This document shows, piece after piece, positions 1 to 49,610 of a stretch of DNA of 49,610 bases. The stretch comes from Acetobacteraceae bacterium. Lineage in GTDB: Bacteria; Pseudomonadota; Alphaproteobacteria; Acetobacterales; Acetobacteraceae. The stretch's first letter is position 1, and each line of letters starts with the position of its first letter. Made by a program: the position numbers and the translations under genes. The notes under the pieces were generated by a model, which saw nothing but the letters and a program-made list of their open reading frames with translations, did not search any database and was not told where the DNA came from. The DNA is taken from positions 46,900 through 96,509 of the forward strand of contig PLFB01000131.1 of the NCBI GenBank assembly GCA_003137135.1, given 5' to 3'.

Positions 1-1607
1 CGCAGCGCCGCCACGATGCTTTGCAGCTCGGTGTCTTCCTCAGAATCGACGGCCGACCAGCGTTCGGTGAAAGGTGCGGCGTTGCTGCGCGGACGTTCAT
101 GGTCGGGCAATTCGTCGAACCGCAGCCGCATCGGCACGCGCACGCCCTCGCCGATGGCGATGGCTTCCGAGTTGCCCAGGAACGGCAGCACCGAGAGCAT
201 GGCGGTGGATGCCTCGGCCAGCGTCGCGCCGATGATTTCCTGGTCGCGTTCGTTCGACATGCGGAACGCGAACACCGTGTTGCACTGAGACAGAATTGTG
301 GAAGCCAGTTCCGACGGCCGCTGGCTGATCACGCCCAGGCTGATGCCGTATTTGCGGCCCTCCTTGGCGATGCGCGAGAGCGCGCGCTTGGCGGGCTCGA
401 AGCCGAGCGCGGTGTCGTGCGGCGCGTAGCGGTGCGCCTCCTCGCAGACCAGCAGGATCGGCACGCGCTGCCCGGCCTCGACCGCGAAGTCGAACGCCAG
501 CCGGCATAGCAGCGCGACCACCACGTTCAGAACTTCCGAGGGCAGGCCGGCGAGGTCCAGAATCGCCACCGGCTTGCCGTTGGCCGGCACGCGGAACAGG
601 CGGCGCAGCACGGTGGCGAAATCATCGCGCAGGACGAGGCCGGTGTCGAACATGAAGTCGAACCGCCGGTCCGCCTGCAGCGAGATCAGCCGGGATTTGA
701 TGCGCGCGTAATAGGGTTTTTTGTCGGAGTTTTCCAGGCTGCCGATCTTCTGGTCCAGATACCGCTTCACGTCGCCGAGCGAGTAGGGCACGGGCGTATC
801 CACATAAATGCCGGCGGGATCGGAGGCGTTGCCGGCGAAGGCCAGCTTCGCGGCCAGCACCAGTTCGCGCAGATACATGATCTCCATGCTCGATTCTGTC
901 ATTTCGTGGCCGAATAGAATTTCCGTCAGTTCCTCGAAATTGCACAGCCAGTACGGCAGCCGGAACGTGTTCACGGTCAATTGTTCCGCCTGCGGGCCGA
1001 AGGCGCGGCCGTATTCGCCGTGCGGGTCCAGCAGCAGAATATGCCCGTTCGGGTTTTGCGCCAGGATGCGCTTGAGCACCAGCGTCAGCGCGCACGACTT
1101 GCCGGTGCCGGTGGTGCCCAGCATGGCGAAATGTTTGCCCAGCATGTCGTCCACCGAAACCCGCGCCAGTACGCTGTGGTTCTGGTGGATGGTGCCGACC
1201 GAGACCGAGCTGCGGTCATCCAGCGCGTACACCACCGCGGTGTCCGCGTCGCTCGCCTGGTGCACCACCGCGTCCAGCGAGGGTAGCTGCGAGACGCCGC
1301 GGCGAAAACCGCGCGAGCCGCCATAGGGCGCGTCCGGCACCTCGCCCAGCAGGCCGATCTCCGCCACTTTCAGCTCGCGGCCATCGACCGGCTGCAGCGG
1401 CATCGGCGTGCTCAGGCCCTCGACGATGCCGTACACCGTGGCGTGCGGGCTGCGCACGCTGACCAGGCAGCCCATTTCGACGGCGGGGACGCCCGGTTCG
1501 CCGTCGAGCAGAATGATGATCTGCGAGCCGGCGGTGGAGACCACCCGGCCGACGCGATGGCGGATCAAAGGTAGGGAGGCCGGCGGTATCGCTTGCACTT
1601 CGTTCAT
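1..1607 (-). CDS. HerA/DUF87-type ATPase (3' end outside window)
   Basis: A reverse-strand frame is open from ATG at 1607 to the window edge, giving about 535 visible residues with the C-terminus missing. The first 90 residues look like a HAS-barrel. A Walker A motif GTTGTGKS lies near residue 163 and a Walker B-like LVCEEAH near residue 384. Further on, the stretch around SQRPSELASTILSQCNT is typical of HerA/FtsK-like hexameric translocases. The family comprises DNA translocases that often work with the NurA nuclease in end resection or repair. No NurA-like gene is visible, so the role here is inferred from the family. The ATG overlaps the stop codon of the upstream GGDEF-EAL gene in an ATGA arrangement, so the two are probably translated together. 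Confidence 0.85.
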   Translation of the reverse strand, partial: MNEVQAIPPASLPLIRHRVGRVVSTAGSQIIILLDGEPGVPAVEMGCLVSVRSPHATVYGIVEGLSTPMPLQPVDGRELKVAEIGLLGEVPDAPYGGSRGFRRGVSQLPSLDAVVHQASDADTAVVYALDDRSSVSVGTIHQNHSVLARVSVDDMLGKHFAMLGTTGTGKSCALTLVLKRILAQNPNGHILLLDPHGEYGRAFGPQAEQLTVNTFRLPYWLCNFEELTEILFGHEMTESSMEIMYLRELVLAAKLAFAGNASDPAGIYVDTPVPYSLGDVKRYLDQKIGSLENSDKKPYYARIKSRLISLQADRRFDFMFDTGLVLRDDFATVLRRLFRVPANGKPVAILDLAGLPSEVLNVVVALLCRLAFDFAVEAGQRVPILLVCEEAHRYAPHDTALGFEPAKRALSRIAKEGRKYGISLGVISQRPSELASTILSQCNTVFAFRMSNERDQEIIGATLAEASTAMLSVLPFLGNSEAIAIGEGVRVPMRLRFDELPDHERPRSNAAPFTERWSAVDSEEDTELQSIVAAL

Positions 1608-3127
1608 GACACGGGGTCCGGTTCTGTGGTTCGCAGGGCGAGTTCCCGGATCGCGTCCGGTGCGACCGCCTTGCTGAAAAAATAGCCCTGCGCGAAATCG
1701 CAGCCGTTGCGCCGCACGAAATCCATATGCGTGGCGCTCTCGACGCCCTCGGCCACCACTTCCAGCCGCAGGCTGTGCGCCAATTGTACGATCGCGGTGG
1801 CGATCACCGCGGCGTCCTCATTGTCCGGCGCGTCGCGGATAAAGCTCTGATCGATCTTGATGCGGTCCGCCTTGATCTGCCGCAGATAGCTGAGCGAGGA
1901 ATAGCCAGTACCGAAATCATCGATCGCCAGCGCGACCCCCATCTCGTGCAGCGCGCCCATCACCGCGGCCGGGTCATCCGCGGGGTTCATCAGCGCGGTT
2001 TCGGTGATTTCCAGCTCGAGCGCCGAGGGCGGCAGACCGGTCTCGCGCAGCGTCTCGGCCACCAGCGCCGGAATGCCGCCGGCGCGGAATTGCAGGGCGG
2101 AGACGTTCACCGACATCGTCATCGGCGGCAGACCCTCCTCCAGCCAGCGCGCCGCCTGGCGGCAGGATTCCAGCAGCACCCATTTGCCGATCGGCAGAAT
2201 CTGGCCGGAGCGTTCGGCGGCAGGAATGAATTCCGCCGGCCACATCCAGCCGTGCCGCGGGTGCTGCCAGCGCAATAGCGCCTCGACGCCGGAAAACCGT
2301 CCGGCGCGCAGGTCGATCTGCGGCTGGTAGGCGACCTGCAGCTGGTCGAACAGGCCGGGCTCGCGCAGCGCCTGTTCCAGCAGCGCGCGGCGTTCCACCT
2401 CGTCGTGCACGCTCTGGTCAAATATGGTGCAGCGGTTGCGGCCGTCGGCCTTGGCGCGGTACAGCGCCAGATCGGCGTGGCGGTGCAGCAGGTCGGTATC
2501 GCCGGCGTCGTCCGGAAACAGGCTCACGCCCGCCGAGGCGCCGACGAAAATCGGCCGGTTCGCGATCTCGAACGGCGTGCGCAGCAGCGCGATCAGCGCC
2601 GACGCCACGCCGGCGGCGGCGTGCGCGGAACGGGCGTCGGGCATGATCAGCGCGAATTCGTCGCCGCCGATCCGCGCCACCGACTGGCCCGGTTTCAGCG
2701 CCGCCATCAGACGCTCCGCCACCAGGCACAGCAGCTGGTCGCCGACCTCGTGGCCCAGCGTGTCGTTGACGTCCTTGAAATTATCGAGATCGAGATACGC
2801 CAGCGCCACTTTGCGGTTCTGTCCGCCCGCCTCGCGCACGCGCTCGGCCAGCGCGTCGTTGAACCAGGTGCGGTTGGGTAAGGCGGTCAGGGGGTCATGC
2901 GTGGCCAGGTACGCGAGCCGGGCCTGGGTGCGTTCGCGCTCCGCGACTTCTTCGCGCAGCGCCGTTGCGGTGATCTCGATCTCGCGCCTGGCCGCCTTCG
3001 CCTCGGCGGCTTCCCGCTCCGCCAACTGCCGGGCCGCGATCAGCGCGGCCTCCGCCAGATGGCGTTCCACCAGCCGTCCCATGCGCTGGCTGTAGCGTTC
3101 CAAAGCCCCGACCTTCATGGCCCCCAT
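1604..3127 (-). CDS. GGDEF-EAL bifunctional cyclic-di-GMP enzyme
   Basis: 507 residues from ATG 3127, preferred over TTG 3145 because GGAGAGG sits 7 bases before it. There is no membrane segment and no recognisable sensor. Residues about 15-65 are an Ala/Glu/Arg-rich coiled coil that could mediate dimerisation. The diguanylate cyclase domain has intact GGDEF near residue 152, but the position of the RxxD inhibitory site reads KPGQ. The phosphodiesterase domain has EAL near residue 279, DDFGTGYSS near 400 and the EITET, KID and AEGVES motifs, so both activities may be present. It probably controls cyclic-di-GMP in the cytoplasm. Its stop overlaps the ATPase start by four bases, implying one operon. 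Confidence 0.93.
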   Translation of the reverse strand: MGAMKVGALERYSQRMGRLVERHLAEAALIAARQLAEREAAEAKAARREIEITATALREEVAERERTQARLAYLATHDPLTALPNRTWFNDALAERVREAGGQNRKVALAYLDLDNFKDVNDTLGHEVGDQLLCLVAERLMAALKPGQSVARIGGDEFALIMPDARSAHAAAGVASALIALLRTPFEIANRPIFVGASAGVSLFPDDAGDTDLLHRHADLALYRAKADGRNRCTIFDQSVHDEVERRALLEQALREPGLFDQLQVAYQPQIDLRAGRFSGVEALLRWQHPRHGWMWPAEFIPAAERSGQILPIGKWVLLESCRQAARWLEEGLPPMTMSVNVSALQFRAGGIPALVAETLRETGLPPSALELEITETALMNPADDPAAVMGALHEMGVALAIDDFGTGYSSLSYLRQIKADRIKIDQSFIRDAPDNEDAAVIATAIVQLAHSLRLEVVAEGVESATHMDFVRRNGCDFAQGYFFSKAVAPDAIRELALRTTEPDPVS

Positions 3128-3533
3128 GCCAAAGCCTCTCCGCAAGTGGTTTCGTTGTCAACAAGAGTCCGGGCGCTACGCGCCGTCAAGTGCGGCGCGC
3201 CTCCGCCGCCCATTACACATTTATTCTGGGAGAGTTAATATTTCACTCGCCCAGGCGCAGGCAACCGGGTGAAGGGGAGCCGTTCTGCGAAAGGAAGCAA
3301 AAAACTTCTTTTTTGAAAAAAAGAAGCAAAAAACCTTTGATTCCCCTAGACCGAGGCCCTGCTACCCCCGTGACTCAGTAAATCAAAAGTTTTTTGGTTA
3401 CTTTTTTCAAAAAACTAACTGCTTTCTTCCTGTCTTCACTCACCCAATCCCCGCGGCGCGGTGTTTTGCCTCTGCCGTTTCATGCACCGTTAACAAACTG
3501 CGGTTTACAGGTTCCAAGCCCGCCGGAACGAAA
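3128..3533. other. Divergent intergenic region, GGDEF-EAL / MCP
   Basis: No convincing gene is present. It holds the start regions of two divergent genes and one copy of the two-hairpin AT-rich element (3292-3430). No clear sigma-70 promoter could be assigned by eye. Confidence 0.5.
3292..3430. repeat. Two-hairpin palindromic element, copy 1
   Basis: The left half contains a TTCTTTTTTGAAAAAAAGAA hairpin followed by GCAAAAAACC. The right half contains AAAAGTTTTTTGG followed by a hairpin with GTTA/TAAC arms around TTTTTTCAAAAAA. Both halves face inward around a spacer of about 45 bases, and the outer edges read GAAAGGAAGC and GCTTTCTTCC. Related copies lie at 5553-5701, 17205-17268, 20193-20260 and 28329-28468. 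The base-paired arms differ between copies but remain complementary within each copy. Confidence 0.75.
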
Positions 3534-5528
3534 GTGCAAGATATGAAGAACCTCCCCATCATCGTGAAATTTCTGCTGGTGATGGCGGCGTTCGGCCTGT
3601 TTTCACTCGCCTCCACCACTTACGCCACCAGCCAGATGCAGGGCATCAGCGCCGGCTACCGACAACTGATCGACGGCGACGGTGCCGCCGCACTGGCTGG
3701 CGCCCGGGCCAACCGCAGCCTGCAAACCGCGATCGGCAGTATCGGCAACCTGATGATGGCCGACACCGATGCCGGCAACCAGGCCGCGAAGGCCACGCTG
3801 AACAGCGCCAAAGCCAGTTTCGTCAGCTACATGGATAAAGCGGCGGCGGCCGACCCGGGCGAATTGGGGACGCTTCAGACCCTGAAGGCCAACGGCCTGC
3901 AAGTTATCGAGGGCGATTGCGGCCACAGCATCCAGCTCGGTCTGGCCGCCAACACCCTGGCCACCAACGGCGTCGCGCAACAGTCCTACCTGAACGAATG
4001 CCAGCCCAATCTGCCGCCCCTGACCGCCGCCTTCGTCGCCGAGTTGACGCATATGCAAACCATCGAAGCGGCGGACGAAGCGCGACTCGCCACCACCACG
4101 GACAACACCGTCCTCACCACCTTCGCCATCCTGCTCGCCGGCCTTGCCGCCGTCATGGCCGGCGGCTTCTTCATCATCCGCAAATCCGTCGCCACCCCCA
4201 TCGCCGCCCTGCAAACCGTCATGGACCGGCTCGCCAAGGGCGATCTCGACGCCCGCCTCGCCGATGATGGCCGCCGCGACGAAATCGGCCGCATGGCTGC
4301 CGCCGTCCGCGTTTTTAAGGAAGCCGGCCTCGAAAAACGCCGGCTCGAGGAGCAAACCGCGCGCGACCGCGCCACCGCCGAAGCGGCAAGCCGCCAAGCC
4401 GAGGCTGTACTTGAAGCCTTCGCCGTCGAACAAAAAACCGTCGTCACCGCGCTCGGCCTGGGCCTGGAACGCCTGGCGCAAGGCGATCTGCAATTTCGCC
4501 TGACCCAAGAATTCAATCAAACCTACGAAAAACTCCGCACCGATTTCAACGTCGCCATCGGCACGCTGCACGAAACCATGAAATCCATCACGCGCAATGC
4601 CCACGGCGTGAAAACCGGCGCCACCGAAATCAACCGCGCCTCGGACGACCTCTCCCGCCGCACCGAACAGCAGGCCGCCGCTCTGGAGGAAACCGCCGCC
4701 GCGCTGGATGAAATCACCGCCACCGTGAAGCGCTCCGCCGACGGCGCCAAACAGGCGCGCGACCTCGCCGCCAACGCCAAATTGGACGCCGAGCGCTCCG
4801 GCGAGGTCGTGCGCGACATGGTCGGCGCCATGAACGGCATCGAAACCTCCTCCAAGCAGATCGGCAACATCATCAGCGTGATCGACGAAATCGCCTTCCA
4901 GACCAACCTGCTCGCGCTCAACGCCGGGGTCGAAGCCGCCCGCGCCGGCGACGCCGGCCGCGGTTTTGCCGTGGTCGCCACCGAAGTGCGCGCGCTGGCG
5001 CAGCGCTCGGCCGAAGCCGCCAAGGAAATCAAGACGCTCATCTCCGCCTCCGGCGAGCAGGTGGAGGGCGGGGTCAAGCTGGTGGGTGAAACTGGAAAAA
5101 CCCTGGCGCGTATCGCCGAGCAGGTCGCCCAGCTGAACGCGGTTGTGGCCGACATCGCCGCTTCCGCGCAGGAACAGGCGACCGGACTGACCGAGGTAAA
5201 CACCGCGATCAACCAGATGGACCAGGTGACGCAGCGTAACGCCGCGATGGTTGAGGAAACAACCGCCGCCAGCAATACGCTGGCGAGCGAGGCCCAGCAG
5301 CTCGCGCAGCTCGTCGCGCGCTTCAAGATCGCCGGCGCCCCCGCCGCCCCGCCGCCGCGGCGCAGCGCGCCGTCGCCCGCGCCTGCGGCAGCACCGCCGC
5401 CTGCGGCCGCGCCCAAAAAGCCGGCCGCCACCGGGCAAAACATCGTCAGCGAACTTGCCGCCAGCACAAAACGCGCGGCCGGCGGCGGCGGCGTCGCGGA
5501 GAGCAGCCAGGACTGGTCGGAGTTTTAG
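3534..5528 (+). CDS. Methyl-accepting chemotaxis protein
   Basis: 664 residues from GTG 3534; ATG 3543 is an alternative start. Transmembrane helices lie at about 10-30 and 191-214, flanking a periplasmic sensing region of about 160 residues with no recognised fold. A HAMP domain at about 214-267 is followed by a second HAMP-like segment and a methyl-accepting signalling domain at about 355-600. Its hairpin tip includes FQTNLLALNAGVEAARAGD, with Gly where most receptors have Ala in NAAVEAA. A Pro/Ala-rich linker leads to the C-terminal DWSEF, which fits the aromatic-xx-aromatic CheR/CheB docking pentapeptide. It should be an inner-membrane receptor feeding CheA/CheW. No che genes are adjacent, so the ligand and partners are unknown. 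Confidence 0.95.
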   Translation: MQDMKNLPIIVKFLLVMAAFGLFSLASTTYATSQMQGISAGYRQLIDGDGAAALAGARANRSLQTAIGSIGNLMMADTDAGNQAAKATLNSAKASFVSYMDKAAAADPGELGTLQTLKANGLQVIEGDCGHSIQLGLAANTLATNGVAQQSYLNECQPNLPPLTAAFVAELTHMQTIEAADEARLATTTDNTVLTTFAILLAGLAAVMAGGFFIIRKSVATPIAALQTVMDRLAKGDLDARLADDGRRDEIGRMAAAVRVFKEAGLEKRRLEEQTARDRATAEAASRQAEAVLEAFAVEQKTVVTALGLGLERLAQGDLQFRLTQEFNQTYEKLRTDFNVAIGTLHETMKSITRNAHGVKTGATEINRASDDLSRRTEQQAAALEETAAALDEITATVKRSADGAKQARDLAANAKLDAERSGEVVRDMVGAMNGIETSSKQIGNIISVIDEIAFQTNLLALNAGVEAARAGDAGRGFAVVATEVRALAQRSAEAAKEIKTLISASGEQVEGGVKLVGETGKTLARIAEQVAQLNAVVADIAASAQEQATGLTEVNTAINQMDQVTQRNAAMVEETTAASNTLASEAQQLAQLVARFKIAGAPAAPPPRRSAPSPAPAAAPPPAAAPKKPAATGQNIVSELAASTKRAAGGGGVAESSQDWSEF

Positions 5529-6081
5529 AGCTTGATAATTTGATGTGACGTTAAGCAAGCGGTCGCTTTTTTAAAAAAAAGCTCCGCAAAAAACTTTTGA
5601 TTCCGCCTTGCTGTTGAGTGGCCACAGTATGGCCCCTCAAATGCCGCGCGCAGAAGAAGTTTTTTGCAGAGCTTTTTTTTAAAAAAAGCGACCGCTTGCT
5701 TCTCCGTTGAGTCGAGCCAGATCCATCAAGCGCTAAGGAAGCCAGCGCGCAAAAATTTTGCGACGCTGCCTGCGGGTCGAGACCGTGACAGTCCCGCCCC
5801 GCGCGAAGCGGCGCAAAATTTTTTTGGATTTCCAATTGGTGATCTTGAACGCATCGCATGTATGATGGATGGCGCCGCATGCGGCGGAGGACAACCGCCG
5901 CAGGCTGCTGGACGCGGGCATACCATGCCACAACTGGCCGGCGCACGCCGCGCATATTCTGGCGCTAACCGCGCGGCCGGCCGGCTCGATTCACCCGAGG
6001 TGCTACTGCAGGGCCCGGCCCGGCCTGGAATTCGTGGTGGCGGCTTGACCGCCGCTTACGCCCCGAAAAGGGAACACAGCC
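5529..6081. other. Convergent intergenic region, MCP / secreted repeat protein
   Basis: It lies between two genes that end towards each other. It holds element copy 2 (5553-5701) and a second AT-containing dyad around 5746-5826, where GCGCAAAAATTTT and GCGCAAAATTTTTT flank a GC-rich spacer. From about 5840 to 6080 no gene can be supported; a 59-codon frame at 5869-6048 matches nothing I recognise. Confidence 0.5.
5553..5701. repeat. Two-hairpin palindromic element, copy 2 (47-base inverted arms)
   Basis: The left arm (5553-5599) starts AAGCAAGCGGTCGC and the right arm (5655-5701) is its near-perfect reverse complement, with one indel and very few mismatches over about 47 bases. Each arm itself carries a T-run/A-run hairpin and the AAAAAACTT core. 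It sits downstream of the MCP stop, between convergent genes, so it could act as a bidirectional terminator. The length and symmetry also fit a small inverted-repeat element. Confidence 0.8.
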
Positions 6082-9000
6082 TCAAACAAATTTTATGTAA
6101 GTCCCCAATGCGCCGTCCGAGGCAAACGTGAAGTCAGACGCGCTGTACGTACCCGAAAAATCGATGACGGCGCTATGCGTGCCATCCGAAATGCTCAGCT
6201 TGCCGCCTTTGCTGGATCGCGTCCAATGCAGCGCGCTCACCAGGGACGATTTGACATTGGTCAGATCGACCAGGTCCGTGCCGCCAAACAGGCTGATCGT
6301 GTCGCCGTTCAGTTCCGCCGCGGTGCCCTTGAACATGTCGCCGAACCCGGCATAGCCGATCAGCGTATCACTGGCGCCGCCGATCAGCGTCTGGTTGGCC
6401 GCCATGGCGGTCAGCTTGTCCTTGCCGGCCGCGCCGTCCACCGTCACGAAGCCCATCTTCGAGAGCAACAGATTGCTGGACGCGCCCAACGTGACGAACA
6501 GATCGGTATCGCCGGTGTTCAGCGTGCCGGTGCCGCTGGTGGTCAGGTCCAGAGAGACGCTGCCGATGCTGTTGGCGGTGATTGCGGCACCCGCATCTTT
6601 CATCGAGGCTTCGATGAACGTGGCGCCGCCACCGGCCAGCACGCTTTGCGTCGCGGCGTCCAGAATGATGGTGTCGGCACCGCTGCCGCCGTCGATCACC
6701 AGGTTGGCGGTGTTGTTGGCGGTGAAGGTCGTGCCGGGAACGGCCGTGTCGATGATTTTGACCAGGGCCACGCCACTGATCGCGGCCCCCATCTGCACGT
6801 CGCCGCCGCCCGAGACGGCCAGGATGTTCGCACCTTTGCCGGCGGCGATGGTGGCGCCGGCGGTGGCCGATGTGACGTAGAAAATGCTGTTGCCCTTGCC
6901 GCTGGAAATCTTCTCACTGTCGGAGCCGACATAAACCGTGTCGTTCCCGTTCCCTAGGATGATGTCCGCGCTGTCGTGATTGCCATAGATGAAAATCCCG
7001 GAGCCGGACGCGCCGGACGCCGCGGTCAACGTGCCGGTAAAGCCGCTGCGCAGGAAGACGCTTTGCTCGGCTTTGCCTTTTGCCTCCACCGCCAGCACCT
7101 GCGAGATATTGGTCAGCGTCGCGGGCGCCGTCATATCGAATGTGCCGCCGCCGGTCAGCTCGAGCGTGTTCAGCCCGCTGCCGCCGATCAGGATATCGCC
7201 GCTGCTCAGGCAATTATTGGCGGCGATAAAGGTGTCATTGCCGGCGCCGCCGACAAAATCGTCGGCGTGCGGCGTCAGCGTGAACACTTCCGGGCCGAGG
7301 CTGGCGACGGTTCCGGTGATGGTGACATAGACCGGGTTCAGCGTGCCGGTATAGCCGCTGGCGTTGCTGCCGGCGGCCTCGATCTCCAGCACCTCGGTAA
7401 ATGTGCCGGCGATGGCGGTGCTCAGCGTCAGTTCGGGGGCGGTGTCGGCGGCGCCGGCGCCGAGGCCGGTGAAGCCGCCAATGCCGGTATTGCTGAAGGC
7501 GGCGCTCGCCGAAACCACCGTAAAGCCGCCGCCCAGCAGGTCCGCGAGACCCACGGCGGTGTTGAGCACTTCCAAATCCGCGGTCAGTGCCGTACCGCCT
7601 TGCGCCGTGCTGCCAAGATTGAGCCGGTAGTCGCGGCTGTCCACGCTGGTGAGCGTGCCGGCACCGCCGGTCTGCGCCACGCCCAGGGTGGCGAAATTAT
7701 CCACGGTGCCGATCAGGCTGATGATCTGGCTGCCCAGGGACGTGATGCCAAGCCCGCTCGTCAGTTCGCCGTCAGAGACTTCAGCCAGCGTGGCGGTGCC
7801 GGAGAAGGTGCCCGAAGCGCCGGTGCTCAGAATCAATTCGAGGTGGGAGTCGTCCATGCCGCCGGCGGCGAGCAGGTTGACGGCGCCGCTCGCCAGCACC
7901 GCCCCGCTGGTGCCGCTGAAGGCGGCGTCCAGACCTTCGGTAAAGGCCGGGTCGGCGGCGGCGTTGCTGAGCGTGAGGAAGGCGGTGCCGGCATCGCCGA
8001 CGTGGATCACGCCAAGATTGATGCTAGTGGAGGAGAGGCTGGGTGCGGCGTAGGCGAAAACCGCGCCGGATACGGCGATTTCGGCGCCGGGCAGCGCTGT
8101 GGTGCCGAGCTGGCTGGTCAGGGCGCCGTCCGAGATCAGGCTGAGATAGGCATCGCCAGAAAAACTGCCGGCCGCGCCGGTGGCAAGGCCGACGCTGAGG
8201 TCCTGGCTGTCAATCTGGCCAGCGCCCAGCAGATTCACGGTGCCCGCGGCGGTAACGCCGGAGGTGCCGGAGAAATACGCGTCCAGCCCCTCCTGGTAGG
8301 CTGCGTTGGGACTGACACCGCTGTTGGCGATGGTCAGCGCCTGCGAATCCGCGCCGCCGACATGCACGTTGCCGAGCGTGACGATGGTGCTGGCGAAGCT
8401 GGGGGCCGCGTAATCGTATTCGACGGCGGAGACGGCAATGGTTTCAAAGCCGAGCGCGGTGGTGCCGAGCGTGTCGATGCCGGCGCCGTCCGAGATCAGG
8501 GCGATGGTGGCTTGCCCGAACTGATCGCCGGGATTGGTGGCGCCGATGCTGATGAGCAGGCCGAAGGACTCGAAGCCGGCGGCGAGTTCCGAGACCGTGC
8601 CGCTGGTGATGAGATTGCCCGAGGCGCCGACGAAGCCGGCGTCGAGATTTTCGGAATACTGACCCTGCGCTGCCGCGTTGGCGAGCAGGATAGAATCGGT
8701 GGGGACGGCGCCCGCGTGGACGTTGCCGAAGTCGATGGACGTATTGCCGAAGAAGTCGGCGATGGCGTAGTTGAAGAAAGTGCCGGTCAGCGTCACGATT
8801 GCGGGCGGCAGGGCCAGGGTGCCGAGGCCGTCGATGCCGTTGCCGTCGCTATCGAAGCCGATGGTGCCGGTGCCGGAGATCAGGCCGCCGGTGGCGGAGG
8901 ACAGCGTGGCACTGATAGCCGTGGCATTGCTGGCCTGGACCGAGATGTTGACCGAACCGCTGCCGGTGACCCCGCCGGTGCCGCCGGCAAAGCCGGCATC

Positions 9001-11484
9001 CAGGTTTTCCTGATAGGCGCCGAAAACGTTTTCGTTGCCGATGGTGTAGAACTCTGTGAGCAGCGCGCCGGCGTGCTGCTCGCCAAAATTGGTCGTGGTG
9101 GGGGAGATTTCAGGATCGGCGTCGCCGTACACCGTGATGTCGGTGCCGCCATGGCCGTCGGAGGACAAGGCGAAGCGGTCGGCCGGGTTGGGATTGGCCA
9201 GGCTGTAGTCCAGCGTGCCGCCGGCGGAGAGCGAGATCAGCAAATTGCCGCCGGCGATACTTGCGCTGGTGGCGGTAAGGCCGGCGAGGTCGATGGTGTC
9301 GGAGGGGGCCAGCGAGACGATCTGCTCGTCGACGCTGGCGGGCGCATCCAGAGTGAGTTTGCCGCCGGTGCCGGCGAAGGTGATGGCGCCGCCGGTGGCG
9401 GCGGTGCCGAGCGTGAGGTCCGCGCCGGCCTCGATGCTGGCGCCGCCGGCGCCCGCAAGCGCGCCGGTCAGCACCAGCGAGCCGCCGGCGGCGATGATGA
9501 CGCCGGCGTCGGTGATCGCGGACTTGACGGTACCGGCGCCGGCGAGCGTGCCGGTTGAGGTGATCGAAAGGGCGGTAGCCGAGAAGGTGACGCCGCCCAG
9601 CGTCAAATCGCCGCTATCGGAAAAGCTGCCGGTGGCGGCAAAATTCCGCCCGGCGAGCAATGCCAGCGTGTTGGTGGCGGCGATGCTGGCGAGTTTCGAG
9701 TCGAGCGATATTTCCGTACCGACGGTGGAATTCAGGGCTTCGATGACGGAGCCGGCGCCGCTGAGAGTGATGCTGGCGGCGTCGGTGGTGATTTTGCTGT
9801 TGGCGGCAAGCTGGAAGGTGGACCCGGCGCCGATTTCATAGGCGCCGCCGGTGAGTGTGGTGCCTTTGAGATTGGAAAATGTTGCAACGCTGCTGATGTC
9901 AAAGATGTCGCCGTTCGAGACGATGATACTGCCCTGATTGGTGAACGTATCGCCGCTCGGCCCATAGATATAAAAGTAACCCCCGCTCGCGCCGGCGGCG
10001 ATGGTGCCCCGGTTGACCAGCGTCGCTTGTGCCCCTGTTTCACTGTAGAGATCGATGTCATCGGAGCTGTCTGCCGCCGACTGCACCACGTCGAGGCTGG
10101 GGCCGAGCGTCAGCGCCTGGACCGGGCCGCCATTGCTGGCGAGGTAAATATTATCGCTCGTGTCGGCGCCGCCGAAATTCAGGGTGGCGTCGTCGAGGCT
10201 GAAATTGTCATCGGTAAAGAGCGCCGCGCCGCTGCCGGCGAGGTTGATGGTGCCGGGCCCGGTGCCGCCGGCGCCGGTAAAATCATCCGTGCCGGCGAGG
10301 TAGAGCCCGCCCCCGGCGACGGTGAGGCCGAGCGTGCCTTCATAGGTCACGCCGTCCAGTTCGCCATCAATGCTCACGAGTGCGCCGCCCGCGTCCACTA
10401 CTGTGCCGCCGGTGATGGTGCCCGAAAGCGTGACGGCGCCGAGCGCGCTGCCGGCGCCGACGGCCAGCGTGCCGGTGTCGAGCAGGTCGCCGGTGATGCC
10501 GACAGTGCCGCCATTGTTGATAATGCCCGCCAGCGCCGAAAGACCAAAAGTGCCGCCGAGATCAAGCAGCGCGCCGCCGCTGACGCTGATCGCGCCGGTA
10601 TTGCTCCAGCTCGTGCTGGCAAGATTGAACACCGTGCCGGCGCCGGTCGCGCTGATCAGGCCGGTATTATTGAAACCGGCGAGACTCGACATGTCAAAAT
10701 GGTCGCCGTTCGAAACGATGATACTGCCCTGATTGGTGAACGTATCGCCGCTCGGCCCGTAGATATAAAAGTAACCCCCGCTCGCGCCGGCGGCGATGGT
10801 GTCGCGGTTGACCAGCGTCGCTTGTGCCCCTGTGTCACTGTAGAGATCGATGTCATCGTCGCTGTCAGTCGCCGACTGCACCACGTCGAGGCTGCCACCG
10901 AGCGTCAGCGCCTGGACCGGGCCGCCATTGCTGGCGAGGTAAATATTATCGCTCGTGCCGGCGCCGCCAAAATTCAGGGTGGCGTCGTTGAGGGCGAAAT
11001 TGTCATCCGTATAGAGCGCGGCGCCGTTGCCGGTGAGGTTGATGGTTCCTGGACCGGTACCGGCCGCGCCGGTGAATGCGTCCGTGCCTTCGAGGTAGAG
11101 ATCGGCGCTGGCGGCCGTCAGATTGAGGGGCGATTCGTCGGTGATATTGTCCCAGGTCGATCCAATGAACGTGAGGGTGCCGCCGGTCTGCGCGATGGTG
11201 GCGCCGATCAGGGTGCCGGTGATATCCAGCAGGCCGCTTTGCAGCGACAACTGATTCGTGGCGCCGGCGAAATCCAGCGTACCCGCGATGGTTAGTTGCG
11301 GCGCGCCGGAATCCAGCGTGAGCGAATCGACCGTGTAGGAATTGCTGGACCCGATGGTGACGTTGCTGCCGGTGCCGGCGATCGTCACGTCCGCCGTGGC
11401 GCTGTTGGCCACCGTGCCGCCCGCCCAGTCCGCAGCCGTGCCCCAAGACCCTTTTTTCCCGCTCGTCCACGTATAGCTCGTCAT
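6082..11484 (-). CDS. Giant secreted beta-repeat protein (choice-of-anchor D and RTX-like repeats)
   Basis: 1800 residues from ATG 11484, with no Sec signal peptide. The N-terminus has a WTSGKKGSWGTAADW segment typical of beta-solenoid repeat proteins. Residues about 130-530 contain a duplicated block offset by 265 residues, nearly identical in DNA. Residues about 787-1263 hold four units of the choice-of-anchor D type, each with a FGxxHAG or LGxVHVG motif and a GLDA(Y/A)FSGTSG-like motif. Residues about 1410-1520 carry RTX-like GGAGNDTF, IGGSG and GNGNDTV calcium-binding turns. The C-terminus has the DGTHSAVIDFSGTYSASDF pattern seen in exported alphaproteobacterial repeat proteins. It is most likely secreted by a type I system and works as an adhesin or surface-layer component. 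No secretion genes are nearby. The regulator at 11792-13405 is encoded upstream on the same strand. Confidence 0.85.
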   Translation of the reverse strand: MTSYTWTSGKKGSWGTAADWAGGTVANSATADVTIAGTGSNVTIGSSNSYTVDSLTLDSGAPQLTIAGTLDFAGATNQLSLQSGLLDITGTLIGATIAQTGGTLTFIGSTWDNITDESPLNLTAASADLYLEGTDAFTGAAGTGPGTINLTGNGAALYTDDNFALNDATLNFGGAGTSDNIYLASNGGPVQALTLGGSLDVVQSATDSDDDIDLYSDTGAQATLVNRDTIAAGASGGYFYIYGPSGDTFTNQGSIIVSNGDHFDMSSLAGFNNTGLISATGAGTVFNLASTSWSNTGAISVSGGALLDLGGTFGLSALAGIINNGGTVGITGDLLDTGTLAVGAGSALGAVTLSGTITGGTVVDAGGALVSIDGELDGVTYEGTLGLTVAGGGLYLAGTDDFTGAGGTGPGTINLAGSGAALFTDDNFSLDDATLNFGGADTSDNIYLASNGGPVQALTLGPSLDVVQSAADSSDDIDLYSETGAQATLVNRGTIAAGASGGYFYIYGPSGDTFTNQGSIIVSNGDIFDISSVATFSNLKGTTLTGGAYEIGAGSTFQLAANSKITTDAASITLSGAGSVIEALNSTVGTEISLDSKLASIAATNTLALLAGRNFAATGSFSDSGDLTLGGVTFSATALSITSTGTLAGAGTVKSAITDAGVIIAAGGSLVLTGALAGAGGASIEAGADLTLGTAATGGAITFAGTGGKLTLDAPASVDEQIVSLAPSDTIDLAGLTATSASIAGGNLLISLSAGGTLDYSLANPNPADRFALSSDGHGGTDITVYGDADPEISPTTTNFGEQHAGALLTEFYTIGNENVFGAYQENLDAGFAGGTGGVTGSGSVNISVQASNATAISATLSSATGGLISGTGTIGFDSDGNGIDGLGTLALPPAIVTLTGTFFNYAIADFFGNTSIDFGNVHAGAVPTDSILLANAAAQGQYSENLDAGFVGASGNLITSGTVSELAAGFESFGLLISIGATNPGDQFGQATIALISDGAGIDTLGTTALGFETIAVSAVEYDYAAPSFASTIVTLGNVHVGGADSQALTIANSGVSPNAAYQEGLDAYFSGTSGVTAAGTVNLLGAGQIDSQDLSVGLATGAAGSFSGDAYLSLISDGALTSQLGTTALPGAEIAVSGAVFAYAAPSLSSTSINLGVIHVGDAGTAFLTLSNAAADPAFTEGLDAAFSGTSGAVLASGAVNLLAAGGMDDSHLELILSTGASGTFSGTATLAEVSDGELTSGLGITSLGSQIISLIGTVDNFATLGVAQTGGAGTLTSVDSRDYRLNLGSTAQGGTALTADLEVLNTAVGLADLLGGGFTVVSASAAFSNTGIGGFTGLGAGAADTAPELTLSTAIAGTFTEVLEIEAAGSNASGYTGTLNPVYVTITGTVASLGPEVFTLTPHADDFVGGAGNDTFIAANNCLSSGDILIGGSGLNTLELTGGGTFDMTAPATLTNISQVLAVEAKGKAEQSVFLRSGFTGTLTAASGASGSGIFIYGNHDSADIILGNGNDTVYVGSDSEKISSGKGNSIFYVTSATAGATIAAGKGANILAVSGGGDVQMGAAISGVALVKIIDTAVPGTTFTANNTANLVIDGGSGADTIILDAATQSVLAGGGATFIEASMKDAGAAITANSIGSVSLDLTTSGTGTLNTGDTDLFVTLGASSNLLLSKMGFVTVDGAAGKDKLTAMAANQTLIGGASDTLIGYAGFGDMFKGTAAELNGDTISLFGGTDLVDLTNVKSSLVSALHWTRSSKGGKLSISDGTHSAVIDFSGTYSASDFTFASDGALGTYIKFV
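9900..10310 (-). repeat. Internal duplication in the giant protein, copy B
   Basis: This stretch is nearly identical in DNA to 10695-11105, at a constant offset of 795 bases (265 codons). The best-conserved part encodes the segment with YFYIYGPSGDTFTNQGS and the IYLASNGGPVQALTLG motif. Identity at silent positions suggests recent duplication or gene conversion. Confidence 0.8.
10695..11105 (-). repeat. Internal duplication in the giant protein, copy A
   Basis: This is the partner of 9900-10310, nearer the start of the gene. The two copies differ by scattered substitutions, for example TTSDN against DTSDN-type changes, while the surrounding repeats are much more diverged. Confidence 0.8.
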
Positions 11485-11791
11485 CTGGCCGACCCCTGGT
11501 CCGCTTGTCCCGTTGCGCCGTCAGACCTGCCACCACCGACCAGCGGAACGCATCGCCAACGCTGCTTTCACGCAACGAAATCGTTTTTGTGACAGAGATC
11601 GCAAACAAGTATGAACCAGGTCCCGTGGAGCTGAACCGCCATCGTGAGGACCAAGCCTATCTTTAATCCCTGCATTCCCAATGTGCGCCAGACGCCTGGC
11701 GACGCTGGAACGACGATATCATTACATAACAATTTCCCATGATCATATCACCCGTTTGGGTGAAGCCCGAACTTTTTTGCGCTGCCGTGCG
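11485..11791. other. Intergenic region upstream of the giant protein
   Basis: This 307-base stretch separates the regulator stop from the giant gene start, both on the reverse strand, so it probably carries the giant gene promoter. Two small dyads are visible: CGCCAG-ACGC-CTGGCG near 11686-11701 and CACCC-GTTT-GGGTG near 11747-11761. Neither has a T-run that would make it a clear terminator. Confidence 0.4.
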
Positions 11792-13405
11792 CTATTCGCT
11801 AACGGCCCAGGCGCCGCGCAAAGCCAGACGAAGAAGCTCGAGCTGGGTTCGGGTGCCAGTTTTTCGAAAAATTGACTTGAGCTGACTGCGAAGTGTCTCT
11901 TTCGAAACATTGAACCGCGCGCTGGCGCTATCAAGCGTGTCTTCGGTCAGGAGCGCCCGCATGAGCCGCGCTTCGGAATGTGTCAGCCCATAAAGCTGGC
12001 GAAGCCGTTCCAATGGCGTGGTGCGGCGCGATTCTGGGTCCCGTACAAACACCGCGGCTGAAGGTTGGCCAGCACCCGCAAGAAGGCCACCGCCGCTCGC
12101 CGGGCCAACCAATATCTCGTATGGCTTCTTACCCGAGGGCCGCGTGATCCTCATAACGCCACCGGGCGGGGATGCTATGACATGTCGTGCTCGTGCGGCA
12201 TCCGCGACAAGATGCCGGAGCGTGTGCCCCTCCGTCGGGGCCACGGCGATGAGTACCCCGTTATTGATTTCGAGCCCGTCACCATGCGCAGCAAATTTTT
12301 CGGCTATTTCGTTCATGCGCAGAATTTTACTTGCCGCATCCACGAGAAACACGGCGGTGTCCTGCGCATCAAGCGCTGCCTCCGCGGTCTGGGCTCGGGT
12401 CTCCAGCAAGGCGATCTGCCGGTTCAGTTGCGAAACACGAAGCAAATGCGGCGCCAGGCGCTGGAGCCGGTCAACGGCATCAAGGTCCTTCTCGGCCGTC
12501 GCGTTCGGGTAGAGTATCGTCACAATCATGTGCCGTGAACCGTCACGCTGCACAATGATGTTATGTCCTGCGGCTAGACCCTGAGGCCGGAGCCAGTCGT
12601 TATAGAATTCCGTTTCCAAAAGCGCCGATTGGGGAAATAACGCGTCCGCGGATGCGGCTACGCCCACGGGTCTTGTGGGAATACGCGTCATCCAGGGATT
12701 GATCTTCAAATAGTGGTCGTTGTACCGCTGTAAGTAATCTTCATCCCAGCCTGACCCAGACACATATAGTCCCGCGATCGCCTTTGGGTCATGTAACAAA
12801 AAAGCGCCCTTTCCGCCGGCATAGGTGGACGTAAGGGCTTCCAAGAACCTGTCCCACCCATCCGGCTGCCCAACCCCCTCATACAGTGCCGAGAGCAGTT
12901 TTGCGTCCAGGTCCTGGGCACTGGGCCGTCGTGGTGACCGGACCGTATCTTGATGGCTCGATTCATCTTCGTTGGACTTGAAAAGAGGGGACGAAAGCGT
13001 GGCCAGATGGCGTATGCGCCGTCGAACGGTGCTGACCGACGGCGGGGTCAAGTTCTGCTCGACGCAGCTCCGCCGGACCTCGGAAATCAGGTCCGGCGCC
13101 GGCATGTTGGGCGCTAAACGCCGCAAATCGACGATGGCATTGTGAACCGTTTGCTCCGTCTCGGGAGCTAAGCGCGACTTGCCGCGGCCGCCGCTGGATG
13201 TCTTCCCAAGCGCAAGCGATGGCTCGCCATTTGAACTGCGAAGCCGGCGAACCAACGTGAACACCTGGCGCTCGGAAACGCCAAGCGCGACGGCGGCTTG
13301 TCTCGCGGCGGTACGAGAACAGTGAGGTTGTTCCGAGAGAGGGACCAGAACAGACAGTCTTCGCTCGGCGTTCCGCTCCGCGATGAAACCGGCGCTTTCT
13401 TTCAT
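11792..13405 (-). CDS. TniA/Mu-type transposase N-terminal region fused to a LuxR-type regulator
   Basis: 537 residues if ATG 13405 is used; the frame is open to 13633 and ATG 13486 is another option. No start has a strong ribosome site. I chose 13405 because homology to TniA begins just after it. Residues about 10-135 match the DNA-binding N-terminus of TniA/TnsB-type transposases: a PLSE segment, an HTH with LGVSERQVFTLVRR, the SGGRGKSRL linker, and a second HTH ending PPSVSTVRRRI. The DDE catalytic domain is absent. After a charged linker, residues about 165-460 resemble the sensory part of orphan LuxR regulators (LYEGVGQPDGWDRFLEAL). Residues 473-537 are a LuxR-type HTH (LTHSEARL, VSKETLRSQLKSIFRKTG). 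It is likely a transcription factor with two kinds of DNA-binding module and could regulate the giant gene downstream. Confidence 0.8.
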   Translation of the reverse strand: MKESAGFIAERNAERRLSVLVPLSEQPHCSRTAARQAAVALGVSERQVFTLVRRLRSSNGEPSLALGKTSSGGRGKSRLAPETEQTVHNAIVDLRRLAPNMPAPDLISEVRRSCVEQNLTPPSVSTVRRRIRHLATLSSPLFKSNEDESSHQDTVRSPRRPSAQDLDAKLLSALYEGVGQPDGWDRFLEALTSTYAGGKGAFLLHDPKAIAGLYVSGSGWDEDYLQRYNDHYLKINPWMTRIPTRPVGVAASADALFPQSALLETEFYNDWLRPQGLAAGHNIIVQRDGSRHMIVTILYPNATAEKDLDAVDRLQRLAPHLLRVSQLNRQIALLETRAQTAEAALDAQDTAVFLVDAASKILRMNEIAEKFAAHGDGLEINNGVLIAVAPTEGHTLRHLVADAARARHVIASPPGGVMRITRPSGKKPYEILVGPASGGGLLAGAGQPSAAVFVRDPESRRTTPLERLRQLYGLTHSEARLMRALLTEDTLDSASARFNVSKETLRSQLKSIFRKTGTRTQLELLRLALRGAWAVSE

Positions 13406-13862
13406 GAACCAGGGGGTGACAAGTGCCGAAGGGTTCCAGGCCGCTGAAGCGGCGTTCGATCGTTGCTGAAAGTGAGTATGATACATCCGGAATAAACGCA
13501 ACAAGAAATGCCATCGAATCGAAGCCGCTTGGGCCGGAATTGGCCGCCGCATACGTGGCGCCGCGCGCATTGAAACGCCACACGGGAACGGCCGGCTTGC
13601 GCGCCACATTGGCGAGCTTCCTGAAATCTCCATTTCGGGGAGGCACGCGCGGGGGGTGATGGGAGGCTAAAGGCGCGACGACGACGAGGTGCGGCCACAC
13701 GCCGGATGTGGGGGATTCACCCCTGCATCGCTCGGGCATGGGACACGACCCGTCACCGGTCCGCGGCAAGGCCTTCATGATTTCCAATGTCCACCAAATT
13801 CTGACCGCTGAGACCGCCTATTACCAGACACACCGGGAGAGGTTATTACTTTTGCTCGAGAA
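13406..13862. other. Intergenic region between regulator fusion and tRNA-Arg
   Basis: Short frames on both strands have no recognisable products. The fusion regulator's frame stays open to 13633 but its extra N-terminal residues look non-coding. Nothing else is seen. Confidence 0.4.
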
Positions 13863-13939
13863 TGGCGTCCCCGGCGGGATTCGAACCCACGGCCCCAGGA
13901 TTAGGAATCCTGTGCTCTATCCTGCTGAGCTACGGGGAC
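13863..13939 (-). tRNA. tRNA-Arg (anticodon CCU)
   Basis: A 77-base cloverleaf reads on the reverse strand. The acceptor stem is GTCCCCG/CGGGGAC with discriminator G and an encoded CCA. The D-arm contains TAGCTCAGCAGG, the anticodon stem CAGGA/TCCTG encloses loop TTCCTAA, and the T-arm contains GGTTCGAATCC. The loop gives anticodon CCU, reading AGG. It lies just downstream of the response regulator on the same strand. Confidence 0.97.
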
Positions 13940-13969
13940 TTGAGAGGGGATTTAGACGAGTTGGGGGGG

Positions 13970-14677
13970 TTAGGGAACCGGGGCGGGATCTAGGCGGTAG
14001 CCGCCGCCTTCGGTGAGGAGGATTTTGGCCAGGGTGGGGTCGGGCTCGATTTTTTGGCGCAGGCGATAGACATGGGTTTCCAGCGTGTGGGTGGTGACGG
14101 CGGCGTTGTAGCCCCAGACTTCGTTGAGCAGGACCTGGCGCGCGACGGGTTTGCCGGCGGCGCGGTAGAGGAATTTTAGGATCGCGGCCTCTTTGTCTGT
14201 CAGGCGGATGCGTTTGTTTTTGATGGGTTCCAGCAGCTGCTTGGCGGCGGGCCGAAAAACGTAGGGGCCGATGGTGAAGACGGCGTCTTCGCTGTTTTCG
14301 AAACTGCGGAGCTGGGCACGGAGGCGGGCCAATAATTCGTTGAGGCGGAAGGGTTTGGCGATGTAGTCGTTGGCGCCGGAATCGAGGCCGCGGACGATGT
14401 CCGATTCTTCGGCGGAGCCGGTGAGCATGATGATGGGGACTTTGATGCCGCGCTTGCGCAGGGCGCGGCAGAAATCGCGGCCGTCGCCGTCGGGGAGGCC
14501 GACGTCGAGGAGGATGGCGTCGTAGCGGGCATCTGGAGCGGCGAGTTTGGCGTCCGCGGCAGCCAGACAATCGGCTTCGGTGGGCAGGAATTCGCCATCG
14601 TGTTCGAGTTGCTCGACCAAAGCGGAGCGCAAGGCGGTGTCGTCGTCAATGACGAGTATGGGGTGTTGGCTGGGCAT
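13970..14677 (-). CDS. OmpR-family response regulator
   Basis: 235 residues. The receiver domain has the acidic cluster DDD at 11-13, phospho-acceptor Asp near 58 (LLDVGLPDGDG), Thr near 86 (MLTGS) and Lys near 108 (AKPF). A winged-helix effector domain follows at about 140-230, with LTDKEAAILKFLYRAAGK and THTLETHVYRLRQKIEPD. It is a DNA-binding transcription regulator activated by phosphorylation. No histidine kinase is adjacent, so it is an orphan in this window. It is divergent from ribA, with about 117 bases between their starts. Confidence 0.93.
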   Translation of the reverse strand: MPSQHPILVIDDDTALRSALVEQLEHDGEFLPTEADCLAAADAKLAAPDARYDAILLDVGLPDGDGRDFCRALRKRGIKVPIIMLTGSAEESDIVRGLDSGANDYIAKPFRLNELLARLRAQLRSFENSEDAVFTIGPYVFRPAAKQLLEPIKNKRIRLTDKEAAILKFLYRAAGKPVARQVLLNEVWGYNAAVTTHTLETHVYRLRQKIEPDPTLAKILLTEGGGYRLDPAPVP

Positions 14678-14794
14678 GCTGGCTCCTGAACGTGGACGGT
14701 TTATAGATGATTTTTGAGATTCGGCGAATGGTTAGGTATTTTTGTTTGGGCGTCTCCCATGGCGCTTCGTCGCGAATGATCTTATTTCGTCGTC

Positions 14795-15916
14795 ATGATC
14801 CCGCAACCCGTGAATGCCGATGCCGGCCTTGGTACACCCCGCACGAGGGCGGTGCATCGGGCGATCGCGGAGGCGCGGCGGGGGGTGCCGGTGGTGCTGG
14901 CGGCGCGGCGGCCGCTGATCGTGGCGCCGGCGGAGACGGTGGGGGCGGAGGGGCTAAGGCTGATCGATTTGCTGTCGGCGCAGACGGCTTGCCTGCTGTT
15001 GGCGCCGTCGCGGGCGGCGGCGGTGCTGCAGCGGGATTTGCCGGACGCGGAGGCGGTGATCGCGCTGAAACTGGCGCGGCCGTTGATCGATACGGCGACG
15101 CTGAGGCGGGCGGCGGACCCGACGATGGAGCAGATTTTGCCGGAGTTTGAACGGGTGGCGGCGCCGGAGATGGGATTGGCGGCGCTGGCGCTGGGGAAAC
15201 TGGCGCGGCTGCTACCGGCGATGGTGGCAGCACCGGTGCGGCCGGGCTGGGCGTCGCTGCCGGCGGGGCGAGATCTATTGACCGTGCCGGCGGATGATTT
15301 GCTGGCTTATCCGGGGCTGCTCGCGGCTTCACTCACGAAGGTGGCGGAGGTGGCGGTGCCGCTGGATGGGGCGCCGGATGCGCGGTTGGTGGCGTTCCGG
15401 GCGCTGGACCAGGGGATCGAGCATATGGCGATTCTGGTTGGTGATCCGGCGGGGCAGGAGGCGCCGCTGGTGCGGGTGCATTCGGAGTGTTTTACGGGGG
15501 ATCTTTTGGGGTCTCTGCGGTGCGATTGCGGGCCGCAGTTGCGCGGGGCGATTGCGAGCATGGCAGCGGCGGGGGCTGGGGCGGTGGTGTATCTGGCGCA
15601 GGAGGGGCGGGGGATCGGCTTGATTAATAAGCTGCGGGCTTATTCCTTGCAGGATGGCGGGCTGGATACGGTGGATGCGAATCGGGCGCTGGGCTGGCAG
15701 GCGGATGAACGGAATTTTCACATCGCGGCGGCGATGCTGCGGCAGCTGGGGATGACCCGGATCAGGCTGTTGACGAATAATCCGGAGAAAGTGACGTCGC
15801 TGGCAGCGTGCGGGATCGAGATTGTTGAGCGCGTGCCGCATGCGTTTGCGCCGAATGGGGTGAATGATCGGTACCTGGCGACCAAGGCCGCGAGGTTTGG
15901 CCATTCGCTTGACTGA
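14795..15916 (+). CDS. ribA: GTP cyclohydrolase II with non-canonical N-terminal domain
   Basis: 373 residues. The C-terminal half is a complete GTP cyclohydrolase II, which converts GTP to 2,5-diamino-6-ribosylamino-4(3H)-pyrimidinone 5'-phosphate in riboflavin synthesis. Zinc cysteines lie in HSECFTGDLLGSLRCDCG near 229-246, the QEGRGIGLINKLRAY loop near 268, and LTNNPEK towards the end. The first 170 or so residues occupy the place of a RibB (DHBP synthase) domain but lack its acidic DDEDREN-type active-site motif, so RibB activity is unlikely. The downstream L,D-transpeptidase frame overlaps its end, which suggests co-transcription. Confidence 0.93.
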   Translation: MIPQPVNADAGLGTPRTRAVHRAIAEARRGVPVVLAARRPLIVAPAETVGAEGLRLIDLLSAQTACLLLAPSRAAAVLQRDLPDAEAVIALKLARPLIDTATLRRAADPTMEQILPEFERVAAPEMGLAALALGKLARLLPAMVAAPVRPGWASLPAGRDLLTVPADDLLAYPGLLAASLTKVAEVAVPLDGAPDARLVAFRALDQGIEHMAILVGDPAGQEAPLVRVHSECFTGDLLGSLRCDCGPQLRGAIASMAAAGAGAVVYLAQEGRGIGLINKLRAYSLQDGGLDTVDANRALGWQADERNFHIAAAMLRQLGMTRIRLLTNNPEKVTSLAACGIEIVERVPHAFAPNGVNDRYLATKAARFGHSLD

Positions 15917-16403
15917 GTTTGTGGTGCGCGGCGGGCTGATAAGCGGCGCGGGGCTGACGTGCCGGGTCGCGATGGGGCGAGCGGGGGTGGTCGCGCGCAA
16001 GCAGGAAGGGGATGGCGGGACCCCGGCGGGGCGGATGGCGCTGGTGCGAGTGTTTTATCGCGCTGACCGAGTGCGGCCGCCGGCTTGCGGGGTGCCGGTT
16101 GAGCCGATTGCGGTTGATGATGGTTGGTGCGATGACGCGGCGGAGCCGGCGTATAATAAGAAGGTGCGGCTGCCTTTTACGGGATCGCATGAGGCGCTTT
16201 GGCGCGGGGACGGCGTTTATGACATCGTCGGGGTGTTGGACTGGAATTTTGATCCGGTCGTGCCGGGCCGGGGGTCGGCGATATTCTTGCATGTTGCCGC
16301 GCCGGATTTTGCGCCGACGGCGGGATGTTTGGCGTTGGGCGAAGCCGACTTGCGGGCCTGCCTGGCGGCAGGCCTCACGAGCATCGCCGTGGTGGGCGTT
16401 TAG
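15864..16403 (+). CDS. L,D-transpeptidase (YkuD) family protein
   Basis: The frame from ATG 15864 gives 179 residues, but the start is probably TTG 15909 or a GTG at 15921-15924, because residues before RLTEFVVRGG overlap ribA and look arbitrary. The catalytic stretch HVAAPDFAPTAGC supplies His and Cys in the spacing of the YkuD fold (H-x(11)-C with the GC pair), and KKVRLPFTGSHEAL upstream fits the family. It would cross-link or tailor peptidoglycan. No signal peptide or transmembrane helix is visible, which is typical of the short alphaproteobacterial members. Its stop overlaps the yceI-like stop by a few bases, tail to tail. Confidence 0.85.
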   Translation: MIGTWRPRPRGLAIRLTEFVVRGGLISGAGLTCRVAMGRAGVVARKQEGDGGTPAGRMALVRVFYRADRVRPPACGVPVEPIAVDDGWCDDAAEPAYNKKVRLPFTGSHEALWRGDGVYDIVGVLDWNFDPVVPGRGSAIFLHVAAPDFAPTAGCLALGEADLRACLAAGLTSIAVVGV

Positions 16404-16963
16404 GAGGCTGAGGGGGGTTCCGGGGGCTGGCCGTTCAGGGAGATGTCGTTGGTGACGCGGATGGTCTTGCCGACCGTCATGGTCAGGCCCGTCAGACCCC
16501 AGTCGTAGCGGTTGAGCGTGCCTTCTGTATGGATGCCGGTGACCTGGCCGCCAGACGTGTCGTAGGTGATGGCCATGGTGAAGGGGTGGGTTTGGCCGCG
16601 GAGGGTTAGGTTGCCGACCAGGCTGTCGCCCTGGCAGGTGCCGGTGAAGTGGGTTTCAGGGTATTCGGCGGGGTCGAGAAAACCTTGGCTCATGGTTTGC
16701 GAGCGGATCAGGGCGTTGGGAAGTTCGAGACTGTTGACTTCGAAGGTGACGTCCACGTTGCAGGTTTTGGCGGCGAGATTGTAGTTGAGGGTGCCGTGGA
16801 GCTGACGGTAGGTGCCGGTGACATTCATGATGATGGCGTGGGAATGGGTTTGGGCGAGCATGTCGCCGGGGGTAAGTTGGAGCGACATTTGGGCGGCGTG
16901 CGCGGGGTGGGCGAGGCTGACTGGGGCCAAGGCGAGAGCGCTTAGAAGCAGGATTTTTTTCAT
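16400..16963 (-). CDS. YceI family periplasmic protein
   Basis: 187 residues from ATG 16963, where GAGGAAACCC supplies a ribosome site. The longer frame to 17032 adds residues that break the signal peptide. MKKILLLSALALAPVSLA begins a Sec signal peptide cleaved after AHA near residue 23. The mature part is a single lipocalin-like YceI domain, with HSHAIIMNVTGTY, NSLELPNALIR, PAEYPETHFTG and LTLRGQTHPFTM. YceI proteins bind isoprenoid or amphiphilic molecules in the periplasm; the specific ligand is unknown. The gene is monocistronic and convergent with the transpeptidase. Confidence 0.9.
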   Translation of the reverse strand: MKKILLLSALALAPVSLAHPAHAAQMSLQLTPGDMLAQTHSHAIIMNVTGTYRQLHGTLNYNLAAKTCNVDVTFEVNSLELPNALIRSQTMSQGFLDPAEYPETHFTGTCQGDSLVGNLTLRGQTHPFTMAITYDTSGGQVTGIHTEGTLNRYDWGLTGLTMTVGKTIRVTNDISLNGQPPEPPSAS

Positions 16964-17277
16964 GGGTTTCCTCGGTTTTGGGGTTGTTAACGTATTAAGG
17001 CGATAATTGACATATGCGTTAACCACGGACAATCAGGCTCCGGCGTTTTACCGGATCGCGGCTGTGATTTTAACGGTACTATTGAGAAGTTTGTTTTTAA
17101 GCTTCAAAGTTTTAGAGGCAGACAGGTTAAAAAGTAGTCAGGGATTTCGCGCTGTCGTGAGGCTAATTGCCGGATTTTGGCGGTGGAGCGGCCAGACGAA
17201 GGGGTCTCAACGCCCGGAGAATAGAGGGTTTTTTGTTCTTTTTATTAAAAATACGCGCTTGCTTGGCTTTTGGTGAG
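16964..17277. other. Intergenic region between yceI-like gene and lrgB-like gene
   Basis: AT-richer than its surroundings, with the yceI-like promoter presumably near 16970-17060. The part next to the lrgB-like stop (17205-17268) is a decayed half of the two-hairpin element. No gene is supported. Confidence 0.5.
17205..17268 (-). repeat. Two-hairpin element, decayed half copy
   Basis: Read on the reverse strand it begins AAGCAAGCGCG, then a TATTTTTAATAAAAAG hairpin, then CAAAAAACCCTCTATTC. This matches the half-element layout at 3292 and 5553. It lies directly downstream of the lrgB-like stop codon and could terminate that operon. Confidence 0.6.
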
Positions 17278-18012
17278 CTAGAACCCGAACAGCCTGACCA
17301 GTATCGGCAGGGCCAAGGAGGTCACGATGCCGTTCAGGCCGATGGCCAGGCCGCCGAAGGCGCCGGCGGTTTCGTTGAGGCGGAGCATTTGGGAGGTGGC
17401 GAGGCCGTGCGCGGCGGTGCCGGCGGCGAGGCCTTGGGCACGCCAGTCTTTGATGCGGGCGAGGCGGAAGATTGTGGTGCAGATGAGGGTGCCGAAGATG
17501 CCGGTGATCATGACGAACACCGCGGTGAGGGGCGGCTGGCCGCCGAGGTTTTGGGCGATGCCCATGGCGATGGGGGTGGTGACGGATTTGGGGCCCAGGG
17601 AGATGATGACCTGATGTGAGGCGCCGAGGGCGCGGGCGATGAGCATCGCGGAGGTGGCGGCGGCGACGGAGCCGGCGGAGAGGGAGATGATGATGGCGAA
17701 AAAGTTGCGTTTGATGGTTTCGAAGTTGGCATACATGGGGATGGCGAGGGCGACGGTGGCGGGGCCGAGGAGGAAGTGGACGTATTGGGCGCCGTTGAAA
17801 TAGGCGGCGTACGGGGTCTGAGTGATCAGGAGGGCGGCAGCGAGGATGACGATGGAGATGACGGTGGGGTTGGAAATGGCTCTGTGGCCGGCGCGGGCGT
17901 CTATGAGGCAGGCGAGTTCCCAGGTGCAGAGGGTGGCGGTGAGGCCGAGGAGAGGTTGGGTCTGCAGGTAGGCCCAGACGTGGAAGAAGGGCAGCGGGAG
18001 AAGTTTATGCAT
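17278..18012 (-). CDS. LrgB family membrane protein
   Basis: 244 residues, very hydrophobic, with about six to eight predicted membrane helices. The family hallmark SLGPKSVTTPIAMGIA is intact, as is the C-terminal GTAAHGLATSQMLRLNETAGA stretch in shortened form. LrgB/CidB proteins act with small LrgA/CidA holin-like partners in murein-hydrolase control and in organic acid transport. Its start overlaps the lrgA-like gene by 8 bases, so the two form an operon. Confidence 0.93.
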   Translation of the reverse strand: MHKLLPLPFFHVWAYLQTQPLLGLTATLCTWELACLIDARAGHRAISNPTVISIVILAAALLITQTPYAAYFNGAQYVHFLLGPATVALAIPMYANFETIKRNFFAIIISLSAGSVAAATSAMLIARALGASHQVIISLGPKSVTTPIAMGIAQNLGGQPPLTAVFVMITGIFGTLICTTIFRLARIKDWRAQGLAAGTAAHGLATSQMLRLNETAGAFGGLAIGLNGIVTSLALPILVRLFGF

Positions 18013-18346
18013 TTGGCTTGGCCAATTTTTGCATCAGGGCGCCGGTGACGGCGAGGCCCAAAATGGTGGAGACGGGGATGGCGATGGCGATGGCGATGGC
18101 GTTGGCGCGCAGTTCCTGAAGTTCCGTGACGACGCCGACGCCGGCGGGGACGAAGAGCAGGCCGAGATACTTTAGGAACCCGTTGGCGGTTTCGTGCAGG
18201 ATTTGGCCGGGGCCGCCACGCCAGACGAGGAGCGCAAGAAGTAAGACGAGGCCCATGACGGGGCCGGGGATGGGCAGGCCGAGGGCTTGCTGGACCACTG
18301 TGCCGGCGAGTTGGCAGAGCAGCAGAATCGTGAACGCGCGAACCAT
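18005..18346 (-). CDS. CidA/LrgA family holin-like protein
   Basis: 113 residues with four hydrophobic segments. The family pattern PIPGPVMGLVLLLALL and LLFVPAGVGVV is clear. It precedes and overlaps the lrgB-like gene. A hexanucleotide repeat (about four GATGGC units on the forward strand, near 18078-18101) encodes alternating Ala-Ile after RAN. Changes in repeat number would lengthen or shorten the helix without shifting the frame. Confidence 0.9.
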   Translation of the reverse strand: MVRAFTILLLCQLAGTVVQQALGLPIPGPVMGLVLLLALLVWRGGPGQILHETANGFLKYLGLLFVPAGVGVVTELQELRANAIAIAIAIPVSTILGLAVTGALMQKLAKPNA

Positions 18347-18420
18347 TTGGCCTTCCTACATGATGCGAGATAGTGAACCACGGCGCTTGCGGTTTCGGCA
18401 AAGGTGCACGAGTTGAGTCT

Positions 18421-18432
18421 GACAAATTTGTC
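18421..18432. promoter_or_regulatory. Perfect 12-base palindrome, possible operator
   Basis: GACAAATTTGTC lies between the divergent lrgA-like and dehydrogenase genes, 14 bases before the TTG start of the latter. Its symmetry and position suit a dimeric repressor, but no regulator gene is adjacent. Confidence 0.4.
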
Positions 18433-18446
18433 GGTGAGGAAACGCT

Positions 18447-19286
18447 TTGAGTTTTAATCTTGCGGGCGCGGTAGCGGTGCTGACGGGGGCAGGCGGCGGC
18501 ATGGGGGCTGAATTGGCGGTGCAGTTGGCCGCCAAGGGAACGAATTTGGCGCTGGTTGATCGTGATGGGGAGGGGCTGAGGGCGACGGCCGCGAGGATTG
18601 CGGGTGGCGTGAAGGTAAGTACGCATGTGATGGATGTATCTGATGCAAGCGCGATTGAGGCGTTTCCGGCTACGGTGTTGGAAGCGCATGGGCGGGTGAG
18701 CGTGTTGATCAGCAACGCGGGCGTGGCGTTGGCGGGGACATTTGAGCAGGCCTCCCTGGCGGATTTTGAGTGGTTGATGAACATCAATTTTTGGGGCGGG
18801 GTGAGGCTGACGCATGCGTTCTTGCCGGCGTTGCGCCGTGAGAGGATGGCGCAGATCATGCTGGTTTCGAGCGTGTTTGGGCTGATCGGGCCACCGGGGC
18901 AGACAGCCTATTCGGCGAGCAAGTTCGCTTTGCGCGGGTTTGGGGAGGCGCTGCGGCATGAGTTGGCGCAGAGCGGGATTGGGGTGACGATCGTGCATCC
19001 GGGCGGGGTGAATACGAATATCGCGCGGTCGGCGCGAATTGGGGAGAAGATGGATTCTCGGGCGGCGCTCGCCGGGGTGGCCCTGTTTCAAAAGATGCTG
19101 AAAACCTAGCCGGATAAGGCGGCGCGCCGGATGCTGGTGGGACTTGAGCGGCGGGAGAAGCGGGTGCTGATTGGGGCTGATGCCTACCAGATTGATGCGA
19201 TTCAGCGCGTTATGCCGGTGGGATATTGGAGGGTGATTGGCCGCGGTGTGGGCCAGCTTGATGCGGTGACCAAGGCGGAGGTTTGA
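18447..19286 (+). pseudogene. Short-chain dehydrogenase with in-frame TAG at 19107
   Basis: TTG 18447 follows a GAGGAA ribosome site. The first 220 residues are a classical SDR: nucleotide-binding TGAGGGMG, LISNAG, Ser in LVSS, and YSASK (catalytic Tyr and Lys). An amber codon at 19107-19109 ends translation after MLKT. The same frame then continues without any shift for 58 more codons (PDKAARRMLVGLERREKR onward) to TGA at 19284-19286, with normal family C-terminal sequence. A single C-to-A change in a TCG codon would explain it. The shortened protein keeps its catalytic residues but loses the end of the substrate-binding region, so function is uncertain. The hydrolase gene begins 12 bases after the original stop, suggesting one operon. 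Confidence 0.88.
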
Positions 19287-19298
19287 GGGGAAGAGTTA

Positions 19299-20186
19299 AT
19301 GGTTAGCTGGCAGTCCAAGGTGGTGAATCCGATTTTGCGTTTTCAGGTCAAACGCCGGCTGCGGAAGGCAACGAGCGCCGCGGCGGTGCGTAAGATTTTT
19401 GGCGCGCGGATGCCGCCGCCGCACGGGGTTTCTTATCGGCAGGACGTGGTGGGCGGTGTGGTGGGGGAGTGGGTGGAAAGTCAGCGCGAAGCGCAGGGGA
19501 CGATGCTCTATCTGCATGGCGGTGGCTACTTGGCCTGCTCGCCGCGGACGCATCGGCCGTTGACGGCGGGATTTGCGCTGCGGGGGATGAGAGTGTTTGC
19601 GCCGGATTATCGGTTGGCGCCCGAAAATCCGTTTCCGGCGGCGGTGGATGATGCGTTGGCGGTGTATAAGGGGATGCTGGAACGTGGAGTCTTCCCGGCG
19701 GAACTTGTGGTGTGCGGGGATTCGGCCGGCGGCGGGTTGAGCTTGGCGCTGATTCTGGCGCTGAAGGCGGCCGGGTTGCCGTTGCCGGCGAGCTTGCAAC
19801 TGTTTTCGCCATGGACGGATTTGGCGCTGACGGGCGGAACGTTGAAGACGAATTTTCGAAGCGAGGTGGTCCTGGATGCGGAGACTTTGCCGCTGGCCGC
19901 GTCGGCATATGCGGTGGGGGCGGATACCGTGGACCCTCTGATTTCGCCGCTTTATGGGGATTTGGCTGGGTTGCCGCCGATGTTTATCGCGGCGAGCGCA
20001 GTGGAAATATTGTTGGATGATTCGCGGCGGCTGGCGGCGCACGCCGGGGAAGCGGGCGTGGCGGTAACGTTGAAAATCTGGGATGGGATGCCGCATGCTT
20101 GGCCGCTGTTTCAGTTTTTGCTGCCAGAGGGGCGGGAGGCGCTTGATGAGGCCGCGGCGTTCGCGAGACGGAATTTTCGCGCTTAG
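19299..20186 (+). CDS. Alpha/beta hydrolase, hormone-sensitive lipase (HSL) family
   Basis: 295 residues. The HSL oxyanion motif HGGGY is near residue 73, the nucleophile elbow GDSAGGG has Ser near 142, an acidic residue lies in EILLDDS near 238, and His in MPHAWP is near 266, giving a full catalytic set. DYRLAPENPFPAAVDD is the usual family signature. It should hydrolyse short to medium acyl esters in the cytoplasm. It follows the dehydrogenase by 12 bases, an arrangement suggesting that both act on one small-molecule pathway, which cannot be named from sequence. Confidence 0.93.
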   Translation: MVSWQSKVVNPILRFQVKRRLRKATSAAAVRKIFGARMPPPHGVSYRQDVVGGVVGEWVESQREAQGTMLYLHGGGYLACSPRTHRPLTAGFALRGMRVFAPDYRLAPENPFPAAVDDALAVYKGMLERGVFPAELVVCGDSAGGGLSLALILALKAAGLPLPASLQLFSPWTDLALTGGTLKTNFRSEVVLDAETLPLAASAYAVGADTVDPLISPLYGDLAGLPPMFIAASAVEILLDDSRRLAAHAGEAGVAVTLKIWDGMPHAWPLFQFLLPEGREALDEAAAFARRNFRA

Positions 20187-20192
20187 GGGCGG

Positions 20193-20260
20193 TGGAAAGG
20201 AAGGTAAGGACTTATTTTTGTGAACAAAAAGCAGCAAAAAAACTTTTTTTGGTATATGGG
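20193..20260. repeat. Two-hairpin element, half copy downstream of the hydrolase
   Basis: It begins GAAAGGAAGGTAAGGAC, like copy 28329, then has a TTTTTGTGAACAAAAA hairpin followed by GCAGCAAAAAAACTTTTTTTGG. It starts 7 bases after the hydrolase stop, so it may serve as a terminator. The inward-facing second half is missing. Confidence 0.6.
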
Positions 20261-20428
20261 AGGCGTGGCCGCGCGGGTGGCAAAGTCCGGCGGCAATGCA
20301 TAGTTTCGGCGGTTTGGCCCAACAGAGCTTCTTGCTTTTGAGGGTTGCGCTGGAGTGACGGGGCGGGTAAAGGCTGCGGCTTTGCCGCCGGTCGGGATCG
20401 GGGGCGCGAGATGCATGGAGTTTGTGAC

Positions 20429-20656
20429 GTGAAGCCGAATATCCACCCGGAATACCATGAGATCAATATCATCATGACCGATGGCACCGAGTTCAAGACG
20501 ATGTCTTGCATGGGGAAGGCCGGGGATACGCTGCGGCTGGATATCGACCCAAAGTCTCATCCGGCTTGGACGGGCGTGCAGCGCATGGTGGATTCGGGCG
20601 GCCAGGTGGCTAAGTTCAATAAGAAGTTTGCTTCGATTGGCCAGCGCACGAAGTAA
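20429..20656 (+). CDS. rpmE: 50S ribosomal protein L31
   Basis: 75 residues from GTG 20429, which has GGAG 9 bases upstream and gives the standard N-terminus [15 protein letters not shown] 20411 or an upstream start would add residues not found in the family. [26 protein letters not shown] and [11 protein letters not shown] are diagnostic. It lacks the paired cysteines of zinc-binding L31, so it is the zinc-free form usual in Alphaproteobacteria. It is a structural protein of the large ribosomal subunit. Confidence 0.95.
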
Positions 20657-20778
20657 GGCCAGAGGGCGCTACGCCAAACTTGCATATTATGCCGTCGTTG
20701 CGGACGGGATTGGGTCGGACTTAACGCGGCTTGGTATGACGCGGTGTGGTTGATTTTCGCGGTTGCGACGATTCGGCG

Positions 20779-22293
20779 TCAGTAGTTTGTGCGGATGTTT
20801 TCTTTGCCGATGAGCTGGCCGTTTTTTAATTCCATGGCCCGGTGGGCTAGCGATGCCATGACGTCCTGGTTGTGGGTGACGAGCAGATAGGCGAGCTTAT
20901 GGGTTTGCTGGAGGCGTTGCAGCAGTCCAATGATTTCGGATTGGGACGATGCATCGAGCGCGCTCGTGGGTTCGTCCAGGATCAGGATTTTGGGGCGCAG
21001 GATGAGGACGCGGGCGATGCCGGCGCGCTGGCGCTCGCCGCCAGATAGTTCGTGTGGGAATTTGGTTTGCGTGGCGGCGGGCAGGCCGGCTTCCTGCATG
21101 GCGGCGCTGATCCGGGTGGCTCGCTGCTGACTGTTGAGGGACGGCGCATGGATGTCCAGCGCCTCGCCGACGATTTGTGAGACGGTTAGGCGCGGGGAGA
21201 GGCTGGTGAAGGGATCCTGGAAGACGATCTGGAGGTTCGCGCGGGATTTGCGGCGTTCCGCCGCGGACAGTGTGGCGAGGTCGATGCCGTTGAGGAGGAT
21301 TTGGCCCTGACATTTGAGTAAGCCGAGAAGCGCAAGGGCGAGGGTGGATTTGCCGGCGCCGGATTCGCCGATGATGCCGAGCGTTTCACCGGCGTGAAGG
21401 TCGAACGAGATGTTTGTTAGTACCGGAGCCGCTATGTGTGAGCGGCGAAAAACGCCTTTTGAGATGGTGAATTGTACTGTGAGATTTTGGGCGCGCAGGA
21501 TGAACGGGCCCGGTTTGGCGGGTGGGCTTGGGGGTAGTGAGCAGGCGGCGAGGAGACGCTTCGTTTGGGGGTGGGAGGGGGTGGAAAAAATCGATGGGGT
21601 TGCGCCGGCTTCAACGATGCGGCCTTGGTGCATGATGAGAATGCGCGAGGTGTGACGCTGGGCCAACGCTAGGTCGTGGGTGATGAGGAGAAGCGCTGCG
21701 CCGCGGTGGCTGCGGATTTTTTCGAGCACGTCGAGGACTTGCGATTGGCGCGCGCGGTCGAGGGCGGAGGTGGGTTCGTCCGCGATGATGAGTTTGGGGT
21801 TGTTGGCGATGGCCATGGCGATCAGGATTCTTTGGCGCTCGCCGCCCGAGAGCATGTGGGGGTAGGCGGCAAAAATGCGGTCGGGGTGATCGATGCCGGC
21901 TTCGGCCAGGATGGCGTTGATCGTGGCGCGGCTTGGTTTTGCGGCGGAATGCAGACGAATTGATTCGGCGACGTGGCGGCCGATGGTTTGCAGGGGGTTG
22001 AGGGCGGCTAGAGGTTCTTGAAAAATAATGCTGGCGGTGCGGCCACGGAGGCGGCGAAGGGTTGCGGGGGATGCAGCAGCGATGTTGACGCCGTCGAGCG
22101 TGATGGTTCCGGTGACGCGGGTGACGCCGGCGGGAAGCAGATTGAGCAAGGCGAGCGCGGTTAGGGTTTTGCCGGCGCCGCTTTGACCGGCGATCGTTAC
22201 GGATTCGGAGGCGGAAAGCGTGAAGGACGCATTGTCGATCAGGGTACCCAAGCGCGATGAAAGAGTGAGGTTCTGGACGCTCAGGAGTGTCAA
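20779..22293 (-). CDS. yejF: ABC transporter ATP-binding protein, YejF-like (two ATPase domains)
   Basis: 504 residues from TTG 22293. The open frame extends to 22581, but those codons overlap yejE and look like shadow sequence. Two fused nucleotide-binding domains are present: Walker A GQSGAGKT near 36-43 and GESGAGKS near 310, each followed by LSGGERQR, a DEPTSALD Walker B and a switch His (ITHD, VTHN). This is the layout of YejF, the ATPase of the YejABEF oligopeptide/microcin C importer. The TTG overlaps the yejE stop (TTGA), so the two are coupled. Confidence 0.92.
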   Translation of the reverse strand: MTLLSVQNLTLSSRLGTLIDNASFTLSASESVTIAGQSGAGKTLTALALLNLLPAGVTRVTGTITLDGVNIAAASPATLRRLRGRTASIIFQEPLAALNPLQTIGRHVAESIRLHSAAKPSRATINAILAEAGIDHPDRIFAAYPHMLSGGERQRILIAMAIANNPKLIIADEPTSALDRARQSQVLDVLEKIRSHRGAALLLITHDLALAQRHTSRILIMHQGRIVEAGATPSIFSTPSHPQTKRLLAACSLPPSPPAKPGPFILRAQNLTVQFTISKGVFRRSHIAAPVLTNISFDLHAGETLGIIGESGAGKSTLALALLGLLKCQGQILLNGIDLATLSAAERRKSRANLQIVFQDPFTSLSPRLTVSQIVGEALDIHAPSLNSQQRATRISAAMQEAGLPAATQTKFPHELSGGERQRAGIARVLILRPKILILDEPTSALDASSQSEIIGLLQRLQQTHKLAYLLVTHNQDVMASLAHRAMELKNGQLIGKENIRTNY

Positions 22294-23306
22294 ATTGTTC
22301 TTCGGAATTTTGGCGTATTGCGCAAAGCGCCGCCGAGGCTGATGAGGAGTGTGAGGAGGCCGCCGAGCGCGACGAAAATGGTGATGCCGAGCCACGGGGC
22401 TTGGGGATTGTCTTTGGCTTGCAGCAAAAGCTCGCCGAGGGAGGGGCTGCCGGGTTTCTGGCCGAAACCGAGGAAGTCGAGGCCGGTGAGAAGGATGATC
22501 GATTCGGCAAAGATAAATGGCAAGAAGGTGAAGACGGCGACCATGGCGTTGGGCAGGATATGGCGGCGGATGATGTGCCAATGGGGTGCGCCGAGTGCCT
22601 GGGCGGCCCGGACGTAGTCGAGGTTTCTGGTGCGCAGCGATTCGGCGCGAACGCGGGATGCGAGGGTCAGCCAGGAAAACAGCAAAAGAAAAACGAAGAG
22701 CGACCAGAGGCTGGGCGTGAAAATACTGGCCAGGATGATGATGAGAAAAAATTGCGGGATGCCGGACCAGATTTCTGTGGCGCGCTGCAGAAGCAGGTCG
22801 GTTTTACCGCCGTAATAGCCTTGGACGGCACCGGCGAGCGTGCCGAGAGCGGCGGCGGCGAGGGTGATGGCGAAGCCGTAGAGGCAGGAGATGCGCAACG
22901 CATAGACGGTCTGCGCCAGCACGTCACGGGAGTCGCCGTCTGTCCCTAGCCAGTCTTGCGGTGATGGGGGTGATGGGGCGGTTTTGGCGTGCCAGACCAT
23001 GGTGTCGTATCGGTACGGGATGAGGGGCCAGATGATGCGACCGTGGGCGGTGATCGCGGCGATGGTTTCAGGATTGCCATAGTCGGCGAGGGTGGGAAGG
23101 AATGTTGGGCCAAAGGTGCGGCCGGAGAGGTTCTGGAACACCGGCAAAAAAATCTGGCCGCGGTAGGTGATGATGAGTGGACGGTCGTTGGCGATGAGGG
23201 GGGCTGCGAGGCTGACGGCTAGGGTGAGGCCTAGCGCGCATGCCAGGATTCGCGCGTACGGCGAGAGGCTCCTTTTTCTGGTGCTATGGTTGATGGTTGC
23301 GGGCAT
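22290..23306 (-). CDS. yejE: ABC transporter permease, YejE-like
   Basis: 338 residues. An N-terminal helix is followed by a periplasmic domain of about 100 residues containing the YejE-type PIPYRYDTM-like segment and WLGTDGDSRDVLAQ. A BPD_transp_1 permease domain follows, with the EAA-like loop ESLRTRNLDYVRAAQALGA contacting the ATPase. The protein is an inner-membrane channel half for peptide uptake. The partner permease yejB and binding protein yejA, usually directly upstream, are absent; the next reverse-strand gene upstream is a phage-type repressor. Confidence 0.93.
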   Translation of the reverse strand: MPATINHSTRKRSLSPYARILACALGLTLAVSLAAPLIANDRPLIITYRGQIFLPVFQNLSGRTFGPTFLPTLADYGNPETIAAITAHGRIIWPLIPYRYDTMVWHAKTAPSPPSPQDWLGTDGDSRDVLAQTVYALRISCLYGFAITLAAAALGTLAGAVQGYYGGKTDLLLQRATEIWSGIPQFFLIIILASIFTPSLWSLFVFLLLFSWLTLASRVRAESLRTRNLDYVRAAQALGAPHWHIIRRHILPNAMVAVFTFLPFIFAESIILLTGLDFLGFGQKPGSPSLGELLLQAKDNPQAPWLGITIFVALGGLLTLLISLGGALRNTPKFRRTI

Positions 23307-23656
23307 CGCCTCTCGATCTCTTTGCCGGAGAATAATGGAACATTGGGTGCGAGCAAGCAGCGGGACGGCCTTGTTTGGTTCTTTCGGTTTGATCGTCTGA
23401 AGCCCTATCCTGACACTGGGATATAGCTGTCAGCTCAGTGGAGCAGCGCAAGTTGTGTGCCGACGTTTGCCTGGGAGATTAATTAGGCAGGCGGACTGAC
23501 ATTTTTTTGTTACACCCAGGAGGGATCTCTCCGCATGCGCTTGCGCCGACGGCCCAGTTGCGATCAACGCATCAAATGTCCAGAAAGAAGCCGCAGAGTG
23601 TTTGAGATTTGAGCGGAACAGAAGATGTTTGGCCGAATTAACGTTTTATGTGGGCC
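23307..23656. other. Junction between host yejEF and the prophage
   Basis: No gene is supported, and no yejB remnant could be recognised on the reverse strand. The prophage left boundary should lie here or just beyond the repressor gene. An attachment site cannot be identified without the right end. Confidence 0.4.
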
Positions 23657-23989
23657 TTAGCTTCTCGCCAGACGCTTCGCTGTCATGTTCAGAAGTTTTC
23701 GGTCTTCGGTTGAGCAGGCGCGGTAGAGGCGGACCAAAGCCAACTCGTCGCCCTGCAGAGAGCCGGCTTCGCCCGAGACGAGATAGCCCAGGGACGTGTT
23801 CAGCACTTTGGCGATGCGCTCCATATTGTCGCGGACCTGCCCGGCGCGGTCTGTTTCCCACTGCGCGATGGCGGAGCGGGAGACGTTGAGCTTGGATGCG
23901 AATTCATCCTGGGTGAGATTTGCGGCGAGGCGAAGCGCCCGGATGCGGGCGCCTACGGATTCCGGGGGGGGCTGTTTTTTTACTGGCAT
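23657..23989 (-). CDS. Xre-family HTH regulator, probable prophage repressor
   Basis: 110 residues. The N-terminal two-thirds is a Cro/CI-type HTH: IRALRLAANLTQDEFASKLN, VSRSAIAQWETDRAG, then helices to LNTSLGYLVSGE. The C-terminal 35 residues are helical and charged, with no protease or dimerisation domain of the LexA type. It is divergent from the GcrA-like gene across a 100-base AT-rich gap, the usual layout of a lysogeny switch. It probably represses the early genes and its own promoter. Confidence 0.88.
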   Translation of the reverse strand: MPVKKQPPPESVGARIRALRLAANLTQDEFASKLNVSRSAIAQWETDRAGQVRDNMERIAKVLNTSLGYLVSGEAGSLQGDELALVRLYRACSTEDRKLLNMTAKRLARS

Positions 23990-24022
23990 GAAGGGAATCT
24001 AACATGGTTTTTGAACCAACAC

Positions 24023-24055
24023 TATCTTAGTATTATTGACAAATACAGTTAGATA
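24023..24055. promoter_or_regulatory. Operator-like dyad in the divergent switch region
   Basis: TATCTTAGTATT is mirrored imperfectly by AATACAGTTAGATA about 7 bases on. The surrounding 23990-24089 is much more AT-rich than its flanks and includes TTGACA and TATAAT strings. Their 12-base spacing is too short for a normal sigma-70 pair, so the actual promoter is unresolved. Confidence 0.45.
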
Positions 24056-24089
24056 TAATACCACTCTGTCTGCAACTAGGGAGGCGATC

Positions 24090-24377
24090 ATGCCCACAGC
24101 CAGGCTTTGGACCGCACAGGCCGACGTGACCATCAAAAATATGCGCGCTAACGGGCAAACCTGGGCGGCGATCGGCCGCAGCCTTGGGTTGTCCCGCAAT
24201 ACCGTGATCGAAAGAGGCCGACGATTGCGCGCCATGGCGCCTGGGAAGGCCGTCAAGGCGGCCGTCGTCAAACGTGTTTCCGACGATCCAAACCGGACGG
24301 CGCTGCCGGCGGGGCATCCGCTGACCTGGAAGATTCTAACATCAGAAGACTTTCCGGCTTACCAAAGTTTGCGATGA
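24090..24377 (+). CDS. GcrA-like small HTH protein
   Basis: 95 residues from ATG 24090, with AGGGAGG 6-7 bases upstream. The N-terminal 48 residues (WTAQADVTIKNMRANGQTW, then AAIGRSLGLSRNTVIERGRR) form a GcrA/resolvase-like helix-turn-helix. The C-terminal half is a linker ending in a PAGHPLTW motif that I recall from Acetobacteraceae phage proteins. As the first gene of the rightward phage strand opposite the repressor, it may play the Cro or early-activator role. Confidence 0.75.
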   Translation: MPTARLWTAQADVTIKNMRANGQTWAAIGRSLGLSRNTVIERGRRLRAMAPGKAVKAAVVKRVSDDPNRTALPAGHPLTWKILTSEDFPAYQSLR

Positions 24378-24739
24378 TGCCGCTGTTCAGCGTGCCGATT
24401 GGCTTGCGGTGGATGCAGCGGGCGGCTTGCTCATTGCGGCGTTCGGCGGGTTTGCGTCAACTTCAGTTTGTCAAATTAAGGCGACGGGCCTGATGGTCCG
24501 CGCATAGGCGGCAAGCTCAAGTTGTCAGCCGCGAAGCGGCGAGTGAGGCGGTTAATAAGCTCAATTTCATGTTGTTCCGAATTGGCGAGCAGTGTCGTCT
24601 CGGCTGCCGCCCGGCTAGCGCAAGCGGCCGCTCGCGGGAGACTAACATTTTTGGCAATGCGGTTTTAGGACCCGAACGGGCCATTTTTTGGTGGCTGGGG
24701 ACGGCGCGGCTGGACCATGGACCGGAAGGGAGATTTGAA
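24378..24739. other. Gap between GcrA-like and DUF6362-like genes
   Basis: No recognisable gene. A 39-codon frame at 24374-24493 overlaps the preceding stop in an ATGA fashion but has an Arg/Leu-rich, unconvincing product. The frame of the next gene is open back to 24569 without family sequence. Confidence 0.35.
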
Positions 24740-25276
24740 ATGGCGTCTGAAATGAGGCTTTGGCGATCGGGAGAGATTTTACAGTCCGGCATTCGCGAGG
24801 GGCAGCCGGCGGTGCGAGCGCCCATACATTTATTCAATGCCGAAAAAATTGTCCTGCGGCTCGAGGAGGCCGGCGCCACATTGTTGGCGCTACCGACGAC
24901 CGGGCCCACCACACGGCTGCGGCAGATGAAGTTCGATGTAGTGCAGACCGCGATGGACGCCTATGGCTGGGAGGCTGAACGGCTGCGTGCACCCGCGCCG
25001 GATGCCGCCGCGATTTCCGCGATGGACGAGGCCTTTGGATGGCTGGCGCTGATACCGGAGCCGAAATTCATGCTGCGGCGGATACTCGGCGCGCGCGCGC
25101 TGATCCACCCGTTGACGCGGCGCCATCTGTTTCCGTGGCGGCGATTGGCGGCGGCGCTGGGGGCGGACCACAAAACCGTGCAGCGATGGCATCGGGATGG
25201 GATCGAGCTCTTGCGGTTGCGGCTTGGAAGGTTCGACCCTGTCCAAGCGGGCGCGACTGCCGGATCACATCGTTAG
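24740..25276 (+). CDS. DUF6362-like phage protein
   Basis: 178 residues from ATG 24740, which follows AGGGAG at 8 bases; earlier starts add unrelated sequence. The core (RLEEAGATLLALP, TTRLRQMKFDVVQTAMDAYG, MDEAFGWLALIPE, then RRHLFPWRRLAAALGADHK and TVQRWHRDGIELL) matches the DUF6362 pattern as I recall it. The C-terminal region reads as a helix-turn-helix. The function of the family is not established. No other DNA-binding gene precedes terminase, so a small-terminase role is possible. Confidence 0.7.
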   Translation: MASEMRLWRSGEILQSGIREGQPAVRAPIHLFNAEKIVLRLEEAGATLLALPTTGPTTRLRQMKFDVVQTAMDAYGWEAERLRAPAPDAAAISAMDEAFGWLALIPEPKFMLRRILGARALIHPLTRRHLFPWRRLAAALGADHKTVQRWHRDGIELLRLRLGRFDPVQAGATAGSHR

Positions 25277-25294
25277 CTGGGTCCCGCTTCAGGT

Positions 25295-25777
25295 TCATTT
25301 TGAGGACATGAGCGTTGCGATGGCGTCCAGGATCTGAGCGCGGGGACAGGCCAGTTGCCCAAATCTGAGGACGTGCCGTCCGGGAGAGGGATGGAGATCG
25401 GTGGCGGTGACGATCAACGCCCCGGGGAGGAGAGACGCGTGTTTGACGTGCTGGGCTGAAAAGTACCGGCTTGCCGGCCGGGTTGGCGTGGGCAGAAAGG
25501 TTATGCCTGACGGCGAAATGATCGCCCTGGCACGTATGGCGTGGTCCGCGCGGCGCTTGGCTTGCGCCTCGATGGCGCTGACGAAGGCCACGATGCCGGC
25601 GAAGGCGAGTGCCAAAATCGCTGACGTAAGCCACAAACTTGGCCGGCCGGCCCGTAGAAAAAGCACCGGGGCGGTCAAGCTCAACACAACGATGAGCAGC
25701 GCAACCAAAAGTGGTGGGTTGGCCGGCGGCGGGCCGGCGATCAAGGGGGTTTCGGCCGTGCCAGGTCGGTCGGTCAA
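25295..25777 (-). CDS. Two-helix membrane protein, unknown
   Basis: 160 residues from TTG 25777, with AAGGA about 11 bases upstream. A Pro-rich N-terminus leads into two transmembrane helices at about 22-43 and 48-68, followed by a soluble domain of about 90 residues (ARAIISPSGITFLPTP, GALIVTATDLHP, VLRFGQL). I do not recognise a family. It is convergent with the DUF6362-like gene (18 bases between stops) and against the direction of the phage genes, which suits an independently expressed cargo gene. Confidence 0.6.
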   Translation of the reverse strand: MTDRPGTAETPLIAGPPPANPPLLVALLIVVLSLTAPVLFLRAGRPSLWLTSAILALAFAGIVAFVSAIEAQAKRRADHAIRARAIISPSGITFLPTPTRPASRYFSAQHVKHASLLPGALIVTATDLHPSPGRHVLRFGQLACPRAQILDAIATLMSSK

Positions 25778-26020
25778 GCTTTTGGACGTCCTTCGTTTGG
25801 GCGAAGAGGATAAAACATGACGAGGCAGGCGGTGTCATGGAGAATGAATGCTTGCTTCTCTGGAGCCGTCAAATTCGGTTCGGCAGCGCCGTGATCGGCC
25901 GTTTTGCCATGCGCTTTGCCACGGACTGTGGCATTTTTGCTATTTGCAGCCCTTGGCGCCTTTGTTACAAAATTTTTTGCGCAATTGTTCATTTTTGCTA
26001 CTTAAGGTTTTCGATCTGTT

Positions 26021-26833
26021 ATGCGGTGCCGTGGCCTCCTGGCTCTTGTGTCTCTCCTCTCTGCCGCGGCGCCGGCAGCGATGGCGGCTGACGGTACGAT
26101 ACAGGCGGCTGAAACCAAAGTCAGCCTAGGCGTGACGGCCGGCTATGGCGATTACGAAGAAAACATCATGCCGCAGGATACCGAGGGAGGGCCGCTCGTG
26201 GGTCTGACGGCCGGCGTCAGTTCGCTGGAACCTGGAATTATGGCAGGGTATCGTCTGCCGGATTTGTACACCGACGTCACCTACGATTTTTCGAACGGGT
26301 TCTTGAGTTATCGCCGCGATCCGCTGTTGCCGGCGGAGGCGCCGTTGGAGACGGGAGATGGCGCCCAATACAACACCGCGATCGTGCGGCTGGGCGCGGG
26401 GGCCGCGGCTGGCGAGGGCGAAGAGATTATTCCTTATATCGCGGGGGGATACCAGAATTGGCACAGGAACCTGGGCGGCGGGACCGGCTTTGGCGCGACT
26501 TACCAGGCTGGGCTGGTGGGCGGCGGATTGAAATTGGATGTGGCCAATAGTGCCGCCTTGGTGCTGAGCGCCGCCGCGGAGGGTTTTGCGGTGGTCGGTG
26601 GCTCGGTTTCCGTTCCGTCGCAGGATTTCAACGGGAATTTTGGCGCCAGCGCGGAAGAGCGGATATCGCTAGGCGCGGATTACCGGTTGACCCGCACTTG
26701 GCACGCCTTCGCCGGTCTTGGCATTACGCATTATGAATATACCGGGTCAAAACCTGGGATCGCGGGAATCGCCGATCCGCTGAGTACGACATTTCAGCTG
26801 AATTCGACGTTTGGAGTCGCTTACGGTTTTTAG
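26021..26833 (+). CDS. Outer-membrane beta-barrel protein
   Basis: 270 residues. A Sec signal peptide (LLALVSLLSAAAPAAMA, cleaved near residue 22) is followed by alternating amphipathic strands with many Gly and aromatic residues. The protein ends in FGVAYGF, the terminal Phe signature recognised by the BAM complex. It resembles small eight- to ten-strand OmpA/OmpW-like barrels, but no specific family is clear. Its place between regulatory and packaging genes suggests phage-carried surface modification of the host. The upstream gap is AT-rich and has two copies of CATTTTTGCTA (25932 and 25990), which may be regulatory. Confidence 0.78.
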   Translation: MRCRGLLALVSLLSAAAPAAMAADGTIQAAETKVSLGVTAGYGDYEENIMPQDTEGGPLVGLTAGVSSLEPGIMAGYRLPDLYTDVTYDFSNGFLSYRRDPLLPAEAPLETGDGAQYNTAIVRLGAGAAAGEGEEIIPYIAGGYQNWHRNLGGGTGFGATYQAGLVGGGLKLDVANSAALVLSAAAEGFAVVGGSVSVPSQDFNGNFGASAEERISLGADYRLTRTWHAFAGLGITHYEYTGSKPGIAGIADPLSTTFQLNSTFGVAYGF

Positions 26834-26964
26834 CGGCGAGCGGGGGCTTGGAAAATAATTTCTAACTATGAGTTATTTTTTGCTTGCCCATTTTCCCCAG
26901 TTTGGTCTATATCGCTTGGCATACTGGTTCTCTTCACGCAGACTGAGAGTTTCCCTCATCATTG

Positions 26965-28326
26965 ATGCCGGCGCAACCTGGATTTCTGGGGTTTGCCGAG
27001 CGCGTTTTGGCAGACCTGCAGCAAAGTCCGGCCCGCCACCACAAGGCGTTAATCGCCAGACTGGAGGATGTGGCGGAAGGCCGATGTGACCGGCTGATGG
27101 TGCAGATGCCGCCGGGTTCCGCCAAGTCAACCTACGGGTCTGTTTTGTTCCCGGCCTACTTTATGCAGCGGCAGCTGCGCGGCCAGGTGATTGCCGTCGC
27201 CCATACGGCCTCGCTGGCGCATCATTTCGGCCGGCAGGTTAGGCAGGTAATCGCCGAGAATGAAGACTGGCTGGGCGTGGGGCTGACGAAGGATAGCAGG
27301 GCGGCCGGCGAGTTTAGGTTGCTGAATGGTGGTGCGTATTTTGCCTCGGGGGTACGTGGACCCATTACCGGGCGCCGGGCTGATTTGATTATCATCGACG
27401 ACCCCATCAAGTCTTGGGCGGAAGCTGAGAGCCTGACGTTTCGTGACACGCTGCATGATTGGTATCGAGCGGAGTTGACAGCGCGGTTGAGGCCGCATGG
27501 AAAAATCGTTTTCATTATGACGCGATGGCACGAGGACGATCTGGCGGGACGGCTGGTGCTGGGTGGCGGCGAGTGGGAGACTTTGCGGTTGCCGGCGTTG
27601 GCTTTGGCTGGGGACCCGTTGGGGCGAGCCGTGGGTGAGGCGTTATGGCCGGAATGGCAGAGTGCCGAGACCATCATGCGGCTGCGGAATGAGATCGGCG
27701 AACGCAGTTTTTCCGCGATGTATCAGCAGGAACCAAAACCTTCCGACAGCGCCACGTTTGATGTTTCGAAGATTGCGATATTGCCGGCAAGTCCGGAGAT
27801 CGTAAGGGTGGTGCGGGCTTGGGACCTGGCGGCGACCGCGGCCGCAAGTGGGCGCAACCCGGACTATACGGTGGGATTGAAGCTGGGGGCGGCGGTGAGC
27901 GGATTGCTGGTGGTGTTGGACATTTTGCGGATGCGGGGCGGCGCCGGCGAAGTGGAAGCCGCGATTGTGGCAACCGCGGCGCGGGACGGCAGGCAAACGC
28001 TGATCGGTTTGCCCAAGGACCCAGGGCAGGCTGGCATCGCGCAGGTGGAATATTTGAAGCGCGCGCTTGACGGCTATCAGGTGGATGCCACCCCGGAAAC
28101 GGGTGCGAAGGCGACGCGTGCGATGCCGGCGGCGGCGGAGATTGACAAGGGAAATTTTGCTGTTCTGGCGGCGCCGTGGAATGAGAATTTTTTTCGAGAA
28201 CTCGAGGCCTTTCCGGATTCGGCGAAGGATGATCAAGTTGACGCGCTTGCAAGGGCGGTTGGCTTGATCTGGCAACCGGCGGCGCAGGCAGCGCGGCGGC
28301 GGCATGTGCCGATTCTTGGGCGATGA
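26965..28326 (+). CDS. Terminase large subunit
   Basis: 453 residues from ATG 26965; TTG 26962 is one codon earlier. The ATPase domain has MPPGSAKST as Walker A near residue 50, LIIIDDPI as a Walker B variant near 140 and the MTRWHEDDLAGR coupling motif. The RNaseH-like nuclease domain has acidic residues in RAWDLAA, the DPGQAG stretch and KDDQVDALARA near the end. It packages phage DNA into proheads. No small subunit is directly upstream. A 300-base gap with host-type repeats separates it from the portal gene. Confidence 0.95.
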   Translation: MPAQPGFLGFAERVLADLQQSPARHHKALIARLEDVAEGRCDRLMVQMPPGSAKSTYGSVLFPAYFMQRQLRGQVIAVAHTASLAHHFGRQVRQVIAENEDWLGVGLTKDSRAAGEFRLLNGGAYFASGVRGPITGRRADLIIIDDPIKSWAEAESLTFRDTLHDWYRAELTARLRPHGKIVFIMTRWHEDDLAGRLVLGGGEWETLRLPALALAGDPLGRAVGEALWPEWQSAETIMRLRNEIGERSFSAMYQQEPKPSDSATFDVSKIAILPASPEIVRVVRAWDLAATAAASGRNPDYTVGLKLGAAVSGLLVVLDILRMRGGAGEVEAAIVATAARDGRQTLIGLPKDPGQAGIAQVEYLKRALDGYQVDATPETGAKATRAMPAAAEIDKGNFAVLAAPWNENFFRELEAFPDSAKDDQVDALARAVGLIWQPAAQAARRRHVPILGR

Positions 28327-28626
28327 TGGAAAGTAAGGACGAGTTCTTTTTTGAAAAAAGGAACCAAAAAACTTCTTTTAAATTCGGCCACAGTTGGTTT
28401 CATCTGCACGGTATAAAGTAGCAAAAGTTTTTTGCGCGCTTTTTTTCAAAAAAGCGCTGCTTTCTTTCTATTTTACTCTTAAACGATCGAATAGCTGAAA
28501 TATGATTTTGGCTTGCACCGCGGATCGTAAGGCGTGGATGGCCGGGTCAAGCCTGGGCATGACAAGGAGAGGCTTCGGTGTATCTCGTGAGCGACGTATA
28601 GCTAAACACCCGTTAGGCAGAATGTT
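28327..28626. other. Repeat-filled gap between terminase and portal
   Basis: It contains a two-hairpin element (28329-28468) and, at about 28531-28571, a GCGTGGATGGCCGGGTCAAG motif that resembles a chromosomal dispersed repeat common in Alphaproteobacteria. No gene is present, although portal and terminase genes are usually adjacent. Confidence 0.65.
28329..28468. repeat. Two-hairpin palindromic element, copy inside the phage head module
   Basis: The left hairpin GTTCTTTTTTGAAAAAAGGAAC is followed by CAAAAAACTTCTTTT. The right half AGCAAAAGTTTTTTGCGCGC is followed by a GCTTTTTTTCAAAAAAGC hairpin. Outer edges read GAAAGTAAGG and TGCTTTCTTTC. The layout is that of 3292-3430 and 5553-5701, with different but self-complementary arm bases. 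Confidence 0.75.
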
Positions 28627-30018
28627 ATGTTCGATACGATTTGCGACACGGTTCCGATGGATAGCCGGATGCCGGCGCGGGCGCGGCGTTTGGATATTTT
28701 GCGGCGTGTGCTGGACGGCACGATTTATGACGGGCTGCCCTATCAGTTTCACGAGGAACGCAATGGCGCCGGCGAGTATGTGCCGCTGCGGATGCGCCGG
28801 CCCTCGGTGCGATATGGCTTGTGCCGCGTGGTTGTTGAGGATTCGGTCGCGCTATTGTTCAGTAACGCGCATTTCCCGGCGGTGGAGTGTGCTGACGACA
28901 GGCTGGCGGCGATTTTGGGCGACGTGATTGATGAGACCCGGTTGAACGAGACGATGATCGACGCGGCGATACGCGGGTCGGTTGGGTCCGTGGCGATTTT
29001 GATGCGCGTGTTGAAGAACCGCGTGTTCTTTTCGGTTTTGGATAGTCAATATCTTACGCCGCAGTGGGACCCGAGCGCGCCGGATACGCTTTGTCGCCTG
29101 ACTGAAACCTACAAGGTCAAGGGATCGGACCTTTCGGCGCAGGGGTATGGGGATGCCGACGACTCGGCGTATTACTGGTTTCAGCGCTCCTGGGATGACG
29201 ACACCGAGACTTGGTTTTTGCCTTGGCTGGTGAATGATGAGTTCGCTCGGCCTGTTGTGGATGACGCGCGAACGGTTTCGCACGGGTTGGGTTTTGTGCC
29301 CATTGTATGGATCAAGAACCTGCCGGGCGGGGACGGTACGGACGGTGCCTGTACGTTTAGGGCGGCTATCGAAACGAGTATCGAAATTGACTATCAGTTG
29401 AGCCAGGCTGGGCGGGGTTTGAAGTATAGTTCTGACCCGACGCTCCTGATCAAGGAGCCCGCCGTCAGCGACTCTGAAATTGTGAAAGGTGCTGGAAATG
29501 CGTTGGTCGTTTCCGAAAAGGGCGACGCGAAGCTGCTGGAGATTGGCGGTACGGCTTGCGAGGCGGTGATCTCTTATGTGCGGACGTTGCGGGAGTTCGC
29601 GCTGGAATCGGTTCATGGCAATCGGGCAAATGCTGACCGGCTGACGGCGGCGCAGTCGGGACGGGCGCTGGAACTGATGAATCAGGGGCTGATTTGGCTG
29701 GCGGATAACTTGCGGATTGCCTATGGCGATGGCGGCGTGCTGGCGCTGATGAAAATGGTGGTGCGGGCGTCGGGCCGAATTCCGTTGAAGGTTTTTGGTG
29801 AGGATGTGGGTGTGCTCGACCCGGCGGCGCGGATTTCCTTGCGGTGGCCGCGCTGGTATCCGCTTTCGGCCGATGATCGGATGAAGGAGGCGCAGGCGAT
29901 TTCGATGCTGGCAAATGCCGGGCAGATTTCGCGTGAGGCGGGCGTGAAGGCGTTGGCCGCGGCCAATGGGATCGCTGATGTGGCGGCTGAGCTGGATGCG
30001 ATTGATCAGGATTTTTAA
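28627..30018 (+). CDS. Phage portal protein (SPP1 gp6-like)
   Basis: 463 residues. The order and content fit an SPP1-type portal: an N-terminal ILRRVLDGTIYDGLPYQFHE region, a beta-rich wing, FVPIVWIKNLPGGDGTDG, IETSIEIDYQLSQ, and a long crown-stem region with GNRANADRLTAAQSGRALE and LRIAYGDGGVLALMK. It forms the dodecameric DNA gateway at the capsid vertex and docks the terminase. It overlaps the next gene by one base (TAATG). The start has only a weak ribosome site. Confidence 0.85.
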   Translation: MFDTICDTVPMDSRMPARARRLDILRRVLDGTIYDGLPYQFHEERNGAGEYVPLRMRRPSVRYGLCRVVVEDSVALLFSNAHFPAVECADDRLAAILGDVIDETRLNETMIDAAIRGSVGSVAILMRVLKNRVFFSVLDSQYLTPQWDPSAPDTLCRLTETYKVKGSDLSAQGYGDADDSAYYWFQRSWDDDTETWFLPWLVNDEFARPVVDDARTVSHGLGFVPIVWIKNLPGGDGTDGACTFRAAIETSIEIDYQLSQAGRGLKYSSDPTLLIKEPAVSDSEIVKGAGNALVVSEKGDAKLLEIGGTACEAVISYVRTLREFALESVHGNRANADRLTAAQSGRALELMNQGLIWLADNLRIAYGDGGVLALMKMVVRASGRIPLKVFGEDVGVLDPAARISLRWPRWYPLSADDRMKEAQAISMLANAGQISREAGVKALAAANGIADVAAELDAIDQDF

Positions 30019-30410
30019 TGACCGAGCAGACCGACAATTTGGACGAGAACTGGCAGGCCAGGGCTGAGATGGCCGAGGCGGCGCTGGCCGCGGCGCAGGC
30101 GCAGGCGCAGGCGAAACTGGTGCGCGCTGAGCTGAAGGCTGAGGCGATCCGGGCCGGGATGATCGATCTGGATGGGTTGAAATTGCTGGACCTGGCGGAT
30201 GTGCAATTGACTGAGGCCGGCGAGTTGGCCGAGCCTAAGGCGATTTTTACAAAGCTCAAAAGGTCGAAGCCGTGGCTGTTTGGTGGGGGAGCGTCATCAT
30301 CCGCGGCGGTGCATGTGCCTAAGCCTGAACCGCCGCGGCCGCGGCAGGCGAGCGAGATGGGCCATGAAGAATGGCTTGCCGCGCGGGCTGCGCTAATTCG
30401 GCGGCGGTAG
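30018..30410 (+). CDS. Putative phage scaffolding protein
   Basis: 130 residues, largely helical. The N-terminal 50 residues form an Ala/Gln/Glu coiled coil (EMAEAALAAAQAQAQAKL), with a Pro-rich C-terminal third and a basic tail. Small coiled-coil proteins between portal and capsid genes are typically scaffolds or carry a scaffold-like role. The call rests on position and composition more than on a recognised motif. Confidence 0.6.
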   Translation: MTEQTDNLDENWQARAEMAEAALAAAQAQAQAKLVRAELKAEAIRAGMIDLDGLKLLDLADVQLTEAGELAEPKAIFTKLKRSKPWLFGGGASSSAAVHVPKPEPPRPRQASEMGHEEWLAARAALIRRR

Positions 30411-30508
30411 CAAAACGTTTTGTTTGGTGAGCGTCGAGCCGGTTGCCTTGGTGGCGGCCGGTGGCGAAGCGTTTTTGTTGTTTTGGAAACGATGAAGGGT
30501 ATGGGCTG

Positions 30509-31831
30509 ATGAGCATACAAAATTTTCCGGCTGCGCTGCAGCCTATCATCCAGCAGGGTTTTCTGGAGCGCGAATTCGAGATGGCGCTGAAATCCCGGCT
30601 GGGGTATCGGTTGATCGCTGACCGCGAAGAATTTTCGGTGGGCATTGGTGAGACTCTGACGAAGACCCGTGCGGGTCTGAAGCCGAGCGTAACGGTGCCG
30701 CTGGCGGCGGCGACGAATACCAATCTGGATAACGGCCTAACCAGCACGAGCTGGGGTATTGAGCAATACACGATCACGCTGAATTTCTATGCGGCGACGC
30801 AGGATCTCAATATGGTGACGAGCCGGGTTGGGATTGCGTCGCAGTTTTTGCAGAATGCGGCGACGAATGGTGAGCAGGCGGCGCGCAGTCTGGACGAGCT
30901 GGCGAGGAATGCGCTGTTCGCGCCGTATTTCGGCGGCAATTCGCGGGTGGCGACGAGCCTGGCATCGGCGGGGCCGAATCTGGCGATTGATGATGTTCGT
31001 GGCTTTCAGACGGTGTTTGTTAATGGTGTGCAGCAGAACGTGTCGGCGGCGTATCCGATGACGGTGACGGTGGGCAGCAATGCCTATACGCTGGTGGGCG
31101 TGACGCCGGATGCGACCAACGTGTCCACGGCGCCTGGCGGTATTTCGGGTGCGTTGCAGTTTTCCGCGAATGTGATCGTCGCTGATGGGACCGCCGGCAA
31201 TGCGGTGCAGGCGGCGACCGCGAGTTCGATCGTGCGGCCGGCGGCGCGGGCGACGACGGCGGCGCTGCAGGCGACCGACGTGCTTTCCATGGGCAATTTG
31301 CTGGACGCGGTGGCGCTGCTGCGGCGGAACGCGGTGCCGCTGGTTGATGGGGTTTATAATTGCTACCTGGACCCTGTGTCGGCGCGGCAGCTGTTTGCCG
31401 ATCCGGATTTCAAGCAACTGTTTCAGGGGGCGACGTCTTCTAACCCGGTGTTCCGGCAGGGGATGGTGAGTGATTTTCTGGGGCTGAGGTTCATTACGAC
31501 GACCGAGGCTTACGTGCAGAGCAGCCCGAGCATTGCCGGGTTGTATGTGCGGCGACCGATTGTGTGCGGGCAGGGCGCGCTGATTGAGGGCGATTTTGCC
31601 GGCATGGCGGCGGATGACGTGGCGCCGAAGGATAGCCTGGTGAACGTGATCGACAATGTGGCGATGGTGACGCGCGAGCCGATTGACCGGCTGCAGCAGA
31701 TCATCGCGCAGAGCTGGTATTGGATTGGCGGGTTTTGCGCGCCCTCTGACACCACGACGACGCCGACCACGGTGCCGACGGCGACGAATGCGAATTACAA
31801 ACGCGCCGTGATGATCGAGCATATCGGCTAA
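30509..31831 (+). CDS. Major capsid protein
   Basis: 440 residues from ATG 30509; the frame is open to 30443 but those codons look unrelated. The sequence is of moderate complexity with the features of a HK97-fold capsid: an N-terminal arm, an E-loop-like region around GETLTKTRAGLKPSV, a spine helix (QAARSLDELARNALFAPYF), inserted beta domain (about 190-260), and a C-terminal ITTTEAYVQ/GLYVRRPIV part. The C-terminus has a Thr-rich linker (TTTTPTTVPTATN). Assignment rests on length, position and composition. Confidence 0.8.
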   Translation: MSIQNFPAALQPIIQQGFLEREFEMALKSRLGYRLIADREEFSVGIGETLTKTRAGLKPSVTVPLAAATNTNLDNGLTSTSWGIEQYTITLNFYAATQDLNMVTSRVGIASQFLQNAATNGEQAARSLDELARNALFAPYFGGNSRVATSLASAGPNLAIDDVRGFQTVFVNGVQQNVSAAYPMTVTVGSNAYTLVGVTPDATNVSTAPGGISGALQFSANVIVADGTAGNAVQAATASSIVRPAARATTAALQATDVLSMGNLLDAVALLRRNAVPLVDGVYNCYLDPVSARQLFADPDFKQLFQGATSSNPVFRQGMVSDFLGLRFITTTEAYVQSSPSIAGLYVRRPIVCGQGALIEGDFAGMAADDVAPKDSLVNVIDNVAMVTREPIDRLQQIIAQSWYWIGGFCAPSDTTTTPTTVPTATNANYKRAVMIEHIG

Positions 31832-31842
31832 GGGAGCGGTTC

Positions 31843-32151
31843 ATGTCCACAGGTTCAACCCAGCCGTTCCGGCCTGCCGGAACGGCGGCTTTGGCGGCGT
31901 CAACCAGTTCCGCGAATGTCGCGCTGAAGGGCGGGGGCACGACGGTGCTGGTGTATAATTCATCGGCGGCGACGGCGTTTTTTCAATTGGGGGCGGCATC
32001 CGGTTTGAGCGCCTCGCAGGCGAGCACGCCGGTACCGGCGGGCGCGCGGATGCTGGTGGAGGCGGGGCCGTTCGTGACCTATGCGGCCGCGATTCTGGCG
32101 GCCGGGACGGGGACCGTCTATTTCACGATCGGGGATGGGGATACCTACTGA
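31843..32151 (+). CDS. Small phage protein, possible head decoration
   Basis: 102 residues, ATG 31843 after AAGGGAG. The sequence is rich in Ala, Gly, Ser and Thr with beta-strand patterns (TTVLVYNSSAATAFFQLG, TVYFTIGDG). Its position directly after the capsid gene and its composition suit a decoration or stabilising protein, but no family is recognised. Its stop overlaps into the next start (TGAGATG, one base apart). Confidence 0.6.
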   Translation: MSTGSTQPFRPAGTAALAASTSSANVALKGGGTTVLVYNSSAATAFFQLGAASGLSASQASTPVPAGARMLVEAGPFVTYAAAILAAGTGTVYFTIGDGDTY

Positions 32152-32152
32152 G

Positions 32153-32548
32153 ATGTCCGATACGATTCCCGGCAGTTTTACCGATGCCCAAAAGGTCGAT
32201 ATCCGGCGGTTCTGCGGGTATCCGGCTTATGGCGCGGGTGCGGCGGGGTTTGAATCGTGGCGGTTTTTTCAGGCGTATGGGACGCTGGAATACCGGATGA
32301 ATAATTTGTCGCCGTCGGAAGTGGCGGTGACGACGCAGTATCTGAGTGCGCTGTATGCGCTGGAGGCGGCGATCCCGCCGGCTTCGGATAATCTTGATAC
32401 CGAGAGTGCGGCGGCGTGGACGCATAATGCGGCCGAGGTGGCGGACCGGGAGGGATTGTTTGATGCTTGGCGGCGGCGGCTTTGCGCGTTTTTGGGCGTG
32501 CCGCCGGGGCCGGGATTGGCGCAGGCCGGCGTGACGCTGGTGGTGTAG
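32153..32548 (+). CDS. Phage head-tail connector-like protein
   Basis: 131 residues from ATG 32153; the longer frame from 32081 overlaps the previous gene. It is mostly helical and contains DAQKVDIRRFCGYPAYG, FFQAYGTLEYRMN and EVAVTTQYLSALYALE. Size and position fit a connector or adaptor completing the portal vertex. No confident family assignment. Confidence 0.6.
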   Translation: MSDTIPGSFTDAQKVDIRRFCGYPAYGAGAAGFESWRFFQAYGTLEYRMNNLSPSEVAVTTQYLSALYALEAAIPPASDNLDTESAAAWTHNAAEVADREGLFDAWRRRLCAFLGVPPGPGLAQAGVTLVV

Positions 32549-32552
32549 GCGG

Positions 32553-33200
32553 ATGGACGGGGTGAAGTTGGCGGACCGCCTGGCCTATGGGGCCGGGTGC
32601 GCGGCCAGGCGCGCGGGGTTTTTGCACGACGCCTACCGGCCGAACGGGCCGCAGACGCCGATTGATTTGAGCAACCGATTCTTGCGGCTGTGCGTGGCTT
32701 ACGTGCTGCCGGGCGGCGGCGTGGCGGCGCCGAGCGGGTTTGGCGTGCCGTTCAGACAGGCCTGGGCGGATTGGAGCTATTTGCAGGTCGGTGACTACCT
32801 GGCGGGGCCCGAGGGCACGGCATTCGTGGCGGCGATTGAGCCGCCGAAGCCGATGCTGGTGGTGATGACGAATACCGAGATCAATCTGTGGCGGCCTGCG
32901 GCGCCGGTATTGGCCGGCATAAACCCTTACGGCGCGGTGCTGCCAGGTACGAACACGGCGTTAGTGACGGGGTTTCCAGCCAGCGTGCTGGTGGGCGGCG
33001 GGACGGTGGACAGGACGCATGCCGGGCTGGCGGATGATACGAAGGTGCCGGGGTTTGTGGCGCTGTTGCCGTCGCTGCCGTGCGTGTCACCGGCGGTCGC
33101 TGATCTTCTGACCGATGCTTCCGGCGCGCAGTACGTGGTGAACGCGGTGGAGGCGGTGAACGGGGTTTGGCGGCTCTCGATGAATCAGGCGGTGACCTGA
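32553..33200 (+). CDS. Phage protein, unknown (head-closure position)
   Basis: 215 residues starting 4 bases after the previous stop. It contains RLAYGAGCAARRAGFLHDAY, a likely beta-rich middle with AYVLPGGGVAAPSGFG, and PKPMLVVMTNTEINLWRP. I do not recognise the family. It overlaps the next gene by one base and belongs to the same tightly packed late operon. Confidence 0.6.
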   Translation: MDGVKLADRLAYGAGCAARRAGFLHDAYRPNGPQTPIDLSNRFLRLCVAYVLPGGGVAAPSGFGVPFRQAWADWSYLQVGDYLAGPEGTAFVAAIEPPKPMLVVMTNTEINLWRPAAPVLAGINPYGAVLPGTNTALVTGFPASVLVGGGTVDRTHAGLADDTKVPGFVALLPSLPCVSPAVADLLTDASGAQYVVNAVEAVNGVWRLSMNQAVT

Positions 33201-34027
33201 TGGCTGACCAGGCGGATGTGGAGACGGCGCTGGCCGCGATCGTGGCGAATGCGCTTTACCCGAAGGGGACGGCGGCGCCGAGTGCGGTGGGCTGCACGTG
33301 CCGGGTTTACCGGGGATTGCCAACCTCGCCGACGCTGGGCGCGGATTTGGCGGCCGGCGTATTGCACGTGACGGTGAATGCCAGCGGTGTTGTGAAAAAC
33401 GTGACGCGGTTTGCGCGCAAATGGCAGGTTGTCGGCGCGGTGCCGGCAAGTTTGAATGTGACCGTTGCTGGCAACAGCGCGACATTTGCAGGCGTTTGCG
33501 CGCTGGGGCAGTTGGCGGGTCTGGTTGTGAATGACCTGGCGTTTCCTTACGCCGTGCAGGCCAATGACTCGCCGCCGACCGTCGCTAGCAATCTGACTGC
33601 GGCTTTGCGGCAGGCCGGATGGCTGGTGCAGTATGCCGGTTCGAACGTGACCTTGCCGAATGCGGAAAAATTTGCCGCGCGGGTTGTGAATGGCGCGAAC
33701 GCGCTGCAGGAGATCAAGCGGCAAACGCAGGTTTTTGAGATAACGGTGTGGTGTCCGGCGCCGCTGGTGCGGGATGCCGTTGCGCCCGTCATCGATGATG
33801 CTTTGGCGGCGTCGCAGTTCATTGCCTTGGCGGATGGATCGACCGCGCGGCTGATATTTGTGGGAAGCGACGCCGACGATGGGGCGGCGGATGCCGCGCT
33901 TTATAAGCGGACGCTGAGGTACAGCGCCGAGTACCCGACCACGCTGGCGCAGATTGAGCCGGCGATGCTGTTCGGCATGACGAATGTTTACGCGAATGGC
34001 GGTTTTGTGGAAACGCTGAACGGATAG
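33200..34027 (+). CDS. Phage protein, tail-completion position
   Basis: 275 residues from ATG 33200, overlapping the previous stop (TGATG). It contains ADVETALAAIVANALYP, TCRVYRGLPTSP, TRFARKWQVVGAVP and a C-terminal YKRTLRYSAEYPTT segment. It resembles proteins that lie before the sheath gene in contractile prophages, where tail terminators are found, but the function is inferred from position only. Confidence 0.6.
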   Translation: MADQADVETALAAIVANALYPKGTAAPSAVGCTCRVYRGLPTSPTLGADLAAGVLHVTVNASGVVKNVTRFARKWQVVGAVPASLNVTVAGNSATFAGVCALGQLAGLVVNDLAFPYAVQANDSPPTVASNLTAALRQAGWLVQYAGSNVTLPNAEKFAARVVNGANALQEIKRQTQVFEITVWCPAPLVRDAVAPVIDDALAASQFIALADGSTARLIFVGSDADDGAADAALYKRTLRYSAEYPTTLAQIEPAMLFGMTNVYANGGFVETLNG

Positions 34028-34040
34028 AGGGATTCCTGAA

Positions 34041-34178
34041 ATGTATCAGTTGGTGGTGCTGAAGCCTTTTGAGGGTTTTAGGCGCGGGGATGTGATCAAG
34101 GACGCGGCGGCGGTGCAAAAGATCTTGGCCGGGCCGCAGGCGGGTTTTGTTGTGCGCGTCCGCGCGGGAAAGGAGTAA
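34041..34178 (+). CDS. 45-residue phage protein before the sheath gene
   Basis: ATG 34041 follows the previous stop by 13 bases and its own stop precedes the sheath start by 4. The product (MYQLVVLKPFEGFRRGD at the N-terminus) is small and basic at its end. Many contractile phages carry a similarly short gene of DUF2635 type directly before the sheath; the resemblance here is mainly positional. The sheath ribosome site AAAGGAG lies inside its final codons, so the two are probably coupled. Confidence 0.65.
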   Translation: MYQLVVLKPFEGFRRGDVIKDAAAVQKILAGPQAGFVVRVRAGKE

Positions 34179-34182
34179 GCTG

Positions 34183-35733
34183 ATGCCGATTTTTGCCGAA
34201 GGGGCGCTGAATACGACGGCGTTGATCGTGCCGGACCTTTATGTGCAGATCGTGGCACCGCAGAGCCTTTTGCTGAATGGTGTGCCGACCGATACGCTTG
34301 GCGTAGTGGGCACGGCGAGCTGGGGTCCGGTAGGGGAGCCGACTATTATTGGCAGCATGAGCGGATATGCCGCGGCGTTTGGGCCGGTGATGGCGCGCAA
34401 ATACGACATGGGCACGCAGGTGGCGACCGCCGTGCAGCAGGGCGCGGCGAATTTCCTCTGTGTGCGCGTGACGGATGGCACCGATAGCGCCGCTTCGGTT
34501 TCCGTGCTTGGCGCTATCACGTTTACCGCGCTCTATACCGGCAGCCTGGGGAATTTGCTGACCCTGACGCTGGCGCCTGGCTCGGCGGCGAATTCCTGGA
34601 GTTTGACCGTTGCACTGCCGGGGCAGAGCCCGGAGATTTTCAATAACATTGTGGGTAGCGGCACGGCTTTTTGGAGCAACCTGGCCGAGGCGGTGAATGC
34701 CGGGAATGGCGCGCTGCGCGGGCCGTCGCAGCTTGTTGTGGCTTCCACCTCGGGCTCCGGCGCGGTGGCGGTGGCGCAGAGCTATCCGTTCACCGCCGGG
34801 ACGCCGGGCACAGATGGCGCCGGCACGGTGACCGCGGCGACTCTGGTTGGCAGCGACACGTTGCCGCGGCAGGGCATGTACGCGCTGCGCGGACAGGGCT
34901 GTGCGCTTGCGGTGCTGGCCGATACCGATGACTCCACGCAGTGGAGCACGCAGGTGGCGTTTGGCCTCTCCGAGGCCGTTTATATGATTTTGACGGGGCC
35001 GGCGGGCGATAACATTGCAAACGCGGTTACCGTGAAGGCGGAGGCCGGCATTGATAGTTATGCGGCCAAAATGATGTTTGGCGATTGGATTTATTGGTAC
35101 GATCAGGCCAATGCCTTGACCAGGCTGGTGTCTCCGCAGGGGTTTGTGGCCGGGCGGTTGGCGAATTTATCGCCGGAACAATCGCCCTTGAACAAGCCGC
35201 TTTATGGCGTGATCGGCTCGCAAAAATCCGGGCAGCCGGGCGGCAGCACGGTGACGACCTACGCGACGGCTGATCTCACGGCGCTGCTTTCCGCCGGGAT
35301 TGACGTGATTGCCAATCCGCAGCCGGGTGGGGCGTTCTGGGGCGTGCGGGGCGGTCATAATTCTTCGTCGAACGCGGCGACGGATGGGGATAATTATACG
35401 CGGCTGACGAATTATATCGCCAGCACCCTGTCCGCCGGAATGGGCGCGTATGTGGGGCAATTGGTGAACAGCACGCTGTTTCAAAATATTCGCGCGACGC
35501 TGATGGCGTTCCTGAACGGGCTGCTGGGGCAGGGGCTGCTGGGGAGTACCGATGGCTCGCTGCCATTCGCGGTGGTTTGCGATACCACCAACAACCCGGC
35601 GAGCCGTACCGGATTGGGCTATGTGCAGGCGGACGTGCAGGTGCAGTATCAGGCGATCAACGAGAAATTCATCGTGAATGTGCAAGGCGGGCAGACCGTG
35701 CAGGTGACCAGACAGACGACGCCGAGCATTTGA
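34183..35733 (+). CDS. Tail sheath protein
   Basis: 516 residues from ATG 34183, with AAAGGAG 6-7 bases upstream. The sequence shows the sheath family layout: VPDLYVQIVAPQSL at the start, GVVGTASWGPVGEP, a variable protruding domain, and a C-terminal domain with DNYTRLTNYIASTL and LGYVQADVQVQYQAINEKFI. It forms the contractile outer tube, which identifies the phage as myovirus type. Confidence 0.93.
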   Translation: MPIFAEGALNTTALIVPDLYVQIVAPQSLLLNGVPTDTLGVVGTASWGPVGEPTIIGSMSGYAAAFGPVMARKYDMGTQVATAVQQGAANFLCVRVTDGTDSAASVSVLGAITFTALYTGSLGNLLTLTLAPGSAANSWSLTVALPGQSPEIFNNIVGSGTAFWSNLAEAVNAGNGALRGPSQLVVASTSGSGAVAVAQSYPFTAGTPGTDGAGTVTAATLVGSDTLPRQGMYALRGQGCALAVLADTDDSTQWSTQVAFGLSEAVYMILTGPAGDNIANAVTVKAEAGIDSYAAKMMFGDWIYWYDQANALTRLVSPQGFVAGRLANLSPEQSPLNKPLYGVIGSQKSGQPGGSTVTTYATADLTALLSAGIDVIANPQPGGAFWGVRGGHNSSSNAATDGDNYTRLTNYIASTLSAGMGAYVGQLVNSTLFQNIRATLMAFLNGLLGQGLLGSTDGSLPFAVVCDTTNNPASRTGLGYVQADVQVQYQAINEKFIVNVQGGQTVQVTRQTTPSI

Positions 35734-35749
35734 TGAGAAGGAGTTTCTG

Positions 35750-36178
35750 ATGCCGTTTAATACGTTTTCGGTTGGCAGCGATTGCCAGCTGGTTGTGATG
35801 GGGCCGTTCGGGCGCGTCGATCTTTCCTATGTGACGGGATTTGAGGCGCACCAGGTGACGCAGTCCGTGCGGGTGGATTGCCTGGACGGGTCACAACTGG
35901 GCGCGGAATTGCCGAGGGGATGGAGCGGTACGTTTACTCTGGACCGTGGATCGCCGGTGGCGGATGATTTTATTGCCGCAATCGAACAGGCCTATTTTAA
36001 TGGTCAGTCGATTTCCGCTGGTACGCTGTACCAGTATGTGAATGAGCCGGATGGCTCGACATCGACCTACCAGTTCAGCGGAGCCGTGTTCAAGCTGACT
36101 TCGGCGGGCGCGTATCGCGGTGATGCGCCGGTGGCGCAGCGGCTTGACTTTTACGCGTCCAGCCGGATGAGCGTGTGA
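35750..36178 (+). CDS. Tail tube protein
   Basis: 142 residues, ATG 35750 after AAGGAG. It is beta-rich with GSDCQLVVMGPFGRVDL, LPRGWSGTFTLDRGS and a C-terminal QRLDFYASSRM. Position directly after the sheath gene and size fit the inner tube protein that polymerises under the sheath. It overlaps the next start (TGATG). Confidence 0.88.
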   Translation: MPFNTFSVGSDCQLVVMGPFGRVDLSYVTGFEAHQVTQSVRVDCLDGSQLGAELPRGWSGTFTLDRGSPVADDFIAAIEQAYFNGQSISAGTLYQYVNEPDGSTSTYQFSGAVFKLTSAGAYRGDAPVAQRLDFYASSRMSV

Positions 36179-36480
36179 TGGATAGGGTGATCACGGATAA
36201 GGCTGGACGGACGCTGACGCTGCGGCGGGTGGGCGTGCTGGAGACGTTGCGCCTGTACAAAGCCTTGGGCCCGGAACTTTCGGTGAACGAGGCTTATATG
36301 GGACTGGCGATGATTGCGGCCTCGGTTGCCGTGCTCGACGGCGTGCCGTTGCCGTTTCCCCATGGCGAGGCGGGGGTTGAGGCGTCGCTCGAGCGGTTGG
36401 GAGAGGATGGGGCGGCCGCGGTCGCCGCGGCGATTTCGCCGCCGAAGCTGGAAAGCGTGGTGGCGCAGGCGGGAAACTGA
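36178..36480 (+). CDS. Tail assembly chaperone, short form
   Basis: 100 residues ending in TGA at 36478. It is a helical protein (LTLRRVGVLETLRLYKALG, EASLERLGEDGAAAVAAAI) lying between tube and tape-measure position, exactly where gpG-type (lambda) or gpE-type (P2) chaperones are found. The last codons are GCG GGA AAC TGA, so the slippery heptamer GGGAAAC abuts the stop. This form would be the major product. Confidence 0.85.
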   Translation: MDRVITDKAGRTLTLRRVGVLETLRLYKALGPELSVNEAYMGLAMIAASVAVLDGVPLPFPHGEAGVEASLERLGEDGAAAVAAAISPPKLESVVAQAGN

Positions 36481-36647
36481 GCCGGCACCCTGGGCTGATT
36501 GATTGCCTGTATTTGGTGAAGTGCGGGGTGCCGTACGATATGGCCTTTGGCTTCGATGAAGCTGAACGGATGGCTTACGTTGTGACCTTTGGAAGTTTGG
36601 AGGGTTTACATTTTGATTGGCGGCGCCTCCGATGGAATGAGATCTAG
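36178..36647 (+). CDS. Tail assembly chaperone, -1 frameshift extended form
   Basis: Slipping back one base on GGGAAAC (36471-36477) moves ribosomes from GGA-AAC into the -1 frame, which continues CTG AGC CGG CAC and runs open for 56 more codons to TAG at 36645-36647, giving 156 residues. The extension (LSRHPGLIDCLYLVKCG, then YDMAFGFDEAERMAYV) has the alpha-helical, charged character of the T-domain in such fusions. Families of this kind require both forms for tail assembly. The next gene begins inside the extension, with its ribosome site at 36599-36604. Confidence 0.82.
36471..36480 (+). other. Programmed -1 frameshift site
   Basis: G GGA AAC in the zero frame is a classical X XXY YYZ slippery heptamer, directly followed by TGA. 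A GC-rich segment follows (GCCGGCACCCTGGGCTG) that could form a stimulatory hairpin. Lambda uses GGGAAAG at the same functional place. Confidence 0.85.
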
Positions 36648-37485
36648 GGTTGGCGCGAAGGACGTCGTCCGGTTGCCGCGGCTCGGCGGCGCGGGTGGCC
36701 GATTGCAAGAGATCCAGAGATATGCGGCGGGAATTGGCCGGGCGACGTATCGATCGGTTGCTCCGTGCCCAGTGTTTTGGCGCAAACCGGGTCTGAAACG
36801 GGTACCAGCCTCGCCGTTGCGTTCGCAGCGGTGGCTGGATCACGCGGTCCTGCCGGCGGATTGGACTTGGGCGGCGCCGATGGGACGAAGGGCAATCGGA
36901 AACGTCTCGCGCGCCAGCGGCCTGGCTTTAGGGCAAATGGAGAGCTTGACGGAAATGGGGGCTGCGAAGCGAATTCGTTTGCCGAGTCGACAGCTGCTAA
37001 TTGCAGACGCGTGGCGGGCCGGAAAGCCGGCATTTATGAGACGCTCGTTGCGCTTATTGGAGAGTGTCGCGGGACATGCACGCGGCGTTAAAGTTATTGC
37101 GACTTCGGATGGAAATGGTCTTGGATTGAGAAGCGTGGCTAAATTTCTGCCAAGCGTGGCGCCGATTCGCGTGCCGGCCGAAACCGGGGCGCCCTTTCAC
37201 GAGCGAGAAAAGTCCGGCTCTTGGCTTAATCCTTCGTCATTGGCGACGCCGGGGGTTGGAAATTCTCAAGACGCCGCGGCGGTGAATTTGCCGACAAGAA
37301 CGCTGCCCCACGGCGCATTGTCTAAGCCGGCGGCGCATGAGGAGACGGTGCGTTTTGCGCGCGGGTCGGTTCGCCGCGCGGTCGAAAACTTCTTCGCCGA
37401 ACAGGTTCGGCTGCCGCCGTCGGGTTTCGGCGGTTTTGATCCACGATTAACGCCTGCTTGGGCTGGCTTGCAAATTCCGGGATGA
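36613..37485 (+). CDS. Short protein in the tape-measure slot
   Basis: 290 residues from TTG 36613, which has GGAGGG 8 bases before it; ATG 36637 is an alternative. It lies between the chaperone and the gpU-like gene, where contractile phages place a tape measure usually over 600 residues long. This one is Arg-rich, has no hydrophobic segments and few predicted long helices except RRAVENFFAEQVRL near the end. The last 40 residues (PPSGFGGFDPRLTPAWAG) look like conserved phage sequence. It could be an unusually short tape measure, a remnant after deletion, or another tail protein. It overlaps the next gene by ATGA. Confidence 0.55.
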   Translation: MIGGASDGMRSRVGAKDVVRLPRLGGAGGRLQEIQRYAAGIGRATYRSVAPCPVFWRKPGLKRVPASPLRSQRWLDHAVLPADWTWAAPMGRRAIGNVSRASGLALGQMESLTEMGAAKRIRLPSRQLLIADAWRAGKPAFMRRSLRLLESVAGHARGVKVIATSDGNGLGLRSVAKFLPSVAPIRVPAETGAPFHEREKSGSWLNPSSLATPGVGNSQDAAAVNLPTRTLPHGALSKPAAHEETVRFARGSVRRAVENFFAEQVRLPPSGFGGFDPRLTPAWAGLQIPG

Positions 37486-38189
37486 ATGCGATGGGCCAGG
37501 TCGTCATCACGCTGGGCGGCGTGACGTTTCAAGATTTTGAGGTGCCGCAAAAAATCGCTGTGCAAGGCGGACAGCGTGTCGCCGTTCATCCGTTGATCGG
37601 CGGTGGCCAGGTTGTTGACATGCTGGGCGACGATCCCGGAAAAATCTCGTTTTCGGGGATTTTTTCAGGCGCCGACGCTGCGTCGCGCGCGCAGATTCTC
37701 GATGCCGCGACGGCGGCCGGCGCGCAGCTTGCGCTTTTCTGGGACAGTTTTTTTTATACGGTGATGATTGAAGAGTTTTCGGTTGCGTATGAAAAACCTT
37801 GGTGGATACCGTTTTCCTTGACATGCGTGGTGGCGGTTGATCCGGTGGCCGTGATCGCCGCGGCGGTTGCCTCCCTTGGCGACCTGGTCGCAGACGACGT
37901 CGCCTCGGCGGTTGGACTTTCGGGGCAGGCCGGCATGGCTTTATCGCTCGGCGGTGGCGCGACGGTCACCGCCTTGGCGAGCGCGCAGAATCTGGTTTCC
38001 GCGGGGCTGACGGTAGCGAACAGCGCGCTGAGCGCAGGCGCCGCCAGCCTGACGGGTGCCGCGACCGCCGCGAGCGGGATTACCGGCTTGACGGAGGTCG
38101 TGGCTTCGGCGGGTCAGCTCGCGGCCTTGTCAAGCATGAGCGGGTATGTCAATCGCGCGGCCATGAATGCCGCTGTGGCGGCGCTATGA
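37482..38189 (+). CDS. Tail protein, gpU-like
   Basis: 235 residues from ATG 37482, overlapping the previous TGA. The N-terminal 110 residues (VVITLGGVTFQDFEVPQKI, GKISFSGIFSG, AQLALFWDSFFYTVMIEEF) have the pattern of P2 gpU-type tail proteins. The C-terminal half is a long Ala/Ser/Gly-rich region predicted to be helical. GpU-type proteins link tube and baseplate hub. Its stop overlaps the next start (ATGA). Confidence 0.7.
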   Translation: MNAMGQVVITLGGVTFQDFEVPQKIAVQGGQRVAVHPLIGGGQVVDMLGDDPGKISFSGIFSGADAASRAQILDAATAAGAQLALFWDSFFYTVMIEEFSVAYEKPWWIPFSLTCVVAVDPVAVIAAAVASLGDLVADDVASAVGLSGQAGMALSLGGGATVTALASAQNLVSAGLTVANSALSAGAASLTGAATAASGITGLTEVVASAGQLAALSSMSGYVNRAAMNAAVAAL

Positions 38190-38374
38190 CGGCGCAGACG
38201 GTGACGGTCGTCGGCGGCAATCTGTTCGCTCTGGCCGCGCTCTATTTGAATGACGCGACGCAGTGGATACGGATCGCTCAGGCGAATAACATTGTTGATC
38301 CGCAGCTTGTCGGCATAGCGACCCTGGTGATTCCGCCGGTCGATCCGACGGCCGGAGGCGGTATTGCCGGTTAG
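38186..38374 (+). CDS. LysM-like baseplate protein, gpX-like
   Basis: 62 residues. The sequence VTVVGGNLFALAALYLND, WIRIAQANNI and LVIPPVDPTAGG follows the LysM-type layout of P2 gpX, a small protein between gpU- and gpD-like genes. It probably contributes to the baseplate hub. It overlaps both neighbours by a few bases. Confidence 0.78.
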   Translation: MTAQTVTVVGGNLFALAALYLNDATQWIRIAQANNIVDPQLVGIATLVIPPVDPTAGGGIAG

Positions 38375-39347
38375 CCAGCCGCAGGTGCAGGTGAGCGCCG
38401 GCGGCGGCGTGCTGCCTGGCGTCATCTCGGTTGAGATCGAGCACGTGGGTTATTTTGCCGCGGGCCGATTTGTGGTGGTTTGCGCGCTCGGCGCCGTGCT
38501 GACCGCCGGAGCCTCGTATTTTCTGGCGCTCGGGGCCGCGACGGTTTCGATCAATATCGGCGTTGCCGCGGCGCCATCGGCCAACATTTTCACCGGACAA
38601 ATTGATCATATCCGGGTTGACCTTTTGGAGAGTACCGCGACGCTGACCGGGCGGGATCTTTCCTGCCTGCTGATCGACAGTGAAATTGCCGAGACGTTTG
38701 CCAATCAGACGTCCAGCCAGATTGCCGTAACGATTGCCGGCCGTCACCAATTGCAGGCGAACGTGACGCCGACGAGCACGCCGGTTGGGCAGTATTATGA
38801 CCTGGACCACGCGAGAAGCGCTTTGGGGTTGCATTCGCGCGCGGGCACGGAATGGAATCTGCTGTCCTGGCTGGCCCTGATCGAGGGATTCTGGCTATCG
38901 GTCACAGGAACGACGTTGAATTTCGGCGCGGCCGTGGCGAGCGCTTCGATGGCATTGACGCCTGGCGACTGCATTGAGCTTGCGTTGGACTTGGCCACCG
39001 CGATTCCGGTTACGGCGAAGGTGAAGTCTTGGAATACGCGGCAAAAAACCGTGGTCCAGCAGATCGCCGGAGCGGGTTCTGGTACAGGTTCGACCTTGAT
39101 CCGTCCCAATCTGACAGGACAGCAGGCCGCGGCTTACGCGATGAATCACATGTCGAACCTGACGCGGCAGAGAAGCATGGTTGCGCTGACCATGCCAGGC
39201 GAATTGACCTTGCTTCCGGGATCCACGATTGCGTTGAGCCAAACGAATACACCGTTCGACCAAACGTTTAGTATCGAAACGATCAGGCGGTCGATGGATG
39301 CACGGCGCGGATTCACGCAAGCCATTTGCGCTTATGCGGTGTCTTGA
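38364..39347 (+). CDS. Baseplate hub protein, gpD-like
   Basis: 327 residues from TTG 38364, which overlaps the gpX-like stop. It contains EIEHVGYFAAGRFVVVCALG, FTGQIDHIRVDLLESTATLTGRDLSCLLID in segments, and a C-terminal PGELTLLPGSTIALSQ, the usual order of a P2 gpD / Mu gp44-like hub. It should form the trimeric hub on which the spike sits. Confidence 0.82.
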   Translation: MPVSQPQVQVSAGGGVLPGVISVEIEHVGYFAAGRFVVVCALGAVLTAGASYFLALGAATVSINIGVAAAPSANIFTGQIDHIRVDLLESTATLTGRDLSCLLIDSEIAETFANQTSSQIAVTIAGRHQLQANVTPTSTPVGQYYDLDHARSALGLHSRAGTEWNLLSWLALIEGFWLSVTGTTLNFGAAVASASMALTPGDCIELALDLATAIPVTAKVKSWNTRQKTVVQQIAGAGSGTGSTLIRPNLTGQQAAAYAMNHMSNLTRQRSMVALTMPGELTLLPGSTIALSQTNTPFDQTFSIETIRRSMDARRGFTQAICAYAVS

Positions 39348-39356
39348 GGGGGCGAT

Positions 39357-39902
39357 TTGGATCAGTTTTGGAATGCCGTCAAGGCGCGAGCGGGCGGGAT
39401 GGACGGCCTGGCGGGGGTTGCGCGGTTTGGGCTGGTTTCGAGTTTTGATCCGTCCGCCTATGCGGCGCGTGTGATGATGCAGCCTGAAAATGTGCTGAGT
39501 GGCTGGCTGCCGATCTTATCCGCATGGGTGGGGGCTGGGTGGGGGCTGGCGGCGCCGCTGACGCCGGGCGACCAGGTTCTCGTGCTCGCGCAGGAAGGGT
39601 ATTCGGAACAGGGTGTGATCGTGGGCTGCGTGTGGTCGGCGGTTGATACGCCATTGCAGGCGCCGGCGGGTGAGCTTTGGCTGCAGCATCAGTCAGGAAG
39701 TTTCGTCAAGTTACTGAATGATGGCACGATTGCGCTGCAGGCCGGCACCGTGAATGTGAAGGGGAATTTGGTGGTGTCCGGCGATATTTCTGACCGGGCC
39801 GGCGCGCATGGCACGCTGGCCGCGTTTCGTGGCGCTTATGACAACCATACGCATGCCGATCCGCAAGGCGGGCAGACGGGCTTGCCGTCGGAGACCGTGT
39901 AA
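39357..39902 (+). CDS. Baseplate spike protein, gpV-like
   Basis: 181 residues from TTG 39357 preceded by a GAGGGGG site. An OB-fold N-terminal domain (GVARFGLVSSFDPSAYAARV, PLTPGDQVLVLAQEG, GVIVGCVWSAVDTP) is followed by a beta-helix and the C-terminal YDNHTHADPQGG, where the HTH triplet is the iron-binding tip of P2-type spikes. It pierces the outer membrane on tail contraction. Its TAA overlaps the next ATG. Confidence 0.9.
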   Translation: MDQFWNAVKARAGGMDGLAGVARFGLVSSFDPSAYAARVMMQPENVLSGWLPILSAWVGAGWGLAAPLTPGDQVLVLAQEGYSEQGVIVGCVWSAVDTPLQAPAGELWLQHQSGSFVKLLNDGTIALQAGTVNVKGNLVVSGDISDRAGAHGTLAAFRGAYDNHTHADPQGGQTGLPSETV

Positions 39903-40264
39903 TGGCCGATCTTGCGCTGACATTTGGCGCGGATCTGGTGGTTGGGCCGACCGGAGATTTGGCCATTGCGGATGGCACCGTGCTGACCCAGCAGCGGGTT
40001 TTGCGGCGGCTGCTGACGAATCCGGGCGGCTATATCTGGCAGCTGACCTATGGCGCCGGGCTGGCGCAGTTTGTCGGCCAGCCGGCGGCGCCGGCGGCGA
40101 TGCAGGCGGTGGCCAGATCGCAGATTCTGCAGGAAACGGCGGTCGCCAATTCGCCGCCGCCCGCGATCGCCGCGAGCGCTGAAAACGACGGGACCGTGAC
40201 GCTCGCCATCGTTTACACCGATGCGGCGGCGCAAGAAACCAGTACCTTGTCCTTCTCGGTGTAA
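39902..40264 (+). CDS. Baseplate wedge protein, gpW / gp25-like
   Basis: 120 residues. DLALTFGADLVVGPTGDLAI, VLTQQRVLRRLLTNPGGYIW and YGAGLAQFVGQ follow the GPW/gp25 family closely. It joins the sheath to the baseplate wedge and starts sheath assembly. The spacing to the next gene is 3 bases. Confidence 0.9.
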   Translation: MADLALTFGADLVVGPTGDLAIADGTVLTQQRVLRRLLTNPGGYIWQLTYGAGLAQFVGQPAAPAAMQAVARSQILQETAVANSPPPAIAASAENDGTVTLAIVYTDAAAQETSTLSFSV

Positions 40265-40267
40265 AAG

Positions 40268-41392
40268 ATGCAGCTATCGCTTCAGAATTTCACGACTTTG
40301 CTGGATGGCATGGCGGCCGCGGTGCAGGGTGCCGCGAGCGCTTTGCTCGACCTCACCGTTGGGTCGGTATTGCGGGCGATTCTGGAGGCCAACGCGTCGC
40401 TGGCGCTTTGGCTGCAATGGCTGATCGTGCAGGTGCTCGCGACCACGCGGCTGGCGACGAGTACAGGTTCGGACTGTGACAGTTTCGGCGCCGATTTTGG
40501 ATTTTTCCGGCTTCCGGCCGCCGCGGCGACGGGCGCTGTGACGTTTTCGCGGTTCACCCCGAGCGTCGCGGCGTTCATTCCGGTCGGCACGAATGTGACC
40601 ACGTCGGATAACTCGCAGAGCTTTACGGTCATCGCGGATACGACGAACCCGGCGTTCAATGCCGCCGGCTCAGGCTATAATCTGGCGGGCGGAATCGCGA
40701 GTTTGACCGTGCTGGCCGCTGCGGCCAGTGCTGGTAGCGCAGGCAATGTGCAACCCGGTAGTATCTCTGTGATCTCGTCGGCGATCTCTGGCGTCGATAC
40801 GGTGACTAACGCTTTGGCGTTCGCGGGTGGCGTCGATGCCGAGAGCGATGCCGCGTTCCGAACCCGGTTTGGCAGCTATCTGGGGAGCCTTTCAAAGGCC
40901 ACCGATGCGGCGATCGGCTCGGCGATCTTGGGCATCCAGCAGGGCCTGAGCTACGTGATCAACGAAAACATCAATCAGGCGGGTGCTGCGCAGATGGGGA
41001 ATTTCGTGGTCACCGTGGATGATGGGTCGGGCGCGCCGCCGGCCGCTCTCATTTCGAATGTGCAGCAAATTGTTGAAGCGCTGCGGCCGGTGGGAAGCAG
41101 TTTTGCGGTGCAGGGGCCGGTGGTGCTGCTGGCCGAGGTATCGATGACGTTGAGCACCCAGGCCGGGGTCTCGCACCAAATCGTGGTCGCCGCCGTGGCT
41201 GGCGCCATCGAGAGTTATATCGACGGCTTGAGCGTTGGGGCGACGCTGAATTATACCAGGTTGGCGCAATTGGCTTACGATGCCTCCAGCGCTGTCACCA
41301 ATGTCTCGGCGGTGGTGTTGAACGGCGGCACGAGCGATCTTGTACCGCCGCTGTTTGGCGCGGTGCGGCCGGGTACGGTCGCGGTTTCGTAA
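40268..41392 (+). CDS. Baseplate J-like protein
   Basis: 374 residues. ALLDLTVGSVLRAILEANAS near the N-terminus, DAESDAAFRTRFGSYLGSLS in the middle and the C-terminal GVSHQIVVAAVAGAIESYID segment are hallmarks of P2 gpJ-type wedge proteins. With the W- and I-like genes it builds the baseplate wedge. The central domain (about 90-180) is beta-rich. Confidence 0.92.
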   Translation: MQLSLQNFTTLLDGMAAAVQGAASALLDLTVGSVLRAILEANASLALWLQWLIVQVLATTRLATSTGSDCDSFGADFGFFRLPAAAATGAVTFSRFTPSVAAFIPVGTNVTTSDNSQSFTVIADTTNPAFNAAGSGYNLAGGIASLTVLAAAASAGSAGNVQPGSISVISSAISGVDTVTNALAFAGGVDAESDAAFRTRFGSYLGSLSKATDAAIGSAILGIQQGLSYVINENINQAGAAQMGNFVVTVDDGSGAPPAALISNVQQIVEALRPVGSSFAVQGPVVLLAEVSMTLSTQAGVSHQIVVAAVAGAIESYIDGLSVGATLNYTRLAQLAYDASSAVTNVSAVVLNGGTSDLVPPLFGAVRPGTVAVS

Positions 41393-41393
41393 C

Positions 41394-42053
41394 ATGATCG
41401 GTGACATCGGTGATTTCGTCGGCCGGCTGAAGGCGGTTTTGCCGGCGCGCTGGTTCGGCGACACGACGCCGATTTTGGACGGGCTGCTGACCGGTTTGGC
41501 GGCGGCCTGGACTGGTCTGTACGGTTTGTTGCAGGACGTGGCGGCGCAGGCGCGGATCGCGACAGCCTCCGGTAGTTTTCTGGACATGGCCTCGGCGGAT
41601 TATTTTGGCGGGGCGCTGCCGCGTGCCGCGGGCGAAAGTGATGCAGCGTTCAGCCTCCGGATCCGCGCCAATCTGCTGGCGCCGCGTGCGACGCGCGCCA
41701 GCGTGGTGGCGGCGCTGACCAATCTGACCGGGCGGGCGCCGGTCATTTTCGAGCCGTTGAATGCCGCTGATACCGGCGGCTATAATTCGGGCTGGCTCGG
41801 TTACGGGGTGGCGGGCGGATATGGCTGCGCGGCCCTGCCGTTTCAGTTTTTTGTCACCGGCTACCGGCCCAACGCCGCGCCGGTGAGCAATGCGGGCGGC
41901 TACGGCATTGGCCCCGGCGGCTACAATACCGCGCCGATGTTTTACGCCAGTCTGGAAAACGTTGGCGGTGCGGTGACCGATTCCGACCTCTACGCCGCGG
42001 TCGCATCGGTGCTGCCGACGGCGAGTATTGCTTGGATGAATCTCTCAAACTGA
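41394..42053 (+). CDS. Tail protein, gpI-like
   Basis: 219 residues from ATG 41394. LKAVLPARWFGDTTPILDGL, SGSFLDMASADYFGG and ESDAAFSLRIRANLLAPRAT match gpI-like wedge proteins. The C-terminal part is Gly/Tyr/Asn-rich (GGYNSGWLGYGVAGGYG and GGYGIGPGGYNTAPMFY), less typical of the family, and may be an adapted fibre-binding end. Confidence 0.78.
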   Translation: MIGDIGDFVGRLKAVLPARWFGDTTPILDGLLTGLAAAWTGLYGLLQDVAAQARIATASGSFLDMASADYFGGALPRAAGESDAAFSLRIRANLLAPRATRASVVAALTNLTGRAPVIFEPLNAADTGGYNSGWLGYGVAGGYGCAALPFQFFVTGYRPNAAPVSNAGGYGIGPGGYNTAPMFYASLENVGGAVTDSDLYAAVASVLPTASIAWMNLSN

Positions 42054-42062
42054 GGACCTCGC

Positions 42063-43316
42063 ATGGACCGCAATATAGTCTATCCCGGTAGCATTCCGCT
42101 CGATACGGATATCTTGAATCTCAACCGCAATGCCATGACGGCGGTTGGCGCGCTGACGGCGGCGGTGCTGGGCAGTAATGTCGTGGTTGACGGTTTGGCC
42201 TGCACGCCGACGTCGCCCGCGTCCCTCACGGTCAACGTTGGCCCCGGCAGCATCACCTATTTCACGTCGGTGGATGCCAACGCCTATGGTTCGCTGCCGG
42301 CGGATACGTCGGATCAACTGGTGCAAACCGGCATCAACCTCCAGCCGGCCAGCTTCACGCTGGCGACGCCGTCCGTGCTCGGTCAATCGATCAACTATCT
42401 GCTGGAAGCCGCGTTCTCAGAGACCGACACCGATGCCGTGGTATTGCCGTACGTGAATGCGGCGAATCCGTCGCAGCCCTATTCGGGGCCGGGCAATTCC
42501 GGAACGCCGCAGAACACGCAGCGGATTCAGCGCGTGCAGTTGCAGCTGAAAGCCGGGGCGGCGGCGAACGCCGGCTCGCAGCAGACGCCGGCGGTGGATG
42601 CGGGTTGGGTGGGGCTTTACGCCATTACGGTCAATTACGGCCAGGCCGCCATCCATGGCGGGTCGATTTCGATTTGGCCCGGCGCGCCCTTGCTGAATTA
42701 CAAATTGCCGGCGCTGCGGCCGGGCTTCTCGACGGTGCAGGTTTTCAACGCATCGGGTATTTTTGTCGTGCCGAATGGGGTGACCGCGGTGCGGGTTACC
42801 GCGATTGGCGGCGGCGGCGGTGCGGGGTACCACAGCACGTTGCCGGGCGGCGGCGGCGGTGCTGGCGGCATGGCGATTGGTGTGATTGACGGCTTGACGC
42901 CGGGGTTGGCGATTACGGTGACCGTCGGCGCCGGCGGCGCCGGGCTGCCGTCGCCGGCCAACGGCAATGATGGAGCCACTTCGAGCTTTGGCGCGTTTTT
43001 GTCGGGTAGCGGCGGCGGCGGCGGCGGCGGCGGCACGGCGGCGGCGTTTGCGTTGGCGGGCGGCGCCGGCGGGATCGGCAATGGTGGGCAGTACAATTTT
43101 GGCGGCTCGATGGGCAGTGACTCGATTGCGGTGGCTTGCCGGGGCGGCGACGGCGGCGGTCCTGGCCAGGGCAAAGGCTCCAGCGGCCCGCAGGAGGGCT
43201 TTTCGGCGGTCGGTTACGGCGGCGGCGGCGGCGGCGGCGGCACGTCCGTGGGCAACACCCCGGTCGGCTATGCCGGCGGCGCCGGCGCCGTGGGCATCGT
43301 CATCGTGGAATATTGA
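42063..43316 (+). CDS. Tail fibre with glycine-rich C-terminal domain
   Basis: 417 residues, ATG 42063 after GAGGACC. The N-terminal half is a baseplate- or fibre-attachment domain (RNIVYPGSIPLDTDILNLN, SITYFTSVDANAYGS). From about residue 240 the sequence becomes glycine-rich, with blocks such as AIGGGGGAGYHS, LPGGGGGAGG, GSGGGGGGGG and GYGGGGGGGGTS separated by short variable loops, ending YAGGAGAVGIVIVEY. This resembles the polyglycine type II adhesin domains of phage fibre tips, in which the loops between Gly runs contact the receptor. It is probably a receptor-binding protein. Confidence 0.8.
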   Translation: MDRNIVYPGSIPLDTDILNLNRNAMTAVGALTAAVLGSNVVVDGLACTPTSPASLTVNVGPGSITYFTSVDANAYGSLPADTSDQLVQTGINLQPASFTLATPSVLGQSINYLLEAAFSETDTDAVVLPYVNAANPSQPYSGPGNSGTPQNTQRIQRVQLQLKAGAAANAGSQQTPAVDAGWVGLYAITVNYGQAAIHGGSISIWPGAPLLNYKLPALRPGFSTVQVFNASGIFVVPNGVTAVRVTAIGGGGGAGYHSTLPGGGGGAGGMAIGVIDGLTPGLAITVTVGAGGAGLPSPANGNDGATSSFGAFLSGSGGGGGGGGTAAAFALAGGAGGIGNGGQYNFGGSMGSDSIAVACRGGDGGGPGQGKGSSGPQEGFSAVGYGGGGGGGGTSVGNTPVGYAGGAGAVGIVIVEY

Positions 43317-43328
43317 GAGGCCGGGTCC

Positions 43329-43811
43329 ATGAGCACACCTGCTAATCATACCTGGCGGCCGTCTAACGCGCGGTATGTGCAAATCGACGGCTTTGTGCCG
43401 ACGCCGCGCGGCCCGCAAATACCGCCGCCGACGCCCCTGGCCTGGCCGGAGAAAGATCCGGGCGACACGCTGGACTATGTGTTTGATATCACGCCGGCGC
43501 TTTCGGCCAATCCCGGGGATACGATCGCGACCTTGGATGTTGGGATCAGCCCGAGCAATCCCGGCGATCTGACCTTGGTGTCCTGCACCGCGGACGGCGC
43601 GTGCGCGGTGCTATGGCTCTCGGAAGGGCAGCCGCTGACGACCTATACCGTCAGCGTGACGATCAGCACGACGGGCGGGCGGACCTTGGCGCGCAGCATT
43701 ACGCTCCCCTGCGTCGCGTTGGCCTCGGTCCCGGCGCCGCAATACGCCCTGACGACGCCGGATGGCCAGGCGCTGACTGACCCGACCGGAACGCCCCTGA
43801 CCACCATTTGA
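43329..43811 (+). CDS. Putative phage fibre-tail adaptor protein
   Basis: 160 residues. After a Pro-rich N-terminus, residues about 40-135 look like an Ig-like beta-sandwich (LDYVFDITPALSANPGDTI, LWLSEGQPLTTYTVSVTIST, GRTLARSITLPCVAL). This fits a group of phage adaptors between baseplate and fibre genes. The C-terminal ALTTPDGQALTDPTGTPLTT tail is repeated in modified form at the end of the next small gene. Confidence 0.65.
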   Translation: MSTPANHTWRPSNARYVQIDGFVPTPRGPQIPPPTPLAWPEKDPGDTLDYVFDITPALSANPGDTIATLDVGISPSNPGDLTLVSCTADGACAVLWLSEGQPLTTYTVSVTISTTGGRTLARSITLPCVALASVPAPQYALTTPDGQALTDPTGTPLTTI

Positions 43812-43821
43812 AGGTTCTGAC

Positions 43822-44022
43822 ATGCCAACAATCGGACAATTGCCGCTGGCGAATTCGGTTTCGGCGCTGCCGATCCTGCAAAACGACGAGACCTTGGAAC
43901 CGGCGCGCGCCCAAATTCTCTCAGGGAGGCAGCGCGCGAACACGGTGCCGCAAGACGCGCTGACGACATCCGGCGGCCAACCGCTGACCAATTCGGCCGG
44001 AGCAGCACTCACAACCAATTAG
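43822..44022 (+). CDS. 66-residue chimeric fibre fragment
   Basis: ATG 43822. The first 45 residues (MPTIGQLPLANSVS onward to ARAQILSG and NTVPQ) match the N-terminus of the beta-helix fibre at 44033, with matching DNA over roughly 130 bases. The last 20 residues (ALTTSGGQPLTNSAGAALTT) resemble the end of the adaptor protein at 43329. The gene looks like a recombination product of its two neighbours. It has a complete reading frame, so it may be expressed as a small attachment module or decoy, or be a by-product of duplication. Confidence 0.6.
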   Translation: MPTIGQLPLANSVSALPILQNDETLEPARAQILSGRQRANTVPQDALTTSGGQPLTNSAGAALTTN

Positions 44023-44032
44023 AGGTCATAAC

Positions 44033-46591
44033 ATGCCAACGATCGGACAATTGCCGCTGGCGAATTCCGTTTCGGACTCGGATTTGCTGGCGATCTTTCA
44101 GAACGACCAGACCCTGGCGGCGACGCGCGCGCAGATCCTATCCGGCGTGCAGCTCGCGATCACGGTGCCGCAGAACACGCTGCTGGCGGGTGTGAATCCA
44201 GGGCTCAGCGCGCCGGTGCCGGTGAACATCGGCGCCAATCTGACGTTGACCGGCACGACGCTTTCCGCCAACGCCACGCCATTCAGCATCCCGGGCCTGC
44301 CGACCGGTAACACCCCCGCCACGTCTGACCTGGTGCCGATCGGCCAAGGCGGCAGCAACGTGAGCGTGAGTTACGCCAATTTCATGGCGGGCATCGGCGG
44401 CGTTCCGGGTTTGCCCGGTGGCGGGCTGACGGCCAAGGCGACCGAGGGCACCGCGACCAGAACGCTCGCGGCGCTGGCGATGAACGCTGTTTCGATCGAG
44501 GATTTTGGCGCGGTCGGCAACGGCACGACCGATGACAGCGGGGCTCTGCTGGCGGCGATCGCCTCGGGCAATCCGGTGCGGTTTGGCGCCAACACTTATG
44601 CCATCGTCGGCGAGTGCGACATATCGGCAGCGTCGTGCACGCTGCTCGGCGTGCCGGGGCAGACCATTTTGACGCGGCCGTCCCAGTCAAAATCGGGGAC
44701 CTCGAGTCCGGCGGCGTGGTTGAGTTTTTCGAGCGCGGCCGTGATCATCGACGGGATCACGTTTGATGCGAACAGCACGATCAAAAGCAATGTTTATGGC
44801 GTGGCGATCCAGGCGAGTTGCACCAAGTCGGTCATAACCCGCTGCGTCTTCCGCAACGCCGAAGGCGGCGCCTACGGTTCCGGCATCACCTATCTTGCGA
44901 GCGATCCGACGATCACGCAGCACCACATCGACAACTGCGAATTCTACGGCAACGCGGAACACGGTTTGTACGCGATGGCCACCGACGCGCTGAGCGTCAC
45001 CAATTGCCGGGCGCATGACAACGGCGGCAACGGCATTTATGTCGATAGCCAGGATCCGAATTTTGTCCTGAAAGTGCGCAATCTGCAGGTGGTCTCCAAC
45101 ACCTGCTGGAACAATATCTGCGGCATCATCGTCGGGAATTTCAATACCACGAATAACAACGGCAACGTCATCTACAGCAACGCGAACCCGGACATTCTGG
45201 GCGCGCTGATCGCCTCGAATAATTGCTACTCCAACCGCAATTACGGGATTTATATCTCCGGCCGAAATATTCTGGTGACGGGCAACCTTTGCGCGAATAA
45301 CAGCTCGGCCTTCGCGGCGGGTGCCGGCATTCTGTGCGATACAAGCTATTGCCGGGTCTCCGGTAATATGATCACCGGCGCGTCCGCGTTCGGGATCGAC
45401 TGCGGCGGTTCGATTTATACGGATGTTTCGGATAATTACGTCGATGGACCCGTATCGGGGATCAATATCGGCGGCGGCCAGAACTGCATGGCGCGCAATA
45501 ATTTTTTGCAAGACTGCACCGGCGTGGGAATATCCGTGCAGAACGTCGAATCCGACGGCGCCGGCCACGATTTCAATCTGGCTTGCAGCGATCTGACGAT
45601 TTCCGGCAACTGGATCACGACCTCCGGCTTCGTGATCGGCATCCTGCTGCGTGACGCGCCGCAGAATATCGTCATCACCGACAACATCATCCTTGGCGAA
45701 CCCGGCGCCTACCTGCCCAATGCGATTTCGGCCTATACCGACAGCATCATCATCAAGCGCAATCTGTCGAACTATGTCTCGCGCTGGGCGGTCAATCCGA
45801 CGCTGATCAACGGTGTCTATACGCTGGTGGTCCCGGATGTCGCCGATGCCGTGAGCATCAATCAGGCGACCGCGCCGGTGGCCTCGATCATCACCGCGCA
45901 AGCCAGCGCGACGGTCGGCCAGATCGTGTTCTGCAAGGTGGTCAATGGCGGCAGCGGCTATAGCAGCGCGACCATAAGCTTCTCCGGCACCGGCACCGGT
46001 GCTGCCGCCACCGTCTGGCTCTCCGGCGGCGCGGTGCTGGGCATCCAGATGACCAATTTTGGCTCAGGCTATTCCGCGGGGACGACGGCGAACATCAGCG
46101 GCAACGGCAGCGGCGCCACGGTGACGGTGCAGGTGGGATTGCCGGTATGGCAAAATCGCGAGCTGACCATTGATTGTTTGACAAATGTGACGTTCGCCGA
46201 CGCGGGCAGTTCTCCGGCGCAATTCAACTGGACGAACGCGCCGATCACGGTGCCGGCCAATGCGTCCATCGACTGGATCGGCTATGGCGGCGGCTGGCGG
46301 GCGGCGCGGTTCTCGCAGAATGACTATGTCTCGCCCAACGGTGACGGCAGCCTCACTTTGCGCACGCAGTCGGGCGATATCTCGATGCACCCATCCGGTG
46401 CGGGCATGCTGCGCATTATTTCCGACGTCGAGCCGGTCGGCGCGGTCGAGCTGATCGGCCGCGGCTCGCCCTTGAACGTGGTATCGGCGCCCCCTGGCTC
46501 AACGTTTAGGAACCTGAACGGCGGCGTCGGCGGCACGTTCTGGGTGAAGCAGGCGGGGACGGGGAATACGAACTGGGTCGCGGTCGCCTAG
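44033..46591 (+). CDS. Tailspike/fibre with right-handed beta-helix
   Basis: 852 residues. A short attachment region (MPTIGQLPLANSVSDSDLL) and a linker lead to IEDFGAVGNGTTDDSGALLA near residue 155, the entry signature of pectate-lyase-like tailspikes. Then follows a long parallel beta-helix (about 180-600) with regular N/G-containing turns such as NCRAHDNGGNGIYV and NNCYSNRNYGIYISGRN. Residues about 630-700 carry GGSGYSSATISFSGTGTG-type repeats, followed by a C-terminal compact domain. Such proteins bind and often cleave capsular or O-antigen polysaccharide. Catalytic residues cannot be assigned by eye. Confidence 0.82.
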   Translation: MPTIGQLPLANSVSDSDLLAIFQNDQTLAATRAQILSGVQLAITVPQNTLLAGVNPGLSAPVPVNIGANLTLTGTTLSANATPFSIPGLPTGNTPATSDLVPIGQGGSNVSVSYANFMAGIGGVPGLPGGGLTAKATEGTATRTLAALAMNAVSIEDFGAVGNGTTDDSGALLAAIASGNPVRFGANTYAIVGECDISAASCTLLGVPGQTILTRPSQSKSGTSSPAAWLSFSSAAVIIDGITFDANSTIKSNVYGVAIQASCTKSVITRCVFRNAEGGAYGSGITYLASDPTITQHHIDNCEFYGNAEHGLYAMATDALSVTNCRAHDNGGNGIYVDSQDPNFVLKVRNLQVVSNTCWNNICGIIVGNFNTTNNNGNVIYSNANPDILGALIASNNCYSNRNYGIYISGRNILVTGNLCANNSSAFAAGAGILCDTSYCRVSGNMITGASAFGIDCGGSIYTDVSDNYVDGPVSGINIGGGQNCMARNNFLQDCTGVGISVQNVESDGAGHDFNLACSDLTISGNWITTSGFVIGILLRDAPQNIVITDNIILGEPGAYLPNAISAYTDSIIIKRNLSNYVSRWAVNPTLINGVYTLVVPDVADAVSINQATAPVASIITAQASATVGQIVFCKVVNGGSGYSSATISFSGTGTGAAATVWLSGGAVLGIQMTNFGSGYSAGTTANISGNGSGATVTVQVGLPVWQNRELTIDCLTNVTFADAGSSPAQFNWTNAPITVPANASIDWIGYGGGWRAARFSQNDYVSPNGDGSLTLRTQSGDISMHPSGAGMLRIISDVEPVGAVELIGRGSPLNVVSAPPGSTFRNLNGGVGGTFWVKQAGTGNTNWVAVA

Positions 46592-46605
46592 GAGGAATTT
46601 TTTAC

Positions 46606-48768
46606 ATGACAACGTTAGCCCAGTTGCCGGCCGCACCCGCGGTCGGGCCGAGCGACCTATTGCCCTTGTCGCATGGCGGTTTGCTGTATTCCGTGACGGT
46701 CGCGCAGATCACCGCGCCGTTGCAGCCCGTCATCGACATGTCCAGCGGCATGCTGCTGGGCCGCAACAGCGCCGGGCTGGGGATGCCGGAGGCGGTCACG
46801 GTCGGCACCGGCCTGGCCTTGGCGAACGGCATCGTGGTCGCCAATGGCGCTGACCATGCCGGCTTTGCCGTGCAGGCGGCGATGTCGGTCTCCGACAGCG
46901 TGGTCATCGATAGCGGCCTGGTGCCTGGCCTGTTGCCGGTCACGGCCCTGCGCGCCTTGTTCAGCGCGGGCAGCGGCATCGGCATCGACGGCAACGGCGT
47001 CATCACGGTCACGGCATCGAGCATCGCCGGACCGGCCGGGCCGCAAGGTCCCGCCGGGCCGGCGGGGCAGGCCGGTCCGCAGGGGGCGACGGGGGCCGTG
47101 GGCCAGGGGCTGCTGGCGCCGAACACCGCCAACGCCGTCAGCACGATCGGCGCCACCGACTATGTCGCGATCTGGCAGAATGGCGCCAATGCCTGGCTAC
47201 CCTACGGGCAACTGGTCGGCGGTCAGACGATCAACCAGTTGCCGGCGGCGGCACCCGCTGCCGATAGCGACATGCTGCTGGTCGCGCAGGGCGGCAGCGC
47301 GCTCAATGTGCAAAGTTTTGGCGCGCTCTGGACCTATCTGCAGGCCAAGATTCCGACGCTGAAGAGCAATGTCGTCGAGCTCACGGCCAATACCGTGCTG
47401 GATGGCAGCGCGCATAACGACCGGCTGCTGATCGCCAGCCAGCCGATCACGCTGACCGCCAATTTTTCCAATATGGGCTCCGGGTTCGCCTGCACGCTCA
47501 TCAATCTCAGCGCCGGCTCGGTCACGATGGGCACCGGCATCACCTCGGGCTCGGGCAGCGCCTCGCTGCCGCCCGGTACATCGACCAGCATGGTCGGGCT
47601 CACCTATTCGGGCGGCTCGCTGGTGTGGTGGAGCGGCATCGTCCCGAACGCGCCGACGATCACCGTGGCCTCGATCGCCGCACCCGCGCCGAGCGCGGGC
47701 TTTACCGTCACCGGCGGCATTTTCAACGACGCGCCGATCGCGCTGGATTATTCCACCAATGGCGGCGCCACCTGGGTGGCCGTGACCAGCCCGGTGATCA
47801 CCGCGAATGCTTTCAGTTTTGCGATGCCGGGGTTGACGGCCGGCACCTATACCGTGCGCGTGCGCGACCATGCGAACATCGCCGTGCAAGGCGTTTCCAA
47901 CAGCTTTACCGTGATTCCGCCAAGCGTAACGATCGCGGCGACGCCCGCCAGCCTCGTCCTGGGCGCGCCGCTCTCGCTCAGCGGCACCGTGTCGCCGGCG
48001 TTGGCGGCGGTTCGGGTCGGCTATTCCAGCAGCCTCACGGTGGCACCCGCCAGCTGGGTGAACGCGTCCGTGGTCAACAGCGCCTGGACGGCGGTGCTGA
48101 CACCCGCCGCCGCCGGCACCATCTATGTCTGGGCCGAGCAAAGTTCCGCGACCTCCGTGCAGGCGATGTCCAGCGCCATCAATGTGGTGGCTGCGTCGCT
48201 GACCATCACCGCGCCGTCCTCCGGCACGGCTGGCTCGGTCGTCACGGTCACCGGCACCGTCGTTCCGGCCGCGGATGCCGTGAACGCGCAACTCGCGACG
48301 CAAAACACCACGGCGCCGGCTTCGGGCTGGACCGCGGCGGTGAACAGCGGTGGCAGCTTCGCGCTCTCGCTCACGCCCGCTGCCGCCGGCACCTACTATG
48401 CCTGGGCGCAGGACCCCACCAGCGGCCTGACCGCCGTCTCCGCGGCCATTACGGTGGCGGCGCAACCGGCGCTGGTTTTGGGGATCAACTCGCCGTCAAC
48501 CTCCGGCCCCTATGTGCATAATACCGGTTCGATCGGGCTGAACGGCGCCATCACGCCGACGCAGCCGGCCGCGGTGCAGGTGGCGCTCAGCACGTCCAAC
48601 ACGGTGGTGCCGACCTCCGGCTGGCAGGCGGCGCTTGATATCTACAATGACGAGCTCTGGGCGATCTACTACCCGACGCCCGCCTCCGCCGGTGTTTACT
48701 ATGTCTGGGTGCAGACCACGACCGGCGGCAGCACCGCCGTCTCGTCCTATTCCATCACGGTGACCTAG
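46606..48768 (+). CDS. Collagen-like and Ig-like tail fibre
   Basis: 720 residues from ATG 46606, with a strong AGGAGGA ribosome site. An attachment start (MTTLAQLPAAPAVGPSDLLP) is followed at about 143-166 by a collagen-like GPA/GPQ triplet run, then a second attachment-like repeat (TINQLPAAAPAADSDMLLV). Residues about 345-720 hold four Ig-like beta-sandwich repeats, each with TVSPALAAV- or GTVVPAADAV-like and GTYYAWAQ- or GVYYVWVQ-like motifs. It is probably a long fibre shaft with carbohydrate-binding domains. Confidence 0.8.
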   Translation: MTTLAQLPAAPAVGPSDLLPLSHGGLLYSVTVAQITAPLQPVIDMSSGMLLGRNSAGLGMPEAVTVGTGLALANGIVVANGADHAGFAVQAAMSVSDSVVIDSGLVPGLLPVTALRALFSAGSGIGIDGNGVITVTASSIAGPAGPQGPAGPAGQAGPQGATGAVGQGLLAPNTANAVSTIGATDYVAIWQNGANAWLPYGQLVGGQTINQLPAAAPAADSDMLLVAQGGSALNVQSFGALWTYLQAKIPTLKSNVVELTANTVLDGSAHNDRLLIASQPITLTANFSNMGSGFACTLINLSAGSVTMGTGITSGSGSASLPPGTSTSMVGLTYSGGSLVWWSGIVPNAPTITVASIAAPAPSAGFTVTGGIFNDAPIALDYSTNGGATWVAVTSPVITANAFSFAMPGLTAGTYTVRVRDHANIAVQGVSNSFTVIPPSVTIAATPASLVLGAPLSLSGTVSPALAAVRVGYSSSLTVAPASWVNASVVNSAWTAVLTPAAAGTIYVWAEQSSATSVQAMSSAINVVAASLTITAPSSGTAGSVVTVTGTVVPAADAVNAQLATQNTTAPASGWTAAVNSGGSFALSLTPAAAGTYYAWAQDPTSGLTAVSAAITVAAQPALVLGINSPSTSGPYVHNTGSIGLNGAITPTQPAAVQVALSTSNTVVPTSGWQAALDIYNDELWAIYYPTPASAGVYYVWVQTTTGGSTAVSSYSITVT

Positions 48769-49610
48769 GTGACGCTGCTGTTTACCGCACCCGGCTCGCC
48801 GCTGCTGACGGGCGACGCCACCCGCGCCTTGATCGGCGCCTTGCCGGCCGGCGGCGGCGCGCCGCAGGGCGTATTCGCCGGGCCGTTTCCGTCCAGCATT
48901 TCCGGCCTCTCCGGCTGGTGGGATGCCGGTTTGCTCAGCGGCCTGCTGGACATCACGGGTGCACCGGTCACCGGCGCGAATGCGGTGGTGGGCTCGGTCA
49001 TCGACAAATCCGGCAACGGCGCGACGCTGTTTCCCTATCATATCTCGGTCGATACCAGCCCGGTCAGCACGCTGGCGGTGGCGCGGGTGAACGGATTTTT
49101 GGGCGCGATCGGCGCGCCCGATCCCGAGATTCTGACCTACGGGCCGACGCTCGATCCCGATTGGGGGCTTGTCCATTCGGGCTTCGAATTCGGCGCCGGC
49201 GCCGCCTGGACGCGCTATCTGGTCTGGACCAGGCCCAATCTGCGGCAAGGCACGTATTATGTGAACGCGGCGCCGATTCCGCTGCTGCATTGCGTCGCCA
49301 ACGGCGTGACGGTGCTGCAGGCCGACAGCGCGGATAATAACCTGACGTTATTTCCCGGCACCGCCAGCCAGACCGTGCTCTCCACCGCCATCGCCCGCCG
49401 GCACTCGCACGCCGTTATTTTGCGCAACACACCGGGGGTGGGCGTGGATGCGTGGCTGGATGGCGTGCAGGTGGCGAGCGCCGTCGTCAATCCGTTCAGC
49501 GCCAGCGCCGATGCGCAAGTTCTGTACTTTCACGACGGCTCGATCCAGGGTTCCGCGCAGTGCTGGTTCCACGAGGCCGCGAACTGGGAGCGCGCGCTGG
49601 ACGCGGCGGA
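48769..49610 (+). CDS. Lectin-like phage protein (3' end outside window)
   Basis: GTG 48769 abuts the previous TAG; 280 codons are open to the window edge. The sequence includes ISGLSGWWDAGLLSGL, VVGSVIDKSGNGATL, a WDAG/DKSGN pattern typical of concanavalin/LamG-like sugar-binding domains attached to phage fibres, and VDAWLDGVQVASAVV in a jelly-roll setting. It probably completes the receptor-binding set. Confidence 0.72.
   Translation, partial: MTLLFTAPGSPLLTGDATRALIGALPAGGGAPQGVFAGPFPSSISGLSGWWDAGLLSGLLDITGAPVTGANAVVGSVIDKSGNGATLFPYHISVDTSPVSTLAVARVNGFLGAIGAPDPEILTYGPTLDPDWGLVHSGFEFGAGAAWTRYLVWTRPNLRQGTYYVNAAPIPLLHCVANGVTVLQADSADNNLTLFPGTASQTVLSTAIARRHSHAVILRNTPGVGVDAWLDGVQVASAVVNPFSASADAQVLYFHDGSIQGSAQCWFHEAANWERALDAA

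Follow-up and report, generated by a model that had tools for sequence, protein, structure and literature searches.

A chimeric TniA–LuxR reading frame next to a giant surface-type gene, with a candidate operator dyad between the two

In the window, i.e. the whole stretch of 49,610 nucleotides that was analysed, a minus-strand open reading frame of 537 amino acids (11792–13405, stop codon at 11792–11794) joins the DNA-binding region of a TniA/TnsB transposase to an orphan LuxR-type regulator. The chimera is real, probably translated as one protein and, so far, a singleton. It would most likely control the neighbouring giant gene through a dyad located between the two genes.

The uninterrupted frame that the sequence-only reading had claimed was located on the minus strand, where an ORF check from 13405 to 11792 gave 537 codons without stop or frameshift. 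The frame remains open in the 5′ direction to about 13666, with additional ATG codons up to 13633. Codon likelihood placed the ORF's own frame at the top of all six over residues 1–137 and 163–537. Its lead was marginal over residues 9–70, and in the 25-residue linker a plus-strand frame scored higher. As the own frame is best in both modules and the extension upstream of 13405 is not coding-like, 13405 is the likeliest translation start. No Shine–Dalgarno-like sequence was seen before 13405 when judged by eye, and no sigma-70-type promoter was found in 11300–14000.

Residues 9–137 (12995–13381, minus strand) constitute a TniA/TnsB module with two DNA-binding segments. They match a 627-aa TniA frame from a genome of the same class with 40% identity (E = 1.8e-22), and TniAs on Methylomonas and Sphingopyxis plasmids with 43–45% identity (E = 1e-14 to 1e-15). 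The proposed TniA/TnsB-like N-terminus is borne out by these significant matches, which cover the stretch (residues 10–135) where the absence of any TniA- or Mu-type match was to have counted against it. The first HTH, LGVSERQVFTLVRR, at residues about 34–64 (13214–13306, minus strand), is recognised from the TniA alignment and from two matches under the Pfam cut-off, HTH_29 at residues 34–85 (E = 2.9e-4, 21.3 bits, cut-off 28.1) and HTH_23 at residues 35–64. The second, at residues about 101–135 (13001–13105, minus strand) and including PPSVSTVRRRI, is identified by alignment and a profile match as the equivalent of MuA I-gamma and of the second TnsB domain. Both of the HTH segments described for the N-terminus were thus recovered. 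The TniA profile, built from 12 sequences with the fusion among them, matched ShTnsB residues 41–158 at 1e-7 and Tn6677 TnsB at 6e-4, with weak matches to Tn7 TnsB (0.011) and MuA I-gamma (0.066). The DNA-binding domains of ShTnsB are named NTD1 and NTD2 (PMC9527255). HTH_Tnp_Mu_2 was detected in 3 of the 12 aligned profile members and is absent from the fusion itself, for which NCBIfam gave a weak IS481-transposase match (22 bits, cut-off 224). A TniA DDE query did not match the window frame, in agreement with the supposed loss of this domain. By homology, the fusion appears to contain the N-terminal end-binding domains of a TniA/TnsB transposase, and the DDE catalytic domain is absent. The Sphingopyxis and Methylomonas TniA genes start 14–16 codons ahead of the matching stretch, so that the start of the fusion lies close to a natural TniA N-terminus; some other TniAs carry longer N-terminal leaders.

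Conservation of the front module was evaluated against 31 TniA rows obtained from 40 front-module hits, after dropping three window-locus copies, the repeats L081 and L114, the fragment L111 and three sequences that were identical or shorter than 100 aa. The fusion retains both HTH recognition stretches (LGVSERQVF and PPSVSTVRRRI) in the TniA alignment. Of the 25 columns that at least 65% of the TniAs have in common it keeps 19 (0.76), within the span of 0.50–0.92 seen for the 31 rows, and 22 of these rows score higher than the fusion on this set. Among columns conserved in at least half of the sequences 28 of 46 are kept, or 30 when like residues are counted, and 29 of the 31 rows exceed the fusion on this wider set with like residues included. 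Among the lost positions are a nearly invariant Trp and a YL pair. In the 32-row tree, made from the 31 TniA rows and the fusion, the latter clusters with seven TniAs, of which four are plasmid-borne, with a support of 92/86 that is just below the tree tool's own mark. Its terminal branch (1.24) is the longest in this clade, the others ranging between 0.09 and 0.60; no branch was marked as excessively long by the tool. Five of 22 family-conserved positions are lost in the fusion, compared to 1–4 of 22–24 in the seven clade members. Family-conserved columns are retained only weakly better than clade-only columns (p = 0.05–0.25, depending on threshold). Considering the lost positions and the long branch, the front module may be under relaxed constraint. 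When neutral change was simulated, 22%, 3% and 0.6% of the runs were without stop after 40, 80 and 120 residue changes, respectively. Openness alone is no proof of DNA binding, as translation of the LuxR part needs an open frame anyway.

Residues 163–537 (11795–12919, minus strand) were assigned to a LuxR-type regulator module by alignment to relatives, with a sensor-like region containing TEFYNDWLRPQ and a C-terminal LuxR HTH. The module aligns over its full length with 23 relatives (20–27% identity); the underlying family alignment, A3, holds 23 proteins from 25 loci of a collection of 85k species. A LuxR paralogue in the same genome is 50% identical to the fusion over 365 residues without gaps, and the recognition helices of the pair are nearly identical (KETLRSQLKS and RETLRTQLKS). 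Pfam gave no GerE match in the fusion ORF itself and found GerE in 7 of 24 A3 members; the LuxR label, and with it the C-terminal LuxR/GerE HTH, therefore derives from the relatives, whose annotations read helix-turn-helix or LuxR C-terminal-related regulator. With a profile built from nine HTH regions, GerE, RcsB, VpsT and TraR were retrieved among solved structures, the top hit being a designed repeat protein without a passing stretch. An autoinducer-binding or receiver domain was not matched by Pfam in the ORF, PAS_4 and GAF were each found in one of the 24 members, and the sensor-like region displays no clear known domain. The paralogue and the GerE matches of the relatives support the orphan LuxR regulator claimed at the C-terminal side and, with both homologies found within one frame, the in-frame join to a TniA-like region is confirmed.

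The two modules are connected by a linker, residues 138–162 (12920–12994, minus strand), in which no homology to either parent was recognised and which has no in-frame ATG, GTG or TTG. The expected LuxR start falls at about residue 162. In 67 of 67 luxR relatives an in-frame ATG, GTG or TTG was found at −25 to +12 residues of this position (ATG in 55), and the same stretch of the fusion contains none; 15 further frames, in which the alignment starts later, were dropped, and CTG and rarer starts lie outside the count. The chance level is 8%, as 185 of 2298 internal stretches of the same length have no such codon. The nearest in-frame starts in the fusion are two TTG codons, at residue 119 in the TniA part and at residue 188 in the conserved LuxR part. 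As the fusion lacks the LuxR start that all 67 relatives possess, translation is predicted to begin, most likely, within the transposase part. The missing start and the open frame across the linker together favour one translated protein.

A second TniA–LuxR fused protein was not found in the source genome or 37 congeners (a genus set of 38 genomes), nor in genome samples of the order (395), class (385) and phylum (284), which overlap and each include the source genome. The same holds for 72,556 plasmid records, 50,697 phage records and viral contigs, and for one scan of the 85k-species collection by peptide patterns, which reaches close relatives only. Queries were either the front module or the whole protein. 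In the larger samples the best 3–13 candidates per genome were scored (9 in class and order, 13 in phylum), so a fusion may have been missed. Front-module matches, i.e. TniAs or fragments, were observed in 2 of the 37 other congeners, in 22 other genomes of the order sample and 5 of the class sample (best 9 candidates per genome), and in 9 of the phylum sample (best 13). The 54 front-module frames in 201 fetched loci comprise 43 that match the TniA DDE query, five overlapping window copies, and six with neither a DDE nor a LuxR match, some of them perhaps truncated at contig ends. Among 100 frames matching the LuxR profile, both modules were present in window-locus copies only. None of the 219 plasmid records matching the full protein reached a coverage of at least 80%. 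In the 85k-species collection 25 loci match the LuxR part; a few of these alignments extend into the linker or front, and they do so without a front-module match. A 701-aa luxR frame (L020) was considered as a fusion and rejected, having no TniA part. On a Pigmentibacter ruber plasmid (L119:2674-3222), a 182-aa ORF that corresponds to a TniA N-terminus, gives no DDE match and is annotated as hypothetical lies immediately before an IS6 transposase gene.

Conservation of the fused layout in other genomes, as envisaged in the sequence-only reading, did not hold in the genome, plasmid, phage and viral sets searched. Retention of the fusion by selection in more than one genome was not observed, and conservation lends function no support since no second fused protein was found. 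The same reading was to be given up if fused homologues were lacking and translation started after the transposase part. The former is what was found, while the start-codon evidence points the opposite way. Both parent families are well known; no TniA–LuxR fusion was reported in the literature searched, and as far as this literature goes the combination is new.

The candidate operator dyad TCACCCGTTTGGGTGA (11748–11763, plus-strand sequence) lies in the gap between the two genes, 28 nt from the stop codon of the fusion and 263 nt ahead of the giant ORF. The gaps behind both luxR copies of the genome share TCACCC-N4-GGGTGA, which occurs at exactly two sites in the 4.2 Mb assembly, each just behind a luxR copy and ahead of a surface-type gene. 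The operator census included 83 luxR frames with that of the window, a few being fragments of one gene and some loci overlapping. The exact dyad was present in 5 of the 81 other luxR frames, at a distance of 5–111 nt, and nowhere else in those loci; the arms at spacings of 0–3 and 5–11 did not occur in luxR loci. Loci with the exact dyad by a luxR gene are L128:1380-1395, L035, L036, L046, L047, L053 and L204. A wider form, C[AT]CCC-N4-GGG[AT]G, gave 18 sites within 200 nt of luxR compared to two elsewhere in 540,702 nt, a total that contains repeats because some census loci overlap. It was found within 200 nt of 17 of the 83 luxR frames and not of the remaining 66, and four permuted-arm controls gave no site near luxR and seven elsewhere. 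The corresponding Fisher value of 2e-20 is flattered, as the wider form was picked after viewing the same loci and the loci overlap. In a plasmid hold-out of 16 luxR loci, hand-picked for different organisms from the 219 matching records, the wider dyad was found once near luxR and three times elsewhere (p = 0.22), so that its association with luxR was not borne out on plasmids; the single near site (L204) has full TCACCC arms. Class-wide, the exact dyad is present in 97 of 367 genomes, and of 29 dyad loci fetched outside the source genome a single one, which the census already included, contains this LuxR. Assignment of the dyad to a terminator was rejected: 9 of the 18 wider-form sites are upstream of their luxR gene, and RNA folding of the dyad stretch is ordinary (z = −0.76). 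Judged from sequence, the dyad is a likely candidate for the operator of the LuxR module, and it fits part of the LuxR family, including the two members of the source genome.

A variant dyad, CCTCCC-N4-GGGAG, is located 0–183 nt upstream of six congener luxR genes (L009, L011, L013, L015, L020 and L025), which share the recognition-helix stretch TARNYSKK. Helix and dyad could possibly represent a specificity code; L042 and L043, with the same arms but different helices, count against it.

The presumed target gene encodes a giant repetitive protein of surface or secreted type (1800 aa, choice-of-anchor D domains; 6082–11484, minus strand). It lies 307 nt downstream of the fusion on the same strand, and the position assigned to the fusion, upstream of a giant surface protein, is accordingly correct. 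Partial relatives of the giant gene were found in 4 of the 37 other congeners. About 180 nt behind the luxR paralogue, an 895-aa repetitive protein is encoded that was called surface-type by composition, without NCBIfam match, and that resembles the giant only weakly, over a short stretch of 136 residues (31%). In 26 luxR loci, among them that of the paralogue, 8 of the 51 direct luxR neighbours are surface-like ORFs, compared to 3 of 139 other ORFs (p = 0.0014), with surface-like defined by composition cut-offs set in this analysis. Six of the 26 loci have such a neighbour, and three of the eight ORFs stem from one locus. Family luxR genes adjoin RTX-like, VCBS or other repetitive secreted-type genes in L055, L056, L063, L077, L078, L128 and L208.

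On its other side, the fusion gene is found 457 nt downstream of a tRNA-Arg (CCT) gene (13863–13939, minus strand). From 30 fetched loci of this tRNA/response-regulator region, including that of the window, seven congener loci contain the tRNA and at least 600 nt behind it. The genes that follow differ among these seven (permease-like, agmatinase-like, surface-type, transposase-like, recombinase-like and others, identified by reading translations without a family search). The 3′ side of the tRNA gene, which holds the fusion, thus appears to be a variable site among the readable congeners and a probable insertion hotspot. No direct repeats were found in 13380–13870, and the wider stretch around the fusion contains one 23-nt repeat pair at 74%. 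Neither transposon ends, for which repeats were checked over 13380–13870, nor adjacent members of the TniB or TniQ families were detected, the latter among the 21 other ORFs of the window that were scanned. Tightly packed plus-strand ORFs at 26000–48800, including Baseplate_J (40268–41392) and a beta-helix protein (44033–46591), are perhaps a prophage or phage-tail-like cluster.

Taken together, the following course of events is proposed. A TniA-type transposon gene would have lost its catalytic part, and its first ~137 codons would have become joined in frame, via the 25-residue linker, to a resident orphan luxR that, judging by its anatomy, is without the usual start codon of its own. The protein would be translated from about 13405. 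That the dyad is so rare and lies where it does, together with the paralogous pair, suggests that the LuxR half binds TCACCC-N4-GGGTGA at 11748–11763, in the gap that separates its stop codon from the giant gene, and that it controls the giant gene and perhaps also itself. In the weakest step, the fold of the TniA half, with its two DNA-binding domains, would be preserved and would give the protein an accessory anchor on DNA. As a whole, this account of a chimeric regulator, with the LuxR half acting on the dyad and the TniA half as anchor, is held to have slightly less than an even chance of being right. A more far-reaching version, in which the TniA module and the LuxR half on its own dyad bridge two DNA sites to control the giant surface protein, and transposon-end specificity adds a regulon that the unfused paralogue lacks, is regarded as unlikely. 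Conversely, the front module could be a passive leader. The fusion would then be translated with a working LuxR half, and the TniA part would supply nothing but a start codon and ribosome site after loss of the native luxR start, without specific DNA binding. The long terminal branch of the fusion, its five lost family-conserved positions and the missing Trp and YL core positions are consistent with such a role, as is the fact that translation of LuxR requires an open frame whether or not DNA is bound. Retention of both HTH recognition stretches and a share of conserved columns within the TniA range argue against it. We consider the passive leader a tentative explanation with a substantial claim, and slightly favour a front module that may work as an accessory DNA-binding module.

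The remaining alternatives question the gene itself. A deletion may have fused a transposon fragment and luxR by accident, leaving a decaying gene that is no longer properly made or whose LuxR part is initiated from CTG or another rare codon, which the start-codon count would not have registered. A relic of this kind would fit the variable side of the tRNA gene, the six front-module frames without DDE (some perhaps cut by contig ends), and the codon usage of the fusion, which is less typical than that of the 12 window genes used to build the codon model. Still, 537 codons free of stop or frameshift, the top rank of the own frame in both modules, a LuxR half that is intact and gap-free relative to its paralogue, and the matching dyad retained beside the fusion render decay improbable. 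An assembly error is more improbable still. Although the join is known from a single assembly of 285 contigs with 83.8% completeness, it sits in frame within a 98-kb contig. No separate tniA copy was found in the assembly, and a search for repeats of the region returned tRNA matches only.

Residues 9–137 of the chimeric regulator align with the end-binding region of TniA/TnsB transposases (Tn5053- and Tn7-like elements, NTD1 and NTD2 of ShTnsB, I-beta and I-gamma of MuA). The nearest TniA relatives reside on Methylomonas and Sphingopyxis plasmids, where the Sphingopyxis gene adjoins tniB, tniQ and a recombinase gene. In contrast to these transposases, the fusion has no DDE domain and no TniB or TniQ family member among the scanned ORFs of the window, and it is not expected to transpose. 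With orphan LuxR-type regulators that share the TEFYNDWLRPQ region it has residues 163–537 in common from end to end, but it carries a transposase region where all 67 relatives have a start codon. For this LuxR family, which has only general annotation and some members of which adjoin surface or RTX-type genes, the candidate operator TCACCC-N4-GGGTGA represents a testable target. Moreover, the chimera and an intact, unfused paralogue in one genome form a ready pair for testing what the captured transposase module adds.

In eukaryotes, new regulators are known to have arisen by fusion of the DNA-binding domain of a transposase to a host protein. The present chimera shares this design, a transposase DNA-binding domain combined with a host regulatory protein, but it is bacterial, of Mu/TniA type and found in one genome only. 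Among bacteria, TldR, which is derived from TnpB, is likewise a transposon-derived protein turned gene regulator. TldR acts as a transcription factor (PMC13418256). It is RNA-guided, rather than a protein-only HTH module joined to a host regulator. Regulators of the Ner/SfsB type, recruited from phage Mu, are described as mobile-element DNA-binding proteins put to host control (PMC8987985). These are small regulators taken over whole, whereas in the chimera the end-binding part of a transposase is fused to a different regulator. The bacterial recruitments represented by TldR and Ner/SfsB are of other kinds than the TniA–LuxR chimera.
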